Source of the DNA: an uncultured Eubacterium sp.
Lineage (GTDB): Bacteria; Bacillota; Clostridia; Lachnospirales; Lachnospiraceae
Length of the DNA: 64,000 bases
Reading direction: 5' to 3'
Assembly (NCBI GenBank): GCA_947088865.1
Contig: CAMUHY010000001.1
Span: forward strand, 1 to 64,000
The notes beneath the pieces are model-generated. The model searched no databases. It was not told the origin of the DNA and saw only the letters and a list, made by a program, of their open reading frames with translations. Each line of letters begins with the position of its first letter. The first letter of the stretch is position 1. Positions 1 through 64,000 of this stretch are shown in pieces. The translations under genes were made by a program, and so were the position numbers.

Positions 1-36
1 ACCCTAGTGTTTACGGGCTTTGCGGCTTAGCTCCGA

Positions 37-1581
37 CTATTCGAACTCAATCGTTCCAGGTGGTTTACTCGTCAAATCATAAAACACCCTATTTACCCCT
101 CGAACCTCATTAATAATTCTACTCATTACTATCTGCAAAACTTCAAACGGTATATCAGCACTTTCAGCTGTCATAAAATCAACTGTATTGACTGCCCGCA
201 AAGCTACTGCATAATCATATGTTCGCTCATCGCCCATAACGCCAACCGAACGCATATTTGTCAATGCTGCAAAATACTGTCCAATTGAACGGTCAAGACC
301 CGCTTTTGCTATCTCTTCACGATAAATGGCATCGGCTTCCTGTACAATATGCACCTTTTCAGCTGTCACTTCGCCAATAATACGAATACCTAAACCAGGT
401 CCAGGAAATGGTTGTCTATACACAAGATTTTCAGGTATTCCCAGCTCAAGCCCTACCTTGCGCACTTCATCTTTAAATAAAATTCTAAGTGGTTCAATAA
501 TTTCTTTAAAATCCACAAAATCTGGAAGACCGCCAACATTGTGATGTGATTTGATTACTGCAGATTCCCCTCCAAGTCCGCTCTCAACAACATCTGGATA
601 TATTGTTCCCTGCGCAAGAAAATCTACCACTCCAATTTTTTTTGCCTCTTCCTCAAATACTCTTATAAATTCTTCGCCAATAATTTTTCTTTTTTGCTCA
701 GGCTCAACAACACTTTCTAATTTTTTATAATATCGTTCTTGAGCATTGACACGAATAAAATTTAATTCAAATGAACCATTGGCACCAAATACACTCTCCA
801 CTTCATCTCCTTCATTTTTACGAAGAAGCCCATGGTCTACAAATACACAAGTAAGCTGCTTGCCAACTGCTCTTGATAAAAGTCCTGCTGCCACAGACGA
901 GTCAACACCCCCTGAAAGCGCAAGAAGCACTTTTTTATCACCAACTTTGTCACGTATTTCATCAATTGTATTTTCTACAAATGCATCCATTTTCCAAGAG
1001 CCTTCACAACCGCAAATATTCCTTACAAAATTAAAAAGCATTTTGGAACCTTCCTGCGTGTGAAGTACCTCCGGATGAAATTGGATTGCATAGAGATTTT
1101 TTTCTTTATTTTGGGCAGCAGCAACTGGACAATCTGCTGTATGCGCAACAACATCAAATCCTAGCGCCATTTCTAAAATGTAATCTGAATGACTCATCCA
1201 ACATATGGTTGTTGGTGCAACTCCTGTAAATAATGGTGATGATGGTTCTACTTTAACCTCTGTTTTACCATATTCTTGAACGGCTGCTTTTGTAACCTTT
1301 CCGCCAAGAACAAACATCATTAACTGCGCACCATAACAAAGCCCCAAAACGGGAATACCTAACTCAAACAATTCTTTTGTATAAGTAGGTGCACCTGTTT
1401 CATAACAACTATTTGGTCCTCCTGTCAATATAATTCCTTTTGGATTCATTTCTTTAATCAAGGACAAATCCGTCTTATATGAATAAATTTCACAATATAC
1501 ATTACATTCACGTACACGTCTTGCTACAAGCTGATTATACTGACCACCAAAATCAATAACAATAACTTTTTCTCTATTCAC
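37..1581 (-). CDS. guaA: GMP synthase (glutamine-hydrolysing)
   Basis: Converts XMP, ATP and glutamine to GMP, the last step of de novo guanine nucleotide synthesis in the cytoplasm. The N-terminal class I amidotransferase domain has GLCYGAQ with the nucleophile Cys near residue 82, and FHPEV supplies the His/Glu pair. The ATP pyrophosphatase domain follows with the SGGVDSS loop, and the C-terminal dimerisation domain ends in [13 protein letters not shown] start at 1581 is chosen because GGAGGAG lies 5 nt upstream and it gives 514 residues, the normal family length. The frame stays open 29 codons further upstream, but that extension is hydrophobic, lacks a ribosome-binding site and is not typical of GuaA. 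No purine riboswitch was recognised upstream. Confidence 0.97.
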
Positions 1582-1680
1582 CTTTTCTCCTCCAAGTATA
1601 ATAATAATATAGCCTAAAAAAGCTACTCTTAAGATAACAAAAAATGCTGCTCTTATCAATACTATCATAACAATGAATTT

Positions 1681-1708
1681 ATTTTAATAGCCACTGTTAC
1701 AATGTCAA
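1681..1708 (-). promoter_or_regulatory. Probable promoter of guaA
   Basis: On the minus strand TTGACA (1703-1708) is followed after 16 bp by TAAAAT (1681-1686), a good match to a vegetative promoter about 100 bp before the guaA GTG start. Confidence 0.45.
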
Positions 1709-2749
1709 AAAATTTAAACTTTAAAAAATTTAAGATTTTATCTATTACTAGGCAATTCTCTTTTATAAAAATTTCTGTTAAAATTCTTCTCTTCTCCTAT
1801 AATATATAGAATAATTCTATTTAAAAATGTATTTCTTCATATAATATTTAATGTTCCATTGATATCTATATTTATTCTTTGCCTCTACTATTTTATAAAA
1901 ACCTCTATTTCATTTTCACCAAATATATATTTTTTAAAAAACATTATATTATAAATAAAATTTTTCTTAAAAAGTGATTTTAATATAAAACGTTCTCTTC
2001 ATCTTACAAAAATACCTTATTTATAAAACACAAATAAAACTTTAATGATTCTCTGTTTACCAATATGATAATAAAATTAAAATAATTCACTATATTGAAT
2101 TACAAAAATAGCTGCATATTAACAAAACAATTATTTACTATTCTTTATCAACTTTACTTATACCATCATTTCTTTTATTACTATAATTGTAAACAATACT
2201 CTTTTAAAAAGTGGTGTTTTTTACTAAAATACTGCTTATTGAAGGATATTTTCATAAAAGTTTCAGCAAATAATTTACATTTATAAGTATAAATTTTATA
2301 TATTTAAAATATTATTTATATTGTATAATCTACAAAAACAAAAGAATGACTATTTATTATAAATTATAACACAAATCTCAATTTAATAATATACTAAAAA
2401 TTTAAAATATAATGTTTTCTTTTTATTATTTTAATTATTCTGCCTGCTATATACTCATTACATCATCCTTTCATAAACTTAATTATTACTGCAATGTATT
2501 ATTTTTTTAATGTATATATTATTAAATTCTTTCTAATTCTTTTATATTTTTTTACAATACTTTGCAGCAACCTTAAATATTATAAATTGAACCTCATAAT
2601 AAATTTTGATTATTTCTAAATTACTTGCTACTTACATCATCAAATTACAACTTTATAGCAATGCACCAATTTTATTGCTTACAAATTACTTATAATAGAT
2701 TTATCCCAATCCTTATGTTAAAATAATGTTATTGTCAAAGAATATTTAC
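1709..2749. other. AT-rich intergenic gap, no gene recognised
   Basis: About 1 kb of very AT-rich, low-complexity sequence. The one open frame of 63 codons (2095-2286, plus) has no ribosome-binding site, and its composition (Tyr, Phe, Leu, Lys) is what random AT-rich sequence would give. No tRNA, structured RNA or mobile-element gene was recognised. It may hold promoters or decayed DNA. Confidence 0.5.
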
Positions 2750-2872
2750 AATCCCCTTTGCTGCTTGCTTAAGCCATCTAACTGCCATCACAGCTTTTCA
2801 GTGAAGACTTATAAAAATCCCTGCTCCTCTTCTACAATATTAAAATGAGGGATTTATTGGATAAGGTTAAAA
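2750..2872 (+). repeat. Dispersed intergenic repeat, copy 1
   Basis: Member of the repeat family described at 3466-3610. The left part (CTTGCTTAAGCCATCTAACT) and the right end (GGATAAGGTTAAA) match other copies. The internal stem AAATCCCT (2815-2822) / AGGGATTT (2848-2855) is different sequence from copy 2 but pairs in the same place, while the loop (TCTAC.ATATTAAA) is conserved. It lies just before the gene at 2910. Confidence 0.7.
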
Positions 2873-2909
2873 AGGATTAAAATAAAGAACTACTAAAAAG
2901 GATTTATTT

Positions 2910-3386
2910 ATGAATTATATTGTACGGAAAGACATTGAAAGAACGATAAAAGAATTTTCTTTAAATCGTAATAGAATTTTTGAGGTGTCAAAACAAGATT
3001 ATAAACAAATACTGCAAAAAATAGAACAAACTTTTGTACTTTATGGTCAAACAATTCATTGGGCAAATATGGGATACTATAACCCAAAGTTTCCTGTTTG
3101 GTCCGTAGATTGCCGCGATAATCGGTTATGGTTTGAACATTTAAATAAAATGATTCCTAATCCTAAAAATGCTTTTTATGTATTATTTGAAGAAATTGGG
3201 AGACAACGCCCTAAATATTGGGTATTTGAAATGTATTTAGACGAATTAATTATTATATTAAATGAATCCATTGTGAATGATTACTATATTGTGTCTAAAA
3301 AATATGATTGGCTAATCAGTGAAAATCACCATAATATTGTTTCTTTTGTAGGGAAAGGTTTTCATCTATTAACTACAAAAACATAA
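2910..3386 (+). CDS. Hypothetical protein, possibly DUF6756-like
   Basis: A 158-residue soluble protein with no signal peptide or membrane segment. It is rich in aromatic residues and has a distinctive C-terminal block, YYIVSKKYDWLISENHHN. From memory that block resembles the small DUF6756 family of unknown function, found in accessory regions and sometimes beside toxin/immunity-type genes; this is a weak assignment. The ATG start has AAGGA 7 nt upstream. It stands alone between two copies of the dispersed repeat, which suggests a mobile or accessory gene. Codon use is as AT-rich as its surroundings. Confidence 0.6.
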   Translation: MNYIVRKDIERTIKEFSLNRNRIFEVSKQDYKQILQKIEQTFVLYGQTIHWANMGYYNPKFPVWSVDCRDNRLWFEHLNKMIPNPKNAFYVLFEEIGRQRPKYWVFEMYLDELIIILNESIVNDYYIVSKKYDWLISENHHNIVSFVGKGFHLLTTKT

Positions 3387-3465
3387 TTACAAAAATACTT
3401 TATATTATTGTCTTTTGGCTTAATTAACAAAAACTTATCCTGCAAATGACAGTCAAGTGGACATT

Positions 3466-3610
3466 CACAATCCACTTTATTACTTGCTCAAATCATCTAG
3501 CTGCTATCGCAGTTTTTCAATGAGGTGGCTTAATCTCTCATTGAAACAAGGAAGTCTCCCGCTTATATCTCTACGATATTAAAGTAGGAGACTTCCTTGA
3601 TAAGGTTAAA
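3466..3610 (+). repeat. Dispersed intergenic repeat, copy 2 (fullest copy)
   Basis: About 145 bp with two hairpins. The first pairs TTTCAATGAG with CTCATTGAAA (about 3513-3546). The second is a perfect 12-bp inverted repeat, AAGGAAGTCTCC (3548-3559) / GGAGACTTCCTT (3587-3598). Left consensus is CTTGCTCAAATCATCTAGCT; the right end is CTTGATAAGGTTAAA. The right end supplies the stop codon (TTA at 3606-3608 read on minus) of the VOC gene. Related copies lie at 2750, 5826, 43600, 48609 and 61994, all in this orientation. Confidence 0.8.
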
Positions 3611-3968
3611 TAGGGGTTCCAACTTCAATTAAGTTTCCATCTAAATCATAAAAACGAACTACTTTCTGTCCCCAACTATGTTCCATTAATTTATTAACAT
3701 ATGTAATCATTGGATAAAGTTCTTCTAATTTTTTTACAAAATCCTCAATATTATCTTCTTCAAAGTATAATTCACAAGAATTATTTTTGTGAATTATATC
3801 TTTACCAATAAAATTTTCCCATATGGATTCTTCTTGAAGAACAAGACCTTCTGTTAAAATCATATTTCCATTATTGTCTAAAATAAGTTCAAGCCCAAAT
3901 AAATCATGGTAAAATTGTCTTGATTTTTCAATATCTTTTACTACAATCAATACATTTTTCAACCTCAT
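3606..3968 (-). CDS. VOC-family (glyoxalase/bleomycin-resistance/dioxygenase) protein
   Basis: A 120-residue single-domain vicinal-oxygen-chelate protein. The N-terminal unit LIVVKDIEKSRQFYHDLFGL and the C-terminal VVRFYDLDGNLIEVGTP are the usual paired beta-alpha-beta-beta-beta modules. Members include glyoxalases, dioxygenases and antibiotic-binding proteins; the substrate cannot be told from the sequence. Length is normal. GGGAG lies 10 nt before the ATG. It sits 22 nt downstream of the gene at 3991-5037 and was probably transcribed with it. The stop codon lies inside the dispersed repeat, so the 3' end may have been altered by repeat insertion. Confidence 0.85.
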   Translation of the reverse strand: MRLKNVLIVVKDIEKSRQFYHDLFGLELILDNNGNMILTEGLVLQEESIWENFIGKDIIHKNNSCELYFEEDNIEDFVKKLEELYPMITYVNKLMEHSWGQKVVRFYDLDGNLIEVGTPI

Positions 3969-3990
3969 TTACATTTATCTCCCATCCTTT

Positions 3991-5037
3991 CTAAAAACAA
4001 CTATCCCAATATTTACATTGTCCAGATTTATCGTTTATCTTTTGTAAATACTCTGCTTTTCTCTTCTGAAAAATCCCTGTGTCAAAACTTTTTTTCATTT
4101 CTTCACAGAAAAGCTCCATTATATCTGGTTTCAAATAATTACTTAATATTGGTTTTACTTCTTTCAATAACGCTTCTATTTGTGTTCTATGAATTTTTTT
4201 ATCCAATATTTCAATAATATCATTACTCCAAAAAAATGTACTGCCAAAATATCCATCGTCAAAATCCCATATATCACTTGTCCAAAATGATTTTGATTCA
4301 TTTGTGGCAAGCAAATTGTCACTTTCTTTAAAAAGTAGAACGGAAAAGTATTGAAAAAATGAATATTTTATTTTTTGTGAACCTTCAGCAATCTTTTTAA
4401 AGAATACTTCAATATTATCTTTGTCAAATGCTATGGTCGTATTAAATAAGGAAATCCAATTTAGCATTTTTGAGCTTTCCATTTCCATACACTCAACCGT
4501 TTGTTCAATATAATATTTCATTATAGATTGATAATTTTTTGTACCAACTGCACATTTTATATTTTGAGCGTTAAAAAATAGAGCTAAATTAAACTGAAAA
4601 TAAATATCGATGGCCATTTTTCCCATCTTTTCACTATTTTCTGCATATGAATAATTTTTTATACCATATCCATATTGTATAGCTTGTTTTATTACTTTAT
4701 AATAAAATGGAAGCAAATACTGAATCAACTCCGGTTGAATATGCTTTGAATATCTGCAATCTTGTGCAAAATCATACAAAATAAAATAATCTTGCGTCAA
4801 CTTGTTTTCATTATCATTAACAAACAAAAGACTTGAATTATTACTAGTAAATTTTTTGCTCTCACCATATTCACCAAATACTTGCACAGAAACAGCACTT
4901 AAATCATTATTTTTTGATAGATTGCTTACTTCATTACTTTTTAATTTGCTTGTCGTAGAAATAAATTTTTGCAATTAATATTTATCCGTTTCATAAAGTT
5001 CCATTGTTATATTAGGAAATGCTAAATTGATTGACAT
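3991..5037 (-). pseudogene. Hypothetical protein gene interrupted by one in-frame stop
   Basis: A frame opening with ATG at 5037 (AAAGG upstream) reads 20 codons (MSINLAFPNITMELYETDKY), meets a single TAA at 4975-4977, and continues in the same frame at once for 327 codons (TTG at 4974 down to 3991). The simplest reading is one gene of about 348 codons with a nonsense mutation. Restart at the TTG would need a ribosome-binding site that is not visible. I do not recognise the family: no signal peptide or obvious membrane segment, helical, with aromatic-rich blocks such as TSDIWDFDDGYFGSTFFW and a Cys-rich tail (CKYWDSCF). It probably forms a two-gene unit with the VOC gene. Confidence 0.6.
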
Positions 5038-5069
5038 CTCTTTTGCGCCTTTCTAATCAAATGATATCC

Positions 5070-5729
5070 TCATTTATTATTTAACGTTTCTATAACCTGA
5101 ACTACTTGCTCCAAATCATCACATACCACGTTCGTTAATTTTCTGGTATCCTCATCAATAATAATGGTATCTGGTACATGTACAACATACATACCTGCTC
5201 TATTTCCCGCTTTTATGCCATTTACACTGTCTTCTATAACCATACAGTCTTGTGGCGATATATGGATTTTTGAAGCTGCTCTCAAAAAAATGTCTGGTTC
5301 TGGCTTTCCATGTTCAACTTCATCTCCATAAATAATCGCCTTCAGATAATCCCATGCACCTATCGACTGTAATGTATTTTCCGCACTCTGTTTTTGCGTT
5401 GATGTTGCCACAGCACAAGGAATGTTGTGAATTTTAATATAATCCAACAGTTTAAATAAGCCTTTTTTTATAGGGACGCCCTCTGCTTTTCTCAATTCAT
5501 TAATATATTGTGTACGCTCATTTCGCATCTGCCAATAATTGAGTGTACCTTTAAAATAATCATCAAAATATTTCTCACTCATATGAGCAGGAGAACCTTT
5601 AAATTGATTGATTAACCACATTGGCATCTCCACTTTATGCCGTTTGGCAGCAGCAAGCCAGCCTCTTGTAGACTGTCTTTCTGTATCAACCATCACGCCG
5701 TCCATATCAAATATAACGCCCTTTATCAT
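5070..5729 (-). CDS. HAD-superfamily hydrolase, beta-phosphoglucomutase/phosphatase type
   Basis: A 219-residue cytoplasmic HAD subfamily IA enzyme that hydrolyses or transfers phosphate on a small substrate. Motif I is FDMDGVMVDTE, with nucleophile Asp8 and acid/base Asp10. A helical cap follows at about residues 15-80. Motif II lies in AVATSTQK, and motif III/IV in KPEPDIF and VIEDSVNGIKAG. The KPEPD...EDS pattern is typical of the PGMB/phosphatase branch, but the substrate is unknown. Length is normal. It stands alone between the interrupted hypothetical gene and uvrA; no operon partner is evident. Confidence 0.88.
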   Translation of the reverse strand: MIKGVIFDMDGVMVDTERQSTRGWLAAAKRHKVEMPMWLINQFKGSPAHMSEKYFDDYFKGTLNYWQMRNERTQYINELRKAEGVPIKKGLFKLLDYIKIHNIPCAVATSTQKQSAENTLQSIGAWDYLKAIIYGDEVEHGKPEPDIFLRAASKIHISPQDCMVIEDSVNGIKAGNRAGMYVVHVPDTIIIDEDTRKLTNVVCDDLEQVVQVIETLNNK

Positions 5730-5825
5730 TACAACCTTCTTTCCTTGAATTACACCATATTAAAATCTTAATATATTAAAAAAATATATATTCAACCAAA
5801 TATTTATATTCAATTTTAAAACAAA

Positions 5826-5847
5826 AGACTTCCTTGATACAGTTAAA
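5826..5847 (+). repeat. Dispersed intergenic repeat, right-end remnant
   Basis: About 22 bp matching only the right end of the family (GACTTCCTTGATA.AGTTAAA, with one change). It lies directly beyond the uvrA stop codon, as other copies lie beyond the 3' ends of genes. Confidence 0.5.
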
Positions 5848-8688
5848 CTATATAGATAAATATTTTTTTACAAACTGTCCTGTGTATGATTTTGAATTTC
5901 GAGCCACTTTTTCCGGAGTGCCGCTGCAAACAACAGTACCACCTCTTGCACCGCCCTCTGGTCCCATATCAATAATATAATCGGCTGTCTTGATAACATC
6001 AAGATTATGTTCAATAACGACAACCGTATTGCCTGTTTCAACCAACTTATGCAAAATATTGACGAGCTTGTGTACATCCGCAAAATGCAGTCCTGTTGTA
6101 GGCTCATCTAAAACATAGATAGTTTTTCCCGTACTTCTTCTTGAAAGCTCCGTTGCAAGTTTAATTCTCTGTGCTTCACCGCCGGACAGTTCCGTTGAAG
6201 GCTGACCTAATTTGATATAGGATAAACCAACATCATTTAACGTCTCAATCTTTTTTCGTATAGAAGGTACATTTTCAAAAAATTCAACGGCTTCTTCCAC
6301 AGTCATATCCAACACGTCAAATATACTTTTCCCCTTATATTTAACTTCTAGTGTTTCACGATTATAACGCTTTCCCCCACAAACTTCACAAGGCACAAAT
6401 ACATCTGGAAGAAAGTGCATCTCTATCTTAATAATGCCATCTCCTGTACATGCCTCACATCGTCCACCTTTTACATTAAAGCTAAAACGCCCCTTCTTAT
6501 ATCCACGCTCTTTTGCATCGGTTGTAGAGGCAAACAAATCTCGAATCATATCAAAGACGCCTGTGTACGTAGCAGGATTAGAACGCGGTGTACGTCCTAT
6601 CGGCGATTGGTCAATATCAATAATTTTATCAAGTTGTTCTATTCCTTCAATATTTTTATGTTTTCCAGGTACACATCGAGCTCTGTTTAATTCTTTTGCC
6701 AACCTCTTGTGGAGGATTTCATTGATAAGCGAACTTTTGCCAGAACCGGATACACCTGTTACACATGTAAATACGCCTAATGGAATATCTACATTGACAT
6801 TCTTTAAATTATTTTCTTTTGCTCCTACTATTTTTAACCACCCTGTTGGCTTTCGTCTCGTCGCAGGTACTGGAATTTTTATTCTTCCGCTCAGATAAGC
6901 TCCTGTAATAGATTCCTCACACTTCATAATATCTTCGGCAGTACCTGTTGCCACGACCTTACCGCCATTTTTGCCAGCACCAGGACCAATATCTACAATA
7001 TAATCGGCAGCCATCATCGTATCTTCATCATGTTCCACCACAATAACAGAATTTCCAATATCCCTTAAATGCTCTAATGTTTTTAATAATTTTTCATTAT
7101 CTCGCTGATGAAGTCCTATGCTTGGTTCATCCAAAATATATGCCACGCCAACCAACCCTGAACCAATCTGTGTTGCCAATCGTATTCGCTGAGCCTCACC
7201 GCCAGCAAGCGTAGCCGTTCCTCTTGAGAGCGACAAATAATCAAGCCCCACATCAACCAAAAATTGAATCCTTGACTTTATCTCTTTAAGCACCTGACTT
7301 CCAATGGACAATTGACGCTCACGAAGCTGCATATTTTTTAGAAATTCTGATAATTCAATAATCGACATACTTGTAATTTCATATATATTTTTATCCGATA
7401 CAGTGACCGCCAATGAAGTAGGCTTTAATCGCTGCCCCTTGCAGGCAGCACAAGGCGTTATGCGCATAAATTCTTCATACATTTGCTTTGCAGTTATTGA
7501 AGCCGTCTCACGATATCGTTTGGCAACATTTTTTACAAGCCCCTCAAATGCTATATCATACGTACCTTCGCCTCTTTGCCCTACATAATGTACTTTTACT
7601 GTTTTCCCATTTGTACCGTTTAAAATAATGTCCCTAATATCATCTGGATATTCTTCAAATGGTGTTGCAAGGCTAAAATGATACTCTTTTGTCAACGCAT
7701 TCATGATTGCTCTTGTAAAACTTCCCTCATCGGTAACAGACTGCCATCCTGTAACAATAATTGCGCCCTCATCAATGCTAAGCTTCTCGTCTGGAATCAT
7801 TAAATCAGCATCAAATTCCATCTTATAACCCAAACCAAAACATTCGGGACATGCACCAAATGGATTATTAAAAGAGAAACTTCTTGGCTCGATTTCCTCC
7901 ACACTAATTCCACAATCAGGGCATGAAAAACTTTGGCTAAAATTCATAGGCTTTCCGCCAATAACATCAATAACCATCAATCCATCCGATAATTTTAACG
8001 CTGTTTCAATAGAATCCGTCAATCGTTTTTGAATCCCCTCCCGAATGGATAATCGGTCTACTACAATCTCTATATTATGTTTTTTATTTTTTTCTAATTT
8101 AATCTCATCACTCAATTCGTACATGTTTCCATCAACCATAACACGTACATAACCGCTTTTCTTTGCCTGCTCAAACAATTTGACATGTTCGCCCTTTCGT
8201 CCTCGAACCACAGGGGCTAACACCTGTATTTTTGTTCCTTCCGGCAAACCCATTATCACATCAACCATCTGGTCAACCGTCTGTTTATTAATCTCTTTAC
8301 CGCACTTTGGACAATGAGGAATACCAATTCTTGCATACAACAATCGAAAATAATCATATATTTCTGTAACTGTCCCTACGGTTGAACGTGGATTTCGATT
8401 CGTCGATTTCTGGTCAATTGAAATGGCTGGCGACAGCCCTTCTATACTTTCCACATTTGGCTTTTCCATCTGCCCTAAAAATTGTCTGGCATAAGAAGAC
8501 AGTGACTCCATATAGCGTCTCTGCCCTTCTGCATATATGGTGTCAAACGCCAAACTGGATTTACCAGAACCAGACACCCCTGTAAGAACAACTAATTTAT
8601 CGCGTGGTATATCTAAAGACACATCATTCAAATTATGCTCATTTGCTCCCTTAATTCTTATAAAATGTCTAAAATTCCCTTTCTCCAT
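5848..8688 (-). CDS. uvrA: Excinuclease ABC subunit A
   Basis: ATP-dependent DNA-damage sensor of nucleotide excision repair; a UvrA dimer loads UvrB at lesions. The 946-residue length is typical. Two ABC ATPase modules are visible, each with a Walker A ([10 protein letters not shown]) near residues 36 and 641. Signatures are [12 protein letters not shown] and [12 protein letters not shown]. Cys-rich zinc motifs are CPKCG, CPDCG...CPECFG and, in the second half, CEAC...CEVCGG. It follows uvrB on the same strand with a 52-nt gap, the usual uvrBA operon. No SOS (LexA/DinR) box was identified. Confidence 0.98.
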
Positions 8689-8740
8689 CTTCTTGTTACC
8701 TCATTTCTTCTATCAATATATTTTCCATATTCAACTAAAT

Positions 8741-10756
8741 TTATTTATTATCATACAAATATTGATTGATTTCTATCATTTGATCGCGCAGTTTGGCAGC
8801 GGTCTCAAAATCAAGCTCTGCTGCCGCTTTGTGCATATTTTTTTCAAGCTGTTTTTTAACTTTTTCAAGCTCTTTTATGCTCATTGATTCATAATCTTTT
8901 AAAAGACCTTCGCCTGATTCTTCCATTCCCTCTGCTGCCTTAGAAATCGTTATTAAATCCCTCACCGCTTTTTGTATAGTCTGTGGCGTAATGTTATGTT
9001 CTTCATTGTATTGCTGCTGAATCGTTCTTCTTCTCTCTGTCTCTGATATCGCCTTATTCATTGAATCTGTAATCTTATCTGCATACATAATAACATGTCC
9101 ATCTACATTTCTTGCAGCACGTCCAATCGTCTGAATAAGCGAAGTCTCGGTTCTTAAAAAGCCCTCTTTATCGGCGTCCAAAATAGCAACTAGCGTAATC
9201 TCTGGAATATCCAACCCTTCTCTTAGCAAATTAATTCCTATCAATACATCAAAGGCATCCATTCGCATATCACGTATAATTCTTTGTCGCTCTAAAGTAT
9301 CAATATCAGCATGTAAATATTTTACTCGTATACCCAATTCTTTAAGATAATCCGTCAAATCTTCTGCCATATTTTTCGTTAGCGTTGTAACTAAAATCTT
9401 ATTATGTTTCGCAGCTTCTTTATGAATCTCCGACACCAAATCATCAATTTGACCTTCCACTGGTCGTACAACAACTTTAGGGTCTAAAAGCCCCGTTGGT
9501 CGGATAAGCTGCTCTGCGCGCAATAATTCATGTTCTCTCTCATATACAGACGGTGTTGCCGACACAAACAACATTTGTGATATCTTATTTTCAAACTCTG
9601 TAAAATTCAACGGTCTATTATCTTTGGCAGATGGCAAGCGAAAACCATAATCTACTAAAGTAGTCTTTCGCGATTGGTCGCCCGCATACATTCCTCGAAC
9701 TTGTGGTATTGTTATATGAGATTCATCTACAATAATCAAAAAATCATCCGGAAAATAATCCATCAGCGTATATGGCGCAACCCCGCTAGGCAATCCCGCC
9801 AAATGCCTTGAATAATTTTCAATTCCCGAACAAAATCCAGTCTCTTGCATCATCTCAATATCAAAATTGGTGCGTTCTTCAATTCGCTGTGCTTCTAATA
9901 ATTTATCTTCACTTTTAAAATAAGCAATGCGCTCTTTTAATTCTTTTTTAATCTCCTCAATTGCCGCTGTCATCTTTTCTTGGTCGACCACATAATGCGA
10001 ATTAGGGAAAATTGCAATATGTTCTAACTGACTCTTAACTTCACCTGTAAGCGAATCAATTTCTGTAATTCGGTCTACCTCGTCCCCAAAAAATTCTACT
10101 CGGATTGCCATTCCGCTGGAAGAAGCTGGATATATCTCCACCACATCTCCGCGAACGCGAAATGTACCACGCTTAAAATCTTGGTCACCTCTCACATACT
10201 GAATATCAACCAATTTTCTTAAAACTTCATCTCTATCCTTAATCATTCCAGGTCTTAATGATATCACCATATTTTGATAATCAACGGGCGCTCCAAGTCC
10301 ATATATGCAAGATACGGAAGCTACAATAATCACATCCTTTCTCTCTGAGAGCGCTGCTGTTGCTGAATGGCGCAGTTTATCAATCTCATCATTAATGGAT
10401 GAATCTTTAGCAATATACGTATCACTTTGCGGCACATAGGCTTCTGGCTGATAATAATCATAATATGACACGAAATACTCCACTGCATTCTCAGGGAACA
10501 TCTCCTTAAACTCTCCATAAAGCTGCGCTGCTAACGTCTTGTTGTGAGCGATAACCAGCGTCGGCTTCTGCAATCCCTGAATGACATTTGCCATCGTAAA
10601 TGTCTTGCCGGAACCTGTCACTCCCAGTAACGTCTGAAATTGATTACCTTCCCTAAAACCTTCCACCAGCTCGGCAATGGCCTGCGGCTGATCGCCTGTT
10701 GGACTATATGGTGCATGAAGCTTAAAAGATTGTGAATATTCCTTTTTCTCTGGCAT
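8741..10756 (-). CDS. uvrB: Excinuclease ABC subunit B
   Basis: Helicase-like damage-verification subunit that recruits UvrC in nucleotide excision repair. The 671 residues begin with the N-terminal motif GDQPQAI and Walker [13 protein letters not shown]. The beta-hairpin ([12 protein letters not shown]) inserts between the DNA strands. Helicase motifs include DESH, SATP and QTIGRAARN. The C-terminal UVR domain, which contacts UvrC, is visible ([16 protein letters not shown]). It is the first gene of uvrB-uvrA. AGAGG precedes the ATG by about 8 nt. Confidence 0.98.
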
Positions 10757-10851
10757 ATGAAAACCTCTCTTTCACAAAGTTACTATAATTATTATCTATT
10801 ATAAAATTTAAATCTCTAAAAATTTAGCCTTTATAGTATATCACTATATAT

Positions 10852-10893
10852 AAAAAAAGTACAGACAAAATTGAACATTTGTTCTGTACTTTC
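10852..10893 (-). terminator. Rho-independent terminator after the solute-binding lipoprotein
   Basis: On the minus strand AGTACAGA (10883-10890) pairs with TCTGTACT (10858-10865) and is followed by a run of seven T. It ends the kinase/lipoprotein operon. Confidence 0.85.
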
Positions 10894-10909
10894 TCAAAAT
10901 ATATTTTTA

Positions 10910-12238
10910 TTATTCTGCTAACGACTCCTCTTGTAGTCTGTCAAATTCTGCCATACATTCATCTACCGTTGCGCCGTTTAACAATTTTCGTACAATCAGA
11001 CAAGTATTGCCCCACTGCTCTACTTTCATTCCTGCATTGGCTCCCAACACATAAACATTTTCCTCAATTTTGTCATTTAATGGCTTTAATGCAGGAATGC
11101 AGTCTACCTTTACATTTTTAGAAGGAGAAATAACCTTATTGGTTTCTGCATATACTTTAAGCGCTTCATCTGAAGTCATAACTTCCAAAACTTCTATGGC
11201 ATCCTGTGCATGTTCTGCATTGGTGCCAATGCCATACCCCGTCATAGGCATTACGGGCATCTGTCCTCGACTGCTTGGAAATCCAATAACCAACATATTA
11301 AAATTCGGATTGCCGTATGCCGTGTCTGAGTTGGCAGCTCCCCAATATGCCATAACAATTGGTGTCTTTTGTGCCAAAAAATCAGCGCCTTCTCCTTCAA
11401 TTGCCTCACTGACATAAGCTTTTTTGGCGTCAATATAGCCACGCTCTATCAATTCCCTAAGAAATTCAAAACCCGGTCGCATATAGTCACTATATTTTTT
11501 TTCGCCATTATTCAATGCCTCAATTTCTGCTTCTGTATTTCCTCCATTATACAAATCCGCATAAGCCTGTGCAAGAACAAACGTTTCCAACCACCAACGG
11601 TTTGCCCCTACTGGCGTCTCAATTCCGTTTTCCTTAAATACTCTGCAACACTCCAAAAATTCCTCTGGCGTATTTGGCAGCTTCAATTGATATTGGTCAA
11701 ACATATCTTTATTAACAAACAAACCATAAGCTACTACTTCCTGAGGAATTGCTACGAGTTTGCCATTAATCGTATTGGCTGTTTTCACTACATCACGCAA
11801 ATTTTTTACACAGTCCAAGTTTGATAAATCCATTAATTTTCCTTCTTCTCCCAGAAGTCTTATTGTATCTGGGTTTAAAAGATAAAAATCATCCATATTA
11901 TTGCGTACTCTTTCCAGAGTAACCTCATCATATGTCTTATCCTGATAGTTTTCTGCAGTATACGTAATATAATTAACGGTTACACCCAATTTTTCCTCTG
12001 CCATACGAATCGTCTTATCTGCGGCGCTTCGTGCCATATTTTCTGCATTTGGGTCTATCTTTTCCATTGGACTAAACATATTTACAATTCGTTCATTACC
12101 TTTTGTAGGTTTTGCCAAATTCAAAATAGAATCTTCACTATTTTCACATGCTGCCATCATAAGCAATGCTACTCCTGTTACACATACCATCATTATCCTT
12201 TTTAAATGATTTCTCTTACTTTTTTTCATAAACCCCAT
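10910..12238 (-). CDS. Extracellular solute-binding lipoprotein (ABC sugar-type, family 1)
   Basis: A 442-residue secreted lipoprotein. A basic N-terminus and hydrophobic core end in the lipobox LMMAAC, so the Cys would be lipidated at the outer face of the membrane. The remainder resembles family 1 periplasmic binding proteins that bind sugars or similar solutes (LPNTPEEFLECCRVFKENG, VMAYWGAANSDT, MTGYGIGTNAEHAQDAIEVLE). No permease or ATPase genes are nearby. Instead the gene overlaps the 3' end of the hybrid sensor kinase by 23 nt, so it is more likely a ligand-sensing partner of that kinase than a transport component. The first ATG has AAGGAG 4 nt upstream; a second ATG 9 nt later is also possible. 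Confidence 0.88.
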   Translation of the reverse strand: MGFMKKSKRNHLKRIMMVCVTGVALLMMAACENSEDSILNLAKPTKGNERIVNMFSPMEKIDPNAENMARSAADKTIRMAEEKLGVTVNYITYTAENYQDKTYDEVTLERVRNNMDDFYLLNPDTIRLLGEEGKLMDLSNLDCVKNLRDVVKTANTINGKLVAIPQEVVAYGLFVNKDMFDQYQLKLPNTPEEFLECCRVFKENGIETPVGANRWWLETFVLAQAYADLYNGGNTEAEIEALNNGEKKYSDYMRPGFEFLRELIERGYIDAKKAYVSEAIEGEGADFLAQKTPIVMAYWGAANSDTAYGNPNFNMLVIGFPSSRGQMPVMPMTGYGIGTNAEHAQDAIEVLEVMTSDEALKVYAETNKVISPSKNVKVDCIPALKPLNDKIEENVYVLGANAGMKVEQWGNTCLIVRKLLNGATVDECMAEFDRLQEESLAE

Positions 12239-14840
12239 TTTTCTCCTTATTGGTTTGTGCTGTTTCTTTAAAGATATATTGGTTTATCACTTTCTTTAAC
12301 AATTCTACATCCACTGGTTTTGCCAGATGAACATTCATTCCAGCATTTAGTGCATCTTTTTCATCCTCTGCAAACGCATTTGCAGTCATAGCAATAATAG
12401 GAATTTTTGTTGCATCTTCACGTGGCAATGCTCGAATCAATTTTGTTGCATCATAGCCATTCATAACAGGCATCTGAACATCCATCAAAATTGCATCAAA
12501 TTCGCCTTCTTTAGATTCTTTAAAACGTTCTAATGCAATTTGACCGTTGTCGCAAATTTCACAATTTGCTCCCTCCGATAACAAAATCTCGGACAAAATT
12601 TCTGCATTAATCTCATTATCTTCTGCTGCAAGGAAATGTAACCCCTGAAGGCTATGTTCCTGCTCAGACTGCAAATTCCAGCTATTTCCAGATTCTTCTG
12701 CCTGTATTTCTATAACTTTTTCTCTCAAGGCTGATACAAAGACTGGTTTTACAAGAACTTCTGTATATCCAAATGAAAGCATCTCCTCCATATCATTGGT
12801 ATCATGAACTGTCATAAACATCAAAAATGCGGATTCTGGCAAAGCAGCTCTTATCCTTTGTGCCATCAAAAGACCATTTTGCCCTAATGTACTCCAATCA
12901 ATCAGCACCATATGATAACTATTTTGTGTACTGTTAGCCGTTTCTATCATATGCAAAGCTTCCTGTGCATCAAATGTAATATCAACTGAAATGCCCATAT
13001 CCTCCATAAACGTTTGTATATTTTTGATTTCCTGCACATGTTCAACAACACACAAAATTCGTGAAATTCCACTCTTTTCCCAAAACAGCCGGTCAGTCTG
13101 ACTTTCTGATATGCGAAGCTCCAACTCTACACGGAATAAACTTCCTTTGTTGACCTCGCTAAATACTTCAATACTTCCTCCCATCAACTCCACAATGTTT
13201 TTGGTAATTGCCATGCCAAGTCCTGTACCCTGCACTTTGTTTGTGGTACTGTTTTCTGCTCTGGTAAAAACATCAAAAATAGTCTTTAAATATTCTGGCG
13301 TCATACCATAACCATTATCTTCAACTTCAATTCGGATACGTTCAAAATGACTGGAATGCTGCTTTAATCCAATCATACGAAACCATATATTTCCGCCCTC
13401 TGGTGTATATTTTACAGCATTGGAAAGCAAGTTAATTAAAATTTGATTAATTCTTGTCTCATCACCTCTTAAATACTCATTTTTAATATCTGTAACTTCC
13501 ACATAAAATTTCTGTGCTCTTGCACTTGCCATTGGACGAATAATCGCATCGATAGAAGACACCAAATCATTGAGAGCAAACTCTTCCTCCGTAAGCACTA
13601 CCTTGCCGCTCTCTATCTTAGAGACCTCTAAAATATCATTAATTAAGCTAATTAAATGCTGCCCTGAAGCCTTGATTTTTTTCGTATATTCCCGCACCTT
13701 ATCCGCATTTTCTGCGTCCTTGTCCAGCAGTGTAGTAAATCCAAGTACTGCATTCATTGGAGTGCGGATATCATGGGACATATTGGAAAGAAATGTAGTC
13801 TTCGCGTTACTTGCCAACTGCGCCGCATGTAAAGCCTCTTTTAATTGTTGATTATATCGTTCTCTTTCTACTTCTCGTTCTCGCATGATTTTTTGCTGCT
13901 GTCTCTGATTAACAAAATATACAAAACAACACAAGAAAAATGCTGCCAGCATAATTGCCACAACGACATATATATGATTATTTACCGTTGTGCCTTCTTG
14001 TTGGATAGCTTCTGTCGGCACATAACCTGTCAGACAGATTGTTCTATCATTAACCATCCAGATAAAATTTAGAGCGCTTTTTTTCCTAATATCATGGTAA
14101 AACATCATATTATTTTTATTTTCTATACATTTTTCAATTTCTGCAAGAATATTTGGCTCATGGATATCATTGGCGCGATAAAAATCTTCTAAATTAAGAT
14201 GCCCTGCATCGCGCTGTCCCATACCTTTTGGTTTCAATACAAATCGCTGTGTTGTCATATCCATAACATAGAGCATAGCCTGTTTGTTATAAAATCCCTC
14301 CGGAAGCAATTTATCAAAAGAATCATATATATATTCTACATAAAGATTACCTATTGTCTGACTATCTTTTATAACCGGACATTTTAATGTATAAGCCCAT
14401 GTTCCCATATAATTCACATATGAATTAGAAATTTCAATGCCATCCATTGTATTACTTACAGTAAATACCATTTTTTCCTCTGAAAATGTTTCTCCAACAT
14501 TAGAAACACCTTCTTTTTCCCCTGCACGAATCAGTGAAATCTTTACCATTGTCTGATTTTTCTGATAAGAACGAACATACTCTTCTACATCCTGTCTTGT
14601 AGCAATTTCTCTAGCTATCAATTTTTGAAATTCTGCTTCTTTTTTACAGATAGACTCTATAATACATTTTATTAAATCCAAATTTTCATTGAGATTTTGA
14701 ATTGCCGATGCAGACATTTCTTCTGATACTTTTCGTGATACCGAAAATACGACGCCTCCCAGTATACAAAATACTAAGATAATAGAAAGAAGCAACGTTA
14801 TTTTTTTATCCGTTCTATTTTTATTTTTTTTCTCTTTCAT
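12216..14840 (-). CDS. Hybrid sensor histidine kinase with two receiver domains
   Basis: An 874-residue membrane sensor. Membrane segments lie at about 14-34 and 289-310 and flank an extracellular Cache-like domain of about 250 residues. The coiled linker leads to HisKA with SHDIRTPMNA (His356) and an HATPase domain (NLLSNAVKYT, GTGLGMAITKNIVELMGG). The first receiver is degenerate: its acidic pair reads VEHV instead of DD, though VLIDWS keeps an Asp. The second receiver is canonical (AAEDNEINAEIL, AILMDVQMPVMNG, KPVDVELL). No separate DNA-binding regulator is encoded next to it, so output is probably by protein interaction or phosphotransfer. It overlaps the solute-binding lipoprotein gene. 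Confidence 0.95.
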   Translation of the reverse strand: MKEKKNKNRTDKKITLLLSIILVFCILGGVVFSVSRKVSEEMSASAIQNLNENLDLIKCIIESICKKEAEFQKLIAREIATRQDVEEYVRSYQKNQTMVKISLIRAGEKEGVSNVGETFSEEKMVFTVSNTMDGIEISNSYVNYMGTWAYTLKCPVIKDSQTIGNLYVEYIYDSFDKLLPEGFYNKQAMLYVMDMTTQRFVLKPKGMGQRDAGHLNLEDFYRANDIHEPNILAEIEKCIENKNNMMFYHDIRKKSALNFIWMVNDRTICLTGYVPTEAIQQEGTTVNNHIYVVVAIMLAAFFLCCFVYFVNQRQQQKIMREREVERERYNQQLKEALHAAQLASNAKTTFLSNMSHDIRTPMNAVLGFTTLLDKDAENADKVREYTKKIKASGQHLISLINDILEVSKIESGKVVLTEEEFALNDLVSSIDAIIRPMASARAQKFYVEVTDIKNEYLRGDETRINQILINLLSNAVKYTPEGGNIWFRMIGLKQHSSHFERIRIEVEDNGYGMTPEYLKTIFDVFTRAENSTTNKVQGTGLGMAITKNIVELMGGSIEVFSEVNKGSLFRVELELRISESQTDRLFWEKSGISRILCVVEHVQEIKNIQTFMEDMGISVDITFDAQEALHMIETANSTQNSYHMVLIDWSTLGQNGLLMAQRIRAALPESAFLMFMTVHDTNDMEEMLSFGYTEVLVKPVFVSALREKVIEIQAEESGNSWNLQSEQEHSLQGLHFLAAEDNEINAEILSEILLSEGANCEICDNGQIALERFKESKEGEFDAILMDVQMPVMNGYDATKLIRALPREDATKIPIIAMTANAFAEDEKDALNAGMNVHLAKPVDVELLKKVINQYIFKETAQTNKEKNGVYEKK

Positions 14841-14893
14841 TTTTATTCACCAAACTTTTTCACTACTTCGTTTAAAATCACCTGTAATTATAT

Positions 14894-14922
14894 ATAATAT
14901 GCGAAATATTTTTAATTGTCAA
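14894..14922 (-). promoter_or_regulatory. Probable promoter of the hybrid kinase/lipoprotein operon
   Basis: Minus-strand TTGACA (14917-14922), a 17-bp spacer and TATTAT (14894-14899), about 55 bp before the kinase ATG. This is close to the vegetative consensus. Confidence 0.65.
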
Positions 14923-14989
14923 TAAAACGAATTTTGTTGATGAATATTATATATTGAAGTCTTCTCAAACCCATTTAAATCAAGACAAC

Positions 14990-15042
14990 AAAGAGACTGT
15001 TGCACCAAGAAAAAACACTTTACTTGATACAACAGTCCCTTT
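14990..15042 (-). terminator. Terminator-like inverted repeat after the FlxA-like gene
   Basis: A 20-bp imperfect inverted repeat (14990-15009 / 15023-15042) with arms built on GACTGTTG. The T-run on the minus side is weak (CTCTTTGTTGTC). Similar stems recur at 18748, 28577 and 61521. Confidence 0.6.
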
Positions 15043-15063
15043 AAAATTTTCTATATTTTTTTA

Positions 15064-15819
15064 TTATAAACGAACATCTATTGATGTATAAGGTATTGAT
15101 TGTGTTGCTGTCTGTGTTGCTTCGACTGCAACAACTTCCAACTCTTTATTGTCTGCTTCCTGCTTTGTCTTATCCGTTTTGTCCTTCTTATTTTCATCTG
15201 TTTGTGTTGTATCTTCTTTTTCTGATGCCTCCTTTGCAATATCGTTGGCATCCGCAAGAGCAGACATCTGTGAAGCAGTTGCTGCCTGAGCTTTTGACTG
15301 TACATTTGCCAATTCTTCCTCTTTTTTCTCCGTACTTACTCCTCTGCCTTGATCCATTTTAATCTCAGACTCCAAAACGCTTGCTTTTCCTTCCATCTGC
15401 ACAGCTACACTGCCCTGTACCTTTGCTTGTTTCATTGAAGAATCTGCTGAAATCATTGCCTGCATATTAGACTGGGACAATCCACTGTTTTGCTTGTCTG
15501 ATTTTATGGATTTTTGACTGCCTCCAAGCATATCCTCCATAGATGAACCTTTTGACTGCTGCTCCTTTCTCTGCTCAATCTGATGCTGTCTGAGCTGTTG
15601 ATTTAATGTAGTAATCTCCTGCTGAATTTCCTGTCTTTTTTTCATTTTTTCTTCTAATGATATTTCATCGTTTGATGAAAGCTCCTGCAATTTCTTTTGT
15701 GCGTTTGCTATCTGATTTTGAATATTTTTGCTGACAGAATCTGTCTGCATATTCATGCCAGAACCTCCTGTCTGCATAGAATTATTATTTGTACCTGTCA
15801 CACTGCTAATCATCATCAT
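15064..15819 (-). CDS. FlxA-like protein
   Basis: A 251-residue hydrophilic protein. The segment VSKNIQNQIANAQKKLQELS...EISLEEKMKKRQEIQQEI matches the FlxA-like family, which is linked to flagellar gene expression in enterobacteria and common in motile clostridia. Role unknown. The rest is low-complexity, rich in Gln, Lys, Ser and Met, with predicted helix/coiled coil and an acidic-basic tail (KEDTTQTDENKKDKTDKTK). The start is the first of three ATG codons at 15819 because AAAGGAG lies 6 nt upstream; the 31 codons before it in frame lack a site. Upstream lie 21-bp-phased GTTGT repeats shared with the neighbouring LytTR regulator, suggesting joint control. Confidence 0.75.
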   Translation of the reverse strand: MMMISSVTGTNNNSMQTGGSGMNMQTDSVSKNIQNQIANAQKKLQELSSNDEISLEEKMKKRQEIQQEITTLNQQLRQHQIEQRKEQQSKGSSMEDMLGGSQKSIKSDKQNSGLSQSNMQAMISADSSMKQAKVQGSVAVQMEGKASVLESEIKMDQGRGVSTEKKEEELANVQSKAQAATASQMSALADANDIAKEASEKEDTTQTDENKKDKTDKTKQEADNKELEVVAVEATQTATQSIPYTSIDVRL

Positions 15820-15969
15820 TTTGGTCTCCTTTCCTTGTTGCTGTACCACTTTGCACAGCGGATATACCTTAAACGGTAAATCCATTACATCCTTGTATTT
15901 ATAATCGAACAAACATTATCTGTTCTTATGGATGTTTTCGGAAATGTCATTTACAATCTAAACCAAAAT

Positions 15970-15999
15970 GTTGTGGAACGGAGTTTTTCTGTTGTAAAC
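15970..15999 (-). promoter_or_regulatory. Putative LytTR operator upstream of the FlxA-like gene
   Basis: Direct repeats GTTGTGGAA (15970-15978) and GTTGTAAAC (15991-15999) start exactly 21 bp apart, as seen from the plus strand. The same motif at the same spacing occurs at 18225-18254, before the LytTR regulator gene. LytTR regulators bind paired direct repeats about two helical turns apart. The site lies about 150 bp before the FlxA-like start. Confidence 0.5.
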
Positions 16000-16007
16000 C
16001 AGACTAC

Positions 16008-17435
16008 TTACGTCTCCATCATTAACAAAATACTTAAACAAAACACATCATCTTTTAAATCAATAACAATATCTCCCAAATATTTTTGTGCAACCTTTTG
16101 TATATTGAGCAATCCATAGCCATGGCTTTGACTGTAATCGTTTTTTTGCTTTTTTGACGTTATTGGCAGCCCGCTTTCTGTATTCCACTGCAAACTTCCT
16201 GTAAAATAATTGCTTACCTCTATCATATAAGCATTGTTTCTGCGGTATGATACAATTGCTATATAAGCTGTTTCACTTTTTGATGTATATTCCAACGCAT
16301 TTTGCAGTGCATTATTTAAAATCACACTGATATCAAAGACATTTAGACTTGAATCCATAGGATAATGAAAATCCTTATCAAAACGGATTTTCTTCTTGTC
16401 TGCCTTGCGTTGCATTTCCTGCAAAATCACATCCGTCACCGGATTCCCGCTGTTTATATTGCCAGTCACTTCCGAGAGCGCAGCTTTTAATTCCATACTG
16501 TATGCAATCGCTTCTTTTTGCTTATTTCCAGTATAAAGCCTTTCCAATGTCATAATATGATTGGTCATATCATGTCGAATACACCGAATCCCCTGATATA
16601 AATTTTCTACTTGCTCAATATGTTCTTTGATATGTTCCATCTGTATTGCAAGCAATTCATTTTGCAGTTTTTCTTCCTGACCTGCCTTAATTTTTTGATA
16701 CAGCACAATAACAACAACAATAACAACAATAGTTATAATATAATAAAACAACGACAAAATATCATATATTTCTGAGATTTTTTTTAGTTCTGCTATATAA
16801 AAATTGCGATAATACCATATCAATTCATAACCTACTACCCCCATAAATGAAGGCACAATCAATATAAACAACTCTTTTTTTGACATTTTAGCAGCTTTAC
16901 AGACATAATTTTTCAAAACACATCGTATTCCAATAATTGTAAATAAAAACTCTAACGCTAAATACAATAGACATACCACAATATATAAAGCAAACGACCT
17001 ATTGGGATGCGTTCTCATATAATTGGTATTTAATATAAAATCATATAGATTATCATACAAAATTTCTGCCATTGCCGATGTAAACCAACGCAGTGAAAAA
17101 AAGGTGACAGCAATAAAAATTTTTTGCTCATAATTTCTTTGTTCTGCCCAGCACATTATAAGAAATGGAACAAAAACGCCTACGCTATAAGCCATAAATG
17201 TACTAAAAAGTATTGGTATCTCATAAAGGATTACCATTGTCAAAATATATGTTATACCAACACAACATGTCCATTTTTTCTTTTTTGTTTTGCCAAAAGG
17301 ATATGATAAAGGATACTCTGAGGAAATCTCCATAAATGGTTTTGCAAAATAATAAAAACAATATCCCATAATAAAAATTTCCACAATAGGCACCATATGA
17401 GATATAATTGTCCAATGTATCTCATTCAATGCCAT
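16008..17435 (-). CDS. GHKL-family sensor histidine kinase (AgrC/NatK type)
   Basis: A 475-residue membrane kinase. The N-terminal half (about 1-240) has six or so hydrophobic segments, as in the sensor part of AgrC-like proteins. A linker with IRCIRHDMTNHIMTLERLY follows; the His is the probable phosphorylation site. The GHKL ATPase domain has NNALQNALEY (N box) and GYGLLNIQKVAQ (G box). It starts 14 nt inside the end of the response-regulator gene, so the pair is translationally coupled. No AgrB/AgrD peptide genes are present; the signal is unknown. Confidence 0.93.
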   Translation of the reverse strand: MALNEIHWTIISHMVPIVEIFIMGYCFYYFAKPFMEISSEYPLSYPFGKTKKKKWTCCVGITYILTMVILYEIPILFSTFMAYSVGVFVPFLIMCWAEQRNYEQKIFIAVTFFSLRWFTSAMAEILYDNLYDFILNTNYMRTHPNRSFALYIVVCLLYLALEFLFTIIGIRCVLKNYVCKAAKMSKKELFILIVPSFMGVVGYELIWYYRNFYIAELKKISEIYDILSLFYYIITIVVIVVVIVLYQKIKAGQEEKLQNELLAIQMEHIKEHIEQVENLYQGIRCIRHDMTNHIMTLERLYTGNKQKEAIAYSMELKAALSEVTGNINSGNPVTDVILQEMQRKADKKKIRFDKDFHYPMDSSLNVFDISVILNNALQNALEYTSKSETAYIAIVSYRRNNAYMIEVSNYFTGSLQWNTESGLPITSKKQKNDYSQSHGYGLLNIQKVAQKYLGDIVIDLKDDVFCLSILLMMET

Positions 17436-18156
17436 TTTTTCTTTCCTTTCTCTGATTATACCTCAAATAGGATTTTACAAATTCCTTATAATTTTGCTTT
17501 GCCATAAGCGCCTGTCCTTTTTCCAAGTAAATCGTTGTGGCATCATATTTTCTAATATATTTAAAATTTACAAGATATGCTCGGTGCGGACGATAAAAAT
17601 CATCACCTGCTTTAGCCTGCAATTCTTTCATTTTTCCATAATATTCTATATCCATATGAGTCGTGTGCAAAATCACTTTTCGGTCAAACACTTCTGCATA
17701 GATAACATCTTCCAAATCAACAGCAATATGCTTACCGCCTGTTGTTACAAGTAGACTAGGCACATCTTTTTTGGAATTTGTAATTTTTCTATTTTTTCTA
17801 TCTTGCAATTCCTTTACTGCATTTCTTAAAATTTCTTCAAATTTAACATCATCAAAAGGTTTCACTAAATAATGAAACGCGCCTACATCAAAAGCCTGAA
17901 ATACATATTCTTCAAAAGCTGTTATAAAAATAAGAATAGTATTTTTATGGCTTTTGCGAAATTCTCTGGCTGTTTCCATTCCATTTTTACCTTCCATCTG
18001 AATATCTAACAGTAAAATATCAGGACAACTATTAGACAAAAGCAATTCTTCTCCAGACAAATAAAGCAATACATTTGATTTTGGATATAATCTTTTTACT
18101 TTTTCTTCAAGCATATTGCTGATTTCTTGTTCATCATCACATATTGCTATCTGCAT
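17422..18156 (-). CDS. LytTR-family response regulator
   Basis: A 244-residue transcription regulator. The receiver domain starts MQIAICDDEQEIS and carries the phospho-acceptor in DILLLDIQMEGKNGME; FITAFEEYVFQAFDVGAFHYLVKPF follows the usual pattern. The LytTR DNA-binding domain spans about residues 140-238 (GKHIAVDLEDVIYAE, FYRPHRAYLVNFKYI). The start at 18156 has GGAAG 8 nt upstream; the frame is open 22 codons further up, but those are not receiver sequence. It is co-transcribed with the GHKL kinase. The repeat pair at 18225-18254 suggests autoregulation. Confidence 0.95.
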   Translation of the reverse strand: MQIAICDDEQEISNMLEEKVKRLYPKSNVLLYLSGEELLLSNSCPDILLLDIQMEGKNGMETAREFRKSHKNTILIFITAFEEYVFQAFDVGAFHYLVKPFDDVKFEEILRNAVKELQDRKNRKITNSKKDVPSLLVTTGGKHIAVDLEDVIYAEVFDRKVILHTTHMDIEYYGKMKELQAKAGDDFYRPHRAYLVNFKYIRKYDATTIYLEKGQALMAKQNYKEFVKSYLRYNQRKERKNGIE

Positions 18157-18186
18157 ACGTTCACTTCCTTTACCGTTCTTCAGCTT

Positions 18187-18254
18187 ATTATATCGAAATA
18201 TCAATACAATTGCGATAACCACATGTTGTAAAATAAACTTTTTTTGTTGTAAAA
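18187..18254 (-). promoter_or_regulatory. Putative LytTR-controlled promoter of the LytTR/GHKL pair
   Basis: Two identical 9-bp repeats, GTTGTAAAA at 18225-18233 and 18246-18254, start 21 bp apart. A minus-strand TATAAT (18187-18192) has no good -35 at normal spacing, as expected for an activator-dependent promoter. The start codon lies 31 bp further on. Confidence 0.55.
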
Positions 18255-18272
18255 CATTTATTATTTCTTTTC

Positions 18273-18301
18273 TTGAATGATTAAAAATGCCGTGTTATAC
18301 T
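18273..18301 (+). promoter_or_regulatory. Probable promoter of the leader/CD3324/Vat-like unit
   Basis: TTGAAT (18273-18278), a 17-bp spacer and TATACT (18296-18301). A start near 18308 would give a leader of about 170 nt before the CD3324-type ATG. It is divergent from the LytTR promoter. Confidence 0.5.
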
Positions 18302-18334
18302 TTTCATATATAAAATACGTTGGTGGTGAATTTA

Positions 18335-18424
18335 ATGTGTATCAATAAGAAAAAGAAAAACAAAGCTTCGCTCCATGCAAAGCCAGTGCAGCGACACTTG
18401 CATGGAGTACTGATTAGTCGCTGA
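18335..18424 (+). CDS. Putative leader peptide (29 residues)
   Basis: A short frame, ATG 18335 to TGA 18424, preceded by GGTGG about 8 nt upstream. The peptide is strongly basic: it opens MCINKKKKNK and ends KPVQRHLHGVLISR. From memory that ending resembles leader peptides before tet(M)-type and other ribosome-protection or resistance genes; this needs a search. The frame covers both arms of competing RNA folds, one of which hides the downstream Shine-Dalgarno. That is the arrangement of translational attenuators such as those of erm and cat genes. Inferred function: ribosome movement or stalling here sets expression of the next gene(s). Confidence 0.5.
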   Translation: MCINKKKKNKASLHAKPVQRHLHGVLISR

Positions 18425-18475
18425 CTTATCACAACTGGCTTTGCTGCTTGACCTATCAATCAAGGAGGAAAGCTT
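18363..18475 (+). promoter_or_regulatory. Putative translational attenuator with competing RNA folds
   Basis: Fold A: AAGCTT (18363-18368) and CTCC (18371-18374) pair with AAGCTT (18470-18475) and GGAG (18464-18467), covering the Shine-Dalgarno of the CD3324-type gene. Inside it GCAAAGCCAGT (18377-18387) pairs with ACTGGCTTTGC (18434-18444), and CAGCGAC (18389-18395) with GTCGCTG (18417-18423). Fold B: CTCCATGCAA (18371-18380) pairs with TTGCATGGAG (18398-18407), which breaks fold A and frees the site. Confidence 0.55.
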
Positions 18476-18478
18476 ACT

Positions 18479-18742
18479 ATGAAATATATCAATGCAAATG
18501 AGATTCTCCCCAATATATTGGTTGAAGAACTCCAACAATATATTCAGGCAGGATATCTTTATATCCCAGCTAAGGCAACACAACATAAATCTTGGGGCGA
18601 ATTATCGGGCTATCGAAAAGAGCTTAAAAAACGCAATGAACAAATTATTGCACAATATCGACAAGGTATGACTATTCAAGACCTTGCTGCTTCTTATCAT
18701 CTTTCGATATATGCTATCAGAAAAATAATATATCAGCCATAA
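18479..18742 (+). CDS. CD3324-family protein (small helix-turn-helix protein)
   Basis: An 87-residue cytoplasmic protein. The pattern MKYINANEILP...LQQYIQAGYLYIPAK...KSWGELSGYRKELKKRNEQI...YHLSIYAIRKII matches the CD3324 family, common in clostridia. The C-terminal half (about 55-87) looks like a Mor/sigma-type helix-turn-helix (GMTIQDLAASYHLSIYAIRKI), so DNA binding is likely, but the role is unknown. AAGGAGG lies 10 nt before the ATG and can be sequestered by the leader fold. A strong hairpin follows at 18748, then a Vat-like acetyltransferase gene on the same strand, so the two may share the leader-controlled transcript by read-through. Confidence 0.8.
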   Translation: MKYINANEILPNILVEELQQYIQAGYLYIPAKATQHKSWGELSGYRKELKKRNEQIIAQYRQGMTIQDLAASYHLSIYAIRKIIYQP

Positions 18743-18747
18743 TAATA

Positions 18748-18820
18748 AAACTGCTGCAAAAGAAAATTACACTTGATATTGTTTTATCAAATATTATATT
18801 CTTTGCAGCAGTTTCTTTTT
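18748..18820 (+). terminator. Terminator between the CD3324-type and Vat-like genes
   Basis: A perfect 13-bp stem, AAACTGCTGCAAA (18748-18760) / TTTGCAGCAGTTT (18802-18814), with an inner TTGATA/TATCAA stem and a following CTTTTT. It probably ends most transcripts; read-through would reach the acetyltransferase gene. Confidence 0.8.
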
Positions 18821-18913
18821 CTACTTATTATATCTGTATCATTTTGTATATTGAAAAACATTCTGTCAATCAATACAATAATTCTATACTATAATAAACA
18901 GGAGGCTTACAAA

Positions 18914-19552
18914 ATGGCTGATTCAATGAAACGATACCCACGTACAAAAGATACTTATACAATTTATCTTAAAAATGTAATTACTAATCCCAATATTGAA
19001 ATTGGTGATTATACCATGTATCATGATTTTTTAAATGACCCTACAACATTTGAAAAAAACAATGTATTATACCATTATCCCATTAATCATGATAAACTTA
19101 TTATTGGAAAATTTTGCTCCATCGCTTGCGGCGCAAAATTTCTTTTTAACAGCGCCAATCACGCAAAGACTTCTCTAAGCACATATCCATTTCCATTATT
19201 CTTTGAAGAATGGGAACTTGATAAAAACAATGTAACCGAAAGCTGGGATAACAAAGGAAATATTATCATAGGCAATGATGTATGGATTGGTTTTGAAGCT
19301 GTTATTCTTGCAGGTGTTACCATTGGCGACGGAGCAATTATTGGAACTCGTGCTGTGGTCACTAAAGATGTACCTCCTTATACCATTGTGGGCGGCGTTC
19401 CTGCAAAACCAATACGAAAACGTTTTGATAATGCTACTATATCAGAACTTCTTAAAATTAAATGGTGGGATTGGTCAGAGGAAAAAATAGCCCAAAATAT
19501 CCAAGCAATCAAAACGGGCAATATCGACTTACTATCTATGGAAAAACCATAA
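18914..19552 (+). CDS. Vat/CatB-like xenobiotic acetyltransferase
   Basis: A 212-residue left-handed beta-helix acyltransferase using acetyl-CoA, active in the cytoplasm. The pattern [76 protein letters not shown] and [24 protein letters not shown] follows the Vat (streptogramin A) and CatB families. The catalytic His is in SANHAK. Hexapeptide repeats run from about residue 110 to 165. The start is the ATG at 18914 with AGGAGG 8 nt upstream; the 47 codons before it are hydrophobic and overlap the terminator. True antibiotic resistance is not proven, since the family includes housekeeping enzymes. Confidence 0.88.
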
Positions 19553-19654
19553 TTATCTTTTTTATACAACTTGATGTTTTTCAAATCCCCACCGTGCAAA
19601 TGGAATCATAAATAATTTTATATTCATTCACCAATTAATCTCCTTTATTTTACA

Positions 19655-20626
19655 TCATCTTTCAATACATCCAAGCGCTGTTAAATTTGACAATTCCTCT
19701 TCTAAATCTTTTCCTTGTGTAGTAAGAAAATCCCCCGCTATCAACGCATTGATACCTGCTTCATATCCTGCATATTCGTCTTTTCCCATAGCATTTTGCC
19801 GTCCTCCTGCAAAGCATAACGTTTTATCTGGCATTATTATCCGAAACATTGCAATGGTGCGAAGTATTTGGTCGATACTTAAAAGAGGCTGATGTTCTAA
19901 TCTTGTGCCTGCAATGGGATTTAAAATATTGATTGGAACACAATCTACATTTAATTCTTTCAGGGCATATGCCATCTCTATGCGCTGCTGCGGTGTTTCA
20001 CCCATTGATATAATACCGCCGCTGCAAATTTCCATACCTGCTGCACGCGCTATATGGATTGTTTCGAGTTTATCAGCATAACTGTGTGTAGAACATATCT
20101 GTGAAAAAAAACTAGGAGCTGTCTCAATATTGTGATGATACCGAGTAACGCCGCATTGAACCAAATCCTGCGCCCTTTGCTTGTCAAGACTTCCTAACGA
20201 TGCACACAGTCCAATACTAGTTTCATTATGCAGTCGCTGATAAATTTGTACAATATGCGCAAACTCCAAATCACTTAATCGCTCGCCGCTTGTCACTAAA
20301 CTAAATCGTTCCACCCCATATTTTTGCAATTTTACAGCATGTCCTACAATTTCATCGGAACAAATATCTCCAATCTTAACAATATGAACATCACAGTTAT
20401 GATGTACAGATTGTGCGCAAAAAGCACAATCCCCGCTACATGTCCCAACTTTTGCCGCATAAATCGCACACATTTTCACTTGATTGCCGCAATGTTTTTT
20501 TGTAATTGCCTTTGCTGCACAAATAAGCTCTTTTAATGGTATGTCATTTGATTCCATCATCATCAACGCTTCATCTCTTGTAGGAATATACCCTTCTGCT
20601 ATTTGGTCTAAAATTTGTTTTTTCAT
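19655..20626 (-). CDS. bioB: Biotin synthase
   Basis: Radical-SAM enzyme that inserts sulfur into dethiobiotin. The 323 residues include GTCSGDCAFCAQS with Cys63, Cys67 and Cys70 for the 4Fe-4S/SAM cluster, ERFSLVTSGERLSD, and NILNPIAGTRLE near the C-terminal part. The normally YNHN block reads YHHNIETAPSFF, a mild departure. AGGAG precedes the ATG. Other biotin genes (bioA, bioD, bioF) are absent from the window, so dethiobiotin must come from elsewhere in the genome or from scavenging. A BirA-type operator overlaps the promoter. It converges with the Vat-like gene. Confidence 0.93.
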   Translation of the reverse strand: MKKQILDQIAEGYIPTRDEALMMMESNDIPLKELICAAKAITKKHCGNQVKMCAIYAAKVGTCSGDCAFCAQSVHHNCDVHIVKIGDICSDEIVGHAVKLQKYGVERFSLVTSGERLSDLEFAHIVQIYQRLHNETSIGLCASLGSLDKQRAQDLVQCGVTRYHHNIETAPSFFSQICSTHSYADKLETIHIARAAGMEICSGGIISMGETPQQRIEMAYALKELNVDCVPINILNPIAGTRLEHQPLLSIDQILRTIAMFRIIMPDKTLCFAGGRQNAMGKDEYAGYEAGINALIAGDFLTTQGKDLEEELSNLTALGCIER

Positions 20627-20724
20627 AAATTCTCCTCATTTCTGTACTGTTTTTTGCGCGATTAAGTACAAACTTTTTATATGTATCAAAAAGTTCATGT
20701 ATATAATTGTATCAACAAAAAGGT

Positions 20725-20780
20725 ATTATACCTAAAAATAGTTTATATTGTCAACTTTTAGCAATAAATCAGTTGACAAT
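20725..20780 (-). promoter_or_regulatory. bioB promoter overlapped by a BirA operator
   Basis: Minus-strand TTGACA (20749-20754), an 18-bp spacer and TATAAT (20725-20730). A perfect 10-bp inverted repeat, ATTGTCAACT (20747-20756) and AGTTGACAAT (20771-20780), with a 14-bp gap overlaps the -35. The arm sequence and spacing fit BirA operators of Firmicutes (TTGTTAAC-type arms with a 14-16 bp gap). Inferred: biotinyl-5'-AMP-bound BirA represses bioB. Confidence 0.8.
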
Positions 20781-20795
20781 ATAATATAAAAATAA

Positions 20796-20834
20796 GGATA
20801 TCTTAAACGTTTTTTGATAACTTTTAAGATATCC
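20796..20834 (-). terminator. Terminator after the FMN-binding lipoprotein
   Basis: Minus-strand stem GGATATCTTAAA (20823-20834) / TTTAAGATATCC (20796-20807) followed by TTATTTTTATA. It ends the chemoreceptor/lipoprotein operon. Confidence 0.75.
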
Positions 20835-20883
20835 CTTTCTATCTATATTTTATATAATTTTTAGCTAATCAGCTTTATACTAC

Positions 20884-21324
20884 TTAGTTTAATGTATCCA
20901 CAAACACAATGCTAGAATCTCCTTTTTTTGCCTGCTCTAATACGGCTGCTGCTAACTTTTGAAAGGAATTATAAGAAGATGTTGCTCCAGACAAAGCATC
21001 TATTTTATTTTCTTTCTGACTATTTAAAAATTGATTGGCATAATAGCGCGTATATTCATTGGGATATGTCCCATTAGAATGAAGCATTGTCTGCATATAA
21101 GCATTATCCCAACTCTTAATAAAACCGCTCTCATTTTCAGCATTATACTCCACAGAGACAATACTGTTATCCTTAACCATAATTGTAATATATTCTTTCC
21201 AACCATGATTAAATTGAGCTGCTTGAGCTGTATAATAGCCATCTTGAAACCCTGTTTTTTCACCACAAGCAGTCAAGGACACTATCAGGCATAAAACTAA
21301 AACCAAACTTGCTATTCGCTTCAT
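20884..21324 (-). CDS. FMN-binding (flavinylated) lipoprotein
   Basis: A 146-residue exported lipoprotein. The signal peptide ends in LIVSLTAC, giving a lipidated Cys20. The rest is one FMN-binding domain with the covalent flavinylation motif DALSGATSS at residues 109-117, where ApbE-type transferases attach FMN to a Thr/Ser. The [26 protein letters not shown] segment is typical of the family. Such proteins carry electrons at the outer membrane face in extracellular electron transfer. Its ATG overlaps the chemoreceptor stop (ATGA, 4 nt), so the two are coupled. No ApbE, RnfG or electron-transfer complex gene lies nearby. Inferred: redox or fumarate-like signal input to the chemoreceptor. Confidence 0.85.
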
Positions 21325-23348
21325 CTCTTGCGTCCCTCCTTCAGATTAAATTTTTTCACATAAGATTGTAATGCTTCTGCTTCTTTTGCCAATAATTCAC
21401 TAGATTGTTTTGTTCCACTAGCATTTTGCAAATTGCGGTCGGCAATGGTAGAAATTTCTTCAATTCGCTCTTCCATACTTATTAAAGCGCTTTCTTGCCC
21501 TTGTACAGCATCCACCAACTGCTCTGAAATTGTACTAATTTGGTCTGAGACTGAAGAAATCGCCTGAAGAGAACCTGCCGTTGCAGCAGTCAATTCAACA
21601 CCTGTCTGGATAATTGCTCTCGTACCACTTACCATTTCGGTAGCTTCCTGTGCTGCTTTGGTACTTCTTGTAGCTAACTGCCGAACTTCATCAACCACCA
21701 CAGCAAATCCTTTTCCAGCACTTCCGGCACGAGCTGCCTCCACAGAAGCATTAATTGCTAAAATGCTTGTTTGAAAAGCAATATCCTCAATAGATTTTGC
21801 AATTTTAGTAATTTCTTGAGTATTGGCATTAATATCATCCATTGCACTAGAAAGCGAAGACATACATATATTTGCTTCCCCAACACACTGTGTAATTTCT
21901 TCTGTTTTCATGTAGGTTTGATTGGTACTTTCTGTGACACAAGATAATCGTTCCTTTACATGAGACACTTCTTGAACCAACACTTCCGTTGATTGATTTT
22001 GCTCTATGGACGCTTGATGTAACTGACTAGACTGTCCGTTCATTTCTTCTGACATCTCTGCTAATCGTGTAGCTGCTGCATGAAAACCTACAAGCGTTTT
22101 ATTCATTGATTGAATAATGGTATGTAAACTTGATTGAATTAAGGTAAAATCTCCTTTATACTCCACTTGAGGCTCAACGCATAAATTGCCGTCTGCAATT
22201 TGTGTCAATACCTGTTGAATATCTGATATATAACAATTTACACTTTGTACCGTATCATCCAATGTCTGTGTCAACACTTGCAGCTCATCTCTGGAATAAA
22301 CAGGTACCACTTTGGTATGCAAATCTCCATCTGAAAGAGCTACCATTCGACTTGTCACTCTCTTTACTGGTCGTGAAATTGACTGAGCTAATTGTAAAAC
22401 AAGTAACATCGAAAGAAACAACACTGCTATTGTAGATAAGATTGCCACCATCATTGCTGTATTAATCAAATGATTATAATCCGACTTTGGAATCTGAATA
22501 ACCAACGACCACTGTGTGCCTCGTACAGGAGAAAAGGCAACTAACGTCTGTGTTTCATCAATTGGAATCTCAATAGCGCCAGTCTCTCCAGTAGTCACAT
22601 GACGAAGCATGTTCTCATTCTCTCCGTTTAATTCAATTAGTGTACTGCCAGCTAAAACTATCGACTGGTCTGGATGTGCAACAACGTTTCCTTCTCGATT
22701 TACCATATAAGCATTGCTATGTTTACCAATATTAATATTGTTAATAACATCATTAAGCGTATCATATTTATAGACACCCACTACGTATAAAATGGTTTCT
22801 CCATCTTCCTTTACAGGCATCCCCATTGTAATTCCTAAATTTTTTTGAAAAATAGTTGAAGAATCGGTCGTTAAATTGTCCGTCGTTTGAAGAAGTGCAT
22901 AAAAATTGCTGTCCAAACGTTCTGGTGCGCCGCTAATTCCTTGAACCAACTGCCCGTCTAAATCATATAGAGCAATAGTATAAAATTCATATATCTCTGC
23001 CGCTTCCACTAAAACATTTTCACGGTTCATTTGAGTCGTTTCCTCATCAAACAAAACATCTTCTTCGCTGTCAATAAAAATGGAACGCATACGAGAATCT
23101 CCTGCAATTGTCATCATTCGGTCTGCTAACATATGGATATTTGCTTCCACCGTTTTAGCCGATTGTCTAGCCATCGGCTGCAAACTATCCAATAAGATAT
23201 TATTTGCCAATGATTGCATGGATAATGCCATAATCACACAACATACGATAACCAATATCAATATGTTAAACGTGGTACTTCTCAATATTCTCCCATTTAG
23301 GCTCCGTTTGATTTTTCGGTTATGGGAGTCTGCTTTTTTCTTCGTCAT
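21321..23348 (-). CDS. Methyl-accepting chemotaxis protein (dCache type)
   Basis: A 675-residue chemoreceptor. An N-terminal membrane segment lies at about 20-45, an extracellular dCache-like ligand domain at about 50-315, and a second membrane segment at about 318-340. A HAMP domain follows ([22 protein letters not shown]). The cytoplasmic signalling hairpin has the conserved tip [35 protein letters not shown]. The start at 23348 is chosen because AAGGAG lies 8 nt upstream; 20 earlier in-frame codons lack a site. It overlaps the downstream FMN-binding lipoprotein gene by 4 nt. CheW/CheA genes are outside the window. Confidence 0.95.
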
Positions 23349-23497
23349 GTCTTTTTCTCCTTTTCCTGAAATCTTTTTTAATGACCTAGTGAAAACGTTG
23401 TTTAACAAAATAAGATTTTGAAATAAATATTAATCCAATGAATAAACAAACGCTTTGCTTTACAATATATCATAAAAAATTAAAAAAAAGAAGCTTT

Positions 23498-24091
23498 TTA
23501 TTTATACTGTTTATCCCACACCATATTTAAGATAACTACTCTTTTATCCGCTGAACCTTCCCATTTTGTAGAAAATCCAACATTTTCTAACTCATTGACA
23601 ATCATTTGTCCAATTTTTACAGCATCCACCTCTTCTGAATAATTGCCGAAACAAAAATAAAGTGTTGTAGAACCATCAAAAAGATGTTCCAAATCCTGCA
23701 TCGTATAAAAACAATAACCAATAATGGTTTCGCCTTCCTCCATGTGTTCAGCAGCTTCTTCATTGCAGTCATCAATACCATCAGACAACGTATATCCAGC
23801 ACAATGCTGTGTAACAATGCCTTTTTGTTCCATATTGGCAAAAGCACGGTCAAGCTTAAAAAAATATTCTTGTGTTCCCGTATTTTGAAATTTATCACGC
23901 AACACGGCAATAATTGCATGAAAGTCAATATCTGCAATATGTTCCATATCATCAGGATAATTTTCTTCAATATATAACTCACACTCTTCTTCTATCTCTT
24001 CATTTGATAAAAAACCTGCCTTTATATAATTTATTATCATTTCTTCCACTTCATCCGCACAACATTCATCCAATTTGTCTTTCCACTCCAT
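23498..24091 (-). CDS. Hypothetical protein, DUF6891-like
   Basis: A 197-residue acidic cytoplasmic protein without signal or membrane segments. The C-terminal half, GYCFYTMQDLEHLFDGSTTLYFCFGNYS...AVKIGQMIVNELENVGFSTKWEGSADKRVVI, resembles the DUF6891 domain, of unknown function. The N-terminal half is helical and rich in Glu. The ATG is preceded by AAGGAG. It is monocistronic, lying between the chemoreceptor operon and the divergent second LytTR system. Confidence 0.7.
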   Translation of the reverse strand: MEWKDKLDECCADEVEEMIINYIKAGFLSNEEIEEECELYIEENYPDDMEHIADIDFHAIIAVLRDKFQNTGTQEYFFKLDRAFANMEQKGIVTQHCAGYTLSDGIDDCNEEAAEHMEEGETIIGYCFYTMQDLEHLFDGSTTLYFCFGNYSEEVDAVKIGQMIVNELENVGFSTKWEGSADKRVVILNMVWDKQYK

Positions 24092-24294
24092 AATTAAAAT
24101 TCTCCTTATTTTTATTCTTTTATTTTAATAGTATATATAAATATTCTATAACAAAAATCATAAAACTTATAGACAATATTTGTAAAATTTTATATTTATA
24201 TATTAATTATAATTTATTTTAAATATACTATTTTTTTCGTTTTTGTCAACTATAAATGAAAGGATTAGCTATTTTCTTTCATGATTTTTCTTAA

Positions 24295-24383
24295 CCTTAT
24301 CGCTATTTTTAGTACTTTAATAAAATCTTACACCCTTGTAAAAATAAATTTAACCTTGTAGATTTAAAATAATGTGCTATAAT
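24295..24383 (+). promoter_or_regulatory. Putative LytTR-controlled promoter of the second two-component system
   Basis: CCTTGTA occurs at 24334-24340 and 24354-24360 (20 bp apart), with a related CCTTAT at 24295-24300, about two periods upstream. TTGTAG (24356-24361), 16 bp and TATAAT (24378-24383) form a promoter whose -35 overlaps the last repeat. The motif differs from that of the first LytTR system. The rest of the 327-bp gap (24092-24418) holds no recognisable gene. Confidence 0.45.
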
Positions 24384-24418
24384 CTAAAAACATATTGCAA
24401 TATTTTGAGGAAAAATAA

Positions 24419-25153
24419 ATGAACATAACAATTTGTGATGATAATATACATGATTTAACGAAATTGGAAATTTTACTAGAAAAATACAAAGAATTACATT
24501 CTAATATTGATTTTGAAATGGAACAATTCTTAAATCCATCTATATTATACAAGAAAATACAAGAAAACAAACTTGCGGATATCTATATACTTGATATTCT
24601 TATGTCGGATACTACGGGGATTGAACTTGGCAATATAATTAGAACACATGGCGATAAAAATGTTATTATCTATACGACTTTATCGGATGATTTTGCTTTG
24701 GATGCTTATCATATTCATGCGGTGCGCTATTTACTAAAACCCATTCAAGAAAACCAATTTTTTGAAGCAATGGACTATGCCTTATCGTACATGGAATTTA
24801 AAAAAGTCCCCTTATATTCAGTAAAGACAAAAAAAGGATTGATATCAATACCCTATTCCAACATTGAATATATTGAAAATGCCTCAAGATTGCTGCATCT
24901 TCACCAGACTGACGGCAAAACGATAACAAGCATCTTTATAAGAAAATCGTTTGAAGATGAAGTAAATGAACTGTCTTATAATTCATGTTTCCTAAAAATT
25001 CATAAATCCTTTATAGTAAATATGAATTTTATACAAAAACTAGAAGGGAATAATATTGTAATGAGAAGCGGCGCTATTGTCCCTATCAGCCAAAAAAATA
25101 CAACCAATGTAAAAAGACAATATCTTCTGTTTTTGTCTAAACAATTTGAATAG
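24419..25153 (+). CDS. LytTR-family response regulator
   Basis: A 244-residue regulator. The receiver domain begins MNITICDDNIHDLTKLE, with the phospho-acceptor Asp in IYILDILMSDTTGIELG and KPI near residue 105. The LytTR DNA-binding domain is at about 140-240 (KGLISIPYSNIEYIENASRLL, SCFLKIHKSFIVNMNFIQKLEG). GAGG precedes the ATG by about 8 nt. It is followed after 9 nt by the GHKL kinase. Repeats in its promoter suggest autoregulation. Confidence 0.95.
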   Translation: MNITICDDNIHDLTKLEILLEKYKELHSNIDFEMEQFLNPSILYKKIQENKLADIYILDILMSDTTGIELGNIIRTHGDKNVIIYTTLSDDFALDAYHIHAVRYLLKPIQENQFFEAMDYALSYMEFKKVPLYSVKTKKGLISIPYSNIEYIENASRLLHLHQTDGKTITSIFIRKSFEDEVNELSYNSCFLKIHKSFIVNMNFIQKLEGNNIVMRSGAIVPISQKNTTNVKRQYLLFLSKQFE

Positions 25154-25162
25154 AGACCGCTC

Positions 25163-26452
25163 ATGAATTATTTTAATAATATTTCTTATATGATAAGTCA
25201 CCTATTTTTGATGCTGTTTATATATTTATTTATTACACACCGCTACTCAAAAACAGCAACAAAATGGATTTGTTTTACTTCATTTTTACTTCTTAGCATA
25301 ACCGATTATATCAAATTAAATGTATTTCCGCACAGTGATTTATGTTATTTGATAATAACATTACTGCAAATATTGATAACACAATCTACTGGAATATTTA
25401 TTTCTAAAAAAAGAAATAATAAAGTACTTTTTATTGGACTAAGCGCTTCTAATTATACCATTATAGGAAGTGTTACAGCAGCTATTTTATATATCTATAC
25501 CAAAAATATTCCACTTGCTTTATTGGGCAATTTTGTCGTCCATGCAATTGTCCTTTTGATTTTATACCATAGTATTCGGAATATCTGGATTAAACAATAT
25601 GAAAATGAATATACAAAAGATTGGTGGAAATTATGCTTTATTCCTGTTTTTTTCTATTGCAGCTTTTCTTGCATTGCATTTTTTCCATATACACTTTATG
25701 ATAATCCCAACAATATTCTTGGCATCTTATTCTTTATGTTGACTATGATTGTCTCTTATATTGTGGTGCTGCAATATATTGAAAACGACTCTAAACAAAA
25801 AGATATTTACTGGAAAAATGCACTGTTTGAATCCTATATTAAAGGTCTTGAAAATCAATATTACTTAGTGGAACAATCAGAAAAAAATATAAAAATACTG
25901 CGTCATGATATTCGACATTATTCCAGCATGATGAATGAACTTTTAAACCAACAAAAATATGAGGAAATACGAAATATTTTAACACATATTGACGCCGTAG
26001 CAGATGAACATAAAGTTATCAAATATTGCCATCATCTTATTGCCAATACTATTCTCTCAAAAATGATGGAAAAATCTTCTTTCTTCGATATTGATGTTCA
26101 TTTAGACGTAGATATTCCAAAGACTATTGTTGTCAATGATTATGAATTTTCTTCGGTCATTGCCAATCTATTTGAAAATGCTATTAATTGTGTGAAAGAT
26201 TTTGAAAAAGAAGACCGCTATATTGATATTAGGATTCATTGTACAAATGAACAATTATTTATTCAAATGAAAAATCGCTATAAAGAAGAACTTACTTTTG
26301 ATTCCTTAACAGGATTGCCCAAAAGTAAAAAAAATGGCAATCATGGTCTGGGTATGCAAAGCGCTTTATCTTTTTGTCAAAAAATTAGCGGCACTATTGA
26401 CTGTTTTTGCCAAGATGAATTTTTCTATATTACTTTATTTGCTAAATTTTAA
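25163..26452 (+). CDS. GHKL-family sensor histidine kinase (AgrC/NatK type)
   Basis: A 429-residue membrane kinase paired with the preceding regulator. Six hydrophobic segments fill residues about 5-205. The dimerisation/phosphoacceptor segment is NIKILRHDIRHYSSMMNELL, with His in RHDIRH. The GHKL ATPase domain has ANLFENAINCV (N box) and GNHGLGMQSALSFCQKISG (G box). No peptide-pheromone genes were found beside it. It is followed by a hairpin terminator and then a diguanylate cyclase gene in the same direction. Confidence 0.93.
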   Translation: MNYFNNISYMISHLFLMLFIYLFITHRYSKTATKWICFTSFLLLSITDYIKLNVFPHSDLCYLIITLLQILITQSTGIFISKKRNNKVLFIGLSASNYTIIGSVTAAILYIYTKNIPLALLGNFVVHAIVLLILYHSIRNIWIKQYENEYTKDWWKLCFIPVFFYCSFSCIAFFPYTLYDNPNNILGILFFMLTMIVSYIVVLQYIENDSKQKDIYWKNALFESYIKGLENQYYLVEQSEKNIKILRHDIRHYSSMMNELLNQQKYEEIRNILTHIDAVADEHKVIKYCHHLIANTILSKMMEKSSFFDIDVHLDVDIPKTIVVNDYEFSSVIANLFENAINCVKDFEKEDRYIDIRIHCTNEQLFIQMKNRYKEELTFDSLTGLPKSKKNGNHGLGMQSALSFCQKISGTIDCFCQDEFFYITLFAKF

Positions 26453-26500
26453 AACAAGATATAAAAAATATATAATATATTTTTTTATATCTTGTTATAA
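26453..26500 (+). terminator. Terminator after the second GHKL kinase
   Basis: A perfect 16-bp stem: 26453-26468 (AACAAGATATAAAAAA) pairs with 26481-26496. It is followed by an AT-rich stretch and a later run of eight T. Confidence 0.7.
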
Positions 26501-26587
26501 TTTGGCTTTTTTTTGCGAAATATTGTCTCTGATGAAATGAATGAAAAAGCGTTATAATGAAGAAGATTATTATAAGTTGCTTATGCA

Positions 26588-26610
26588 CAAAAAGCAGCAC
26601 AGAAATGGGG
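26588..26610 (+). repeat. 22-bp segment shared with the pstB leader
   Basis: The segment matches 39798-39819 at all but one position (CAAAAAGCAGC, then R, then CAGAAATGGG). In both places it ends in the Shine-Dalgarno of the next gene (diguanylate cyclase here, pstB there). Confidence 0.6.
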
Positions 26611-26616
26611 ATTATA

Positions 26617-28536
26617 ATGCAAAAAACATTTATTCGATATACATTTGCTATCATTACATCAGCTATTTTTCTAATATTTTTTATTAATCTTTTAATTACA
26701 CTGCATACGCTTGAATCCCAGCAGTACAATAAATTTTATACCAAATCCGAACAAGTTATTCACACACTCGAAACCAATCAAGCGGAACTTGCTATTTTAC
26801 AGGAAAATTTAGACGAGGATTATCTCACAAGAGCAAAGGCTGCTGCCTATATATTTGACACACAGGAAGAAATTTCCATGAATGTAGGCGAGATGCAATA
26901 TTTAGCAAAACTTTTAAATGTAGATGAATTACATGTAATCGATGAAAATGGTTTTATTGTAGCTGCTTCTGTTTCAAAATATGTTGGGTTTGATATGTCA
27001 AAACACGAACAAACTCGCCCTTTTCTAGCTATGCTTGAAAATGATAAGGAAGAAGATTACTTAATTCAAGAAGCCCAGCCTAATGCTGCTGACAATAAAA
27101 TTATGCAGTATATTGGCGTAACTAGAAAAGGAAAAAAAGGAATTATTCAGGTTGGTTTTAAACCAACTAGACAGTTAGAAGCTAAAGCAAGGAATACGTA
27201 TGAATATATATTCTCTCGATTTCCTACGGATTCCGGTGAAGAACTTTTTGCAGTAGACCGTTTTACAGGTGATATTTTAGGTCATTCAGACGGCATGGAT
27301 ACCGATTTTTCTGCTGCCTACTATCAACCTGAGCAACTTTTAGAATGTACAAAGGGTTCCTATAAAAAACAAAAAAATGGCAGCTCTATGTATGTTGTGG
27401 TTCGAGAGTATGACAATATTTTAATTGGTCTTGCTATTCCTCAAAACAATCTAACGGGGCAGCTTTTTAAACAAGTTTTTAATACATTATGGTATCTGCT
27501 GTTAATTGAAGCAATTGTGCTGATTCTTTTAAATTATCTTGTAAAACGAAAAGTAGTCAATGGTATTCACTTCATTATACAAAATTTGATGGATATTACA
27601 AACGGAAATCTGGACACGACTGTGGCAGCAGATGATAATCCAGAATTAAAAGCATTAAGTTCTGGAATCAATACAATGGTAAAAAGTATAATCAGTATTT
27701 CAGACCGAATCTCTGCTATTATTAAAATTAGCGGTATTCCACTGGCTGCATTCGAGTATAAACTGGATGTCCAACATGTATTTATCACTTCTGGCTTTAA
27801 AGAATTATTGGATATTTCGGAAGAAAAAACAAAAAAATTATGCCAAGACTCCATTTTATTTGATAAATATATCAAAAATATTATCAATCATCCATTAAAA
27901 GGAGAAACAGATATATTCCAAATAACGGATACCAAATATGTCCGTATTCATATGTCTGAATCCTCTAACACAAACTTGGGTGTTATTATTGATATCAGCA
28001 AAGATATTATTGAAAAACAACAGATGCAATATGAAAATACACACGACTTTTTAACAAAATTATATAAATATTCCTATTTTAAACAACTTGCGGCAGAACG
28101 ATTACAACATATGTCGCCTGAACATGTCTGTGCTATTGTTATGCTTGATTTAGATTCCTTTAAATCTATTAACGACACGTTTGGGCATGATGTAGGTGAT
28201 AAATACTTACAGCATTTTTCCAATATAATGCGCTCTATGCCGCCTGAGCATTTTCTATCTGCAAGACGTTCTGGCGATGAATTTTGTATGATGTTATTCA
28301 ACTGTAACAATAAAAACGATATTATTCAATATCTAAATCAATTTTATCAAGCGTTAGACCAAACACCTGTACAATTATCGGATAGTCAATCCAAAGTAAT
28401 TGGTGCTTCCAGCGGCTTTGCTTGGACATCGGATTCCAATGCAGATATAGACGAACTTTTAAACTATGCAGACGAAGCTCTCTATGATATAAAGAGAGAG
28501 ACAAAAGGTCGTTTTGGAGAATATCATATGTTATAA
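26617..28536 (+). CDS. Membrane diguanylate cyclase with Cache and GGDEF domains
   Basis: A 639-residue membrane protein predicted to make cyclic di-GMP from two GTP. A membrane segment lies at about 8-30, an extracellular sensor domain at about 35-275, and a second membrane segment at about 285-310. A HAMP-like region, a PAS-like region (about 365-470) and a GGDEF domain follow. The active-site signature reads RRSGDEF, i.e. SGDEF, instead of GGDEF, still compatible with activity. The inhibitory RxxD site is not evident upstream of it. DSFKSINDTFGHDVGD is well conserved. The start at 26617 has GGGGA 6 nt upstream; the frame is open 20 codons earlier. Confidence 0.92.
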   Translation: MQKTFIRYTFAIITSAIFLIFFINLLITLHTLESQQYNKFYTKSEQVIHTLETNQAELAILQENLDEDYLTRAKAAAYIFDTQEEISMNVGEMQYLAKLLNVDELHVIDENGFIVAASVSKYVGFDMSKHEQTRPFLAMLENDKEEDYLIQEAQPNAADNKIMQYIGVTRKGKKGIIQVGFKPTRQLEAKARNTYEYIFSRFPTDSGEELFAVDRFTGDILGHSDGMDTDFSAAYYQPEQLLECTKGSYKKQKNGSSMYVVVREYDNILIGLAIPQNNLTGQLFKQVFNTLWYLLLIEAIVLILLNYLVKRKVVNGIHFIIQNLMDITNGNLDTTVAADDNPELKALSSGINTMVKSIISISDRISAIIKISGIPLAAFEYKLDVQHVFITSGFKELLDISEEKTKKLCQDSILFDKYIKNIINHPLKGETDIFQITDTKYVRIHMSESSNTNLGVIIDISKDIIEKQQMQYENTHDFLTKLYKYSYFKQLAAERLQHMSPEHVCAIVMLDLDSFKSINDTFGHDVGDKYLQHFSNIMRSMPPEHFLSARRSGDEFCMMLFNCNNKNDIIQYLNQFYQALDQTPVQLSDSQSKVIGASSGFAWTSDSNADIDELLNYADEALYDIKRETKGRFGEYHML

Positions 28537-28576
28537 TTTCTTTGTTATTTTATAAAAACTTTCCCTCCTTCTATCA

Positions 28577-28670
28577 AAAAAGGCTGTTGTAAAATAGAAC
28601 TTTCATTTCATATATAATAGTAAAATAAAACTATATATAGCACTTGAAATTCTTTTTACAACAACCTTTT
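28577..28670. terminator. Bidirectional terminator between converging genes
   Basis: Arms AAAAGGCTGTTGTAAAA (28578-28594) and TTTTACAACAACCTTTT (28654-28670) pair with one G-U. The stem is flanked by A and T runs and serves both the cyclase gene and the chemoreceptor gene. Confidence 0.75.
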
Positions 28671-28697
28671 ATCTATTTATAGTGGTCTACTTGCATA

Positions 28698-30743
28698 TCA
28701 TTCCACATGTGATGATGCTGTCGATAAATTCTTTACGCGTTCTGCTACTACGTGGATTCCATTATACTGTTCCTGTAAAGATACACTTGATTTTTCTGTA
28801 AGCTGTGCTGTATTTGCCGAAACCTCGCTAATCCTTTCAACAGCCTCAACAATTGAATGATTAATATTATGCATCTGTTGTATCATACCTTCTATTTCTT
28901 GTATTGAACCGGCAATCCTGCCATTCATTTCTTCAAACTGTGTAAAAATATTCCGCACTTCATTGACTGCTTCGGACTGATTGACAATATCTTCCTTCAT
29001 CTGTATCATATCCTGAACAATATTTTCAATTTCCGTACAAAACATTTGAATAATCTGTTCAATATTTAAGGTGGCTGCTGCTGAGTCCGATGCAAGATTG
29101 CCGATAGATTCTGCCACCACCATAAAACCTCGTCCTTGTTCTCCAGACCTAGCTGCTTCTATCCCTGCATTTAACGACAACAACTTTGTTTTGGAAGAAA
29201 TTGCTGTAATGGTATTTACAATTTCTGAAACTTTTTTTGATTCTTCCTTTAAATTAATAATCGTCTCATACGTGCCTTCCATCTTCTTTATTGTAATCTC
29301 ATTACATTCACTAAATTTTTCGATATCTTTTATGCCGTCGTTGCCTGTCTCTATAAAATGCTGTGCTTCTACTGTTAATTTTTCGCTCTGTTTCATTAAC
29401 TGCTCAAATTTTTCAATCATTTCATTTGTATTTAAAAGAACCTGCTCGGAATCTCGTTTTTGTTCCTCTGTTCCCTCTGATATTTTATGTACAGATTCAT
29501 TGATAATTCCCATATTTCTCTCAATATCATCCAAATGACCTGAACTTTGCACAACCTCCGTCGAAAAAACAGTCAACCGATTTAATACACCTGATATTTT
29601 GGCAATCATCAAATTAAAACTTTTAGAAAGCATCCCCAATTCATTTCGACCGCTCTCATCTGCCTGTATTGAAAAATCCCCTTCGGCAGCCGCGCCTACC
29701 AACTGATTTAATGAGATAATCGGTTTGGTCAATTTTCGTGCCAATATAATAATAACCACCACAGCCGCCGTAATAAAAATCATTGCAATAAAAATTAATA
29801 TCATAATCACTTGATTTAACACGGCTGTTGCAGAAGATTTTTCCTGCAACGTCAAAACAGACCATGAATCCGACTCTCCTTTTAGCTGAATTGGAACGTA
29901 ACTAATATAATATTCTTTTCCATTATCAGAAATTTCTTCAACACCATTTTTTCCAGACATAACCGATTGAATAACAGTTTGAAACTCTTGTGACAGTTCA
30001 AAATTTTGTTCCTCTGTAATAATATTGCCGCTAGAATCGGTCAATACTGTTCCATTGGCATCTTTTTTGGATATTGTTTTTGTTAACGTCTTATAATTAT
30101 ACTGTTCCTCAATCTGCACACTGTCTGGATGTGCAACAACAATTCCCTCTCCGTCAATAACAAATGACAATTCTTTCTCCTGTGTATTGGAATATTCTTT
30201 AATCATATCCTGCAAATAATCCAACTTTAAATCGGCAGCAAAAACACCAATAAATTGTTCTTTTCTATACATTGGAAAAAAAATAGAAGCACACGGCATT
30301 CCCGTATTAACAGAATAATAAGATTTCGATACAAACGATTTTTGAGACTGTGTTACTTCTTTAAACCACCAACGCTGTGAACGGTCTGCCAATGTTCCAG
30401 TAGAACGCCCTGTCTGCATTCCATCGCTTCCTTGCACATACAGCAATTCAAAATAAGGATTTCTATCTGTACAGTTTTTAAGAATAGAACTTTGTACAGG
30501 TGTCTCCATAGACAAGATACTTGGATTAACCGATAATTCCTCCGCCACATTATAAGCGCCGTCAATAAATATTTGGATACTTTCTGACAGCAATCCAGCA
30601 CGTTCTTTATTTTTAATTTGAATTTCTTTTTTATAAAAAGAAATAAAAAATGCTGCAATAATTGTAACTAATACCATCGCAAGTAAAGTAACAATAGCAA
30701 TCATTGGTACGAGCATTTGTTTAAAAATGCTTTTGCGTTTCAT
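28698..30743 (-). CDS. Methyl-accepting chemotaxis protein (dCache type)
   Basis: A 681-residue chemoreceptor. Membrane segments lie at about 12-35 and 300-325. Between them is a dCache ligand domain with [11 protein letters not shown]...[19 protein letters not shown]...[18 protein letters not shown] follows ([22 protein letters not shown]), then the signalling domain with tip [31 protein letters not shown]. The tip carries several departures from consensus (SIGNLA for EVRKLA). The start at 30743 has AAGGAG 7 nt upstream; an ATG 6 nt earlier is too close to it. Monocistronic. Confidence 0.95.
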
Positions 30744-30906
30744 ATTCATTCTCCTTTATTATATATCTTATTGGTGACATTCTTCTGCCTGTTATCAGCA
30801 AGCAAAAACAATTGTAATTATTTTAGCACAAAACATTTTGGCAAAGCAAGCCATATATCAAAAGAGCTTAATTTATTCTTGATTCGCTAACACTCTTTTT
30901 TATACA

Positions 30907-30940
30907 AAAAAGGAACTGTGTATAAACAACAGCTCCTTTA
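30907..30940 (-). terminator. Terminator after the large surface protein
   Basis: Minus-strand stem AAAGGAGCTGT / ACAGTTCCTTT with single bulged bases, followed by TTTTTTG. A second weaker AAAGAG/CTCTTT hairpin lies just beyond. Confidence 0.75.
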
Positions 30941-30964
30941 ATCATTTACAAATATTTTTTTACT

Positions 30965-33900
30965 TTACTTTTTCTTTGTGCTATAAACAATTTTTCCAAT
31001 CATGCCAATACCAGATATAAAGAATAGTGTAATCCATAACAAAAAATTATTTTTATCACCCGATTGCGGCGCATCGGATTTTTTATCGTCATCTTCTGGT
31101 TGAGAAATATCTGGTTTTTTATCGTTATCTTCTGGCTTAGAATCATCTGGCTTTTTATTGTCGTCTTCTGGTTTAGATGAATCATCTGGTTTGTTATTTT
31201 CATCATCCGACAAGCCCGCCTCAATTTCAAATGCAGCAGATGTTTTACCATCTAAATAATGAATTGTCAAACGATGATTTCCAACAGAAAGTGTATTTAG
31301 ATAATGTTCCTTTAATGTAATAATGGTACTGCCTTCTTTTATCGTATAGCTTTCTTTATCAACAAGTTTTTCATCAATAAAAATACTCTTTAATTTTTGA
31401 ACAGAACCATTTGCCTTAAACGTAATACTTCCATTAGAATCTTTTGTCCATTTGCTTCCATCACCCTCAAGCATTTTATAGTCAAGCAATGCTTTCCATA
31501 CAGCTTCTAAGTTTTTTGTATCAACAAATGATTTTTCATATTCGGTCATTGATTCTAACATATCATTTGCCTGTTTTGCAGCAATTTCTATATCCATATC
31601 ATCAGGGCTTACATTATCTGCACTTGGCAATTTTGAAATAAAATCCATTGTCGTTTGGATTTTTTGGATACTTTCCAACGCTTCTGTAATACAGGTTATA
31701 CTTGCATGAATTTCTTGCTTTTCTGCTTGTGTATAATGATTGTTATACTTACTCAACACAGTTTCTAATGCAATTTTTGCTTTTTCTAAAGCTTCTTTAT
31801 CCGTTAATTTTATGGTATCCTTTGATATTCCCTCAACGACTTTTATCTCTTCTGCATTTAATGCTTCTTGTACTGTTGAAACCACATCCATCAATTTTGT
31901 TGCTGTTGTTTTTAAATCACTTACTGCACTTTTTTCTTTTTCTGTTAAATTGCTTGACTGCAATAATACTTCTATATCTTGCATAAGCACTTCAATTTTG
32001 GACGTATCATTTGATGTTACAGCTTCTATATTATACTGATTTATTGCTGTTTCAATTCGCACAAACTCTTTTTGTACTTCTGCAACTTTTGCAAGAAGTT
32101 TATCACACAAAGCAGAAATATGTTGTAAATCTTGTTTTTCTTTTTCGGTATAATGGCTTCCATACTCTTTTAAGATAGATTCAATCGTGCTTTTTGCTTT
32201 TTCTAAAGCTGCATTGTCACTTGAATTAACCGCTGCTTCTGTTATATTTTCAACCGCCTTTATCTCCTCTGCATTCAATGCTTCTTGCGCCGTTGAAACC
32301 ACGTCCATCAATTTTGCTGCTGTTGTTTTTAAATCATTAACTACATTTATTTCTTCTTTCGTCAAATTGCCTAATAACAATAATACTTCTATATCTTGCA
32401 TAAGTACTTCTATTTCTAACGCATCATTTAACGTCACCGTTTCCACATCATAATTATTTATTGCTGTTTCAATTCGCACAAACTCTTTTTGTACTTCTGC
32501 GACTTTTGCAAGAAGTTTATCACACAGAGCAGAAATATGTTGTAAATCTTGCTTTTCTTTTTCAGTATAATGATTGCCATATTCTTTTAAGATGGATTCA
32601 ATCATGCTTTTTGCTTTTTCTAAAACTGCATTGTCACTTGAATTAACTGTTGCTTCTGTTATATTTTCAACTGCTTTTATCTCCTCTGCATTCAATGCTT
32701 CTTGCGCCGTAGTAATGACTTGTATCAATGTTGTTGCAGTCATTTTTAAATGTTCAACGGCACTTTTTTCTTCTTCTGTCAAATTATTGGATTGCAGCAA
32801 TGCATCTATATCTTGTATAAGCGCTTTAATTTCTGCTTCTTCATTTGATGTTACAGCAGCAATATCATATTGATTTATCCTATTTTCAACGCTCAGCAAT
32901 TCTTTTTCAATCGCTGCAATTGTTTCAAGAAGCGTGTTGCATTTATTAATAATTGCCTCTATTTGGCTTTTTTCCTCCTCCGATGCCTGTAACATATCAA
33001 TATCAATCGTATTTACCGCAAGCAATGTCTGTTTATCTGCCGATGTAACATTATCCTCTGTAATATCCTTAATCGAATCAGCAAGACTGCTAATTGGCTT
33101 CATAGTTATTGTAACAACCGTTTCATTTTTTGCTTTATCTACTGCTTTTATTACATAAGTTTTATCCGCATTTCCAACAAGGCTTATATTACCTGAAACA
33201 ACTTCTCCATTTACTGTAATGATATCTATATTTTTATCGGTCACTTCTACCTTTTGTGTTGTATAATAAACTTCCCCATCTTTTACTCCCGTAATTACAG
33301 GCGATGTCAAGTCAAACTCTGTACCATCGGAAGCAAAACAAACGATATTTCCAGCTTGGTCTGTTACTTTTACATAAATAATAAAATTTTCCCTATCATT
33401 GGCAGTAATACTAAACTGATTTGCACTTACCCATTCTGTAACCGTTTTGAGCTGTTCTTCTGTCAATATTTCTTGTGATTTAAAATAAACAATATCATCT
33501 ATTCCACTTAAAGAATCTTGTGCCGTTATACAAACATCAATATTTTCCTTAAAGAACAGACCAAAAGAAATCGTATGAAGAAACTTTTTAACCGAATTTT
33601 CATTAAATGTAATATCATACTGTTCTGGACTTGTTTTATCAATTTTATAACTTTCGGTCACAGCAAGAGAAATCTCTCCTGTTTCTATATTTTTTACATA
33701 AAATGTAATAGAACCCTTATCCGTTTCTTCTGTTTTTGTAAAACTTGTCACCCACTCATCATTTAATGTATTACCCGTTGAAAGCAGATAACCATCGTTT
33801 GCTGTAATAACAAAATCCTCATTTGTCCAGCCATTGTTATTTAATACTGCAATGTAATCCACACCATTTGCTGGCTGATACTCATTTATAATCTCAAAAG

Positions 33901-36718
33901 TAGCACTTCCATTGACAATATAATTTCCTCCAACCTTGTCTGTAATTATCACATTTGCTGTACCCACATTTATATTATTTTCATAGGATACATCATACTC
34001 ACTTGAAGGAATAATGATATCTCCATCCTTTACAACCACAAAAGGCTCTTTTGCTGTTCCATCATAAGAAAATTGATGTTCTGAAAGCTCAATCGTTGGA
34101 TTTTCAACCTCCGTTGGATTTTCAACATGAATTGTAAATGGATATGTATAAGCCCCAAATTGATTGGTTTGCTGCATAACAGGAACATTGCCCTCAAAAC
34201 GATATTCTCCTAGTTCCAAACCATTTAAATAATCTTTTTTCAATGTAAATTCAAAGGTATCATTTTCTAACAACTCTGTATAATGCTGTGTATCTAAAAA
34301 TTTATGCTCTGTAAAATCCCATAAGTACGAAAATGAGCGGCTAAATCCATCACCGTAAAAAGAAAGTGTAATATCCTCTGCCATTCCTTTGACAAAAGTA
34401 AATGTATCTTCTTTCGGTGCTTTGATAAACTTTACATAACAGTCATATGTGCCAACTTTTCCATTCATATTTTGTTCGATTTGAACATGAACCCATCCTA
34501 TACCATCAACGGTTAATTGGTCGTTCTCAATAGAGACATTAGGAATTGTCGTTCCTTCTGATAAAATGGAATAGGTAAATACAGCCTTTTTCCCATTATG
34601 TTCTGTTACTGGACAGCTTGAAGTCAAATCCGTATAAATATCTTTTAAGGTAACCGTCGTTGATGGTTCTTCACTATTGAAGGCAAATACCTTTTGTATA
34701 AAATTTGATGAATAGACTTCACATTTGCAAAGATTTTGCAATGTATCCATACACCATGCTGTTCCAAACCATATTTGTTCGCCTGTCTCAGTATATCTCG
34801 AACAAGAATCCGTTTTTAAACCATAATCTGAAATTGCTGATACAAACTGTGTATTTAATGTATCTTTTGGCGCTTCCACAATTGAAGAATTGCCCCTCTG
34901 TTCAGGAACTTTTTCTCCGTCATAGTCTAGCCATTGAACGCGTGCAACACCTTCTGGAATTTCATTAAAATGCAGCGGTGTCCCATGAGTGGTACGGATT
35001 AATATTGGATTGTTCTGAAAGATAGTCTTTGGCATCTGGGTTATCATAAATCCAATAACACGCAATGCACCGCCGTCAATCGTCAGTGTCTGAGCGCAAG
35101 ACTGTGGTCCATTATCGTCATCTACCAATGTAAAATCATAATAATTGACATAACTATCCTTAAAAATAACATTGGTAAATTGATTATGATTCAAATAATA
35201 ACCAATTAAAACAGGATTATCATTACCTGAAATATTAAAATTAGCCTCCTGAAAAACACCCCATCTTCCCTCTTTAGAACCGCAATTCAAATAAGAAAGA
35301 GTTGATTCTTTAGCATTTTTTAATACATCTTGTTTCATTTGAAAATTTGTAGGCGTCAACACACTTGCATTATCAAACGTAATGGATAATGTATTTTCTA
35401 TTGCGGAAGAAAGATGTAAAAGTGCTACATTAGTGTCTTTTAAAGTAATTGAAACATTTTGAAGATTGTTTGTATTGTGTTGCCCAAAATAAAGGTATGT
35501 ATTTGAAAATGTATCTCCAACGGCTTCAAATGAGAAATCGCGATGAAGAATTGTATTTTCATTCATCTGTGAATAAACATAGTCAACACTGCCTCCTTTT
35601 AGATGAATTTCTGCTTCGCCTACTTCAGCAATTGTTGTCTCTCCATCATAATTATTAAAAGCGGCGCCTGTACCAACGATTGTAGGAACATAACCATTAT
35701 TTAACGTAATCGTTGCCTTTCCTGTTACGCTTGATTGTTCTTCACCGCCACCATATATCCAACAGCCATTAAAGGTGCCATCATTAATGATAATATTGCT
35801 GCTGCCGACAGTAGCGCCTCGCCAGCCGCCGCCTCCATATATATTGTGATTAAACAAACCGCCATTAATTGTAATTGTCGTACTGCCTGCTACTTCAGAT
35901 ATAACACTGTTGTCATATCCTGCACCGCCGCCGTATATCCAACCATTTGCTATTGTATTTTCACCAAACGTAAGTGCTGTATTTCCTTCAACTGTCCCGG
36001 AATTTTCATTACCGCCAAAGACTGAAGAAACAACTGCAGATTGCACATCAATATTGGTATTTCCATGAATGCGCCCAACACAATTGCCGCCATACATTTT
36101 ATTTACCATATGACCGCCGTCCATATCAATATATGTATTGCCATCAATTTCTCCTGCACGGTTTCCTCCAAAAGTCCATAAAATATTACCACCAGATATA
36201 TGAACATGGGTGTCGCCAATCAGCGTGCCATTTTGATTACCGCCATATAAAGCCCAAACTGTACAATCATCAGATGTATCAGTAGCACCTGTCAGTGTAA
36301 TATTGGTATTATAGGTGCATACTCCATCTTTCGCACCGCCATAGATAGATGAATTTGTAAGAAAATATCCGCCCTGTTCCTCAGAATAATAAATTCCTCC
36401 TCCATCTAGCGTACCACTACCTTGAAAAGAAGTAATTTCTTCGTCAGATTCACCTATACCATTCCCATTAGAATCAATAAACAATTTTGCATAATTGATA
36501 TTTGTCTCTGAAGCTACAATTAATAATGGCTGCCCATTTGCATAAATATGATGCTGATAGTCCTGTGTTGTCTCATACGTCACCTCGCCAGGTTCATCCG
36601 AAGCCGCAAAAGCATACTGTTTTATCGGAACGATTGGCAATATGGTCGAAGTAATCATAAACGCCGTCATCAACAAGCTTATCCGCCTTTTTCTCTTCTT
36701 TTTTATCCCTTTTTTCAT
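30965..36718 (-). CDS. Large cell-wall-anchored surface protein
   Basis: A 1917-residue secreted protein with a Sec signal peptide (about 1-39, ending AFA). Residues about 90-400 hold many short repeats with YGG, GGN and GGG turns, like a right-handed beta-helix or adhesin passenger. The middle part contains Ig/Big-like segments (FSYDGTAKEPFVVVKDG, TSPVITGVKDGEVYYTTQKVEV). Residues about 1270-1690 contain helical repeats of 139 residues. A Pro/Asp/Lys spacer (PEDDNKKPDDS) precedes a sorting-like signal: APQSGD, a hydrophobic segment and the tail KIVYSTKKK. The motif is non-canonical for LPxTG sortases. The putative Shine-Dalgarno is 14 nt from the ATG, unusually far. Probable adhesin; ligand unknown. 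Confidence 0.88.
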   Translation of the reverse strand: MKKGIKKKRKRRISLLMTAFMITSTILPIVPIKQYAFAASDEPGEVTYETTQDYQHHIYANGQPLLIVASETNINYAKLFIDSNGNGIGESDEEITSFQGSGTLDGGGIYYSEEQGGYFLTNSSIYGGAKDGVCTYNTNITLTGATDTSDDCTVWALYGGNQNGTLIGDTHVHISGGNILWTFGGNRAGEIDGNTYIDMDGGHMVNKMYGGNCVGRIHGNTNIDVQSAVVSSVFGGNENSGTVEGNTALTFGENTIANGWIYGGGAGYDNSVISEVAGSTTITINGGLFNHNIYGGGGWRGATVGSSNIIINDGTFNGCWIYGGGEEQSSVTGKATITLNNGYVPTIVGTGAAFNNYDGETTIAEVGEAEIHLKGGSVDYVYSQMNENTILHRDFSFEAVGDTFSNTYLYFGQHNTNNLQNVSITLKDTNVALLHLSSAIENTLSITFDNASVLTPTNFQMKQDVLKNAKESTLSYLNCGSKEGRWGVFQEANFNISGNDNPVLIGYYLNHNQFTNVIFKDSYVNYYDFTLVDDDNGPQSCAQTLTIDGGALRVIGFMITQMPKTIFQNNPILIRTTHGTPLHFNEIPEGVARVQWLDYDGEKVPEQRGNSSIVEAPKDTLNTQFVSAISDYGLKTDSCSRYTETGEQIWFGTAWCMDTLQNLCKCEVYSSNFIQKVFAFNSEEPSTTVTLKDIYTDLTSSCPVTEHNGKKAVFTYSILSEGTTIPNVSIENDQLTVDGIGWVHVQIEQNMNGKVGTYDCYVKFIKAPKEDTFTFVKGMAEDITLSFYGDGFSRSFSYLWDFTEHKFLDTQHYTELLENDTFEFTLKKDYLNGLELGEYRFEGNVPVMQQTNQFGAYTYPFTIHVENPTEVENPTIELSEHQFSYDGTAKEPFVVVKDGDIIIPSSEYDVSYENNINVGTANVIITDKVGGNYIVNGSATFEIINEYQPANGVDYIAVLNNNGWTNEDFVITANDGYLLSTGNTLNDEWVTSFTKTEETDKGSITFYVKNIETGEISLAVTESYKIDKTSPEQYDITFNENSVKKFLHTISFGLFFKENIDVCITAQDSLSGIDDIVYFKSQEILTEEQLKTVTEWVSANQFSITANDRENFIIYVKVTDQAGNIVCFASDGTEFDLTSPVITGVKDGEVYYTTQKVEVTDKNIDIITVNGEVVSGNISLVGNADKTYVIKAVDKAKNETVVTITMKPISSLADSIKDITEDNVTSADKQTLLAVNTIDIDMLQASEEEKSQIEAIINKCNTLLETIAAIEKELLSVENRINQYDIAAVTSNEEAEIKALIQDIDALLQSNNLTEEEKSAVEHLKMTATTLIQVITTAQEALNAEEIKAVENITEATVNSSDNAVLEKAKSMIESILKEYGNHYTEKEKQDLQHISALCDKLLAKVAEVQKEFVRIETAINNYDVETVTLNDALEIEVLMQDIEVLLLLGNLTKEEINVVNDLKTTAAKLMDVVSTAQEALNAEEIKAVENITEAAVNSSDNAALEKAKSTIESILKEYGSHYTEKEKQDLQHISALCDKLLAKVAEVQKEFVRIETAINQYNIEAVTSNDTSKIEVLMQDIEVLLQSSNLTEKEKSAVSDLKTTATKLMDVVSTVQEALNAEEIKVVEGISKDTIKLTDKEALEKAKIALETVLSKYNNHYTQAEKQEIHASITCITEALESIQKIQTTMDFISKLPSADNVSPDDMDIEIAAKQANDMLESMTEYEKSFVDTKNLEAVWKALLDYKMLEGDGSKWTKDSNGSITFKANGSVQKLKSIFIDEKLVDKESYTIKEGSTIITLKEHYLNTLSVGNHRLTIHYLDGKTSAAFEIEAGLSDDENNKPDDSSKPEDDNKKPDDSKPEDNDKKPDISQPEDDDKKSDAPQSGDKNNFLLWITLFFISGIGMIGKIVYSTKKK
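31650..32900 (-). repeat. Three tandem ~417-bp coding repeats in the surface protein
   Basis: Units of 139 codons recur with a period of 417 bp: for example the stretch encoding FVRIETAIN starts near 32461 and 32044. The first two units are nearly identical over EKQDLQHISALCDKLLAKVA, which points to recent duplication. The last unit is more diverged and partial. Confidence 0.8.
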
Positions 36719-36786
36719 AAAAATTTTTAGAACTCCTTTTTTATAATGTTTTTTATTGCTTTTTCTTAAAAAACAAACTTTATAAA

Positions 36787-36815
36787 ATTATACAAAAAAG
36801 AATTTTTTCAATCAA
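36787..36815 (-). promoter_or_regulatory. Probable promoter of the surface protein gene
   Basis: Minus-strand TTGATT (36810-36815), a 17-bp spacer and a perfect TATAAT (36787-36792), giving an untranslated leader of about 60 nt. Confidence 0.65.
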
Positions 36816-36923
36816 TATAATTATCCTAAATGGTGATTATTTTACCTAAATATTTATATAACTCTTTTTCTTTTGTTTTTAAATTTGATTTTCCATAATT
36901 TGTAAATCATTTTCTTTTGTTTT

Positions 36924-36990
36924 TTATGTTTAAATTTTACATTAATTTTACAATACTATGATATTGGATTTGATATTGATTTTATATGAT
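36924..36990 (+). promoter_or_regulatory. Possible Pho box and promoter before pstS
   Basis: TTTACA occurs at 36936-36941 and 36947-36952, starting 11 bp apart, with a weaker TTATGT about 11 bp upstream. PhoB/PhoP boxes are made of such 11-bp-phased repeats. A candidate -10, TATGAT, lies at 36985-36990. The operon encodes its own PhoB and PhoR, so control by them is expected. Confidence 0.4.
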
Positions 36991-37063
36991 ATGGCTGTAA
37001 GTTCAAAACAAAAAGTCAAATCCCCCACAATAAGCTATGGGGACATGAAAGGAGCATGAAACA

Positions 37064-37948
37064 ATGAAAAAACAAATAAAGCACATAACACTTGTACTTT
37101 CAAGCATTCTTATCCTATTCCTGATAACTGGATGCAGCAATAATGCAAACGACCCTTTTAACAAAGAAAAAGAAATCCATACTCTTACCCGTGAGGACGG
37201 TTCTGGAACACGCAGTGCGTTTATCGAATTGTTTGGCATTGAACAAAAAAATAAGGATGGTGAAAAAATAGACCATACAACCAATTTGGCAGCCGTTACC
37301 AATTCAACTTCTGTTATGATGACTACGATTGCTGGAGATTTATATTCCATTGGTTATATTTCGCTTGGCTCTATGAATAATACGGTAAAAGCTATTCCAA
37401 TTGACGGCGCAGATGCTACAATAGAAAATATCAAAAATGGCACCTATAAAATTGCCCGTCCTTTTAATATTGCTACAAAAGAGAGCTTAAGCGATACGGC
37501 ACAAGATTTTATTAATTTTATTATGAGTGCAGACGGACAAACCATTATTGAAAATAAGGGGTATGTTTCCATAGCAAATGGAGAACCTTACAATAATAAG
37601 AATGTTTCTGGTAAAATTGTTGTAGCCGGTTCAAGCTCTGTAACGCCAATTATGGAAAAACTTAAAGAAGCTTATCTTGAAAAAAATCCTGACGTTACGA
37701 TTGAAATTCAGCAAAGCGACTCTTCTACTGGAATGTCCGACACCATTGATGGAACTTGTGACATTGGCATGGCTTCCCGTGAATTAAAAGATTCTGAACT
37801 TGCCAAAGGATTAACAGCTACGGTTATTGCAATGGACGGTATTGCTGTTATTACAAATAACAATAACCCTATAAATGAACTTACCACAGAACAAGTAAAG
37901 GATGTTTTCACAGGCAGCTTTACAAAATGGAACGATATTATACCATAA
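37064..37948 (+). CDS. pstS: Phosphate-binding lipoprotein, domain order permuted
   Basis: A 294-residue lipoprotein; the lipobox LFLITGC gives a lipidated Cys near residue 24. It captures phosphate for the PstCAB importer. Phosphate-binding segments are REDGSGTRSAF and VAGSSSVTPIMEKLKEAY. In textbook PstS the AGSSSV part comes first and the GSGTR part later; here the GSGTR half is N-terminal (about 36-180) and the AGSSSV half is C-terminal (about 181-294), as if circularly permuted. I recall this order in other Lachnospirales, so it is probably a stable lineage variant. First gene of the pst-pho operon; AAAGGAG precedes the ATG. Confidence 0.92.
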   Translation: MKKQIKHITLVLSSILILFLITGCSNNANDPFNKEKEIHTLTREDGSGTRSAFIELFGIEQKNKDGEKIDHTTNLAAVTNSTSVMMTTIAGDLYSIGYISLGSMNNTVKAIPIDGADATIENIKNGTYKIARPFNIATKESLSDTAQDFINFIMSADGQTIIENKGYVSIANGEPYNNKNVSGKIVVAGSSSVTPIMEKLKEAYLEKNPDVTIEIQQSDSSTGMSDTIDGTCDIGMASRELKDSELAKGLTATVIAMDGIAVITNNNNPINELTTEQVKDVFTGSFTKWNDIIP

Positions 37949-38010
37949 TTTAGTGCTTCTTTTTGCACATAAGCAAGTGCCGAGACTATTATACCATAGG
38001 AGTAAAACTT

Positions 38011-38859
38011 ATGAAGCATTTTAAAGAAACAATCATGAAAATTCTGTTTTTTCTGACAGCTTGTATTTCAATTGCAGCCGTTATTTTAATCTGTATATTT
38101 TTGTTTGCAAACGGTATTCCAGCAATAAAAGAAATCGGAATTTTTAAATTTCTGTTTGGAACGACATGGAGACCTGCAAATAACCTTTATGGGATTTTTC
38201 CAATGATTATTGGCTCCCTTTATGTAACTGCTGGCGCACTGTTTATCGGTGTGCCGATTGGTATACTGACAGCAGTATTTATGGCATACTTCTGCCCTAA
38301 ATTCATCTATAAACCGATGAAATCTGCAATCCACTTAATGGCAGGGATTCCATCTGTTGTATATGGTTTCTTTGGTTTGGTTGTCTTAGTGCCTTTTGTG
38401 CGTGAAACCTTTGGCGGACGCGGCATGAGTGTTTTAACAGCCTCTGTTTTATTAGGGCTTATGATACTGCCTACCATCATCAGTATATCTGAAACATCCA
38501 TACGCGCCGTTCCCAAAAGCTATTATGAAGGTGCCATTGCACTTGGCGCTTCCCACGAACGAAGCGTGTTTTTCACTATTCTTCCTGCTGCCAAAAGCGG
38601 TATTTTTTCAAGTGTCGTCTTAGGAATCGGGCGAGCGATTGGTGAGACTATGGCTGTTATGATGGTTGCAGGAAATCAACCCGCTATCCCAGACAGTCTT
38701 ACCTCTGGCGTTCGTACACTGACAACCAATATTGTATTAGAAATGGGATACTCTACGGATTTACACCGTGAAGCGCTGATTGCCACAGCAGTCGTTTTAT
38801 TTGTGTTTATTTTAATGATTAATTTATCGTTATCCCTCATTAAAAGGAAGGTGAAATAA
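38011..38859 (+). CDS. pstC: Phosphate ABC transporter permease PstC
   Basis: A 282-residue membrane permease of the high-affinity phosphate importer, with about six transmembrane helices. The binding-protein-dependent transport signature is seen as SYYEGAIALGASHERSVFFTILPAAKSGI (EAA loop). The TTWRPANNLYGIFPMIIGSLYVT segment is typical of PstC. The start at 38011 is set by AGGAG 8 nt upstream; the frame is open 16 codons earlier without a site. It is followed directly by pstA with no gap. Confidence 0.95.
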   Translation: MKHFKETIMKILFFLTACISIAAVILICIFLFANGIPAIKEIGIFKFLFGTTWRPANNLYGIFPMIIGSLYVTAGALFIGVPIGILTAVFMAYFCPKFIYKPMKSAIHLMAGIPSVVYGFFGLVVLVPFVRETFGGRGMSVLTASVLLGLMILPTIISISETSIRAVPKSYYEGAIALGASHERSVFFTILPAAKSGIFSSVVLGIGRAIGETMAVMMVAGNQPAIPDSLTSGVRTLTTNIVLEMGYSTDLHREALIATAVVLFVFILMINLSLSLIKRKVK

Positions 38860-39726
38860 ATGGCAACCCTATTCAGCAAAAAATGGCGCAGCTATAAGCA
38901 TGATTCCAAATCCCTTTTATTATTTTTTTTAGTATGTCTGTCTGCTTGTATCACTATGATTGCATTACTATTTATTATTGGATATATTCTGATAAAAGGG
39001 ATTCCTCATTTGACGCCGGAATTATTTGATATCAAATACACATCAAAAAATGTGTCTTTACTGCCTGCGCTTGTCAATACACTGTTTATTATTGTACTGT
39101 CTTTGTTCTTTGCGGTTCCTGTGGGAATCAGCGCCGCCATTTATCTGGCAGAATATGCACAGCGCGGAAATAAAGTGGTTCATATAATAAATTTGACTAC
39201 GGAAACCCTATCTGGCATTCCATCCATTGTTTACGGATTGTTTGGTTCTCTATTTTTTGTCAAATATCTGGGCTTTGGTTTGTCTTTATTATCTGGTGCA
39301 TGTACGTTAAGCATCATGATTTTGCCGCTTATTATGCGAACGACACAAGAATCCCTCAAAAATGTGCCTGACAGCTACCGCGAAGGCAGTTTTGGACTTG
39401 GCGCCGGAAAATTGCGCACTATCTTTTCAATTGTTTTGCCGTGTGCTATTCCGGGCATACTCTCTGGCGTAATACTTAGCATTGGACGAATTGTTGGAGA
39501 GTCGGCGGCATTAATATTTACCGCTGGAACCGTTGCAGAAATTGTGCCAACTATATTTTCCTCCGCCCGCACATTATCGGTACACATGTACGCCATATCA
39601 GGGGAAGGCTTATATATCAATCAAACATATGCGACGGCTGTTGTATTATTAGTTGTTGTTATCTTTATCAACATGGTTTCTAATTTCATAGCAAAAAAAA
39701 TAGGAAAAAACATGATTAAAAATTAA
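38860..39726 (+). CDS. pstA: Phosphate ABC transporter permease PstA
   Basis: A 288-residue membrane permease that forms the phosphate channel with PstC. About six transmembrane helices. The EAA-type loop is SYREGSFGLGAGKLRTIFSIVLPCAIPGI; IYLAEYAQRGNK and TLSGIPSIVYGLFG are typical of PstA. The ATG follows the pstC stop codon directly, with AAGGAAGG inside the end of pstC. A 100-nt gap with a terminator-like hairpin separates it from pstB, unlike the tight packing of the other genes. Confidence 0.95.
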   Translation: MATLFSKKWRSYKHDSKSLLLFFLVCLSACITMIALLFIIGYILIKGIPHLTPELFDIKYTSKNVSLLPALVNTLFIIVLSLFFAVPVGISAAIYLAEYAQRGNKVVHIINLTTETLSGIPSIVYGLFGSLFFVKYLGFGLSLLSGACTLSIMILPLIMRTTQESLKNVPDSYREGSFGLGAGKLRTIFSIVLPCAIPGILSGVILSIGRIVGESAALIFTAGTVAEIVPTIFSSARTLSVHMYAISGEGLYINQTYATAVVLLVVVIFINMVSNFIAKKIGKNMIKN

Positions 39727-39753
39727 ATTTTTCAATCACAAGATTTGTGTCTA

Positions 39754-39827
39754 TGTGCTGCTTGTCACAAATTGATAAGAACACTGGTTCTTTTTTGCAA
39801 AAAGCAGCGCAGAAATGGGAGTAAAAA
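39754..39827 (+). promoter_or_regulatory. Possible attenuator between pstA and pstB
   Basis: AAGAAC (39777-39782) / GTTCTT (39787-39792) forms a hairpin with a 4-nt loop followed by TTTT, a weak intrinsic terminator. Flanking TGTGCTGCTT (39754-39763) can instead pair with AAGCAGCGCA (39802-39811) in a longer stem just before the pstB Shine-Dalgarno. Such a site would lower pstB-phoR expression relative to pstSCA. The 39798-39819 segment also occurs before the diguanylate cyclase gene. Confidence 0.45.
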
Positions 39828-40576
39828 TGAATAAAATCTCAATTGAACATTTCAATTTATTTTATGATACGTTTCAAGCATTAAAAAATATTAATTTACA
39901 AATAAAAAATAATGAAATTACTGCTTTAATTGGTCCTTCTGGCTGTGGAAAATCAACCTTACTAAAAAGCATAAACCGCATGAATGATTTGGTTGAAGAC
40001 TGTCATATCAAGGGAACTATCTTATTAGATGACGAAGATATTTATAGCAATATGGATATTAATCTGCTTCGCAAACGTGTAGGAATGGTCTTTCAAAAAC
40101 CGAACCCCTTTCCTATGAGCATTTATGATAATATTGCTTTTGGACCGCGAACACATGGCGTTCGTTCTAAAGCAGCATTAGATGAGATTGTGGAACGTTC
40201 CCTAAAGGCAGCCGCCATTTGGGACGAGGTCAAAGACCGATTAAAAAAGAACGCTCTTAGCATGTCTGGCGGTCAACAGCAGCGTCTTTGTATTGCCCGC
40301 GCTCTAGCCGTAGAACCAGAAGTTTTATTGATGGACGAGCCAACCAGCGCGCTTGACCCTATTTCCACAACAAAAATAGAAGAACTCACAACACAGCTAA
40401 AGAAAAATTATACAATTGTTATTGTGACACACAATATGCAGCAGGCTGTCCGCATATCCGATAAAACAGCATTTTTTTTACTCGGTGAATTGATTGAGTC
40501 TGGAAAAACAGAAAAAATCTTTTCGATGCCACATGATAAGCGAACAGAAGACTATATTACAGGGAGGTTTGGATAA
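39827..40576 (+). CDS. pstB: Phosphate ABC transporter ATP-binding protein PstB
   Basis: A 249-residue ATPase that energises phosphate import at the inner membrane face. Walker [13 protein letters not shown] loop [14 protein letters not shown], signature [18 protein letters not shown], Walker [12 protein letters not shown] and the H-loop THNMQQA are all present. The start at 39827 is preferred: GGGAG lies 5 nt upstream and the length equals the usual 250. An ATG 12 nt earlier overlaps that site. Its stop overlaps the phoU start by one base. Confidence 0.97.
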
Positions 40577-41220
40577 TGCGCTCTAAATTTGACGAACAAC
40601 TTGATTTATTAAATAAAGAATTAATTACAATGGGAGCATTCTGCGAAAATGCAATTGAATTATCTGCCAATGCTCTTACGAAAGGAAAACCGGAATTAGC
40701 AGACACTGTTTTTCATCTTTCTGCACAAATAGCCGAAAAAGAACGAGAAATTGAAAATCGGTGTCTAAAACTATTGTTACAGCAGCAGCCTGTGGCAAAA
40801 GATTTACGAATGGTCTCATCTGCATTAAAAATGGTGACTGATATGGCACGAATTGGAGACCAATCGGCTGATATTGCTGAAATTATCACATTGGCAAATA
40901 TTCGCTCTACGGATAGCACACAAGTTATTTATGATATGTCGGTTGCTGTTATTAAAATGGTAACAGACAGTATTGACGCCTTTGTAAAAAAGGATATGCA
41001 GATGGCAAAAGCGGTTATTGATTACGATGATGTTGTCGATTCATTTTTTGATAAGGTTAAAAAAATGCTGATTGACTTATTTAGCAAACCAGAAACAGAC
41101 GGTGAATATGCGATTGACCTTTTAATGATTGCAAAATATTTTGAGCGTATTGGCGACCATGCTGTCAATATCGCAAAATGGGTTTTATTTTCTATTACAG
41201 GAACTCATATGGAGGATTGA
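40576..41220 (+). CDS. phoU: Phosphate signalling protein PhoU
   Basis: A 214-residue helical protein that links Pst transport to PhoR and represses the Pho response when phosphate is plentiful. It has the two three-helix-bundle repeats of the family, with ERE-type (AQIAEKEREIENRCLKLL) and DLR-type (PVAKDLRMVSSALKMVTDMARIGDQSADI) motifs and the second-repeat ERIGDHAVNIAKWV. Length is typical. It overlaps pstB by one base (TAATG), and phoB begins 5 nt after its stop. Confidence 0.96.
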   Translation: MRSKFDEQLDLLNKELITMGAFCENAIELSANALTKGKPELADTVFHLSAQIAEKEREIENRCLKLLLQQQPVAKDLRMVSSALKMVTDMARIGDQSADIAEIITLANIRSTDSTQVIYDMSVAVIKMVTDSIDAFVKKDMQMAKAVIDYDDVVDSFFDKVKKMLIDLFSKPETDGEYAIDLLMIAKYFERIGDHAVNIAKWVLFSITGTHMED

Positions 41221-41225
41221 TAACC

Positions 41226-41903
41226 ATGATTTTTTGTGTGGAAGACGACAATGGAATACGTGATTTAATGATATATACATTACATTCTGCTGGTTTTGAG
41301 GCAAAAGGGTTTGCCAATGGCGTTGACCTTTTTAACGCTCTTTGCACCGAACTGCCACAGCTTATTATGCTTGATATTATGCTTCCTGGCGAGGATGGTA
41401 TCACTATTTTAAAAAAACTGCGCGCCAAAACCGATACTGCCGATATTCCTATTATTATGGCAACGGCTAAAGGAACGGAATATGACAAAGTTCTTGGTTT
41501 GGACTTAGGCGCTGATGATTACCTTGCCAAGCCATTTGGCATGATGGAAATGCTTTCTCATATCAAAGCTGTGCTGCGCCGCACTACTCCAAAAGAAACA
41601 ACAAAATGCCTGCATATAGGCAATTTAGAATTAAATTTAGAAACCTATCTTGTTTTTGTCAAAGGTGAGCGTATCCAGCTAACATTAAAAGAATATAAAT
41701 TACTTCGCACGCTTATGGAAAACTGTGGTCGCGTATTTACTCGTGACCAGCTTCTTGAAATTGTGTGGGGAATCGATTATATCGGCGAAACAAGAACGGT
41801 TGACGTTCATATTGGCACACTTCGCACCAAACTTGGCGAATGTGGTGATTATATTGAAACGGTGCGAGGCGTTGGCTATCGAATGGAGGTTAAACATGAC
41901 TAA
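41226..41903 (+). CDS. phoB: Phosphate-regulon response regulator (OmpR/PhoB family)
   Basis: A 225-residue regulator. The receiver domain begins MIFCVEDDNGIRDLM, with the phospho-acceptor in LIMLDIMLPGEDG and the conserved Lys in YLAKPFG. The C-terminal winged helix spans about 125-222 (LTLKEYKLLRTLMENCGRVFTRDQLLEIVWG, RTVDVHIGTLRTKLG). Start at 41226 with GGAGG about 10 nt upstream, overlapping the phoU stop; the frame is open 16 codons earlier. Context next to phoU and phoR identifies it as the Pho regulator. Confidence 0.93.
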   Translation: MIFCVEDDNGIRDLMIYTLHSAGFEAKGFANGVDLFNALCTELPQLIMLDIMLPGEDGITILKKLRAKTDTADIPIIMATAKGTEYDKVLGLDLGADDYLAKPFGMMEMLSHIKAVLRRTTPKETTKCLHIGNLELNLETYLVFVKGERIQLTLKEYKLLRTLMENCGRVFTRDQLLEIVWGIDYIGETRTVDVHIGTLRTKLGECGDYIETVRGVGYRMEVKHD

Positions 41904-43557
41904 ACGTATTTTTCGTTCTATCTGTCTTGTTGCAATTACGGTTTTTCTTGCTTCTATCCTATTGATTATGGGCGCATTATATAACTATTTTTCAACAATT
42001 GGACAAGCACAGCTTAAAATGCAGACAAATCTTGCAGCACAGGGCGTTACCAATGAAGGAATAGACTATTTTAAAAATTTAGATATATCCAATTATCGCA
42101 TTACATGGATTGATACCAATGGTATGGTTTTATATGACAGCGAGTCTAACAGCAGCCAAATGGAAAATCACTTAGAACGAGAAGAAATAAAGGAAGCTCT
42201 TTCCACAGGGTATGGAGAAAGCAAGCGCTATTCTGAAACGTTGTTTAAACACTATTTATACTCTGCGCAAAGACTTCCTGATGGCACCATACTGCGGCTT
42301 TCTATATTTCAACATTCTATTTTAACGCTTCTTTTGGGTATGGTACAGCCAATTTGTATTGTGTTTGTTGTAGCGCTGCTTCTTTCTATTCTTTTGGCAA
42401 CTCAAGTTTCAAAAAAAATTGTCAAGCCTCTCAATGAAATTGACCTAGACCATCCATTATTTAATGAAGGATATGATGAACTCTCACCGCTTTTAAGACG
42501 TATTGACAGCCAGCAAAAACAACTGCATCAACAAAAAATAACGCTTCTTCAAAAAGAAAATGAACTCAATACCATTATTGAAAGTATGAACGAAGGTATG
42601 ATTTTATTAAACCAGAAAGGAAAAATTCTTAGCATCAATCCTGCTGCAAAAAAATTGCTCGATGCCAACGGTGATTGTATTGGCGCCGACATTTTATCGT
42701 TAAACCGAAATTTGGACTTGCAAAAATTACTTTCAAGCGCTTTGCAGGGTGAATCTGGAAAACGCATTATTGCTTTGCAGGGTGAAAGCTACCAGATAGA
42801 CGCTAACCCCATTATTTCAAGACATATTACAAAAGGAGTTGCCTTGTGTTTTTTTAATGTGACCGAAAAAGAAAAAGCAGAACAGATACGCCGTGAATTT
42901 ACGGCGAATGTTTCCCATGAATTAAAAACACCGCTACACTCCATTTCTGGCTATGCAGAACTTTTAAAAAATGATATGGTGCAAAAACAAGACCATATTC
43001 CTTTTGCCGCCAAAATTTATGATGAAGCACAGCGCATGATTCATTTGGTAGAAGATATTATCAGTCTCTCTCATCTTGATGAAGGTGCAAATGATATGGA
43101 ACGCGAAAATGTTGACCTTTATGAATTAGCCAAGAAAGCAATGAACAGTTTAGAATCGGAAGCAAAAGCTGCTCATATTACATTAGAATTATCTGGTTCA
43201 CCTACAATTCTTAATGGTATAGCACAACTTCTATACAGTATTATTTATAACCTGATTGACAATGCCATTAAATATAACCATGAAAATGGAAATGTAACCA
43301 TAAATATACAAAACACCAACACAGAAATTATATTTTCTGTCCATGATACGGGAATCGGCATTCCTATCAAACATCAAGAACGTATCTTTGAACGCTTCTA
43401 TCGGGTTGATAAAAGCCATTCCAAAGAAGTCGGCGGCACAGGACTTGGTCTGTCTATTGTAAAACATGCCGCTAAAATACATCATGCTAAAATCAAAGTG
43501 GATAGCATTGTAGGAAAAGGAACACGGATTACTTTAACGTTTCCTAGACAATATTAA
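41896..43557 (+). CDS. phoR: Phosphate-regulon sensor histidine kinase
   Basis: A 553-residue membrane kinase. Membrane segments lie at about 10-30 and 145-170, with a short extracellular domain between. A PAS domain (NTIIESMNEGMILLNQKGKILSIN) precedes HisKA with FTANVSHELKTPLHSISGY (His phospho-acceptor) and an HATPase (IYNLIDNAIKYN, GTGLGLSIVKHAAKIH). The start overlaps the phoB stop by 8 nt, with GGAGG 6 nt upstream. It is the last gene of the operon. The kinase would sense Pst/PhoU state and phosphorylate PhoB. Confidence 0.94.
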   Translation: MTKRIFRSICLVAITVFLASILLIMGALYNYFSTIGQAQLKMQTNLAAQGVTNEGIDYFKNLDISNYRITWIDTNGMVLYDSESNSSQMENHLEREEIKEALSTGYGESKRYSETLFKHYLYSAQRLPDGTILRLSIFQHSILTLLLGMVQPICIVFVVALLLSILLATQVSKKIVKPLNEIDLDHPLFNEGYDELSPLLRRIDSQQKQLHQQKITLLQKENELNTIIESMNEGMILLNQKGKILSINPAAKKLLDANGDCIGADILSLNRNLDLQKLLSSALQGESGKRIIALQGESYQIDANPIISRHITKGVALCFFNVTEKEKAEQIRREFTANVSHELKTPLHSISGYAELLKNDMVQKQDHIPFAAKIYDEAQRMIHLVEDIISLSHLDEGANDMERENVDLYELAKKAMNSLESEAKAAHITLELSGSPTILNGIAQLLYSIIYNLIDNAIKYNHENGNVTINIQNTNTEIIFSVHDTGIGIPIKHQERIFERFYRVDKSHSKEVGGTGLGLSIVKHAAKIHHAKIKVDSIVGKGTRITLTFPRQY

Positions 43558-43599
43558 AGTCAAACTCTTCTTTGATATAAGTCAAATCAGATACTTGCA

Positions 43600-43707
43600 G
43601 CATGGTGCGATACTTGCTCAAATCATCTAGCTGCTATGGCAATGCAAATTTTTCTCATTTATCCCTTTACAGCATTGAAGTAGAAAACTTCCTTAATAAG
43701 GTTCAAA
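43600..43707 (+). repeat. Dispersed intergenic repeat, copy after phoR
   Basis: Family member with left CTTGCTCAAATCATCTAGCT (shared with copy 2) and right end ACTTCCTTAATAAGGTT. The stem is shorter (TTTTCT / AGAAAA). The 476-bp gap holding it (43558-44033) has no recognisable gene. Confidence 0.7.
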
Positions 43708-43755
43708 AATAATATCTTTCCAATATCCTTTTATATTTTTCATATTATATATGCT

Positions 43756-43782
43756 AATCCTATGCTTTATAAGCATAGGATT
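43756..43782 (+). terminator. Probable terminator of the pst-pho operon
   Basis: A perfect 10-bp stem, AATCCTATGC (43756-43765) / GCATAGGATT (43773-43782), with a 7-nt loop. The following T-run is weak (GCTTTC). Confidence 0.5.
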
Positions 43783-44033
43783 GCTTTCAAATTAGGTATT
43801 TGCTATTTTAAATTTTCTTTTATACAATCATTATAGAGTCGTTGCAAAATAAAAATATTATATCAAATATAATTATTATATATATTAATTATATTTAGTA
43901 TTTGATTTTTTACCAACAATCACTAAAAATCTACAATTTTTTTAAATTAGGATGCGTCTAAACTCTAAATATTATATAACACTAGATAGATACATCTTAG
44001 ACAAATTCATCAACAATTTGGAGGTATTCTATT

Positions 44034-45209
44034 ATGAATATGAATTTTAATTTTAACAATCCAACGAATCTTATTTTTGGCGCAGGTTCATTAAATGAAT
44101 TAAGCAATCAAAAAATGCCAGGTAAAAAGGCTTTGCTTCTTATTTCAAATGGCAAATCGGTAAAAACTTACGGCACCCTTGACCGTGTTCAAGAACAGCT
44201 TAAAAAAGCTTATGTAGACTATGTTGTCTGTGACAATATCCATGAAAATCCATCAAAAGAGGTTGTGATGGAAGCTGCTGCCATCGCTAAAGAAAATGCC
44301 TGTGATTTTATTGTTGCACTGGGCGGCGGCGCGGTGTTGGATTCTGCTGTTGCCGTGTCTGCTATGGCAACCAATCCTGGCGATTTATGGGACTATGTAA
44401 ACGGCGGCACTGGCAAGGGTCTGCCGCTTGTCAATTCTGGTCTGCCTATCGTTACTATTGCAACCTCATCTGGCACAGGTTCTGAAATCAACTGCTGGGG
44501 CGTTATTTCCAACCACCAAACCAATGAAAAAATAGGATTTGGCTATCCGGAATTAGTGCCTGTGTTAGCCATTGTTGACCCTGAGCTGATGAAAACCGTT
44601 CCTCCGAAATATACTGCTTATCAAGGTTTTGATGCACTGTTTCACAATACGGAAGTCATGATTTCAAACGGTGTCAATATTCTTAGTGAGACAATCGCTC
44701 TTTCCGCTATTGAATATATCACAAAATATCTTCCACGCGCGGTTGCAAACGGAGATGATTTAGAAGCCAGAGAAGCGGTTGCCTATGGCAGCACTATTGC
44801 AGGCATTACTATGCAGCTTACCTGCACTACTGCACAGCATTCAATGGAACATGCCATGAGTGCGTACCATCACAATTTGCCACATGGCGCTGGTCTTATT
44901 ATGATTTCTAAAGCATTTGCTGAATTTTTTATTGAAAAACACGCCTGTGATGAACAATTTATTAAGATGGCAAAAGCAATGGGTATTCCAAACGCCGATA
45001 AACCAGAAGATTTTATTACAGCTCTTGTCCAATTACAAAAAGACTGCGGCGTAGATGATTTAAAAATGAGCGATTATGGTTTTAGTCCAGATGAATCCAT
45101 GACATTAGCTGTCAACGCAAGAGAAACGATGGGTGGACTGTTTTTAGCCAATCCTTGCCCAATGTCTGATAAGGAATGCGCTGGCATTTTTGACAAATCA
45201 TATCGCTAA
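44034..45209 (+). CDS. Iron-containing alcohol dehydrogenase (butanol dehydrogenase type)
   Basis: A 391-residue group III alcohol dehydrogenase, NAD(P)H-linked, reducing aldehydes in fermentation. The N-terminal nucleotide domain has VALGGGAVLDSAVAVSA (GGGS-type loop) and TIATSSGTGSEI. The metal site lies in the helical C-terminal domain: QHSMEHAMSAYHHNLPHGAGL gives two of the His ligands, with further ligands near QGFDALFHNTE. Length is normal. GGAGG lies 9 nt before the ATG. Monocistronic. Substrate inferred only from the family. Confidence 0.93.
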   Translation: MNMNFNFNNPTNLIFGAGSLNELSNQKMPGKKALLLISNGKSVKTYGTLDRVQEQLKKAYVDYVVCDNIHENPSKEVVMEAAAIAKENACDFIVALGGGAVLDSAVAVSAMATNPGDLWDYVNGGTGKGLPLVNSGLPIVTIATSSGTGSEINCWGVISNHQTNEKIGFGYPELVPVLAIVDPELMKTVPPKYTAYQGFDALFHNTEVMISNGVNILSETIALSAIEYITKYLPRAVANGDDLEAREAVAYGSTIAGITMQLTCTTAQHSMEHAMSAYHHNLPHGAGLIMISKAFAEFFIEKHACDEQFIKMAKAMGIPNADKPEDFITALVQLQKDCGVDDLKMSDYGFSPDESMTLAVNARETMGGLFLANPCPMSDKECAGIFDKSYR

Positions 45210-45316
45210 GCTAGAATATATTTATCTTTTACAGCTTTGCTAACATACACCAATTAATTAAAAATTCATTTTAAGAACACTTGACTTATTGCTTGTGAAA
45301 ATAAATATGAGGAATT

Positions 45317-46774
45317 ATGAGAAAACTTTTTAAAAAAATTCTATTTATAATCATTTTTATAACACTATCACTTACCGTTCTATTTTTAATAAAAAATATT
45401 AAAAATGCCAGTATTATATATGAAGATGAAACAATGAGCAATAACCAACAGAATAAAACTACCATTCAATATGGTGATATCAATGGTGATGGGTCTGTCA
45501 ATATAGGTGATGGTGTTGCTAAACAACCAAATGAATCCGATACACATGCTCCTTATGATGGTGCATATCCTTACCATGAACCTTATGGCACAGGAATTGG
45601 CGCTATGCCAGGTCGTGTCGTTTGGTCATATAATCCGGATTCGGTTGAATGGGATGGCAATGGTTATTGGTGGGAACCAACTCATTTTAATGAAAATATT
45701 ATATTACAGATGGTCAATCAAAGTATTGCTTCACTTGACGGTAAAGAAACAGCTAAAGAAGGGTGGACTGCACTATTTACAGAAAATAAAAAATCCCTCA
45801 ATAAAAACGGCGGTTATATCAAAGGCGAAAAAATTGCCATCAAAGCCAATATTAATGGTTCTGGCGTATTTGATGATGATTCTTCTGGAAAAACTCAGAT
45901 GAGTTACACCAATCCTGTTCTTTTAAAAACATTGCTGTTGTCCCTTGTACAGGAAGGCGGTGTCAATCCTTCCGATATTACCGTTTATGATGTCTCTCGC
46001 ATATTTCCAAACTATATGGTAGAAATGTGTACACAAAACGAACTGCAAGGCATCCATTTTGTAGGCAGAAACAATGGCGTTGCCGACGAACAGACACCTA
46101 TCCACTGGTCTTATTCATTTAGCGGAAAAATAAATTATCTCCCAACCTGTGTTACTGAGGCAACCTATATTATTAATCTTGCCAATCTAAAAGGACATAG
46201 TTATGGAATCACTCTTTGCGGCAAAAATCATTTTGGTTCTTTTATCAATGGAAATGCCCTACGACCGCCAGAAGGCGCAAATTTACATCAATGGCTGACA
46301 AAAAATGAAATGGATATTTACAGCCCATTAACTGATTTAATGGCAAATGCTGATTTGGGCGGAAAAACTGTTCTATATATGCTTGATGCCATTATCTGCG
46401 CTCCAAGCGAAGGTGCTTCCATTACTGGAAAAAACGCTAAATGGCAGCAGTCGCCATTTAATGGAAATTATACTTCTAGTATTTTTGTGTCACAAGACCC
46501 TGTTGCAATAGATTCGGTTGGCGCAGATTTCCTTATCAATGAACCTACCATTACGGAAAATAATTATGCAGCACAAAACATAAATAGTGAAAATTATCTG
46601 CATGAAGCTGGACTTGTGGCAAACGCACCATCAGGTACTATTTATACTAATAATCAAGGAAACAATGTGTCCAATCTAGGCGTACATGAACATTGGAATA
46701 ATTCATCGGAAAAATTGTATAGTCGTAATCTGGGAAAAAATGAAGGAATTGAATTGATAAGAATAAACGATTAA
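45317..46774 (+). CDS. DUF362-domain protein with a dockerin-like calcium loop
   Basis: A 485-residue exported or membrane-tethered protein (hydrophobic segment about 8-27). The region about 120-440 matches DUF362 proteins of unknown function (YIINLANLKGHSYGITLCGKNHFGSF, QDPVAIDSVGADFLINE); no ferredoxin cluster motif is evident. Just after the anchor is GDINGDGSVNIGDG, half of a type I dockerin/EF-hand-like calcium loop; only one copy is present, so it is not a full dockerin. The stop at 46772-46774 lies within the relic of an HTH gene that begins out of frame at 46762, so the last few residues may come from a deletion junction. Confidence 0.82.
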   Translation: MRKLFKKILFIIIFITLSLTVLFLIKNIKNASIIYEDETMSNNQQNKTTIQYGDINGDGSVNIGDGVAKQPNESDTHAPYDGAYPYHEPYGTGIGAMPGRVVWSYNPDSVEWDGNGYWWEPTHFNENIILQMVNQSIASLDGKETAKEGWTALFTENKKSLNKNGGYIKGEKIAIKANINGSGVFDDDSSGKTQMSYTNPVLLKTLLLSLVQEGGVNPSDITVYDVSRIFPNYMVEMCTQNELQGIHFVGRNNGVADEQTPIHWSYSFSGKINYLPTCVTEATYIINLANLKGHSYGITLCGKNHFGSFINGNALRPPEGANLHQWLTKNEMDIYSPLTDLMANADLGGKTVLYMLDAIICAPSEGASITGKNAKWQQSPFNGNYTSSIFVSQDPVAIDSVGADFLINEPTITENNYAAQNINSENYLHEAGLVANAPSGTIYTNNQGNNVSNLGVHEHWNNSSEKLYSRNLGKNEGIELIRIND

Positions 46775-46848
46775 ATATTTTGGGCAAAGGTTTTACGCTT
46801 AACGATATTGCTAAATTTACTCCTGATGAAAAAGAAGATGCAAAATAA
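46762..46848 (+). pseudogene. 3' fragment of an HTH-type regulator gene
   Basis: Twenty-nine codons read NKRLNILGKGFTLNDIAK, then FTPDEKEDAK and stop. They match the C-terminus of the complete HTH gene 350 bp downstream (NKILNILGKDFTLNDIAEFT). The 5' two thirds is missing and the fragment overlaps the end of the DUF362 gene in another frame. This is the trace of a tandem duplication followed by deletion, or of recombination between the copies. Confidence 0.75.
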
Positions 46849-46884
46849 CCTAATAGAAATAAGTTATTTTACATCTTCTTTTTT
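46835..46884 (+). terminator. Terminator after the HTH relic
   Basis: Stem AAGATG-c-AAAATAAC (46835-46849) / GTTATTTT-a-CATCTT (46863-46877) followed by CTTTTTT. It now ends the DUF362 transcript. Confidence 0.85.
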
Positions 46885-46996
46885 CTCTGTCTATTATTTG
46901 TTATTCTTTTAATCTCTATTTTTAGTAACTATTAATAATCTCCAATATAAGAGCATAATAGAATTAAGTAAAATAGGAGTATATAAAAGATGAAAT

Positions 46997-47221
46997 ATGA
47001 TAAAATTTAACAACCTTTTTAAAACATTAAAAGCAAATGGAATAAGTCAATACCAACTTTATACTCACTATGGTATAAGCAGGTCACAAATTCAAAGGCT
47101 GAAAAACAACGAATCTGTTACAACTCATACATTAAACAAAATACTGAATATTTTAGGTAAAGATTTTACACTTAACGATATTGCCGAATTTACACCTGAC
47201 GAAAAAAATGAGAAGGAATAA
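46997..47221 (+). CDS. Small XRE-type (Cro/CI) DNA-binding protein
   Basis: A 74-residue protein with a helix-turn-helix: ANGISQYQLYTHYGISRSQIQRLKNNESVTTHTLNKILNILG. It is close to the YozG/plasmid-type regulators of Firmicutes that act as small repressors. The start is uncertain. The nearest AGGAG (46975-46979) fits an ATG at 46990, which reads only MKYDKI and stops; the ATG at 46997 overlaps it in another frame. A frameshift in the first codons, or coupling through the mini-frame, is possible. A truncated second copy lies upstream. Confidence 0.75.
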   Translation: MIKFNNLFKTLKANGISQYQLYTHYGISRSQIQRLKNNESVTTHTLNKILNILGKDFTLNDIAEFTPDEKNEKE

Positions 47222-47310
47222 TTCTTTTCATATTTCACTATTTTATAATATTTTTTAAACGTAAAATTATATGAAACTATTATTATACTATTAATTAGAA
47301 GGGAACTTTT

Positions 47311-47499
47311 ATGCCAACAAACAAAACACCATTTACATTTAATATTAAAGATGAATATTTAAAAAAAATGCGATACATTGCCAACCGTGAAACGCGAAGT
47401 TTAAGCAATCTTTTAGAACATCTTTGTAAATTACATATTGAGAAATATGAACAGGACAACGGAGAAATTAAATTTGATGATATAGATGTCACAAATTAG
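47311..47499 (+). CDS. Small Arc/ribbon-helix-helix-like protein
   Basis: A 62-residue protein. PFTFNIKDEYLKKMRYIANRETRSLSNLLEHLCKLHIEKYEQDNG has the beta-strand plus two-helix pattern of ribbon-helix-helix DNA-binding proteins (as in Arc/CopG or antitoxins). AAGGGAA lies about 7 nt before the ATG. It follows the HTH gene in the same direction, but no toxin gene is adjacent, so an antitoxin role is not supported. Target unknown. Confidence 0.7.
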   Translation: MPTNKTPFTFNIKDEYLKKMRYIANRETRSLSNLLEHLCKLHIEKYEQDNGEIKFDDIDVTN

Positions 47500-47585
47500 A
47501 GGGATTATAACATTTATAAAATGATTTCATCTCTTCTTTTTATATTATAACTTTATAGTCATTTTTTATAATATATATGTTTTTT

Positions 47586-47936
47586 TCAAACACTCTTTTT
47601 AATTAAATATTTTTCAAACGCTTTTTTTGCATCCATATGCACATCTTTAAAAAATAAAATTCCCCAAATAATATAAGCAGCTATCGCAAAATATGGTGTT
47701 AGAAAATAAGATAACAAAGAGCCAATCAACATAATAATTGTCCATAAAAAGCAAGCGTTACGCATATCCTTTGCTATATAAGCCTTATCATACATGGATT
47801 GCTCTTCTTTAGACAACGCATTGAATCCAGAAACAAATTTTGCAGATTTTTCTTTCAGTATTGTAAAGAGTAAACCCATAATCGCAAAACAAGGAACTAA
47901 AATAATACAAAAATAAAACCCTATATTCATAATCAT
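47586..47936 (-). CDS. Small membrane protein, DUF3784 family
   Basis: A 116-residue protein with three predicted membrane helices (about 5-25, 60-78, 80-97). The soluble loop AKFVSGFNALSKEEQSMYDKAYIAKDMRN matches the DUF3784 family, whose hallmark is a FNTLSKEE-type sequence after the first helix. Function is unknown; such genes are often near transporters or regulators in Firmicutes. Monocistronic; AGGAGG-like site upstream. Confidence 0.75.
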   Translation of the reverse strand: MIMNIGFYFCIILVPCFAIMGLLFTILKEKSAKFVSGFNALSKEEQSMYDKAYIAKDMRNACFLWTIIMLIGSLLSYFLTPYFAIAAYIIWGILFFKDVHMDAKKAFEKYLIKKSV

Positions 47937-48042
47937 AACCTCCTTAACTACTTTATTTAATCAATCTTTGTTATCTGATACTTTCCAAGACTTTCTATTG
48001 TATTTATAATCAAATCAACTAAAATGTCAGTAAAAATTTTCT

Positions 48043-48570
48043 TTATTTGATATAATATACCCTGTTTTCTTTTCTTGCAGGAGGCTGTGGATATTCGCCT
48101 TCAATAAATCCTAAAGCACAATGTCCAATCCCCTCATATTCTTCTTCAATGCCAAGCGATTTTAATAATTCCTTTCCCCATTCTGTTTCAAATTCTTCTT
48201 TTGCCCTATGTATCCAACAACTGCCAATACCTAACTCATGGGCAGCCAACATTAAATTTCCCATAACAAGGCTTCCATCGTATACTCGATTAGCCCAATC
48301 TTTTTTTGCTAGGACAATCAACATTGCTGGCGCACCATAAAATGGGTCAAAACCTTCTTTCCAACCACCTATCTCACAATTCATCTTTACAATTTTATCT
48401 CGAAGTTCTTTATTTGTAACTTGAATTATAATCGTATTTTGATATCCCATTCCACTTGCCGCATAAGTACCAGCCTCAATAATTTTATCCAATATTTCTT
48501 GTGGTATCCTATCAGACTTATATTTGCGAATACTTCTTCTTGTTTTTATGTTATTCAATACATTATTCAT
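48043..48570 (-). CDS. Nitroreductase-family flavoprotein
   Basis: A 175-residue FMN-dependent oxidoreductase of the nitroreductase superfamily. The FMN phosphate site appears as IKTRRSIRKYKSDRIPQEIL at the N-terminus; PAMLIVLAK and GNLMLAAHELGIGSCWIHRA are the conserved middle blocks, and a C-terminal Arg/Lys-rich strand (ARKENRVYYI) follows. Members reduce nitro-aromatics, quinones or flavins; the substrate is not predictable here. Length is typical of the short type. A dispersed repeat lies just upstream of its start. Confidence 0.9.
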   Translation of the reverse strand: MNNVLNNIKTRRSIRKYKSDRIPQEILDKIIEAGTYAASGMGYQNTIIIQVTNKELRDKIVKMNCEIGGWKEGFDPFYGAPAMLIVLAKKDWANRVYDGSLVMGNLMLAAHELGIGSCWIHRAKEEFETEWGKELLKSLGIEEEYEGIGHCALGFIEGEYPQPPARKENRVYYIK

Positions 48571-48608
48571 TTATATACTCCTATCTATATTAGATTAAGT
48601 TAAGCGGA

Positions 48609-48683
48609 TATTTGCAATCCGCTACGCTACTTGCTTATGCCTTTGCAACATTGAAGTGGGAAACTTCCTTGATAAGGTTAAAC
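48609..48683 (+). repeat. Dispersed intergenic repeat, short copy
   Basis: The left end (GCTACTTGCTTA) and right end (AACTTCCTTGATAAGGTTAAA) of the family are joined, and the first stem arm is missing. It lies directly after the stop codon of the 85-residue gene. Confidence 0.65.
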
Positions 48684-48685
48684 TT

Positions 48686-48943
48686 TTACTCCCATTTCGA
48701 CTCTCTGCGATACGTATATCCAACATATCCAAAATGCAGCTTTCCAATTGCTTTTAATGCACATATTGAACCATCATACTTAAACGATACTGTTATCTTA
48801 TACTCCAATCCTTCTTGCTCTTTTACAATTTTAAAATCCCACGCTAAATTGTAAGAAAGTGTGTTAATATGTGTTTGTACAATTTCATGCAATTCTTCCT
48901 CATTTTGAGAATAAAAAATTAAATAAGCATTTTTATAGTGCAT
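48686..48943 (-). CDS. Hypothetical protein (85 residues)
   Basis: Not recognised. A small soluble protein with alternating strand/helix character (AYLIFYSQNEEELHEIV, LEYKITVSFKYDGSICALKAIG) that could form an alpha-beta sandwich. GGAAG lies 6 nt before the ATG, which supports a real gene. No signal peptide or cysteine motif. Its 3' end touches a dispersed repeat. Confidence 0.55.
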   Translation of the reverse strand: MHYKNAYLIFYSQNEEELHEIVQTHINTLSYNLAWDFKIVKEQEGLEYKITVSFKYDGSICALKAIGKLHFGYVGYTYRRESKWE

Positions 48944-49087
48944 TTATAACTTCCTTTTCTATCTATAAAATATCCTATATTATACATAAATTACATTTTT
49001 TCTGTACAAGAATAATAACATATTTTCTTTCTTTCTTCAATTCTATATCCTATTTAACATATCAAACAAATACCACAAAAAATTTTT

Positions 49088-49152
49088 AAGCCTACACTAT
49101 ATTCTATATTTATAAACATATCCTTTATAAATATAAAACACAGCATAGGCTT
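49088..49152 (-). terminator. Terminator after rlmH
   Basis: Long hairpin: minus-strand AAGCCTA (49146-49152) pairs with TAGGCTT (49088-49094), with an inner TTTATAAATAT-type stem. It is followed by AAAAATTTTTTG. Confidence 0.65.
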
Positions 49153-49154
49153 TT

Positions 49155-49634
49155 TTATTTATGGTATGGTTCGTTCTGTATAATTTTATATGCACGATAA
49201 ATTTGCTCCAATAAAATCACGCGCATTAACTGATGAGGAAATGTCATTTTAGAAAAGCTTAGACAAAAATCTGCCCTTTCAACAACGGTTGCCGCTAATC
49301 CTAACGAGCCGCCTATCACAAATGTAATATTGCTTTTACCCTCAATTCCCAATTGATTGATTTGACTTGACAATTCAACAGAATCAAGCTGTTTTCCTTC
49401 AATACACAAAGCAATCACATATTCATTCGACTCCATAGATGACAGTATTCGCTGTCCCTCTTTTAACTTGATTGCACTATTCATAGCAACACTTGCATTA
49501 TCAGGCGTCTTCTCATCAGCAACTTCAATTATTTTAAGTTTGCAGTATCTTGAAAGTCTTTTTGCATATTCTTCAATAGCTTGATTATAAAATTTTTCTT
49601 TAATTTTTCCAACACATACAATTTTAATATTCAT
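49155..49634 (-). CDS. rlmH: 23S rRNA pseudouridine(1915) N3-methyltransferase RlmH
   Basis: A 159-residue SPOUT-class methyltransferase that methylates pseudouridine 1915 in helix 69 of 23S rRNA. MNIKIVCVGKIKEKFYNQAIEEYAKRL at the N-terminus, and the C-terminal SAM-binding knot ITFVIGGSLG...SKMTFPHQLMRVILLEQIYRAYKI...YHK, are diagnostic. Length equals the family norm. No strong ribosome-binding site is seen. It follows the small acidic-protein gene on the same strand. Confidence 0.97.
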   Translation of the reverse strand: MNIKIVCVGKIKEKFYNQAIEEYAKRLSRYCKLKIIEVADEKTPDNASVAMNSAIKLKEGQRILSSMESNEYVIALCIEGKQLDSVELSSQINQLGIEGKSNITFVIGGSLGLAATVVERADFCLSFSKMTFPHQLMRVILLEQIYRAYKIIQNEPYHK

Positions 49635-49668
49635 ATTTATTTTTCACTATTGCATCTCATAAAGTAAT

Positions 49669-49932
49669 CTAGCCATTTACAACTAAGTATTGTCCATCTT
49701 CTACCTTAAACACTTCTAATTCTTCCTCAAGTTCTTCGTCCGTAAGCGCATCTACGTCCATTCCTTCCTCTCCCAAATACTGTCTTACTTCCCCTATTGT
49801 ATCAAACACTTGTGCATAACATTCTTCCAAAAATTCTTTTGCTTCCTCAATCGTATAAGCTACTGGCTCATCAAATAATTTGCTCTGCTGATTTAAAAAA
49901 GCTTCGGCACATTGATTGGTATAATTTTCCAT
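49669..49932 (-). CDS. Small acidic hypothetical protein
   Basis: An 87-residue, strongly acidic cytoplasmic protein (VDALTDEELEEELEVFKVEDGQYLVVN). I do not recognise a named family. The start at 49932 is preferred, because GGAG lies 6 nt upstream of it; the ATG 12 nt earlier contains that site. The gene lies between the HAD phosphatase and rlmH on the same strand and may be co-transcribed. No catalytic motif visible. Confidence 0.65.
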   Translation of the reverse strand: MENYTNQCAEAFLNQQSKLFDEPVAYTIEEAKEFLEECYAQVFDTIGEVRQYLGEEGMDVDALTDEELEEELEVFKVEDGQYLVVNG

Positions 49933-50014
49933 AATCTTCTCCATTTTATAAAAATTTTTTATAAAAGCTTATTTTAAAAAATAAAATTTATTTTAAGACA
50001 AAAATTTGTTTTTT

Positions 50015-50788
50015 TTATAAAAATTTATTTTTTATAGTTTCTTCCACATGGCTACATCTATATTTTCCATGTTTTTTTACGTTATCGTCTGCTTGCTCCA
50101 TTACATATGAATCATATACTTTATCAAGCATTGGGATATCGTTATAATTATCTCCAAATGCAGCGCAATCTTTAGGTGATATGCCAAAATAATTTTGTAA
50201 ACTTTCTATCCCTGTTCCTTTGCTGACTCCTTTTGCCATGAAATCCAAATACAGCGCGCCGGAAACGGTAGCAGCACATTTGTCTCCCCATTGTTTTATC
50301 AAATAATCCTTTGAATGTTTAATTCCACTCAAATCACATACGGAAACTTTTACAATCTCTTCTGGAATATCACTAAAATCTTTTACAACCATAGTTTTAT
50401 AATTTACAATTTTTGTCATCCGATAGAGGTATTCCTCTGTTTTTGGTTTAATATATGCGCTGTTTTCACCTGAAACAAGCAATTCACAGTTTGGTATTTC
50501 ATATACATCTTTAATAATATCCATAACAAGGTCATCATCCATAACAGTCTTGCTTATCGTTATTCCCTTGTACTTTACCAAACCGCCATTTTCAGATATA
50601 TAGGCAATATCTTCACAGACAGGCTCAAACAGCCTGTAAAGGCTTACAATATGCCTCCCGCTTGCCGCAGCAAAAATATATCCTTTTTTTGTTAGTTCTT
50701 GAATGGTGTTAAACATAGAGCTGTCAACACGCTGCGCTCCATTTAGAAGCAATGTTCCATCAAGGTCACTCGCAATTAATTTTATCAT
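50015..50788 (-). CDS. Cof-type HAD-IIB sugar-phosphatase-like hydrolase
   Basis: A 257-residue HAD-IIB enzyme. Motif I is ASDLDGTLL, with nucleophile Asp8 and Asp10; motif II AAASGRH; the C2 cap lies at about 80-185; KGTGIESLQNYFGI and motif IV AFGDNYNDIPMLD follow. Such enzymes dephosphorylate sugar phosphates, flavin or pyridoxal phosphates; the substrate is not set. Its ATG overlaps the stop of maf by 4 nt, so the two are coupled. Confidence 0.92.
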   Translation of the reverse strand: MIKLIASDLDGTLLLNGAQRVDSSMFNTIQELTKKGYIFAAASGRHIVSLYRLFEPVCEDIAYISENGGLVKYKGITISKTVMDDDLVMDIIKDVYEIPNCELLVSGENSAYIKPKTEEYLYRMTKIVNYKTMVVKDFSDIPEEIVKVSVCDLSGIKHSKDYLIKQWGDKCAATVSGALYLDFMAKGVSKGTGIESLQNYFGISPKDCAAFGDNYNDIPMLDKVYDSYVMEQADDNVKKHGKYRCSHVEETIKNKFL

Positions 50789-51354
50789 AAAAATGTTTTT
50801 ATCTCCTGATATAATCTGGCAGCAGGAAGCCCAACAACATTGTTGTAATCTCCTTCAATCCCTTTGACATAGGCGGCAAATGCGCCCTGAATACCATAAC
50901 CGCCAGCCTTGTCCATACAGTCACCTGTTGCAATATATTGTTCAATCTCTCTATCGGACATATCATAACAAAGTACATTGGTCTTTTCATAAAAAGATTG
51001 ATATATACCATTTCCAATAAAAGTTACCCCTGTATATACACTGTGTTCACAACCGCTAATACTTTTTATCATGGCTTTTGCCTCTTCTTTAGACTGTGGC
51101 TTGCCAAGTATACGTTTATTGTGATAGACAATCGTATCTGCTCCAATAACAATACTATTTTCTTTTTTATCTTCGCTAAGGCTGTTATACACAGCCTTAG
51201 CTTTTAATGAAGAAAGTTCCATAACAATATCTTGCGGCGCTTCTTTTGTTGTAATTTCATCGGCATTGCTTGTAATGACCGTAAATGAAATGCCAATTTG
51301 TTGCAAAAGTTCTCTTCTTCTCGGAGAACCCGATGCAAGAATAATATTTTTCAC
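50785..51354 (-). CDS. maf: Maf family nucleotide pyrophosphatase
   Basis: A nucleoside-triphosphate pyrophosphatase of the Maf/YhdE family, acting on dTTP, UTP or modified nucleotides (house cleaning). Hallmarks are ILASGSPRRRELLQQIG, VIGADTIV, LGKPQSKEEA and KAGGYGIQGAFA. The GTG start at 51354 (189 residues) is preferred: GAGG lies 6 nt upstream and it gives the usual MKxIILASGSPRR opening. The ATG at 51366 contains that site. It overlaps the HAD gene downstream. Confidence 0.92.
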   Translation of the reverse strand: MKNIILASGSPRRRELLQQIGISFTVITSNADEITTKEAPQDIVMELSSLKAKAVYNSLSEDKKENSIVIGADTIVYHNKRILGKPQSKEEAKAMIKSISGCEHSVYTGVTFIGNGIYQSFYEKTNVLCYDMSDREIEQYIATGDCMDKAGGYGIQGAFAAYVKGIEGDYNNVVGLPAARLYQEIKTFL

Positions 51355-51439
51355 GTAATGCCTCATTTCTGTACTATTTTTGTATATAATCTGCTTTCTA
51401 GCAAATCAACTATAAATAATATATATTTAGACTAATCTT

Positions 51440-53113
51440 TTAGTTTTTATTTCCCTCAAGACTGCGATTCATAGCAGATTCTAACGCATCAATAGAAGCT
51501 CTGATAATATCATGGTCTATGCCAATACCAAAATAATTTTTATTGTCACTGCCTGTTACACCCACATAGGCAATGGCACTGGACTCTGAACCTTTATTAT
51601 TCAGTGTGTGTTCCTCATAGCAACATATATTGCATGGCGCGTTAAAATACTGTGCCAATGCGTTGCTCACCGCATTAAGACGTCCATTGCCGCCTGCTTC
51701 TATATTGATTCGCTCACCCTCTTTTTCTATTGTAACTGTGGTCTGTATACCATTAATCTGCTTAAAATGAACTTCTACAATCTTAAATTCTGGCGTATAT
51801 TTTTTATATCGGCTCTCAAATATAGCAAGCACCTCGTCTGGAGAAAGCTCTTTATGCTTTATATCTGATACATCTTTTACCGCATACCCCAAATCTTCTC
51901 TCATTTTTTTAGGAATAATCATTCCGTAATTATGTTCCAAAACATAGGCAACGCCGCCTTTACCAGACAGACTGTTAATTCGGATAACATCGGAATCATA
52001 AGTACGCCCAACATCTTCTGGATTAATTGGAAGATACGGCACTGTCCAATGGTCTTGGTCATGCTCCACTCGATAGTGCATTCCCTTTGATATGGCATCT
52101 TGATGTGAACCAGAAAATGCTGCAAATACCAATTTTCCACAATATGGATGTCTGTCTCCAATCGTCATTTGTGTTAATCGCTCATAGGTCTCTGCCAATT
52201 TTGGCATATCGGAAAAATCTAATTTAGGGTCAACTCCATGTGAGTACATATTCATACCAAGTGCTATAATATCCACATTACCTGTTCTTTCACCATTGCC
52301 AAACAATGTCCCCTCAATTCGGTCTGCTCCTGCCAAAATGCCAAGCTCTGCATCGGCAACGCCTGTGCTTCTGTCATTGTGTGGATGCAGTGATAATATA
52401 ACATTGTCACGGCTGTGCATATTTTTACTCATATACTCAATTTGACTTGCAAAAATATGTGGAAGTGACATCTCCACCGTAGCAGGAAGATTAATAATAC
52501 ATTTCTTTTCACTTGTTGGCTCCCAGACATCAATAACCGCATTGCACACTTCTAATGCGTACTCTACTTCTGTGCCTGTAAAGCTTTCTGGACTATATTC
52601 AAAAGAAAAATTACCACCGTCTTTTTGAGCTAATTCTTTTAACATCACAGCCCCGTCAACTGCAAGCTGTTTAATTTCATCTTTAGACATGGCAAACACT
52701 TGCTCTCTTTGTGCTAATGATGTTGAATTATACAGATGCACAATAACTTTTGGTGCGCCCTTTACAGCCTCAAATGTCTTTTTAATAATATGTTCTCTTG
52801 CCTGTGTAAGCACCTGAATTGTCACATCATCTGGAATCATATTTTTTTCAATTAAAGTTCTTAAAAATGTATATTCTGTTTCTGAGGCGGCAGGAAATCC
52901 AACTTCAATTTCCTTAAAGCCCACCTCAATCAACATATTAAAAAATTCCAATTTTTCCTCAAGGCTCATTGGCTCAATCAGCGCTTGATTGCCATCTCTT
53001 AAATCCACCGAACACCAAATAGGCGCCTTGTCAATATACTCTTTTTTTACCCATTCATAACTTGGAACGGGCGGCATAAAATAGCCTCTCTTGTACTGTC
53101 TGTAATCAAACAT
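51440..53113 (-). CDS. leuA: 2-isopropylmalate synthase
   Basis: First committed step of leucine synthesis: acetyl-CoA plus 2-ketoisovalerate to 2-isopropylmalate. The 557-residue long (type 2, actinobacterial-like) form has the TIM-barrel motif WCSVDLRDGNQAL, metal-binding LHPHNDRSTGVADAELG and GTLFGNGERTGNVD. The C-terminal LeuA dimer/allosteric domain (YVGVTGSDNKNYFGIGIDHDI) binds leucine. The start at 53113 has GGAGGT upstream; an 18-codon upstream extension lacks a site. A leucine-type T-box precedes it. Other leu genes are not in the window. Confidence 0.96.
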   Translation of the reverse strand: MFDYRQYKRGYFMPPVPSYEWVKKEYIDKAPIWCSVDLRDGNQALIEPMSLEEKLEFFNMLIEVGFKEIEVGFPAASETEYTFLRTLIEKNMIPDDVTIQVLTQAREHIIKKTFEAVKGAPKVIVHLYNSTSLAQREQVFAMSKDEIKQLAVDGAVMLKELAQKDGGNFSFEYSPESFTGTEVEYALEVCNAVIDVWEPTSEKKCIINLPATVEMSLPHIFASQIEYMSKNMHSRDNVILSLHPHNDRSTGVADAELGILAGADRIEGTLFGNGERTGNVDIIALGMNMYSHGVDPKLDFSDMPKLAETYERLTQMTIGDRHPYCGKLVFAAFSGSHQDAISKGMHYRVEHDQDHWTVPYLPINPEDVGRTYDSDVIRINSLSGKGGVAYVLEHNYGMIIPKKMREDLGYAVKDVSDIKHKELSPDEVLAIFESRYKKYTPEFKIVEVHFKQINGIQTTVTIEKEGERINIEAGGNGRLNAVSNALAQYFNAPCNICCYEEHTLNNKGSESSAIAYVGVTGSDNKNYFGIGIDHDIIRASIDALESAMNRSLEGNKN

Positions 53114-53287
53114 CTTTTTTACCTCCAAAAAATAAAATTGAAATTTGCCTGTCAGGGATTTATACAACGATAACCTTTAATATATTGCTTATAATATATC
53201 ACTTTTGAATCTCTCACCTAAAGTCGCAGGTGTTCTTGCCTTATATCATAAAAGTACATATTCTATAACAATAAAATTTATATGATA

Positions 53288-53640
53288 CAAAAAAGTCTTT
53301 CGCCCCTGACATGCGTATGTCAAGAGACGAAAGACGAAAAGTCTCACGCGGTACCACTCTTATTCACGATAGATGAATCGTGCCCTCACTGAATACGGAC
53401 AATCCTGTCTTAAATCATTTTATCTTAGACTATTTGACTTAAAACTATTTGTCTTATATTCTGTCCATTATAACGGTTGGCTTCCGTCTATGCCTAATCT
53501 TAATGTACAAATATTGCACCATTAATTTCAGATAGCAGCTCCAAGACGAGTTCAATGTCTTCCTTCTATTGCCTCACACCACCCGACAACTCTCTGAAAC
53601 CAGTCAACATCTACTATTTCTCTTCATAGCCTTTTTTATA
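53288..53640 (-). promoter_or_regulatory. T-box leader (leucine) with terminator
   Basis: On the minus strand the T-box core TGGTACCGCG (53347-53356) is preceded by AAGAG and followed by a terminator: GTCTTTCG / CGAAAGAC arms at 53328-53335 and 53295-53302, then TTTTTT. Stem I is upstream (about 53640-53480). In GAACTC the codon CTC (Leu) at 53548-53550 is a good specifier candidate, matching the leuA gene downstream. Uncharged tRNA-Leu would pair there and at TGGT to allow read-through. Confidence 0.9.
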
Positions 53641-53651
53641 TTACTTTTCTT

Positions 53652-53680
53652 ACTATACAAAAAAACGTTTGTATTGTCAA
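53652..53680 (-). promoter_or_regulatory. Promoter of the leuA T-box leader
   Basis: Minus-strand TTGACA (53675-53680), a 17-bp spacer and TATAGT (53652-53657), placing the start near 53645, just ahead of stem I. Confidence 0.75.
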
Positions 53681-53775
53681 GATATCTTTTTGCAATTTTT
53701 TCCGCAAACTTTTTATATATTATTTTTCTGTTAATTTATACAAAATTCTACTAAAAACAAAACGATTAATTATAA

Positions 53776-54795
53776 CTATTTTATCACAACAGCCTGATTT
53801 CCCATTTGATTATATCAATAATTAAAAAGTGCCATATCATATGTAACATTTCCCTTCATTGGGTCCATTATATGAACAACAGACTGTTCATAATCATATC
53901 CTGTAAGCAACAGACAATGTTCATTTGCCGGAAAACGCACATCTTCTCCATCAATATTCCATACTGCACTTGTATATGTGTCTAACATATCAATCGTTGC
54001 CCATATAACAACTGGATGACCTAAATCAATCTGCTTAAATAACGATTGTAAATCATGATTACTATAATCATATGCTATATGTTCTGCACTTATATCATTT
54101 AAAAATTTATTTGCACAATTGATAATCACAGGAGCAAAACAGCCATATGCGCCATCATCATCTGGTGTCCCTATAAATGCCTTATAAGGATTTGTTGCAC
54201 CGATTGCACCCATATCCAAATATTTATTGCTCATTGTCATTTTATCAATATCATACCCAAGATAATTTAAGGCGGCTGTAAGAGAAGTAACTTCACAGCC
54301 AGATGGCAATTCTGGATTTTGCAGCAATTCTGCTACATTTAATTTCTTTTTTATATTTCCAGATTCCCATGAAATGGAGTATTCTTTTAAGGTTTCTGGC
54401 GTTACTGTATACTTGTTTAACCAGCTTCCTGTAATAACTTCATCTTCTTTAGCACTGCTATTATCACTAATAGCTGTATCATTTTGAATATCAGCAGGCT
54501 CTTTTATATCCTCAAGACGCATTTCCTCAATGCAATCCTCCATATTGTCATTATCGTTTGTATCTTTACTTATACCAGTCTCATCTTGATTATCCATATC
54601 AGGACGTATTTCTTTAATGTCATCTTGACTATCATCCGATATCATATTATTTTCTGTTTCTTTTTGCACTTTTTCACTAAATATACCCCCTTCAACATTT
54701 TTTTGACATAAAAAAAATATCGTGGCTGTCCCTGTTATTAATGTAAAAATAGTTAAAATTGCAATTTCTTTTTTAAATTTTTTTAAACTTCTCAT
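53776..54795 (-). pseudogene. C39-like (papain-fold) secreted peptidase with in-frame TGA near its end
   Basis: A membrane-tethered or secreted protein; hydrophobic segment about 10-29, then an acidic linker to about 125. The C39_2-type peptidase domain follows with LPSGCEVTSLTAALNYLGY (catalytic Cys), NEHCLLLTGYD (His) and IMDPMKG (Asp). Translation stops at TGA 53815-53817 after 326 residues (LFNY). The same frame continues with YNQMGNQAVVIK and stops at TAG 53776-53778. That ending matches the usual C-terminus of this family (QMGSQAVVI-like), so the TGA looks like a Trp-to-stop change. The catalytic residues are upstream, so the truncated protein may still work. Confidence 0.7.
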
Positions 54796-54914
54796 AGTAC
54801 CTCTTTCCTGTGTTAATACTAAAATTGATTAACTACATTTTTTTATTATTTATATCCTTCCAATATTTAACAAGAATCATATATTATTGTATACGTATGA
54901 AATTCTAAAAAGTT

Positions 54915-56237
54915 TTATTTTGAGGTATTATTTATATAATTTTTTATTAAATTCATTTCTTCCTCTGTTATATTTTCTTCTGAATATCGTGCTTTTTCAT
55001 AGATTTCTGTTATTGTTAAGGCTTTATTTTCATCTTTTGTTATATTGTCTATTGTCAATTTAGAAGGCAACATTGAGCAATTAGGGACATTTCCTTTTGT
55101 TCCTTTTAAAACTGCCATCTTATATATTTTTCGTACCGATTTTACGGATTTGGATTCTTTGTAATCCTTTTTTTCCGAAGCTTTTTTTATACGTTCTTTT
55201 TCTTCCTTTGGTTTTACAAATTCAACGACATCAAACCCTTGTTTTTTTGTGCGATTAAAATTTTTTATATAATGAACCAATATATAAACAATTCCTACAA
55301 AAATTGCCAATATCAAAAGAAATCCCAATGTTTCTGCTATTGCTTCCATTATTGGCGAATCTGTATATTCAAGCTCTGTTCCATCAAGGAAATCTTGTGG
55401 GTCTTTTTTTTCTTCTATCGGCTCATTTACTTTGCCATCACTGCCGCCAAGACCTAAAAGAAATAAAAATGCGCTGACAAAAATTCTTGCGATTTGATAT
55501 GCTCCTGATTGTATCAAAGAAAATATATTGCCATACTTACCATTGTAAAAAGCCAACATACTAATCATAATTAATACAATCGAGATAATATTAACATATT
55601 TATTAACATACTTTAACTGTCCTGCCGGAAAATCTGCTTTATCTTTATTAAGCTGAAATATGTGATACATATAATTGGCATTATTATGAATCAACGCTAA
55701 CAATACAAATAAAATACTCAAAAAAGCTTCTGCCATCATCAGCATTTCCATATTTTGAATCGAACCAACCACATAACCGATTATCATTACAGCCACAGCA
55801 TAGATAGGAACAGCCTCACTGATAAGCATTGATTTCAATGCTTTTTCTTTAGCCTGCGAAGCTGTATAACCATCTCGAATAGGCATCTCTTGGTCTGTAA
55901 CAAGACTGATTTTATGATTTTTGAGCTTTATTGAATAAAAGCTTATCACCAATGCCATAATCATATTGCTTAATATCATTTCATCATTCATTGAAAAAAT
56001 ATAAGCTATAACAAATATAAATACATTAGAAAGAAAAAACAGTTGAATTTTTTGAATCCATTTTCTTGCAGCAAATGCTACAATTGCAACGGCTGGAACC
56101 CACAACCCATAAAATACGGCTGTACTATCCATCTTAAATAGTCCAAAATAGAATATATAAATTGCTGCCAAAAATACAATACACTGCTCAAGCATCTCAA
56201 TAAAGGACAACCATGCCCTTGATTTATCCTTCTGCAT
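54915..56237 (-). CDS. Membrane protein with DUF4129-like C-terminus
   Basis: A 440-residue membrane protein with about eight to ten hydrophobic segments (residues 10-335, including one at about 310-330). The cytoplasmic tail, VRKIYKMAVLKGTKG...ALTITEIYEKARYSEENITEEE, resembles DUF4129, usually found at the end of transglutaminase-like proteins in MoxR-DUF58 operons. The transglutaminase core itself is not recognised here. It starts 14 nt inside the end of the DUF58 gene, hence coupled to it. Probably acts with the MoxR ATPase in cell-surface or envelope maturation. Confidence 0.75.
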   Translation of the reverse strand: MQKDKSRAWLSFIEMLEQCIVFLAAIYIFYFGLFKMDSTAVFYGLWVPAVAIVAFAARKWIQKIQLFFLSNVFIFVIAYIFSMNDEMILSNMIMALVISFYSIKLKNHKISLVTDQEMPIRDGYTASQAKEKALKSMLISEAVPIYAVAVMIIGYVVGSIQNMEMLMMAEAFLSILFVLLALIHNNANYMYHIFQLNKDKADFPAGQLKYVNKYVNIISIVLIMISMLAFYNGKYGNIFSLIQSGAYQIARIFVSAFLFLLGLGGSDGKVNEPIEEKKDPQDFLDGTELEYTDSPIMEAIAETLGFLLILAIFVGIVYILVHYIKNFNRTKKQGFDVVEFVKPKEEKERIKKASEKKDYKESKSVKSVRKIYKMAVLKGTKGNVPNCSMLPSKLTIDNITKDENKALTITEIYEKARYSEENITEEEMNLIKNYINNTSK

Positions 56238-57393
56238 TATGCATCACCTCCCACATAATACATTCTGCCTTTGTATATGATAATTCTGTTTCCATTCCTT
56301 TAAAGTATGGCAATATCCACATTGACAAAGAGTCTCTTCCCGACAATTTATCAAAGCATTGCTGAAGATTTTGCCTGCTATTTTGTGAAATCATAATATA
56401 CAATGTATTTTCAATATCACTGCCAAGAAAAAGAGGTTTTGTAAAATGGTTGCTATAATCGGTAAGAAGCGTGCAAAAATCCGTTATTTCACTATCCAGA
56501 CTAATTCTTGCCAACGCTGTATTAATCACATTCAAATGGGCAAATCCTACACTTGGTTCTACCTTTGTAATATCTTTGTCGCCATATCCTCTGGCATTGC
56601 ACAGCATAGATACATGGATGCCCTGCTCTAGTAACATTTGAGCTAAACCGGCAGCTATTGAAATGGATTGCTCACTTATCGCATCATAGCGCAACACACC
56701 TTCTGACTCAAGGTTTAGCAAAATACAGACCGATTGACTTGTTGTCTCATTATATTGATTTACCATCAATTGCCCTGTCTTTGCAGATGCTTTCCAATTA
56801 ATTAAATTCATAGGGTCTGATGTATCATACTCACGTATCTGTCTAAAAGCAAACGGGTCAGGATTTAATTGTTTGTTTCGTTCGACACTGCCCATTACTT
56901 TAGCATACAAAACTTCAATTTCTTGAACATCACAAGCATTGGGATATACTGTAACTTCCGTGTATTGTTCAACACCCATTACATATACATCATTCATAAA
57001 CAATCCATTGGAAACCAATTCCAATTTATCAATAATATATACGCCTCTTTTACTGCATTTTATAGGTATACTTCTAGTAACTTTTTGATACATCATCAAT
57101 GAAAAGATATCATTGCGATATGATTTATCTGTAACACACCAATTATCACTGCCATCTGAAAAATAGATACTTTTATCAACGGCAAACTTTAAATTGATAT
57201 ATGCCAACGGCAATTTTTTTCTATTGGTTACGACCTCCACTAGTTCTAATGTTTCGCCTCGAACAACATGGTCTACCGAAAATTGAACATGGGCGGCAAG
57301 ATTTTTATTCCATCTTTTTGCATATATAACACGAAGCAGCATATACATCGCATACGCGCCAATAAACATTAATATTATTATCATTTCACCCAA
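56224..57393 (-). CDS. DUF58-domain protein
   Basis: A 389-residue protein with one or two N-terminal membrane helices and a von Willebrand-like C-terminal region. The DUF58 core is DPFAFRQIREYDTSDPMNLINWKASAKTGQLMVNQYNE, where the WKASAKTG block is diagnostic. DUF58 proteins partner MoxR AAA ATPases, possibly as metal-ion-dependent adhesion modules in protein-complex assembly. It overlaps the MoxR gene by 13 nt and the next gene by 14 nt. Confidence 0.92.
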   Translation of the reverse strand: MGEMIIILMFIGAYAMYMLLRVIYAKRWNKNLAAHVQFSVDHVVRGETLELVEVVTNRKKLPLAYINLKFAVDKSIYFSDGSDNWCVTDKSYRNDIFSLMMYQKVTRSIPIKCSKRGVYIIDKLELVSNGLFMNDVYVMGVEQYTEVTVYPNACDVQEIEVLYAKVMGSVERNKQLNPDPFAFRQIREYDTSDPMNLINWKASAKTGQLMVNQYNETTSQSVCILLNLESEGVLRYDAISEQSISIAAGLAQMLLEQGIHVSMLCNARGYGDKDITKVEPSVGFAHLNVINTALARISLDSEITDFCTLLTDYSNHFTKPLFLGSDIENTLYIMISQNSRQNLQQCFDKLSGRDSLSMWILPYFKGMETELSYTKAECIMWEVMHNAEG

Positions 57394-58337
57394 TCCTCTG
57401 TTGGCACTGCAACCGTGTCAAGAATGTCTCTAATAATCGTCTGTCTGTTATCCTGTCTTGTCATTCCATGCTTTAAAACAAGCCTATGTGCAAATACGCT
57501 TACTGCTAGTTTTTTGACATCTTCTGGCGTCACATACTGGCGACCTTTAATATAAGCATACGCTCTCACTGCATTTATCATATTCAATGTACCTCTTGGA
57601 CTAACCCCAATTGCCACATTTTCATGTTCTCTGGTCTTAACCACAATATCAATAATATAATTCATAAGAGATTCATGCACAAAAACATTTTTTGCTTCTG
57701 CACACATATCTTGTATATCTTGTCCATCACATACATTTTTTAATGTATCTAATGGATTAGAACCTTTAAAGCGATTTAATATTGCTAATTCTTCCTGCTT
57801 ATCTGGATACCCCATTGATATTTTCAATAAAAATCGGTCAAGTTGTGCTTCTGGCAGCTGATATGTTCCTGCTGTCTCAATTGGATTTTGTGTTGCTATT
57901 ACAATAAATGGCATACTTAACGGATAACTCTCTCCATCAACCGTTACCTGCCGTTCTTCCATACACTCTAACAAAGCTGATTGTGTTCTTGGCGTTGCTC
58001 TATTGATTTCATCAGCAAGAATAATATTAGAAAATATGGGACCTTTTCTAAATGTAAAATCCCCTGTCTTTTGATTGTAATAATTAATTCCTGTAATGTC
58101 TGATGGGAGTAAATCTGGTGTAAATTGTATTCTGCTAAACGCGGCATCAATGGATTTGGCAAATGATTTTGCTATCATCGTTTTGCCCGTTCCTGGTACA
58201 TCTTCAAGCAAGACATGACCTCCTGCTATCAAAGCCGTAAGTATCATATCACTTACATCAGATTTACCAACAATAATATTTTTAATATTATCACTTATCC
58301 ATATTGCTTTTTTTTGTATATTTTCTTTATCTGACAT
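57381..58337 (-). CDS. MoxR-family AAA+ ATPase
   Basis: A 318-residue AAA+ chaperone-like ATPase. Walker A EDVPGTGKTMIAKSFA; Walker B/sensor ILADEINRATPRTQSALLECMEE; FIVIATQNP and GVSPRGTLNMI are typical of the MoxR branch. Such ATPases, with DUF58 partners, activate or assemble metal- or envelope-linked complexes. It follows an Lrp-type regulator after 24 nt, so that gene may head the operon. Confidence 0.95.
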   Translation of the reverse strand: MSDKENIQKKAIWISDNIKNIIVGKSDVSDMILTALIAGGHVLLEDVPGTGKTMIAKSFAKSIDAAFSRIQFTPDLLPSDITGINYYNQKTGDFTFRKGPIFSNIILADEINRATPRTQSALLECMEERQVTVDGESYPLSMPFIVIATQNPIETAGTYQLPEAQLDRFLLKISMGYPDKQEELAILNRFKGSNPLDTLKNVCDGQDIQDMCAEAKNVFVHESLMNYIIDIVVKTREHENVAIGVSPRGTLNMINAVRAYAYIKGRQYVTPEDVKKLAVSVFAHRLVLKHGMTRQDNRQTIIRDILDTVAVPTEDWVK

Positions 58338-58361
58338 ATCTTTTTAATCCTTTCATTCTAT

Positions 58362-58817
58362 CTAATCCTCTTTTGGCACATCAATATTGACATCAATTCC
58401 TCTCGGTGCAACTGGTGTTGAAAATACAATCTGCGTACTAGTTCTTCCAAACTTTTGAAGTTTCCCAATAAATAAATCAAGCTCTAATGTACTTGGAAAT
58501 ACAACTTTTAACAACATCGAATATGTCCCTGTAACACAGTTACATTCGACAACATTCGGACAGGATATAATAAAAGGGTAAAATTCTGGTTTTTGAACAG
58601 GTGCAACTTCTAAATTGATAAAAGCTGTAATATGATACCCTAACTTTAATTGATTAACCTTTACTTCATACCCTTGTATAATCTGTTCTTTTTCTAATCT
58701 TTCTATTCTTGCCGACACTGCTGGAGAAGAAAGAAAAACATTTTCTGCCAAAGCCTTTAAAGGCATTCTAGCATTTTCTTGCAATAATGTAATTAATTTC
58801 TTATCAATCTTATCCAT
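58362..58817 (-). CDS. Lrp/AsnC-family transcription regulator
   Basis: A 151-residue regulator. The N-terminal winged HTH is KLITLLQENARMPLKALAENVFLSSPAVSARIERLEKEQII; the C-terminal RAM ligand-binding domain (about 70-145) has CVTGTYSMLLKVVF. These proteins form octamers that respond to amino acids. It lies directly upstream of the moxR gene on the same strand; whether it controls it or its own promoter is unknown. AAGGA precedes the start. Confidence 0.93.
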   Translation of the reverse strand: MDKIDKKLITLLQENARMPLKALAENVFLSSPAVSARIERLEKEQIIQGYEVKVNQLKLGYHITAFINLEVAPVQKPEFYPFIISCPNVVECNCVTGTYSMLLKVVFPSTLELDLFIGKLQKFGRTSTQIVFSTPVAPRGIDVNIDVPKED

Positions 58818-59048
58818 ATCTTAATCCTTCTTTGTTCTAACTAATTTTTATACCATTTTTATCAAAACAAATTTTTATCCATTGTAACATAAATTTCGTT
58901 CTTTGACTACTTTAACATATTGTTGCATATTTATAAAACGGTATTACTTTAATTTTAATTTTATACAAAGATTTATCCATAAACTTATTGTAATATTACC
59001 ACTTTTCATATAAACTTAAGGTAAATCGAACTTATATGGAGGTTTAGT

Positions 59049-59135
59049 GTGAAAAATAATGCTGATGCGCTTATTATTTCACAAATAAACCAGTTTGTTA
59101 CCTATTTGTGCCGAAGCGTCACAAATAGAGCTTGA
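59049..59135 (+). CDS. Possible leader ORF before the DUF1292 gene
   Basis: GTG (59049) to TGA (59135), 28 residues (VKNNADALIISQINQF...), with GGAGG 6 nt upstream. It ends before a terminator-like hairpin and overlaps repeated CACAAATA/TATTTGTG segments. It could be a leader peptide of an attenuator. It could equally be incidental, since no homology is recognised. Confidence 0.35.
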   Translation: MKNNADALIISQINQFVTYLCRSVTNRA

Positions 59136-59209
59136 TACGACAATAGAAATCGCCTACGCAGCTGCTTTAGCAGTTTTTTCTATTGCGCAATTCCTACGCT
59201 ACGCTTCGG
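59080..59209 (+). promoter_or_regulatory. Structured leader, possible attenuator, of the DUF1292 gene
   Basis: TATTTGTG (59103-59110) can pair with CACAAATA either at 59080-59087 or at 59120-59127. CCGAAGCGT (59111-59119) pairs with ACGCTTCGG (59201-59209) near the start codon, and CAATAGAAA (59141-59149) with TTTCTATTG (59177-59185). CTGCT / AGCAG (59162-59173) followed by TTTTTT is a small terminator whose T-run lies in the alternative stem. This is the main content of the 405-bp gap (58818-59222); no known riboswitch class was recognised. Confidence 0.5.
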
Positions 59210-59222
59210 AATGGAGATTTTT

Positions 59223-59531
59223 ATGAATAATAATGAATATGATACAGTTATTCTCTTTTTGGACGATGGACCATGCGAATGTGCAATCGTAAGAATTTTT
59301 CCTGCTGGCGATAATGATTATGTTGCTCTTCTTCCCCTTGAAGGACCAGCCGCAGAAAATGATGAGGTATATTTATACCGTTATGTCGAAACAGAACCGG
59401 AACCTACCCTTGAACCGATTGATTCGGACGAAGAATATGACCTTGTTACAGAAGCCTTTGAAGAAGAACTCGATGCGATGGAGTATGAAGAACTATATGG
59501 TGAAGACGACGACTGCGATTCTGATAATTAA
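59223..59531 (+). CDS. DUF1292-family protein (YrzB-like)
   Basis: A 102-residue acidic cytoplasmic protein. DTVILFLDDGPCECAIVRIF and YVALLPLEGPAAENDEVYLYRYVE are the DUF1292 pattern; the tail is almost all acidic (EEELDAMEYEELYGEDDD). Function unknown; the family is widespread in Firmicutes, often beside ruvX and the Fur family. Start at 59223, with GGAG 6 nt upstream; an ATG 12 nt earlier contains that site. It stands alone here behind a long structured leader. It converges with the helicase gene, separated by only 12 nt. Confidence 0.88.
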   Translation: MNNNEYDTVILFLDDGPCECAIVRIFPAGDNDYVALLPLEGPAAENDEVYLYRYVETEPEPTLEPIDSDEEYDLVTEAFEEELDAMEYEELYGEDDDCDSDN

Positions 59532-59543
59532 TGCACTATCTTT

Positions 59544-61367
59544 TTATGGAGAATCACTCAATTCTCTTATAAACCTTGACGGTTGCAAGGTTCGGTCATA
59601 TCTTTTTTTTAGATAACTGATAAAAAGCCTTTGCTTTGCCCTTGTAACCGCTACATAAAATAATCTTCGCTCCTCCTCAATCTCTTCTTTGGTATCCGTC
59701 TTACTATAAGGTATCATTCCCTCATTGACATCAATTAACAATACATTGTCAAATTCAAGTCCTTTACAACTGTGCATAGTACATACTTGAACATGATACT
59801 TTGTATCTTGATATGTTGTATTTTTTAAAATTTTGTTCTCATCTTTTTTATTTGTTGAAATACTCTGCATCCATTCATTATATGAAGGAATTTTTCTAGC
59901 ACATTCTTGTATATGGTCTAAAATATTAATAAAAGGCTTACTATCGATATTTTGTTCATTGCAATAATTTTTAATATATTTTTCATAACCCATCCCTTTT
60001 CGGATATAGTTGATTTTTGCATATGTCGTCATATTTTGTAAAAACTTTATATCTTGTTCCAATTGACACAGTTCTTTTTGTTTATCCTTACATTCTTTTT
60101 GATTTATATTCATCTTTATTTTTTCCAGATAAACAACATCATCCGTAAAATAATCACGACTGATAGAGCGATAAGGCTTATTTATAATCCTTAAATAATC
60201 GCAACGTTTTCTGCTGCCGTTAGCAATCTTAATATAAGCAGCTATATCTAATGTAATCCAATGCTTTGATAAATCTTCTTTATTCATAGACGACTGCACC
60301 TCAATACCTTGATATTCCAACATTTTTATTACATTTGCTGCACCACTATTTGTCCTAGTAAGTATTGCAATTTCTCTCCATTGATGGATAATATCCATAA
60401 TATATTGATTTTGGTCTTCTACATACTTACATTGTTTAATATCCACTTTATCACCATAGGAATGAAACGCCTGCAAATCTTTATAAAAACGGTCTTGATT
60501 ATGATTAATTAAACGGGTTGCCATCTCTACAATATACCTATTAGAGCGATAATTTGTATTCAAATTATATATTGAAGCTTCTGGATATATGGTTATAAAA
60601 TCTTTCATAACACTTGGCGCAGCTCCTCGAAATCCATAGATGCTCTGGTCATCATCTCCAACAATAAATATATTGTTATGATTTTCACACAATAAATAAA
60701 TAATCTGTACTTGCACAGGTGCAGCATCTTGAAATTCATCAATCAAAATATAGTCATACTTATTTTGCCAATCGCTTAAAACATCTTTTTTATTTTTAAG
60801 AACCTCTAATGTTATTATCATCATATCTTCAAAATCAACTTTATGTTCTTGCCTGAGCATATGTTGATATTCGTTGTAAATACAACGAAATACAGTTTCA
60901 TCACAGCTAAACGAAATATAGTTTTGAATGTCTATTTTTTTTGCTTTTACTTTTGATATTTCAGATAAAATCTCTGTGACAAGGCTTGTTTCATCTTGAA
61001 CCGATATAGCATGAAAAGATACTTGATTTTTAACAAAACGCCATTGTTCTTGTTCTTTTATAATATCGTTTGCATGATAATGAAAAACCGTTTTTAATAT
61101 TCTAAAAAAAATAGCATGAAAGGTGCCAAAAACCACCTCACTTTGACTTTTATTACAAAGCTTTAAAAATCGCTCTTGCATCTGTTTTGCTGCCATTTTC
61201 GTAAAGGTAATAACAAGAATTTTCTTTTCATCAATATGATTTTCTCTGATAAGGTTCCAGATTCTATGTGTTATAACTGTTGTCTTGCCGCTTCCTGGTC
61301 CTGCTAAAATCATTGCTGCTCCATCGACATGTCTGGCAGCTTTTTCTTGTACTTGGTCTAATGCCAT
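59544..61367 (-). CDS. UvrD/Rep-family ATP-dependent DNA helicase
   Basis: A 607-residue superfamily 1A helicase. Motif I AGPGSGKTTVITHRI; motif II LIDEFQDAAPVQ; motif III VGDDDQSIYGFRGA; motif IV NLNTNYRSN; motif V CTMHSCKGLEFDNVLLIDVNEG; motif VI FYVAVTRAKQRLFIS. It is shorter than PcrA (about 740), mainly lacking the C-terminal extension and part of the 2B domain, so it is a compact UvrD paralogue. Whether it is the main PcrA is unclear. AAGGAG precedes the ATG. Confidence 0.93.
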   Translation of the reverse strand: MALDQVQEKAARHVDGAAMILAGPGSGKTTVITHRIWNLIRENHIDEKKILVITFTKMAAKQMQERFLKLCNKSQSEVVFGTFHAIFFRILKTVFHYHANDIIKEQEQWRFVKNQVSFHAISVQDETSLVTEILSEISKVKAKKIDIQNYISFSCDETVFRCIYNEYQHMLRQEHKVDFEDMMIITLEVLKNKKDVLSDWQNKYDYILIDEFQDAAPVQVQIIYLLCENHNNIFIVGDDDQSIYGFRGAAPSVMKDFITIYPEASIYNLNTNYRSNRYIVEMATRLINHNQDRFYKDLQAFHSYGDKVDIKQCKYVEDQNQYIMDIIHQWREIAILTRTNSGAANVIKMLEYQGIEVQSSMNKEDLSKHWITLDIAAYIKIANGSRKRCDYLRIINKPYRSISRDYFTDDVVYLEKIKMNINQKECKDKQKELCQLEQDIKFLQNMTTYAKINYIRKGMGYEKYIKNYCNEQNIDSKPFINILDHIQECARKIPSYNEWMQSISTNKKDENKILKNTTYQDTKYHVQVCTMHSCKGLEFDNVLLIDVNEGMIPYSKTDTKEEIEEERRLFYVAVTRAKQRLFISYLKKRYDRTLQPSRFIRELSDSP

Positions 61368-61396
61368 ATTTAAACTTCTCCTTTTTATATATTAAA

Positions 61397-61425
61397 AGTA
61401 TATTATATATACATCATTTTGTCAA
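61397..61425 (-). promoter_or_regulatory. Promoter of the helicase gene
   Basis: Minus-strand TTGACA (61420-61425), a 17-bp spacer and TATACT (61397-61402), about 30 bp before the start codon. Confidence 0.65.
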
Positions 61426-61520
61426 TAGTTTTAATTTTGTTTATTTATAATAAATATATTTTTTCTTTAATCATTATATCCAAAATCAAGAGTATATTTG
61501 CAATCTGCTTTTACATAAAA

Positions 61521-61577
61521 AAACTGTCGCAAACGTTAAAACTACCATATACCGTATTTTTAACATTTGCGACAATT
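61521..61577 (-). terminator. Terminator after the ArsR-type regulator
   Basis: A 21-bp stem with two G-U-type pairs, 61521-61541 / 61557-61577 (ACTGTCGCAAA...), followed on the minus strand by TTTTTT. It ends the metal-efflux operon. Confidence 0.8.
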
Positions 61578-61594
61578 TCTTTTATTTTTATAAT

Positions 61595-61957
61595 TTACTG
61601 TTCCTCTATATGTTCACATCCCTGTGCAATAATAGTTCTTACATGGTCGTCTGCCAGAGAATAAAATATCGACTTTCCCTCTCTTCTGCTTTTGACAAGC
61701 CGGCTCTGCTTTAAAATTTTAAGCTGATGTGAAATAGCCGATTGTGTCATATTCAAAGCTTCCGCCAAATCACATACACACACTTCAACTTCAAATAAAA
61801 CATATAAGATTCGTATTCTAGTTGAATCGCCAAATACCTTAAATAATTCTGCCAAATCATATAATTCTGTTTCTTCTGGCATCTTTTCATCAACAATTTT
61901 TAACAATTCTTTATGCACATGTTTTGTTTCACAACAACCTTCTAATATTTTCTTCAA
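61595..61957 (-). CDS. ArsR/SmtB-family metal-responsive repressor (CadC/CzrA type)
   Basis: A 120-residue winged-HTH repressor that releases DNA when bound by metal. It carries EVCVCDLAEALNMTQSAISHQLKILKQSRLVKSRREGKSIFYSL. CVCDL matches the CadC alpha-3 Cys site, and DDHVRTIIAQGCEHIEE the alpha-5 zinc site, so Zn/Cd/Pb sensing is likely. The start TTG at 61957 follows GGAGG by 5 nt; another TTG 12 nt earlier overlaps that site. It is downstream of the P-type ATPase, with which it forms an efflux operon. Confidence 0.9.
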   Translation of the reverse strand: MKKILEGCCETKHVHKELLKIVDEKMPEETELYDLAELFKVFGDSTRIRILYVLFEVEVCVCDLAEALNMTQSAISHQLKILKQSRLVKSRREGKSIFYSLADDHVRTIIAQGCEHIEEQ

Positions 61958-61993
61958 AACACCCTCCAATCGTTTTATAAATAATGGATTTAT

Positions 61994-62040
61994 ACAATCC
62001 GCTTCGCTACTGCTTAAACTAGCTATCTGCTATTCTATAT
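61994..62040 (+). repeat. Dispersed intergenic repeat, left-end remnant
   Basis: ATCCGCTTCGCTACTGCTTAAACTAGCTATCTGCTAT matches the left part of the family in two overlapping halves; the right end is missing. It lies between the ATPase and repressor genes. Confidence 0.5.
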
Positions 62041-62043
62041 AAT

Positions 62044-63912
62044 CTAGTTATCACGAATATACAACACTCGAATGGCATTTAAAACTGCAATCACCATCAC
62101 GCCTACATCGGCAAAAATTGCCGCCCACATATTTGCTATGCCAACTGCGCCAAGCAACAGACAAAATACCTTTATTCCTATTGCAAAATAAATATTTTCA
62201 TATACGATTCTTAAACATTTTTTAGAAATCTGGATTGCTGTTGCAATTTTTACAGGGTCATCATCCATCAAGACAATATCTGCTGCTTCTATCGCCGCAT
62301 CGGAGCCTAATGCTCCCATTGCAATACCAATATCTGCACGGGACAACACGGGTGCATCGTTTATTCCATCACCGACAAATGCAAGTTTTTCTTTGCTTCG
62401 TTTCTGTGAAAGAAGTTGCTCCACCTTTACAACCTTATCTGCTGGCAGCAACTCTGAACAGACTTCTTCAATCTGCAATTCTTTTGCTATCTTATCTGCC
62501 ACAGCTTTGGAATCACCTGTAAGCATTACCGTTTTTGCAACACCTGTTTTCTTTAACTTTTTCACCGCTTCTTTTGCTGTTGGCTTTAATATATCAGATA
62601 TTAAAATATGACCTTCATACGTTCCATCAACAGCCATATGAATAACCGTGCCTATATGATGACAATCTTTATATTCTATTCCAAGCTGGTTCATCAATTT
62701 AGCATTTCCTGCTGCCACCTTTACACCATCCACCGTTGCCACAACGCCATGCCCGCTTATTTCTTCTATATTGCTTACCCTATTGGAGTCTATATCTTTT
62801 CCATAAGCGCGCTTTATACTAAGACTAATCGGGTGTGATGAATAGCTTTCTGCCAATGCTGCATATTCTAATAACGTTTCATCCGCTATATGATTGTGAT
62901 GGATTCCGCTTACTTCAAATACCCCCTGTGTCATTGTTCCTGTTTTATCAAACACAACATATTTTGTATCGGCAAGAATCTCTAAATAATTTGAACCTTT
63001 TACAAGTATACCCTTTTTGCTCGCTCCTCCGATTCCTGCAAAAAAACTAAGAGGAATACTGATAACCAGCGCACATGGACAGCTTATAACCAAAAATGTC
63101 AATGCTCTATATACCCATACTTGCCAATTTGCATCCGTTTTTAATATCAACATGGAAAACAAGGACGGCAAAACGGCTAGCGCTAGCGATGCATAACAGA
63201 CTGCTGGTGTGTACACTCGCGCAAATTTCGTAATAAAATTTTCCGATTTAGACTTTTTAGAGCTTGCATTTTCTACAAGGTCAAGTATCTTTGAAACCGT
63301 TGACTCGCCAAACTCTTTTGTCGTTTGAACCTTTAACACACCGTTCATATTAATACAGCCGCTAATAACCTCATCACCTACTGTTACTTCTCTTGGCATA
63401 CTCTCTCCAGTAAGCGCACTTGTATTTAATGTGGCATTCCCATCAATTACAACGCCATCAATGGGAAGTTTCTCGCCTGGTTTTACAACAATAACAGAAC
63501 CTTTTTCCACCTCATCAGGGTCTACTTTTTCCAGTTTTCCATCCACTTCAACATTGGCATAATCAGGTCTTATATCCATTAATTCACTGATATTTCTTCT
63601 GCTTTTACCGACAGCATAACTTTGAAAAAGCTCTCCAATTTGATAAAATAGCATAACGGCAACGCCTTCTGTATAGTCACCCAAAATAATAGCGCCAACC
63701 GTTGCAACTGCCATCAAAAAATTTTCATCAAATACTTGTCTTTTTAAAATCCCTTTCATTGCTTTCTTTAATATATCATATCCAATAATCAGATAGGGTA
63801 TCATAAATAGTCCAAACCGCACATACCCTTCTATTGAAAGTAACGATAATATAATAATTAATATTATTGAACAAATAATCCGAATAAGTACCTTTTTTTG
63901 TTTTTTAGTCAT
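62044..63912 (-). CDS. Zinc/cadmium-exporting P1B-type ATPase (no HMA domain)
   Basis: A 622-residue heavy-metal efflux ATPase. It shows the actuator TGES (LTGESMPREV), the CPC metal motif SCPCALVIS, phosphorylation DKTGTMTQG, SSHPIS in the nucleotide domain, GDGINDAPVLS, and a final DVG (IFADVGVMVIAVLNAIR) typical of the Zn/Cd/Pb group P1B-2. Eight membrane helices are predicted. It lacks the N-terminal HMA domain; an HMA-like protein is encoded just upstream and overlaps by 4 nt, so the domain is supplied as a separate protein. It heads toward the ArsR-type repressor. Confidence 0.95.
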   Translation of the reverse strand: MTKKQKKVLIRIICSIILIIILSLLSIEGYVRFGLFMIPYLIIGYDILKKAMKGILKRQVFDENFLMAVATVGAIILGDYTEGVAVMLFYQIGELFQSYAVGKSRRNISELMDIRPDYANVEVDGKLEKVDPDEVEKGSVIVVKPGEKLPIDGVVIDGNATLNTSALTGESMPREVTVGDEVISGCINMNGVLKVQTTKEFGESTVSKILDLVENASSKKSKSENFITKFARVYTPAVCYASLALAVLPSLFSMLILKTDANWQVWVYRALTFLVISCPCALVISIPLSFFAGIGGASKKGILVKGSNYLEILADTKYVVFDKTGTMTQGVFEVSGIHHNHIADETLLEYAALAESYSSHPISLSIKRAYGKDIDSNRVSNIEEISGHGVVATVDGVKVAAGNAKLMNQLGIEYKDCHHIGTVIHMAVDGTYEGHILISDILKPTAKEAVKKLKKTGVAKTVMLTGDSKAVADKIAKELQIEEVCSELLPADKVVKVEQLLSQKRSKEKLAFVGDGINDAPVLSRADIGIAMGALGSDAAIEAADIVLMDDDPVKIATAIQISKKCLRIVYENIYFAIGIKVFCLLLGAVGIANMWAAIFADVGVMVIAVLNAIRVLYIRDN

Positions 63913-64000
63913 AAATAAATCTCACAATCATCTTCTACAATTTTACAGTTTTTAACAACTTCTTTCATAACAGCTTTGATATTGGCGCCTTCTTCAAATT
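63909..64000 (-). CDS. Heavy-metal-associated (HMA) domain protein, partial
   Basis: C-terminal 30 codons of a gene that continues beyond the right edge: FEEGANIKAVMKEVVKNC, then KIVEDDCEIYL and stop. The ending resembles single HMA-domain proteins preceding HMA-less ATPases (IMKEVVKICKKVEPDC-like). Its TGA overlaps the ATPase ATG by 4 nt, so they are coupled. The N-terminal metal-binding Cys pair would be outside the window. Confidence 0.7.
   Translation of the reverse strand, partial: FEEGANIKAVMKEVVKNCKIVEDDCEIYL

Follow-up and report, generated by a model that had tools for sequence, protein, structure and literature searches.

The window analysed here, a stretch of DNA of 64,000 nucleotides, contains a small gene of the CD3324 family whose start is preceded by a short open reading frame and by RNA segments that can pair in more than one way, and the question raised by this locus is whether a ribosome reading the short frame decides if the CD3324 gene is translated. 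Taking the proposal as a whole, we consider it probable that the leader is a ribosome-read translational attenuator in which either of two guards can cover the ribosome-binding site (features in Table 1). A sequence-only reading of this DNA had placed a promoter ahead of the leader, a short open reading frame (18335-18424) with switch arms inside it and, next, a gene for a small HTH protein. The reading frame is real and its codons overlap the arms, and the next gene does code for a protein of the CD3324 family NF040785 (109.7 bits, with a curated cut-off of 65), whose HTH-like matches in the profile search are weak and all under the cut-off. A promoter-like match was also found (TTGAAT-17-TATACT, 18273-18301), by consensus only and weak by itself, since a consensus scan of 18150-19700 gave 13 such sites against 9.2 in shuffled sequences. 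The leader is adjoined by a divergent pair coding for a LytTR response regulator and a GHKL-type histidine kinase (16008-18222, minus strand), and the window also holds a T-box leader at 53320-53636 on the minus strand (Rfam RF00230, 109.5 bits).

Table 1. Features of the leader and its neighbouring genes, with positions in the window, strand and basis of each assignment.
Feature	Position	Strand	Basis
Promoter-like TTGAAT-17-TATACT, TG before the -10	18273..18301	+	consensus match only, 9/12
Leader ORF (uORF), 29 codons, MCINKKKKNKASLHAKPVQRHLHGVLISR	18335..18424	+	ORF list; codon-level conservation
CTCC guard arm of the sequence-only reading, AAGCTTCGCTCC	18363..18374	+	pairs with the ribosome-binding region once H3 is formed
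s1, 5' strand of H1, CTCCATGCAA	18371..18380	+	H1 covariation
s1b, 5' strand of H3, GCAAAGCCAG	18377..18386	+	covariation in the H3 core
s2, 5' strand of H2, AGCGAC	18390..18395	+	covariation
s3, 3' strand of H1, TTGCATGGAG	18398..18407	+	covariation
s4, 3' strand of H2, GTCGCT	18417..18422	+	covariation
s5, switch strand, CTGGCTTTGC: 3' strand of H3 or anti-Shine-Dalgarno strand (H4)	18435..18444	+	pairing tests, covariation, forced folds
H5 hairpin, CTTGA 18447-18451 : TCAAG 18460-18464, immediately 5' of the ribosome-binding site	18447..18464	+	covariation
Ribosome-binding site AAGGAGG (18462-18468) and adjoining AAAGCT, partner of s5	18462..18474	+	folding model
CD3324-family small HTH-like protein, 87 aa	18479..18742	+	NF040785
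Terminator-like long stem (18747-18814), then T-rich tail	18747..18822	+	read from the sequence
Box kept 3' of CD3324, overlapping the -35 of the next gene; putative operator	18820..18854	+	comparison of loci
Promoter-like TTGAAA-17-TACAAT of the acetyltransferase gene	18851..18879	+	consensus match only
Vat-like hexapeptide acetyltransferase, 212 aa	18914..19552	+	Vat model, 1khr

The folding energy of the leader is mildly unusual (z -2.0; 7 of 200 shuffles were equally good), and the pairings themselves were examined in an alignment of 98 matches from 100 given sources, the window leader included, which contains 97 distinct leaders. In helices H1, H2 and H5 and the six-pair core of H3, 96.1% of the cells are paired (87.9% in shuffles), two-sided changes number 216 in the distinct leaders (48.6 in shuffles) and 21 of the 27 pairs show such changes (12.9 in shuffles), with none of 500 shuffles equalling the observed value in any measure. 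As H2, H3 and H5 formed part of the search model, the alignment is biased toward these three; H1 (18371-18380 : 18398-18407) was absent from the model and is 98.7% paired, with two-sided changes in 7 of its 10 pairs and 39 two-sided cells against 6.8 in shuffles. Two-sided changes were additionally observed in all six pairs of H2 (18390-18395 : 18417-18422), in four of the six core pairs of H3 (18377-18386 : 18435-18444; core, 18381-18386 : 18435-18440) and in four of the five pairs of H5 (18447-18451 : 18460-18464). Counts made on 20 leaders agree with the larger alignment, except for the number of pair types, which was often matched by shuffles. Because the genomes are related, all these shuffle tests overstate significance, and permutation likewise leaves relatedness in. 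Covariation, which had been suggested as a check on the stems, is strong in four helices across the 97 distinct leaders. The arms that had been described before are all present; those of H2, H3, H5 and H4 (18437-18442 : 18469-18474, beside the ribosome-binding site), including s5, the main anti-Shine-Dalgarno strand, had been missed. H1 crosses H2 and H3, so that either a pseudoknot or mutual exclusion must be assumed, and a GCAA is contested between H1 and the full ten-pair H3.

Two strands compete for the ribosome-binding site. The s5 strand pairs better with the ribosome-binding region of its own leader than with those of others (9.31 versus 7.93 in 94 of the 98 rows, 0 of 5000 permutations; 9.23 versus 7.86 in 29 less redundant rows, 1 of 5000), and the same holds for the CTCC arm (8.34 versus 6.99 in 94 of the 98 rows, 0 of 5000; 6 of 5000 in the 29 less redundant rows). 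When H1 is forced, s5 takes the site, with a median share of 0.66 in 91 leaders and 0.83 in the window, and when H3 is forced the CTCC arm takes it; this second guard varies between leaders, as its median share is 0.29 in the same number of leaders (91 of the 98 rows) and 0.68 in the window. The sequence-only reading had AAGCTT (18363-18368) and CTCC (18371-18374) pair with GGAG (18464-18467) and AAGCTT (18470-18475): the pairing of a CTCC arm with the site region holds, but the exact AAGCTT/AAGCTT match occurs in 1 of the 98 rows, that of the window itself, and was given up as a family feature in favour of the broader arm. It had also described two exclusive folds, one of which would free the site. 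Both folds are real; however, forcing the CTCCATGCAA:TTGCATGGAG fold (H1) in the window leaves an opening cost of 6.8 kcal/mol, because s5 takes over, and in the model neither of the two frees the ribosome-binding site. Covariation, pairing tests and forced folds all point to mutually exclusive folds that decide access to this site. Among 141 non-redundant CD3324 leaders of every kind, 79 have a switch strand able to pair well with the site and also with upstream sequence (p ≤ 0.1), where about 14 would be expected, and 62 do not; seven of the eight CD3324 genes that lie directly behind one same other gene fail this test (L291 passes).

The effect of a ribosome on the guards was modelled by folding only the RNA from 16 nucleotides past the P site, the footprint assumed, with pseudoknots and the RNA upstream of the ribosome excluded. 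The site of the window costs 8.0 kcal/mol to open without a ribosome and 7.8-8.8 kcal/mol with the P site at codons 1-7; the cost is 4.4-4.9 at codons 8-10, 7.8 at codon 11 and 10.1-10.5 at codons 12-29, and a ribosome just beyond the stop codon also lowers it (5.0 and 4.5 kcal/mol). The predicted releasing position is therefore a P site at about the Asn codon 9 (18359-18361). In 70 leaders picked by their first arm from 169 unique CD3324 genes, the median cost is 7.5 kcal/mol at codon -6 relative to the hairpin, 3.8 at -4 and 8.2 from -1 to +1; in 59 of them the lowest cost between codons -6 and -1 undercuts the codon 0 to 6 median by more than 2 kcal/mol, a mark that the other 11 miss. The minimum stands at -4 in all six leaders of Cfr genes and all five of transporter genes. 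In those of Lsa genes the dip is weak (5.1 to 4.3); of 14 such leaders, six are lowest at -4, two at -3 and six at -15. Even at the best codon, opening still takes about 4 kcal/mol (for the window, another calculation gives 2.35), so the site becomes easier to open rather than free. A stall position predicted to release the site is found by computation, and only weakly for Lsa leaders.

These results can be arranged as follows. With H1 formed, s5 (18435-18444) would be free to pair with the ribosome-binding site, and with H3 formed the CTCC arm (18363-18374) would be free to do so. A ribosome passing through the hairpin region would leave s5 to hide the site, and once it is gone the leader would return to a guarded fold. 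A ribosome held with its P site at about codon 9, four codons 5' of the hairpin, would instead mask the CTCC arm and, at the same time, leave s1b free, keeping s5 in H3; only this hold would make the site easier to open and allow CD3324 to be translated. The hold may be a stall caused by drugs that bind the peptidyl-transferase centre (Cfr, Lsa and Vat share this drug class), and CD3324 might then act on the neighbouring gene through the conserved box. We infer the drug class of the inducer from the genes that accompany the leader, and the sequence comparisons support a role for the leader as a sensor of ribosome-targeting drugs.

The leader is present once in its own genome. With 18300-18485 as blastn query, a match was obtained in 25 of 299 genomes of its family, its own included, and the leader stands before a CD3324-type start in 23 of the 26 loci taken in; the other three (L023-L025) were taken to be matches by chance and left out. 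Scanning named genomes with a pattern gave at least 120 stretches, at least 36 of them with the third arm, and among the third-arm matches listed 34 of 36 lead, by reading, directly to the start of CD3324 (the exceptions being L108 and L143); the pattern was built from CD3324 leaders, so this is uninformative about other genes. With a covariance model the leader turned up in 6 genomes, its own among them, out of 341 searched in the class; of 194 genomes from a single Clostridium-like family, 40 had it, with 51 matches in total. At all 28 loci inspected among these 51 matches a gene was assigned behind the leader by reading translations: Cfr in six, an Lsa-type ABC-F protein in 13, a transporter in six (the frame at L334 is short) and CD3324 in three. 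Six of the 28 proteins were checked against NCBIfam. Two Cfr proteins scored 686 and 642 bits (cut-off 468) and one Lsa protein 771 bits (cut-off 750), while three transporters had an H+ antiporter model as best match, under the cut-off, with 80-116 bits for Mef models. Six genomes have a second leader match at a distance of 1643-1648 bases from the one before Cfr; in genome G874, Lsa-type and Cfr genes follow the two leaders. The search among Firmicutes relatives that had been recommended thus uncovered a conserved leader class, and the link to ribosome-drug resistance is stronger than first drawn, since this class also stands before Cfr and Lsa genes. In plasmid and phage collections, the leader DNA gave 37 matches, all weak and all short of 80% query coverage; the Cfr leader had no plasmid match, and for the Lsa leader 107 plasmid records aligned with 23% of its length, the 20 matches listed lying at the start of lsa(E).

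That the switch controls the acetyltransferase gene directly is an idea that we have dropped as doubtful: a terminator-like stem, the box and a promoter-like site (18851-18879) intervene, and on this ground we consider the leader to control CD3324 and not evidently the Vat-like gene. A scan of 18150-19700 for terminator-like sites with loops of 3-8 bases found none on the plus strand; the loop of the 18747-18822 stem is longer than that. The enzyme itself is Vat-like, as proposed, with 242 bits, under the curated Vat cut-off of 300; it is related to solved Vat and xenobiotic acetyltransferases, its closest PDB relative being the streptogramin A acetyltransferase 1khr (E 7e-52). At another locus, L002, the Vat-like gene is apparently in two pieces.

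The box was found 3' of CD3324 in 23 loci (26 by a pattern built from such loci, three being judged spurious) and starts 32-48 nucleotides past the CD3324 stop in 19 of the 23, and 77 past it in the window. It carries repeated GTAT half-sites (window 18820-18854 and 22 further loci), often before Vat-like genes or genes of a family marked by MCTRFVYRG. In 16 genomes, all seven copies with at most one mismatch lie at CD3324 loci, the box sites total 24 against 4 for the reversed pattern, and five genomes have no site despite carrying the leader; a box search of these 16 genomes did not find a genome-wide CD3324 regulon. From this distribution, CD3324 presumably acts on the box at 18820-18854. 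The neighbours of the 169 unique CD3324 genes cluster into Vat-like proteins (32), MCTRFVYRG proteins (19), DUF1062 proteins (13), FusB/EF-G-binding proteins (4) and ABC-F proteins (4), of which one DUF1062, two FusB-like and two ABC-F members were profile-tested; of these two ABC-F proteins, one scored above and one just below the cut-off. The MCTRFVYRG family (L012 and 18 further loci) had no Pfam or NCBIfam match in the one member tested, L012, and RNHCP-domain proteins lie 3' of CD3324 genes at L185 (by profile) and L257 (by reading).

Other CD3324 genes have leaders of different sequence. Type II has uORFs such as MRRYVINA and MTTPAKSA, and type III such as MRRRYVNAQ and MTRRYVIAQ, mostly of 8-9 codons, and in both the site is most hidden when the ribosome is near the end. 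Without a ribosome, at codon -5 and at the stop, the median opening cost is 5.5, 4.9 and 8.7 kcal/mol in 24 type II leaders (the uORF was not found in seven of these rows), and 7.2, 6.0 and 8.8, respectively, in seven type III leaders. Although they differ in sequence from the leader of the window (type I), both follow the same logic. In a rough sorting, 63 of the 169 CD3324 leaders fit no type, some of these being variants of types I and II. By reading, the DUF1062 genes behind CD3324 at L168, L174, L181 and L191 have a type II uORF leader of their own. A further architecture, with strong switch-strand scores, precedes CD3324 at L208, L211, L217, L218, L219 and L221; at L217 and L219, reading shows one motif at an early position and a second copy of it at the ribosome-binding site, the complement lying between the two.

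The types II and III lend some weight to an alternative in which the leader senses translation stress in general, so that any slowed reading of it, through a block of initiation, amino-acid shortage or many drugs, would switch CD3324 on with no specificity for drug or peptide. These leaders need only that the ribosome stays short of the end, and the FusB-like neighbours, directed against a drug of elongation factor G, would also fit. In type I, however, the site is hidden without a ribosome too, the cost drops at one narrow position and the residues at this position are kept at the codon level, so we regard a general stress sensor as unlikely, although it is an alternative to be taken seriously.

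Codon-level conservation of the leader peptide is the only sign that the leader ORF is translated (65 distinct CD3324 leaders). Codon -4 before the hairpin, to which codon 9 of the window leader (18359-18361, Asn) corresponds, is Asn in 56 of the 65 (30 AAC and 26 AAT), and codon -5 is Lys in 31 or Arg in 21 (52 together); position -4 is codon 9 of the 12-codon leaders and codon 5 of the 8-codon ones. This asparagine might indicate an amino-acid attenuator, in which a ribosome awaiting Asn-tRNA at codon 9 frees the site, and in fact Asn in the A site (P site at -5) also lowers the cost of opening, to 4.9. The codon at -4 is, however, Thr in Cfr leaders and Thr or Ala in Lsa leaders, and no amino-acid gene appears among the downstream genes read; in a version with lysine, most Lys codons come too early for the lower cost. 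Regulation by asparagine or lysine is accordingly improbable. The same difference between Asn and Thr or Ala at the predicted stall means that a single common stall motif is not established.

The strong crossing helices could also belong to a ligand-binding riboswitch or to a structured pseudoknot RNA, with an ORF that plays no part. Nonetheless, an in-frame start lies 36 nucleotides 5' of the hairpin in most CD3324, Cfr and Lsa leaders, the M-C and K/R-N codons are retained and third positions are the most variable (diversity of 0.39, 0.37 and 0.56 at codon positions 1, 2 and 3 over codons -6 to -3 of the CD3324 leaders). Moreover, Rfam had no family for the leader (window and six loci), the only match from the six loci (E 0.14) lying in the terminator-like stem on the other strand; we find this explanation very improbable.

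Leaders of the tet(M) type carry a transcription terminator. The sequence-only reading had pointed to a likeness to them at the peptide end only, and this idea can be given practically no credit: upstream DNA was shown for 12 of 19 tet ribosomal-protection loci, and there ORFs such as MLCMPMVMHKNPSDKSIYHWDFYALLGF resemble the leader in neither peptide nor arms, tblastn of the window peptide gave no match in plasmid and phage collections, and a plus-strand scan of 18150-19700, for short loops only, found no such terminator. The peptide end itself, RHLHGVLISR, is not kept in other leaders, many of which stop after AKPV or finish in CME, whereas the ORF is kept at the codon level.

We thus retain the ribosome-read attenuator. 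Its presence before at least four unrelated families (Cfr methylase, Lsa ABC-F protein, Mef-like transporter and CD3324 regulator) might further mean, and we say this tentatively, that a distributed and commonly triggered response to ribosome drugs exists in Clostridia; CD3324 would be its transcription-factor arm, a counterpart of WhiB7 in Firmicutes, and the further leader types before other CD3324/DUF1062 genes would extend the response across the phylum. Cfr confers resistance to phenicols, lincosamides, oxazolidinones, pleuromutilins and streptogramin A, as stated in the part of PMC4862533 available. The model predicts that cfr, lsa and a little-studied regulator family of Clostridia are under inducible control and names the exact codon of the stall, and the way in which such genes are switched on affects whether a carrier appears susceptible in a test. 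Additionally, the leader could be used as a search key and as a reporter of ribosome drugs.

Leader-peptide attenuators of resistance genes are already well known; what we rate as new is a shared module whose helices cross and whose guards alternate, found on resistance genes and on a regulator. A literature search in which subscription journals were mostly outside the coverage brought up no publication that treats CD3324 or this class of leader. In the translational attenuators of erm and cat genes, a leader peptide, a stall and alternative hairpins act together. As in these, a short leader overlaps the switch arms and one fold hides the ribosome-binding site; unlike in them, the switch strand is here split between an upstream strand and the site, helices cross, there are two guards and the target in the window is a regulator gene. 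In actinobacteria, the uORF attenuator of whiB7 controls a regulator of intrinsic resistance. The present leader would likewise govern a putative regulator and not a resistance enzyme, although the regulator family and the leader are unrelated to those of whiB7.

Among published descriptions, an outline of the ermC attenuator is given in the available part of PMC10219788, and that of PMC12121999 describes a uORF of the E. coli topAI-yjhQ operon that senses several ribosome drugs; there too, a uORF stall governs the downstream genes, but topAI-yjhQ is itself a toxin-antitoxin operon. Judging from the portion of PMC10201436 at hand (Obana et al. 2023), the nearest studied case found is C. difficile cplR, an ABC-F gene induced by retapamulin and lincomycin. 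The two have in common ABC-F targets in Clostridia, a uORF, an anti-Shine-Dalgarno element and translational attenuation. In that portion, however, the cplR uORF is Met-Arg-Ile and acts together with transcription termination, whereas the leaders described here have about 12-35 residues and no terminator is seen within that of the window; the LsaA uORF is given there as MAGN, while the Lsa leaders found here are mostly MxNKDTxLTHDN-like. The leader peptides consequently fall outside the short uORFs of cplR and LsaA as that text gives them (MR[I/M] or MAGN).
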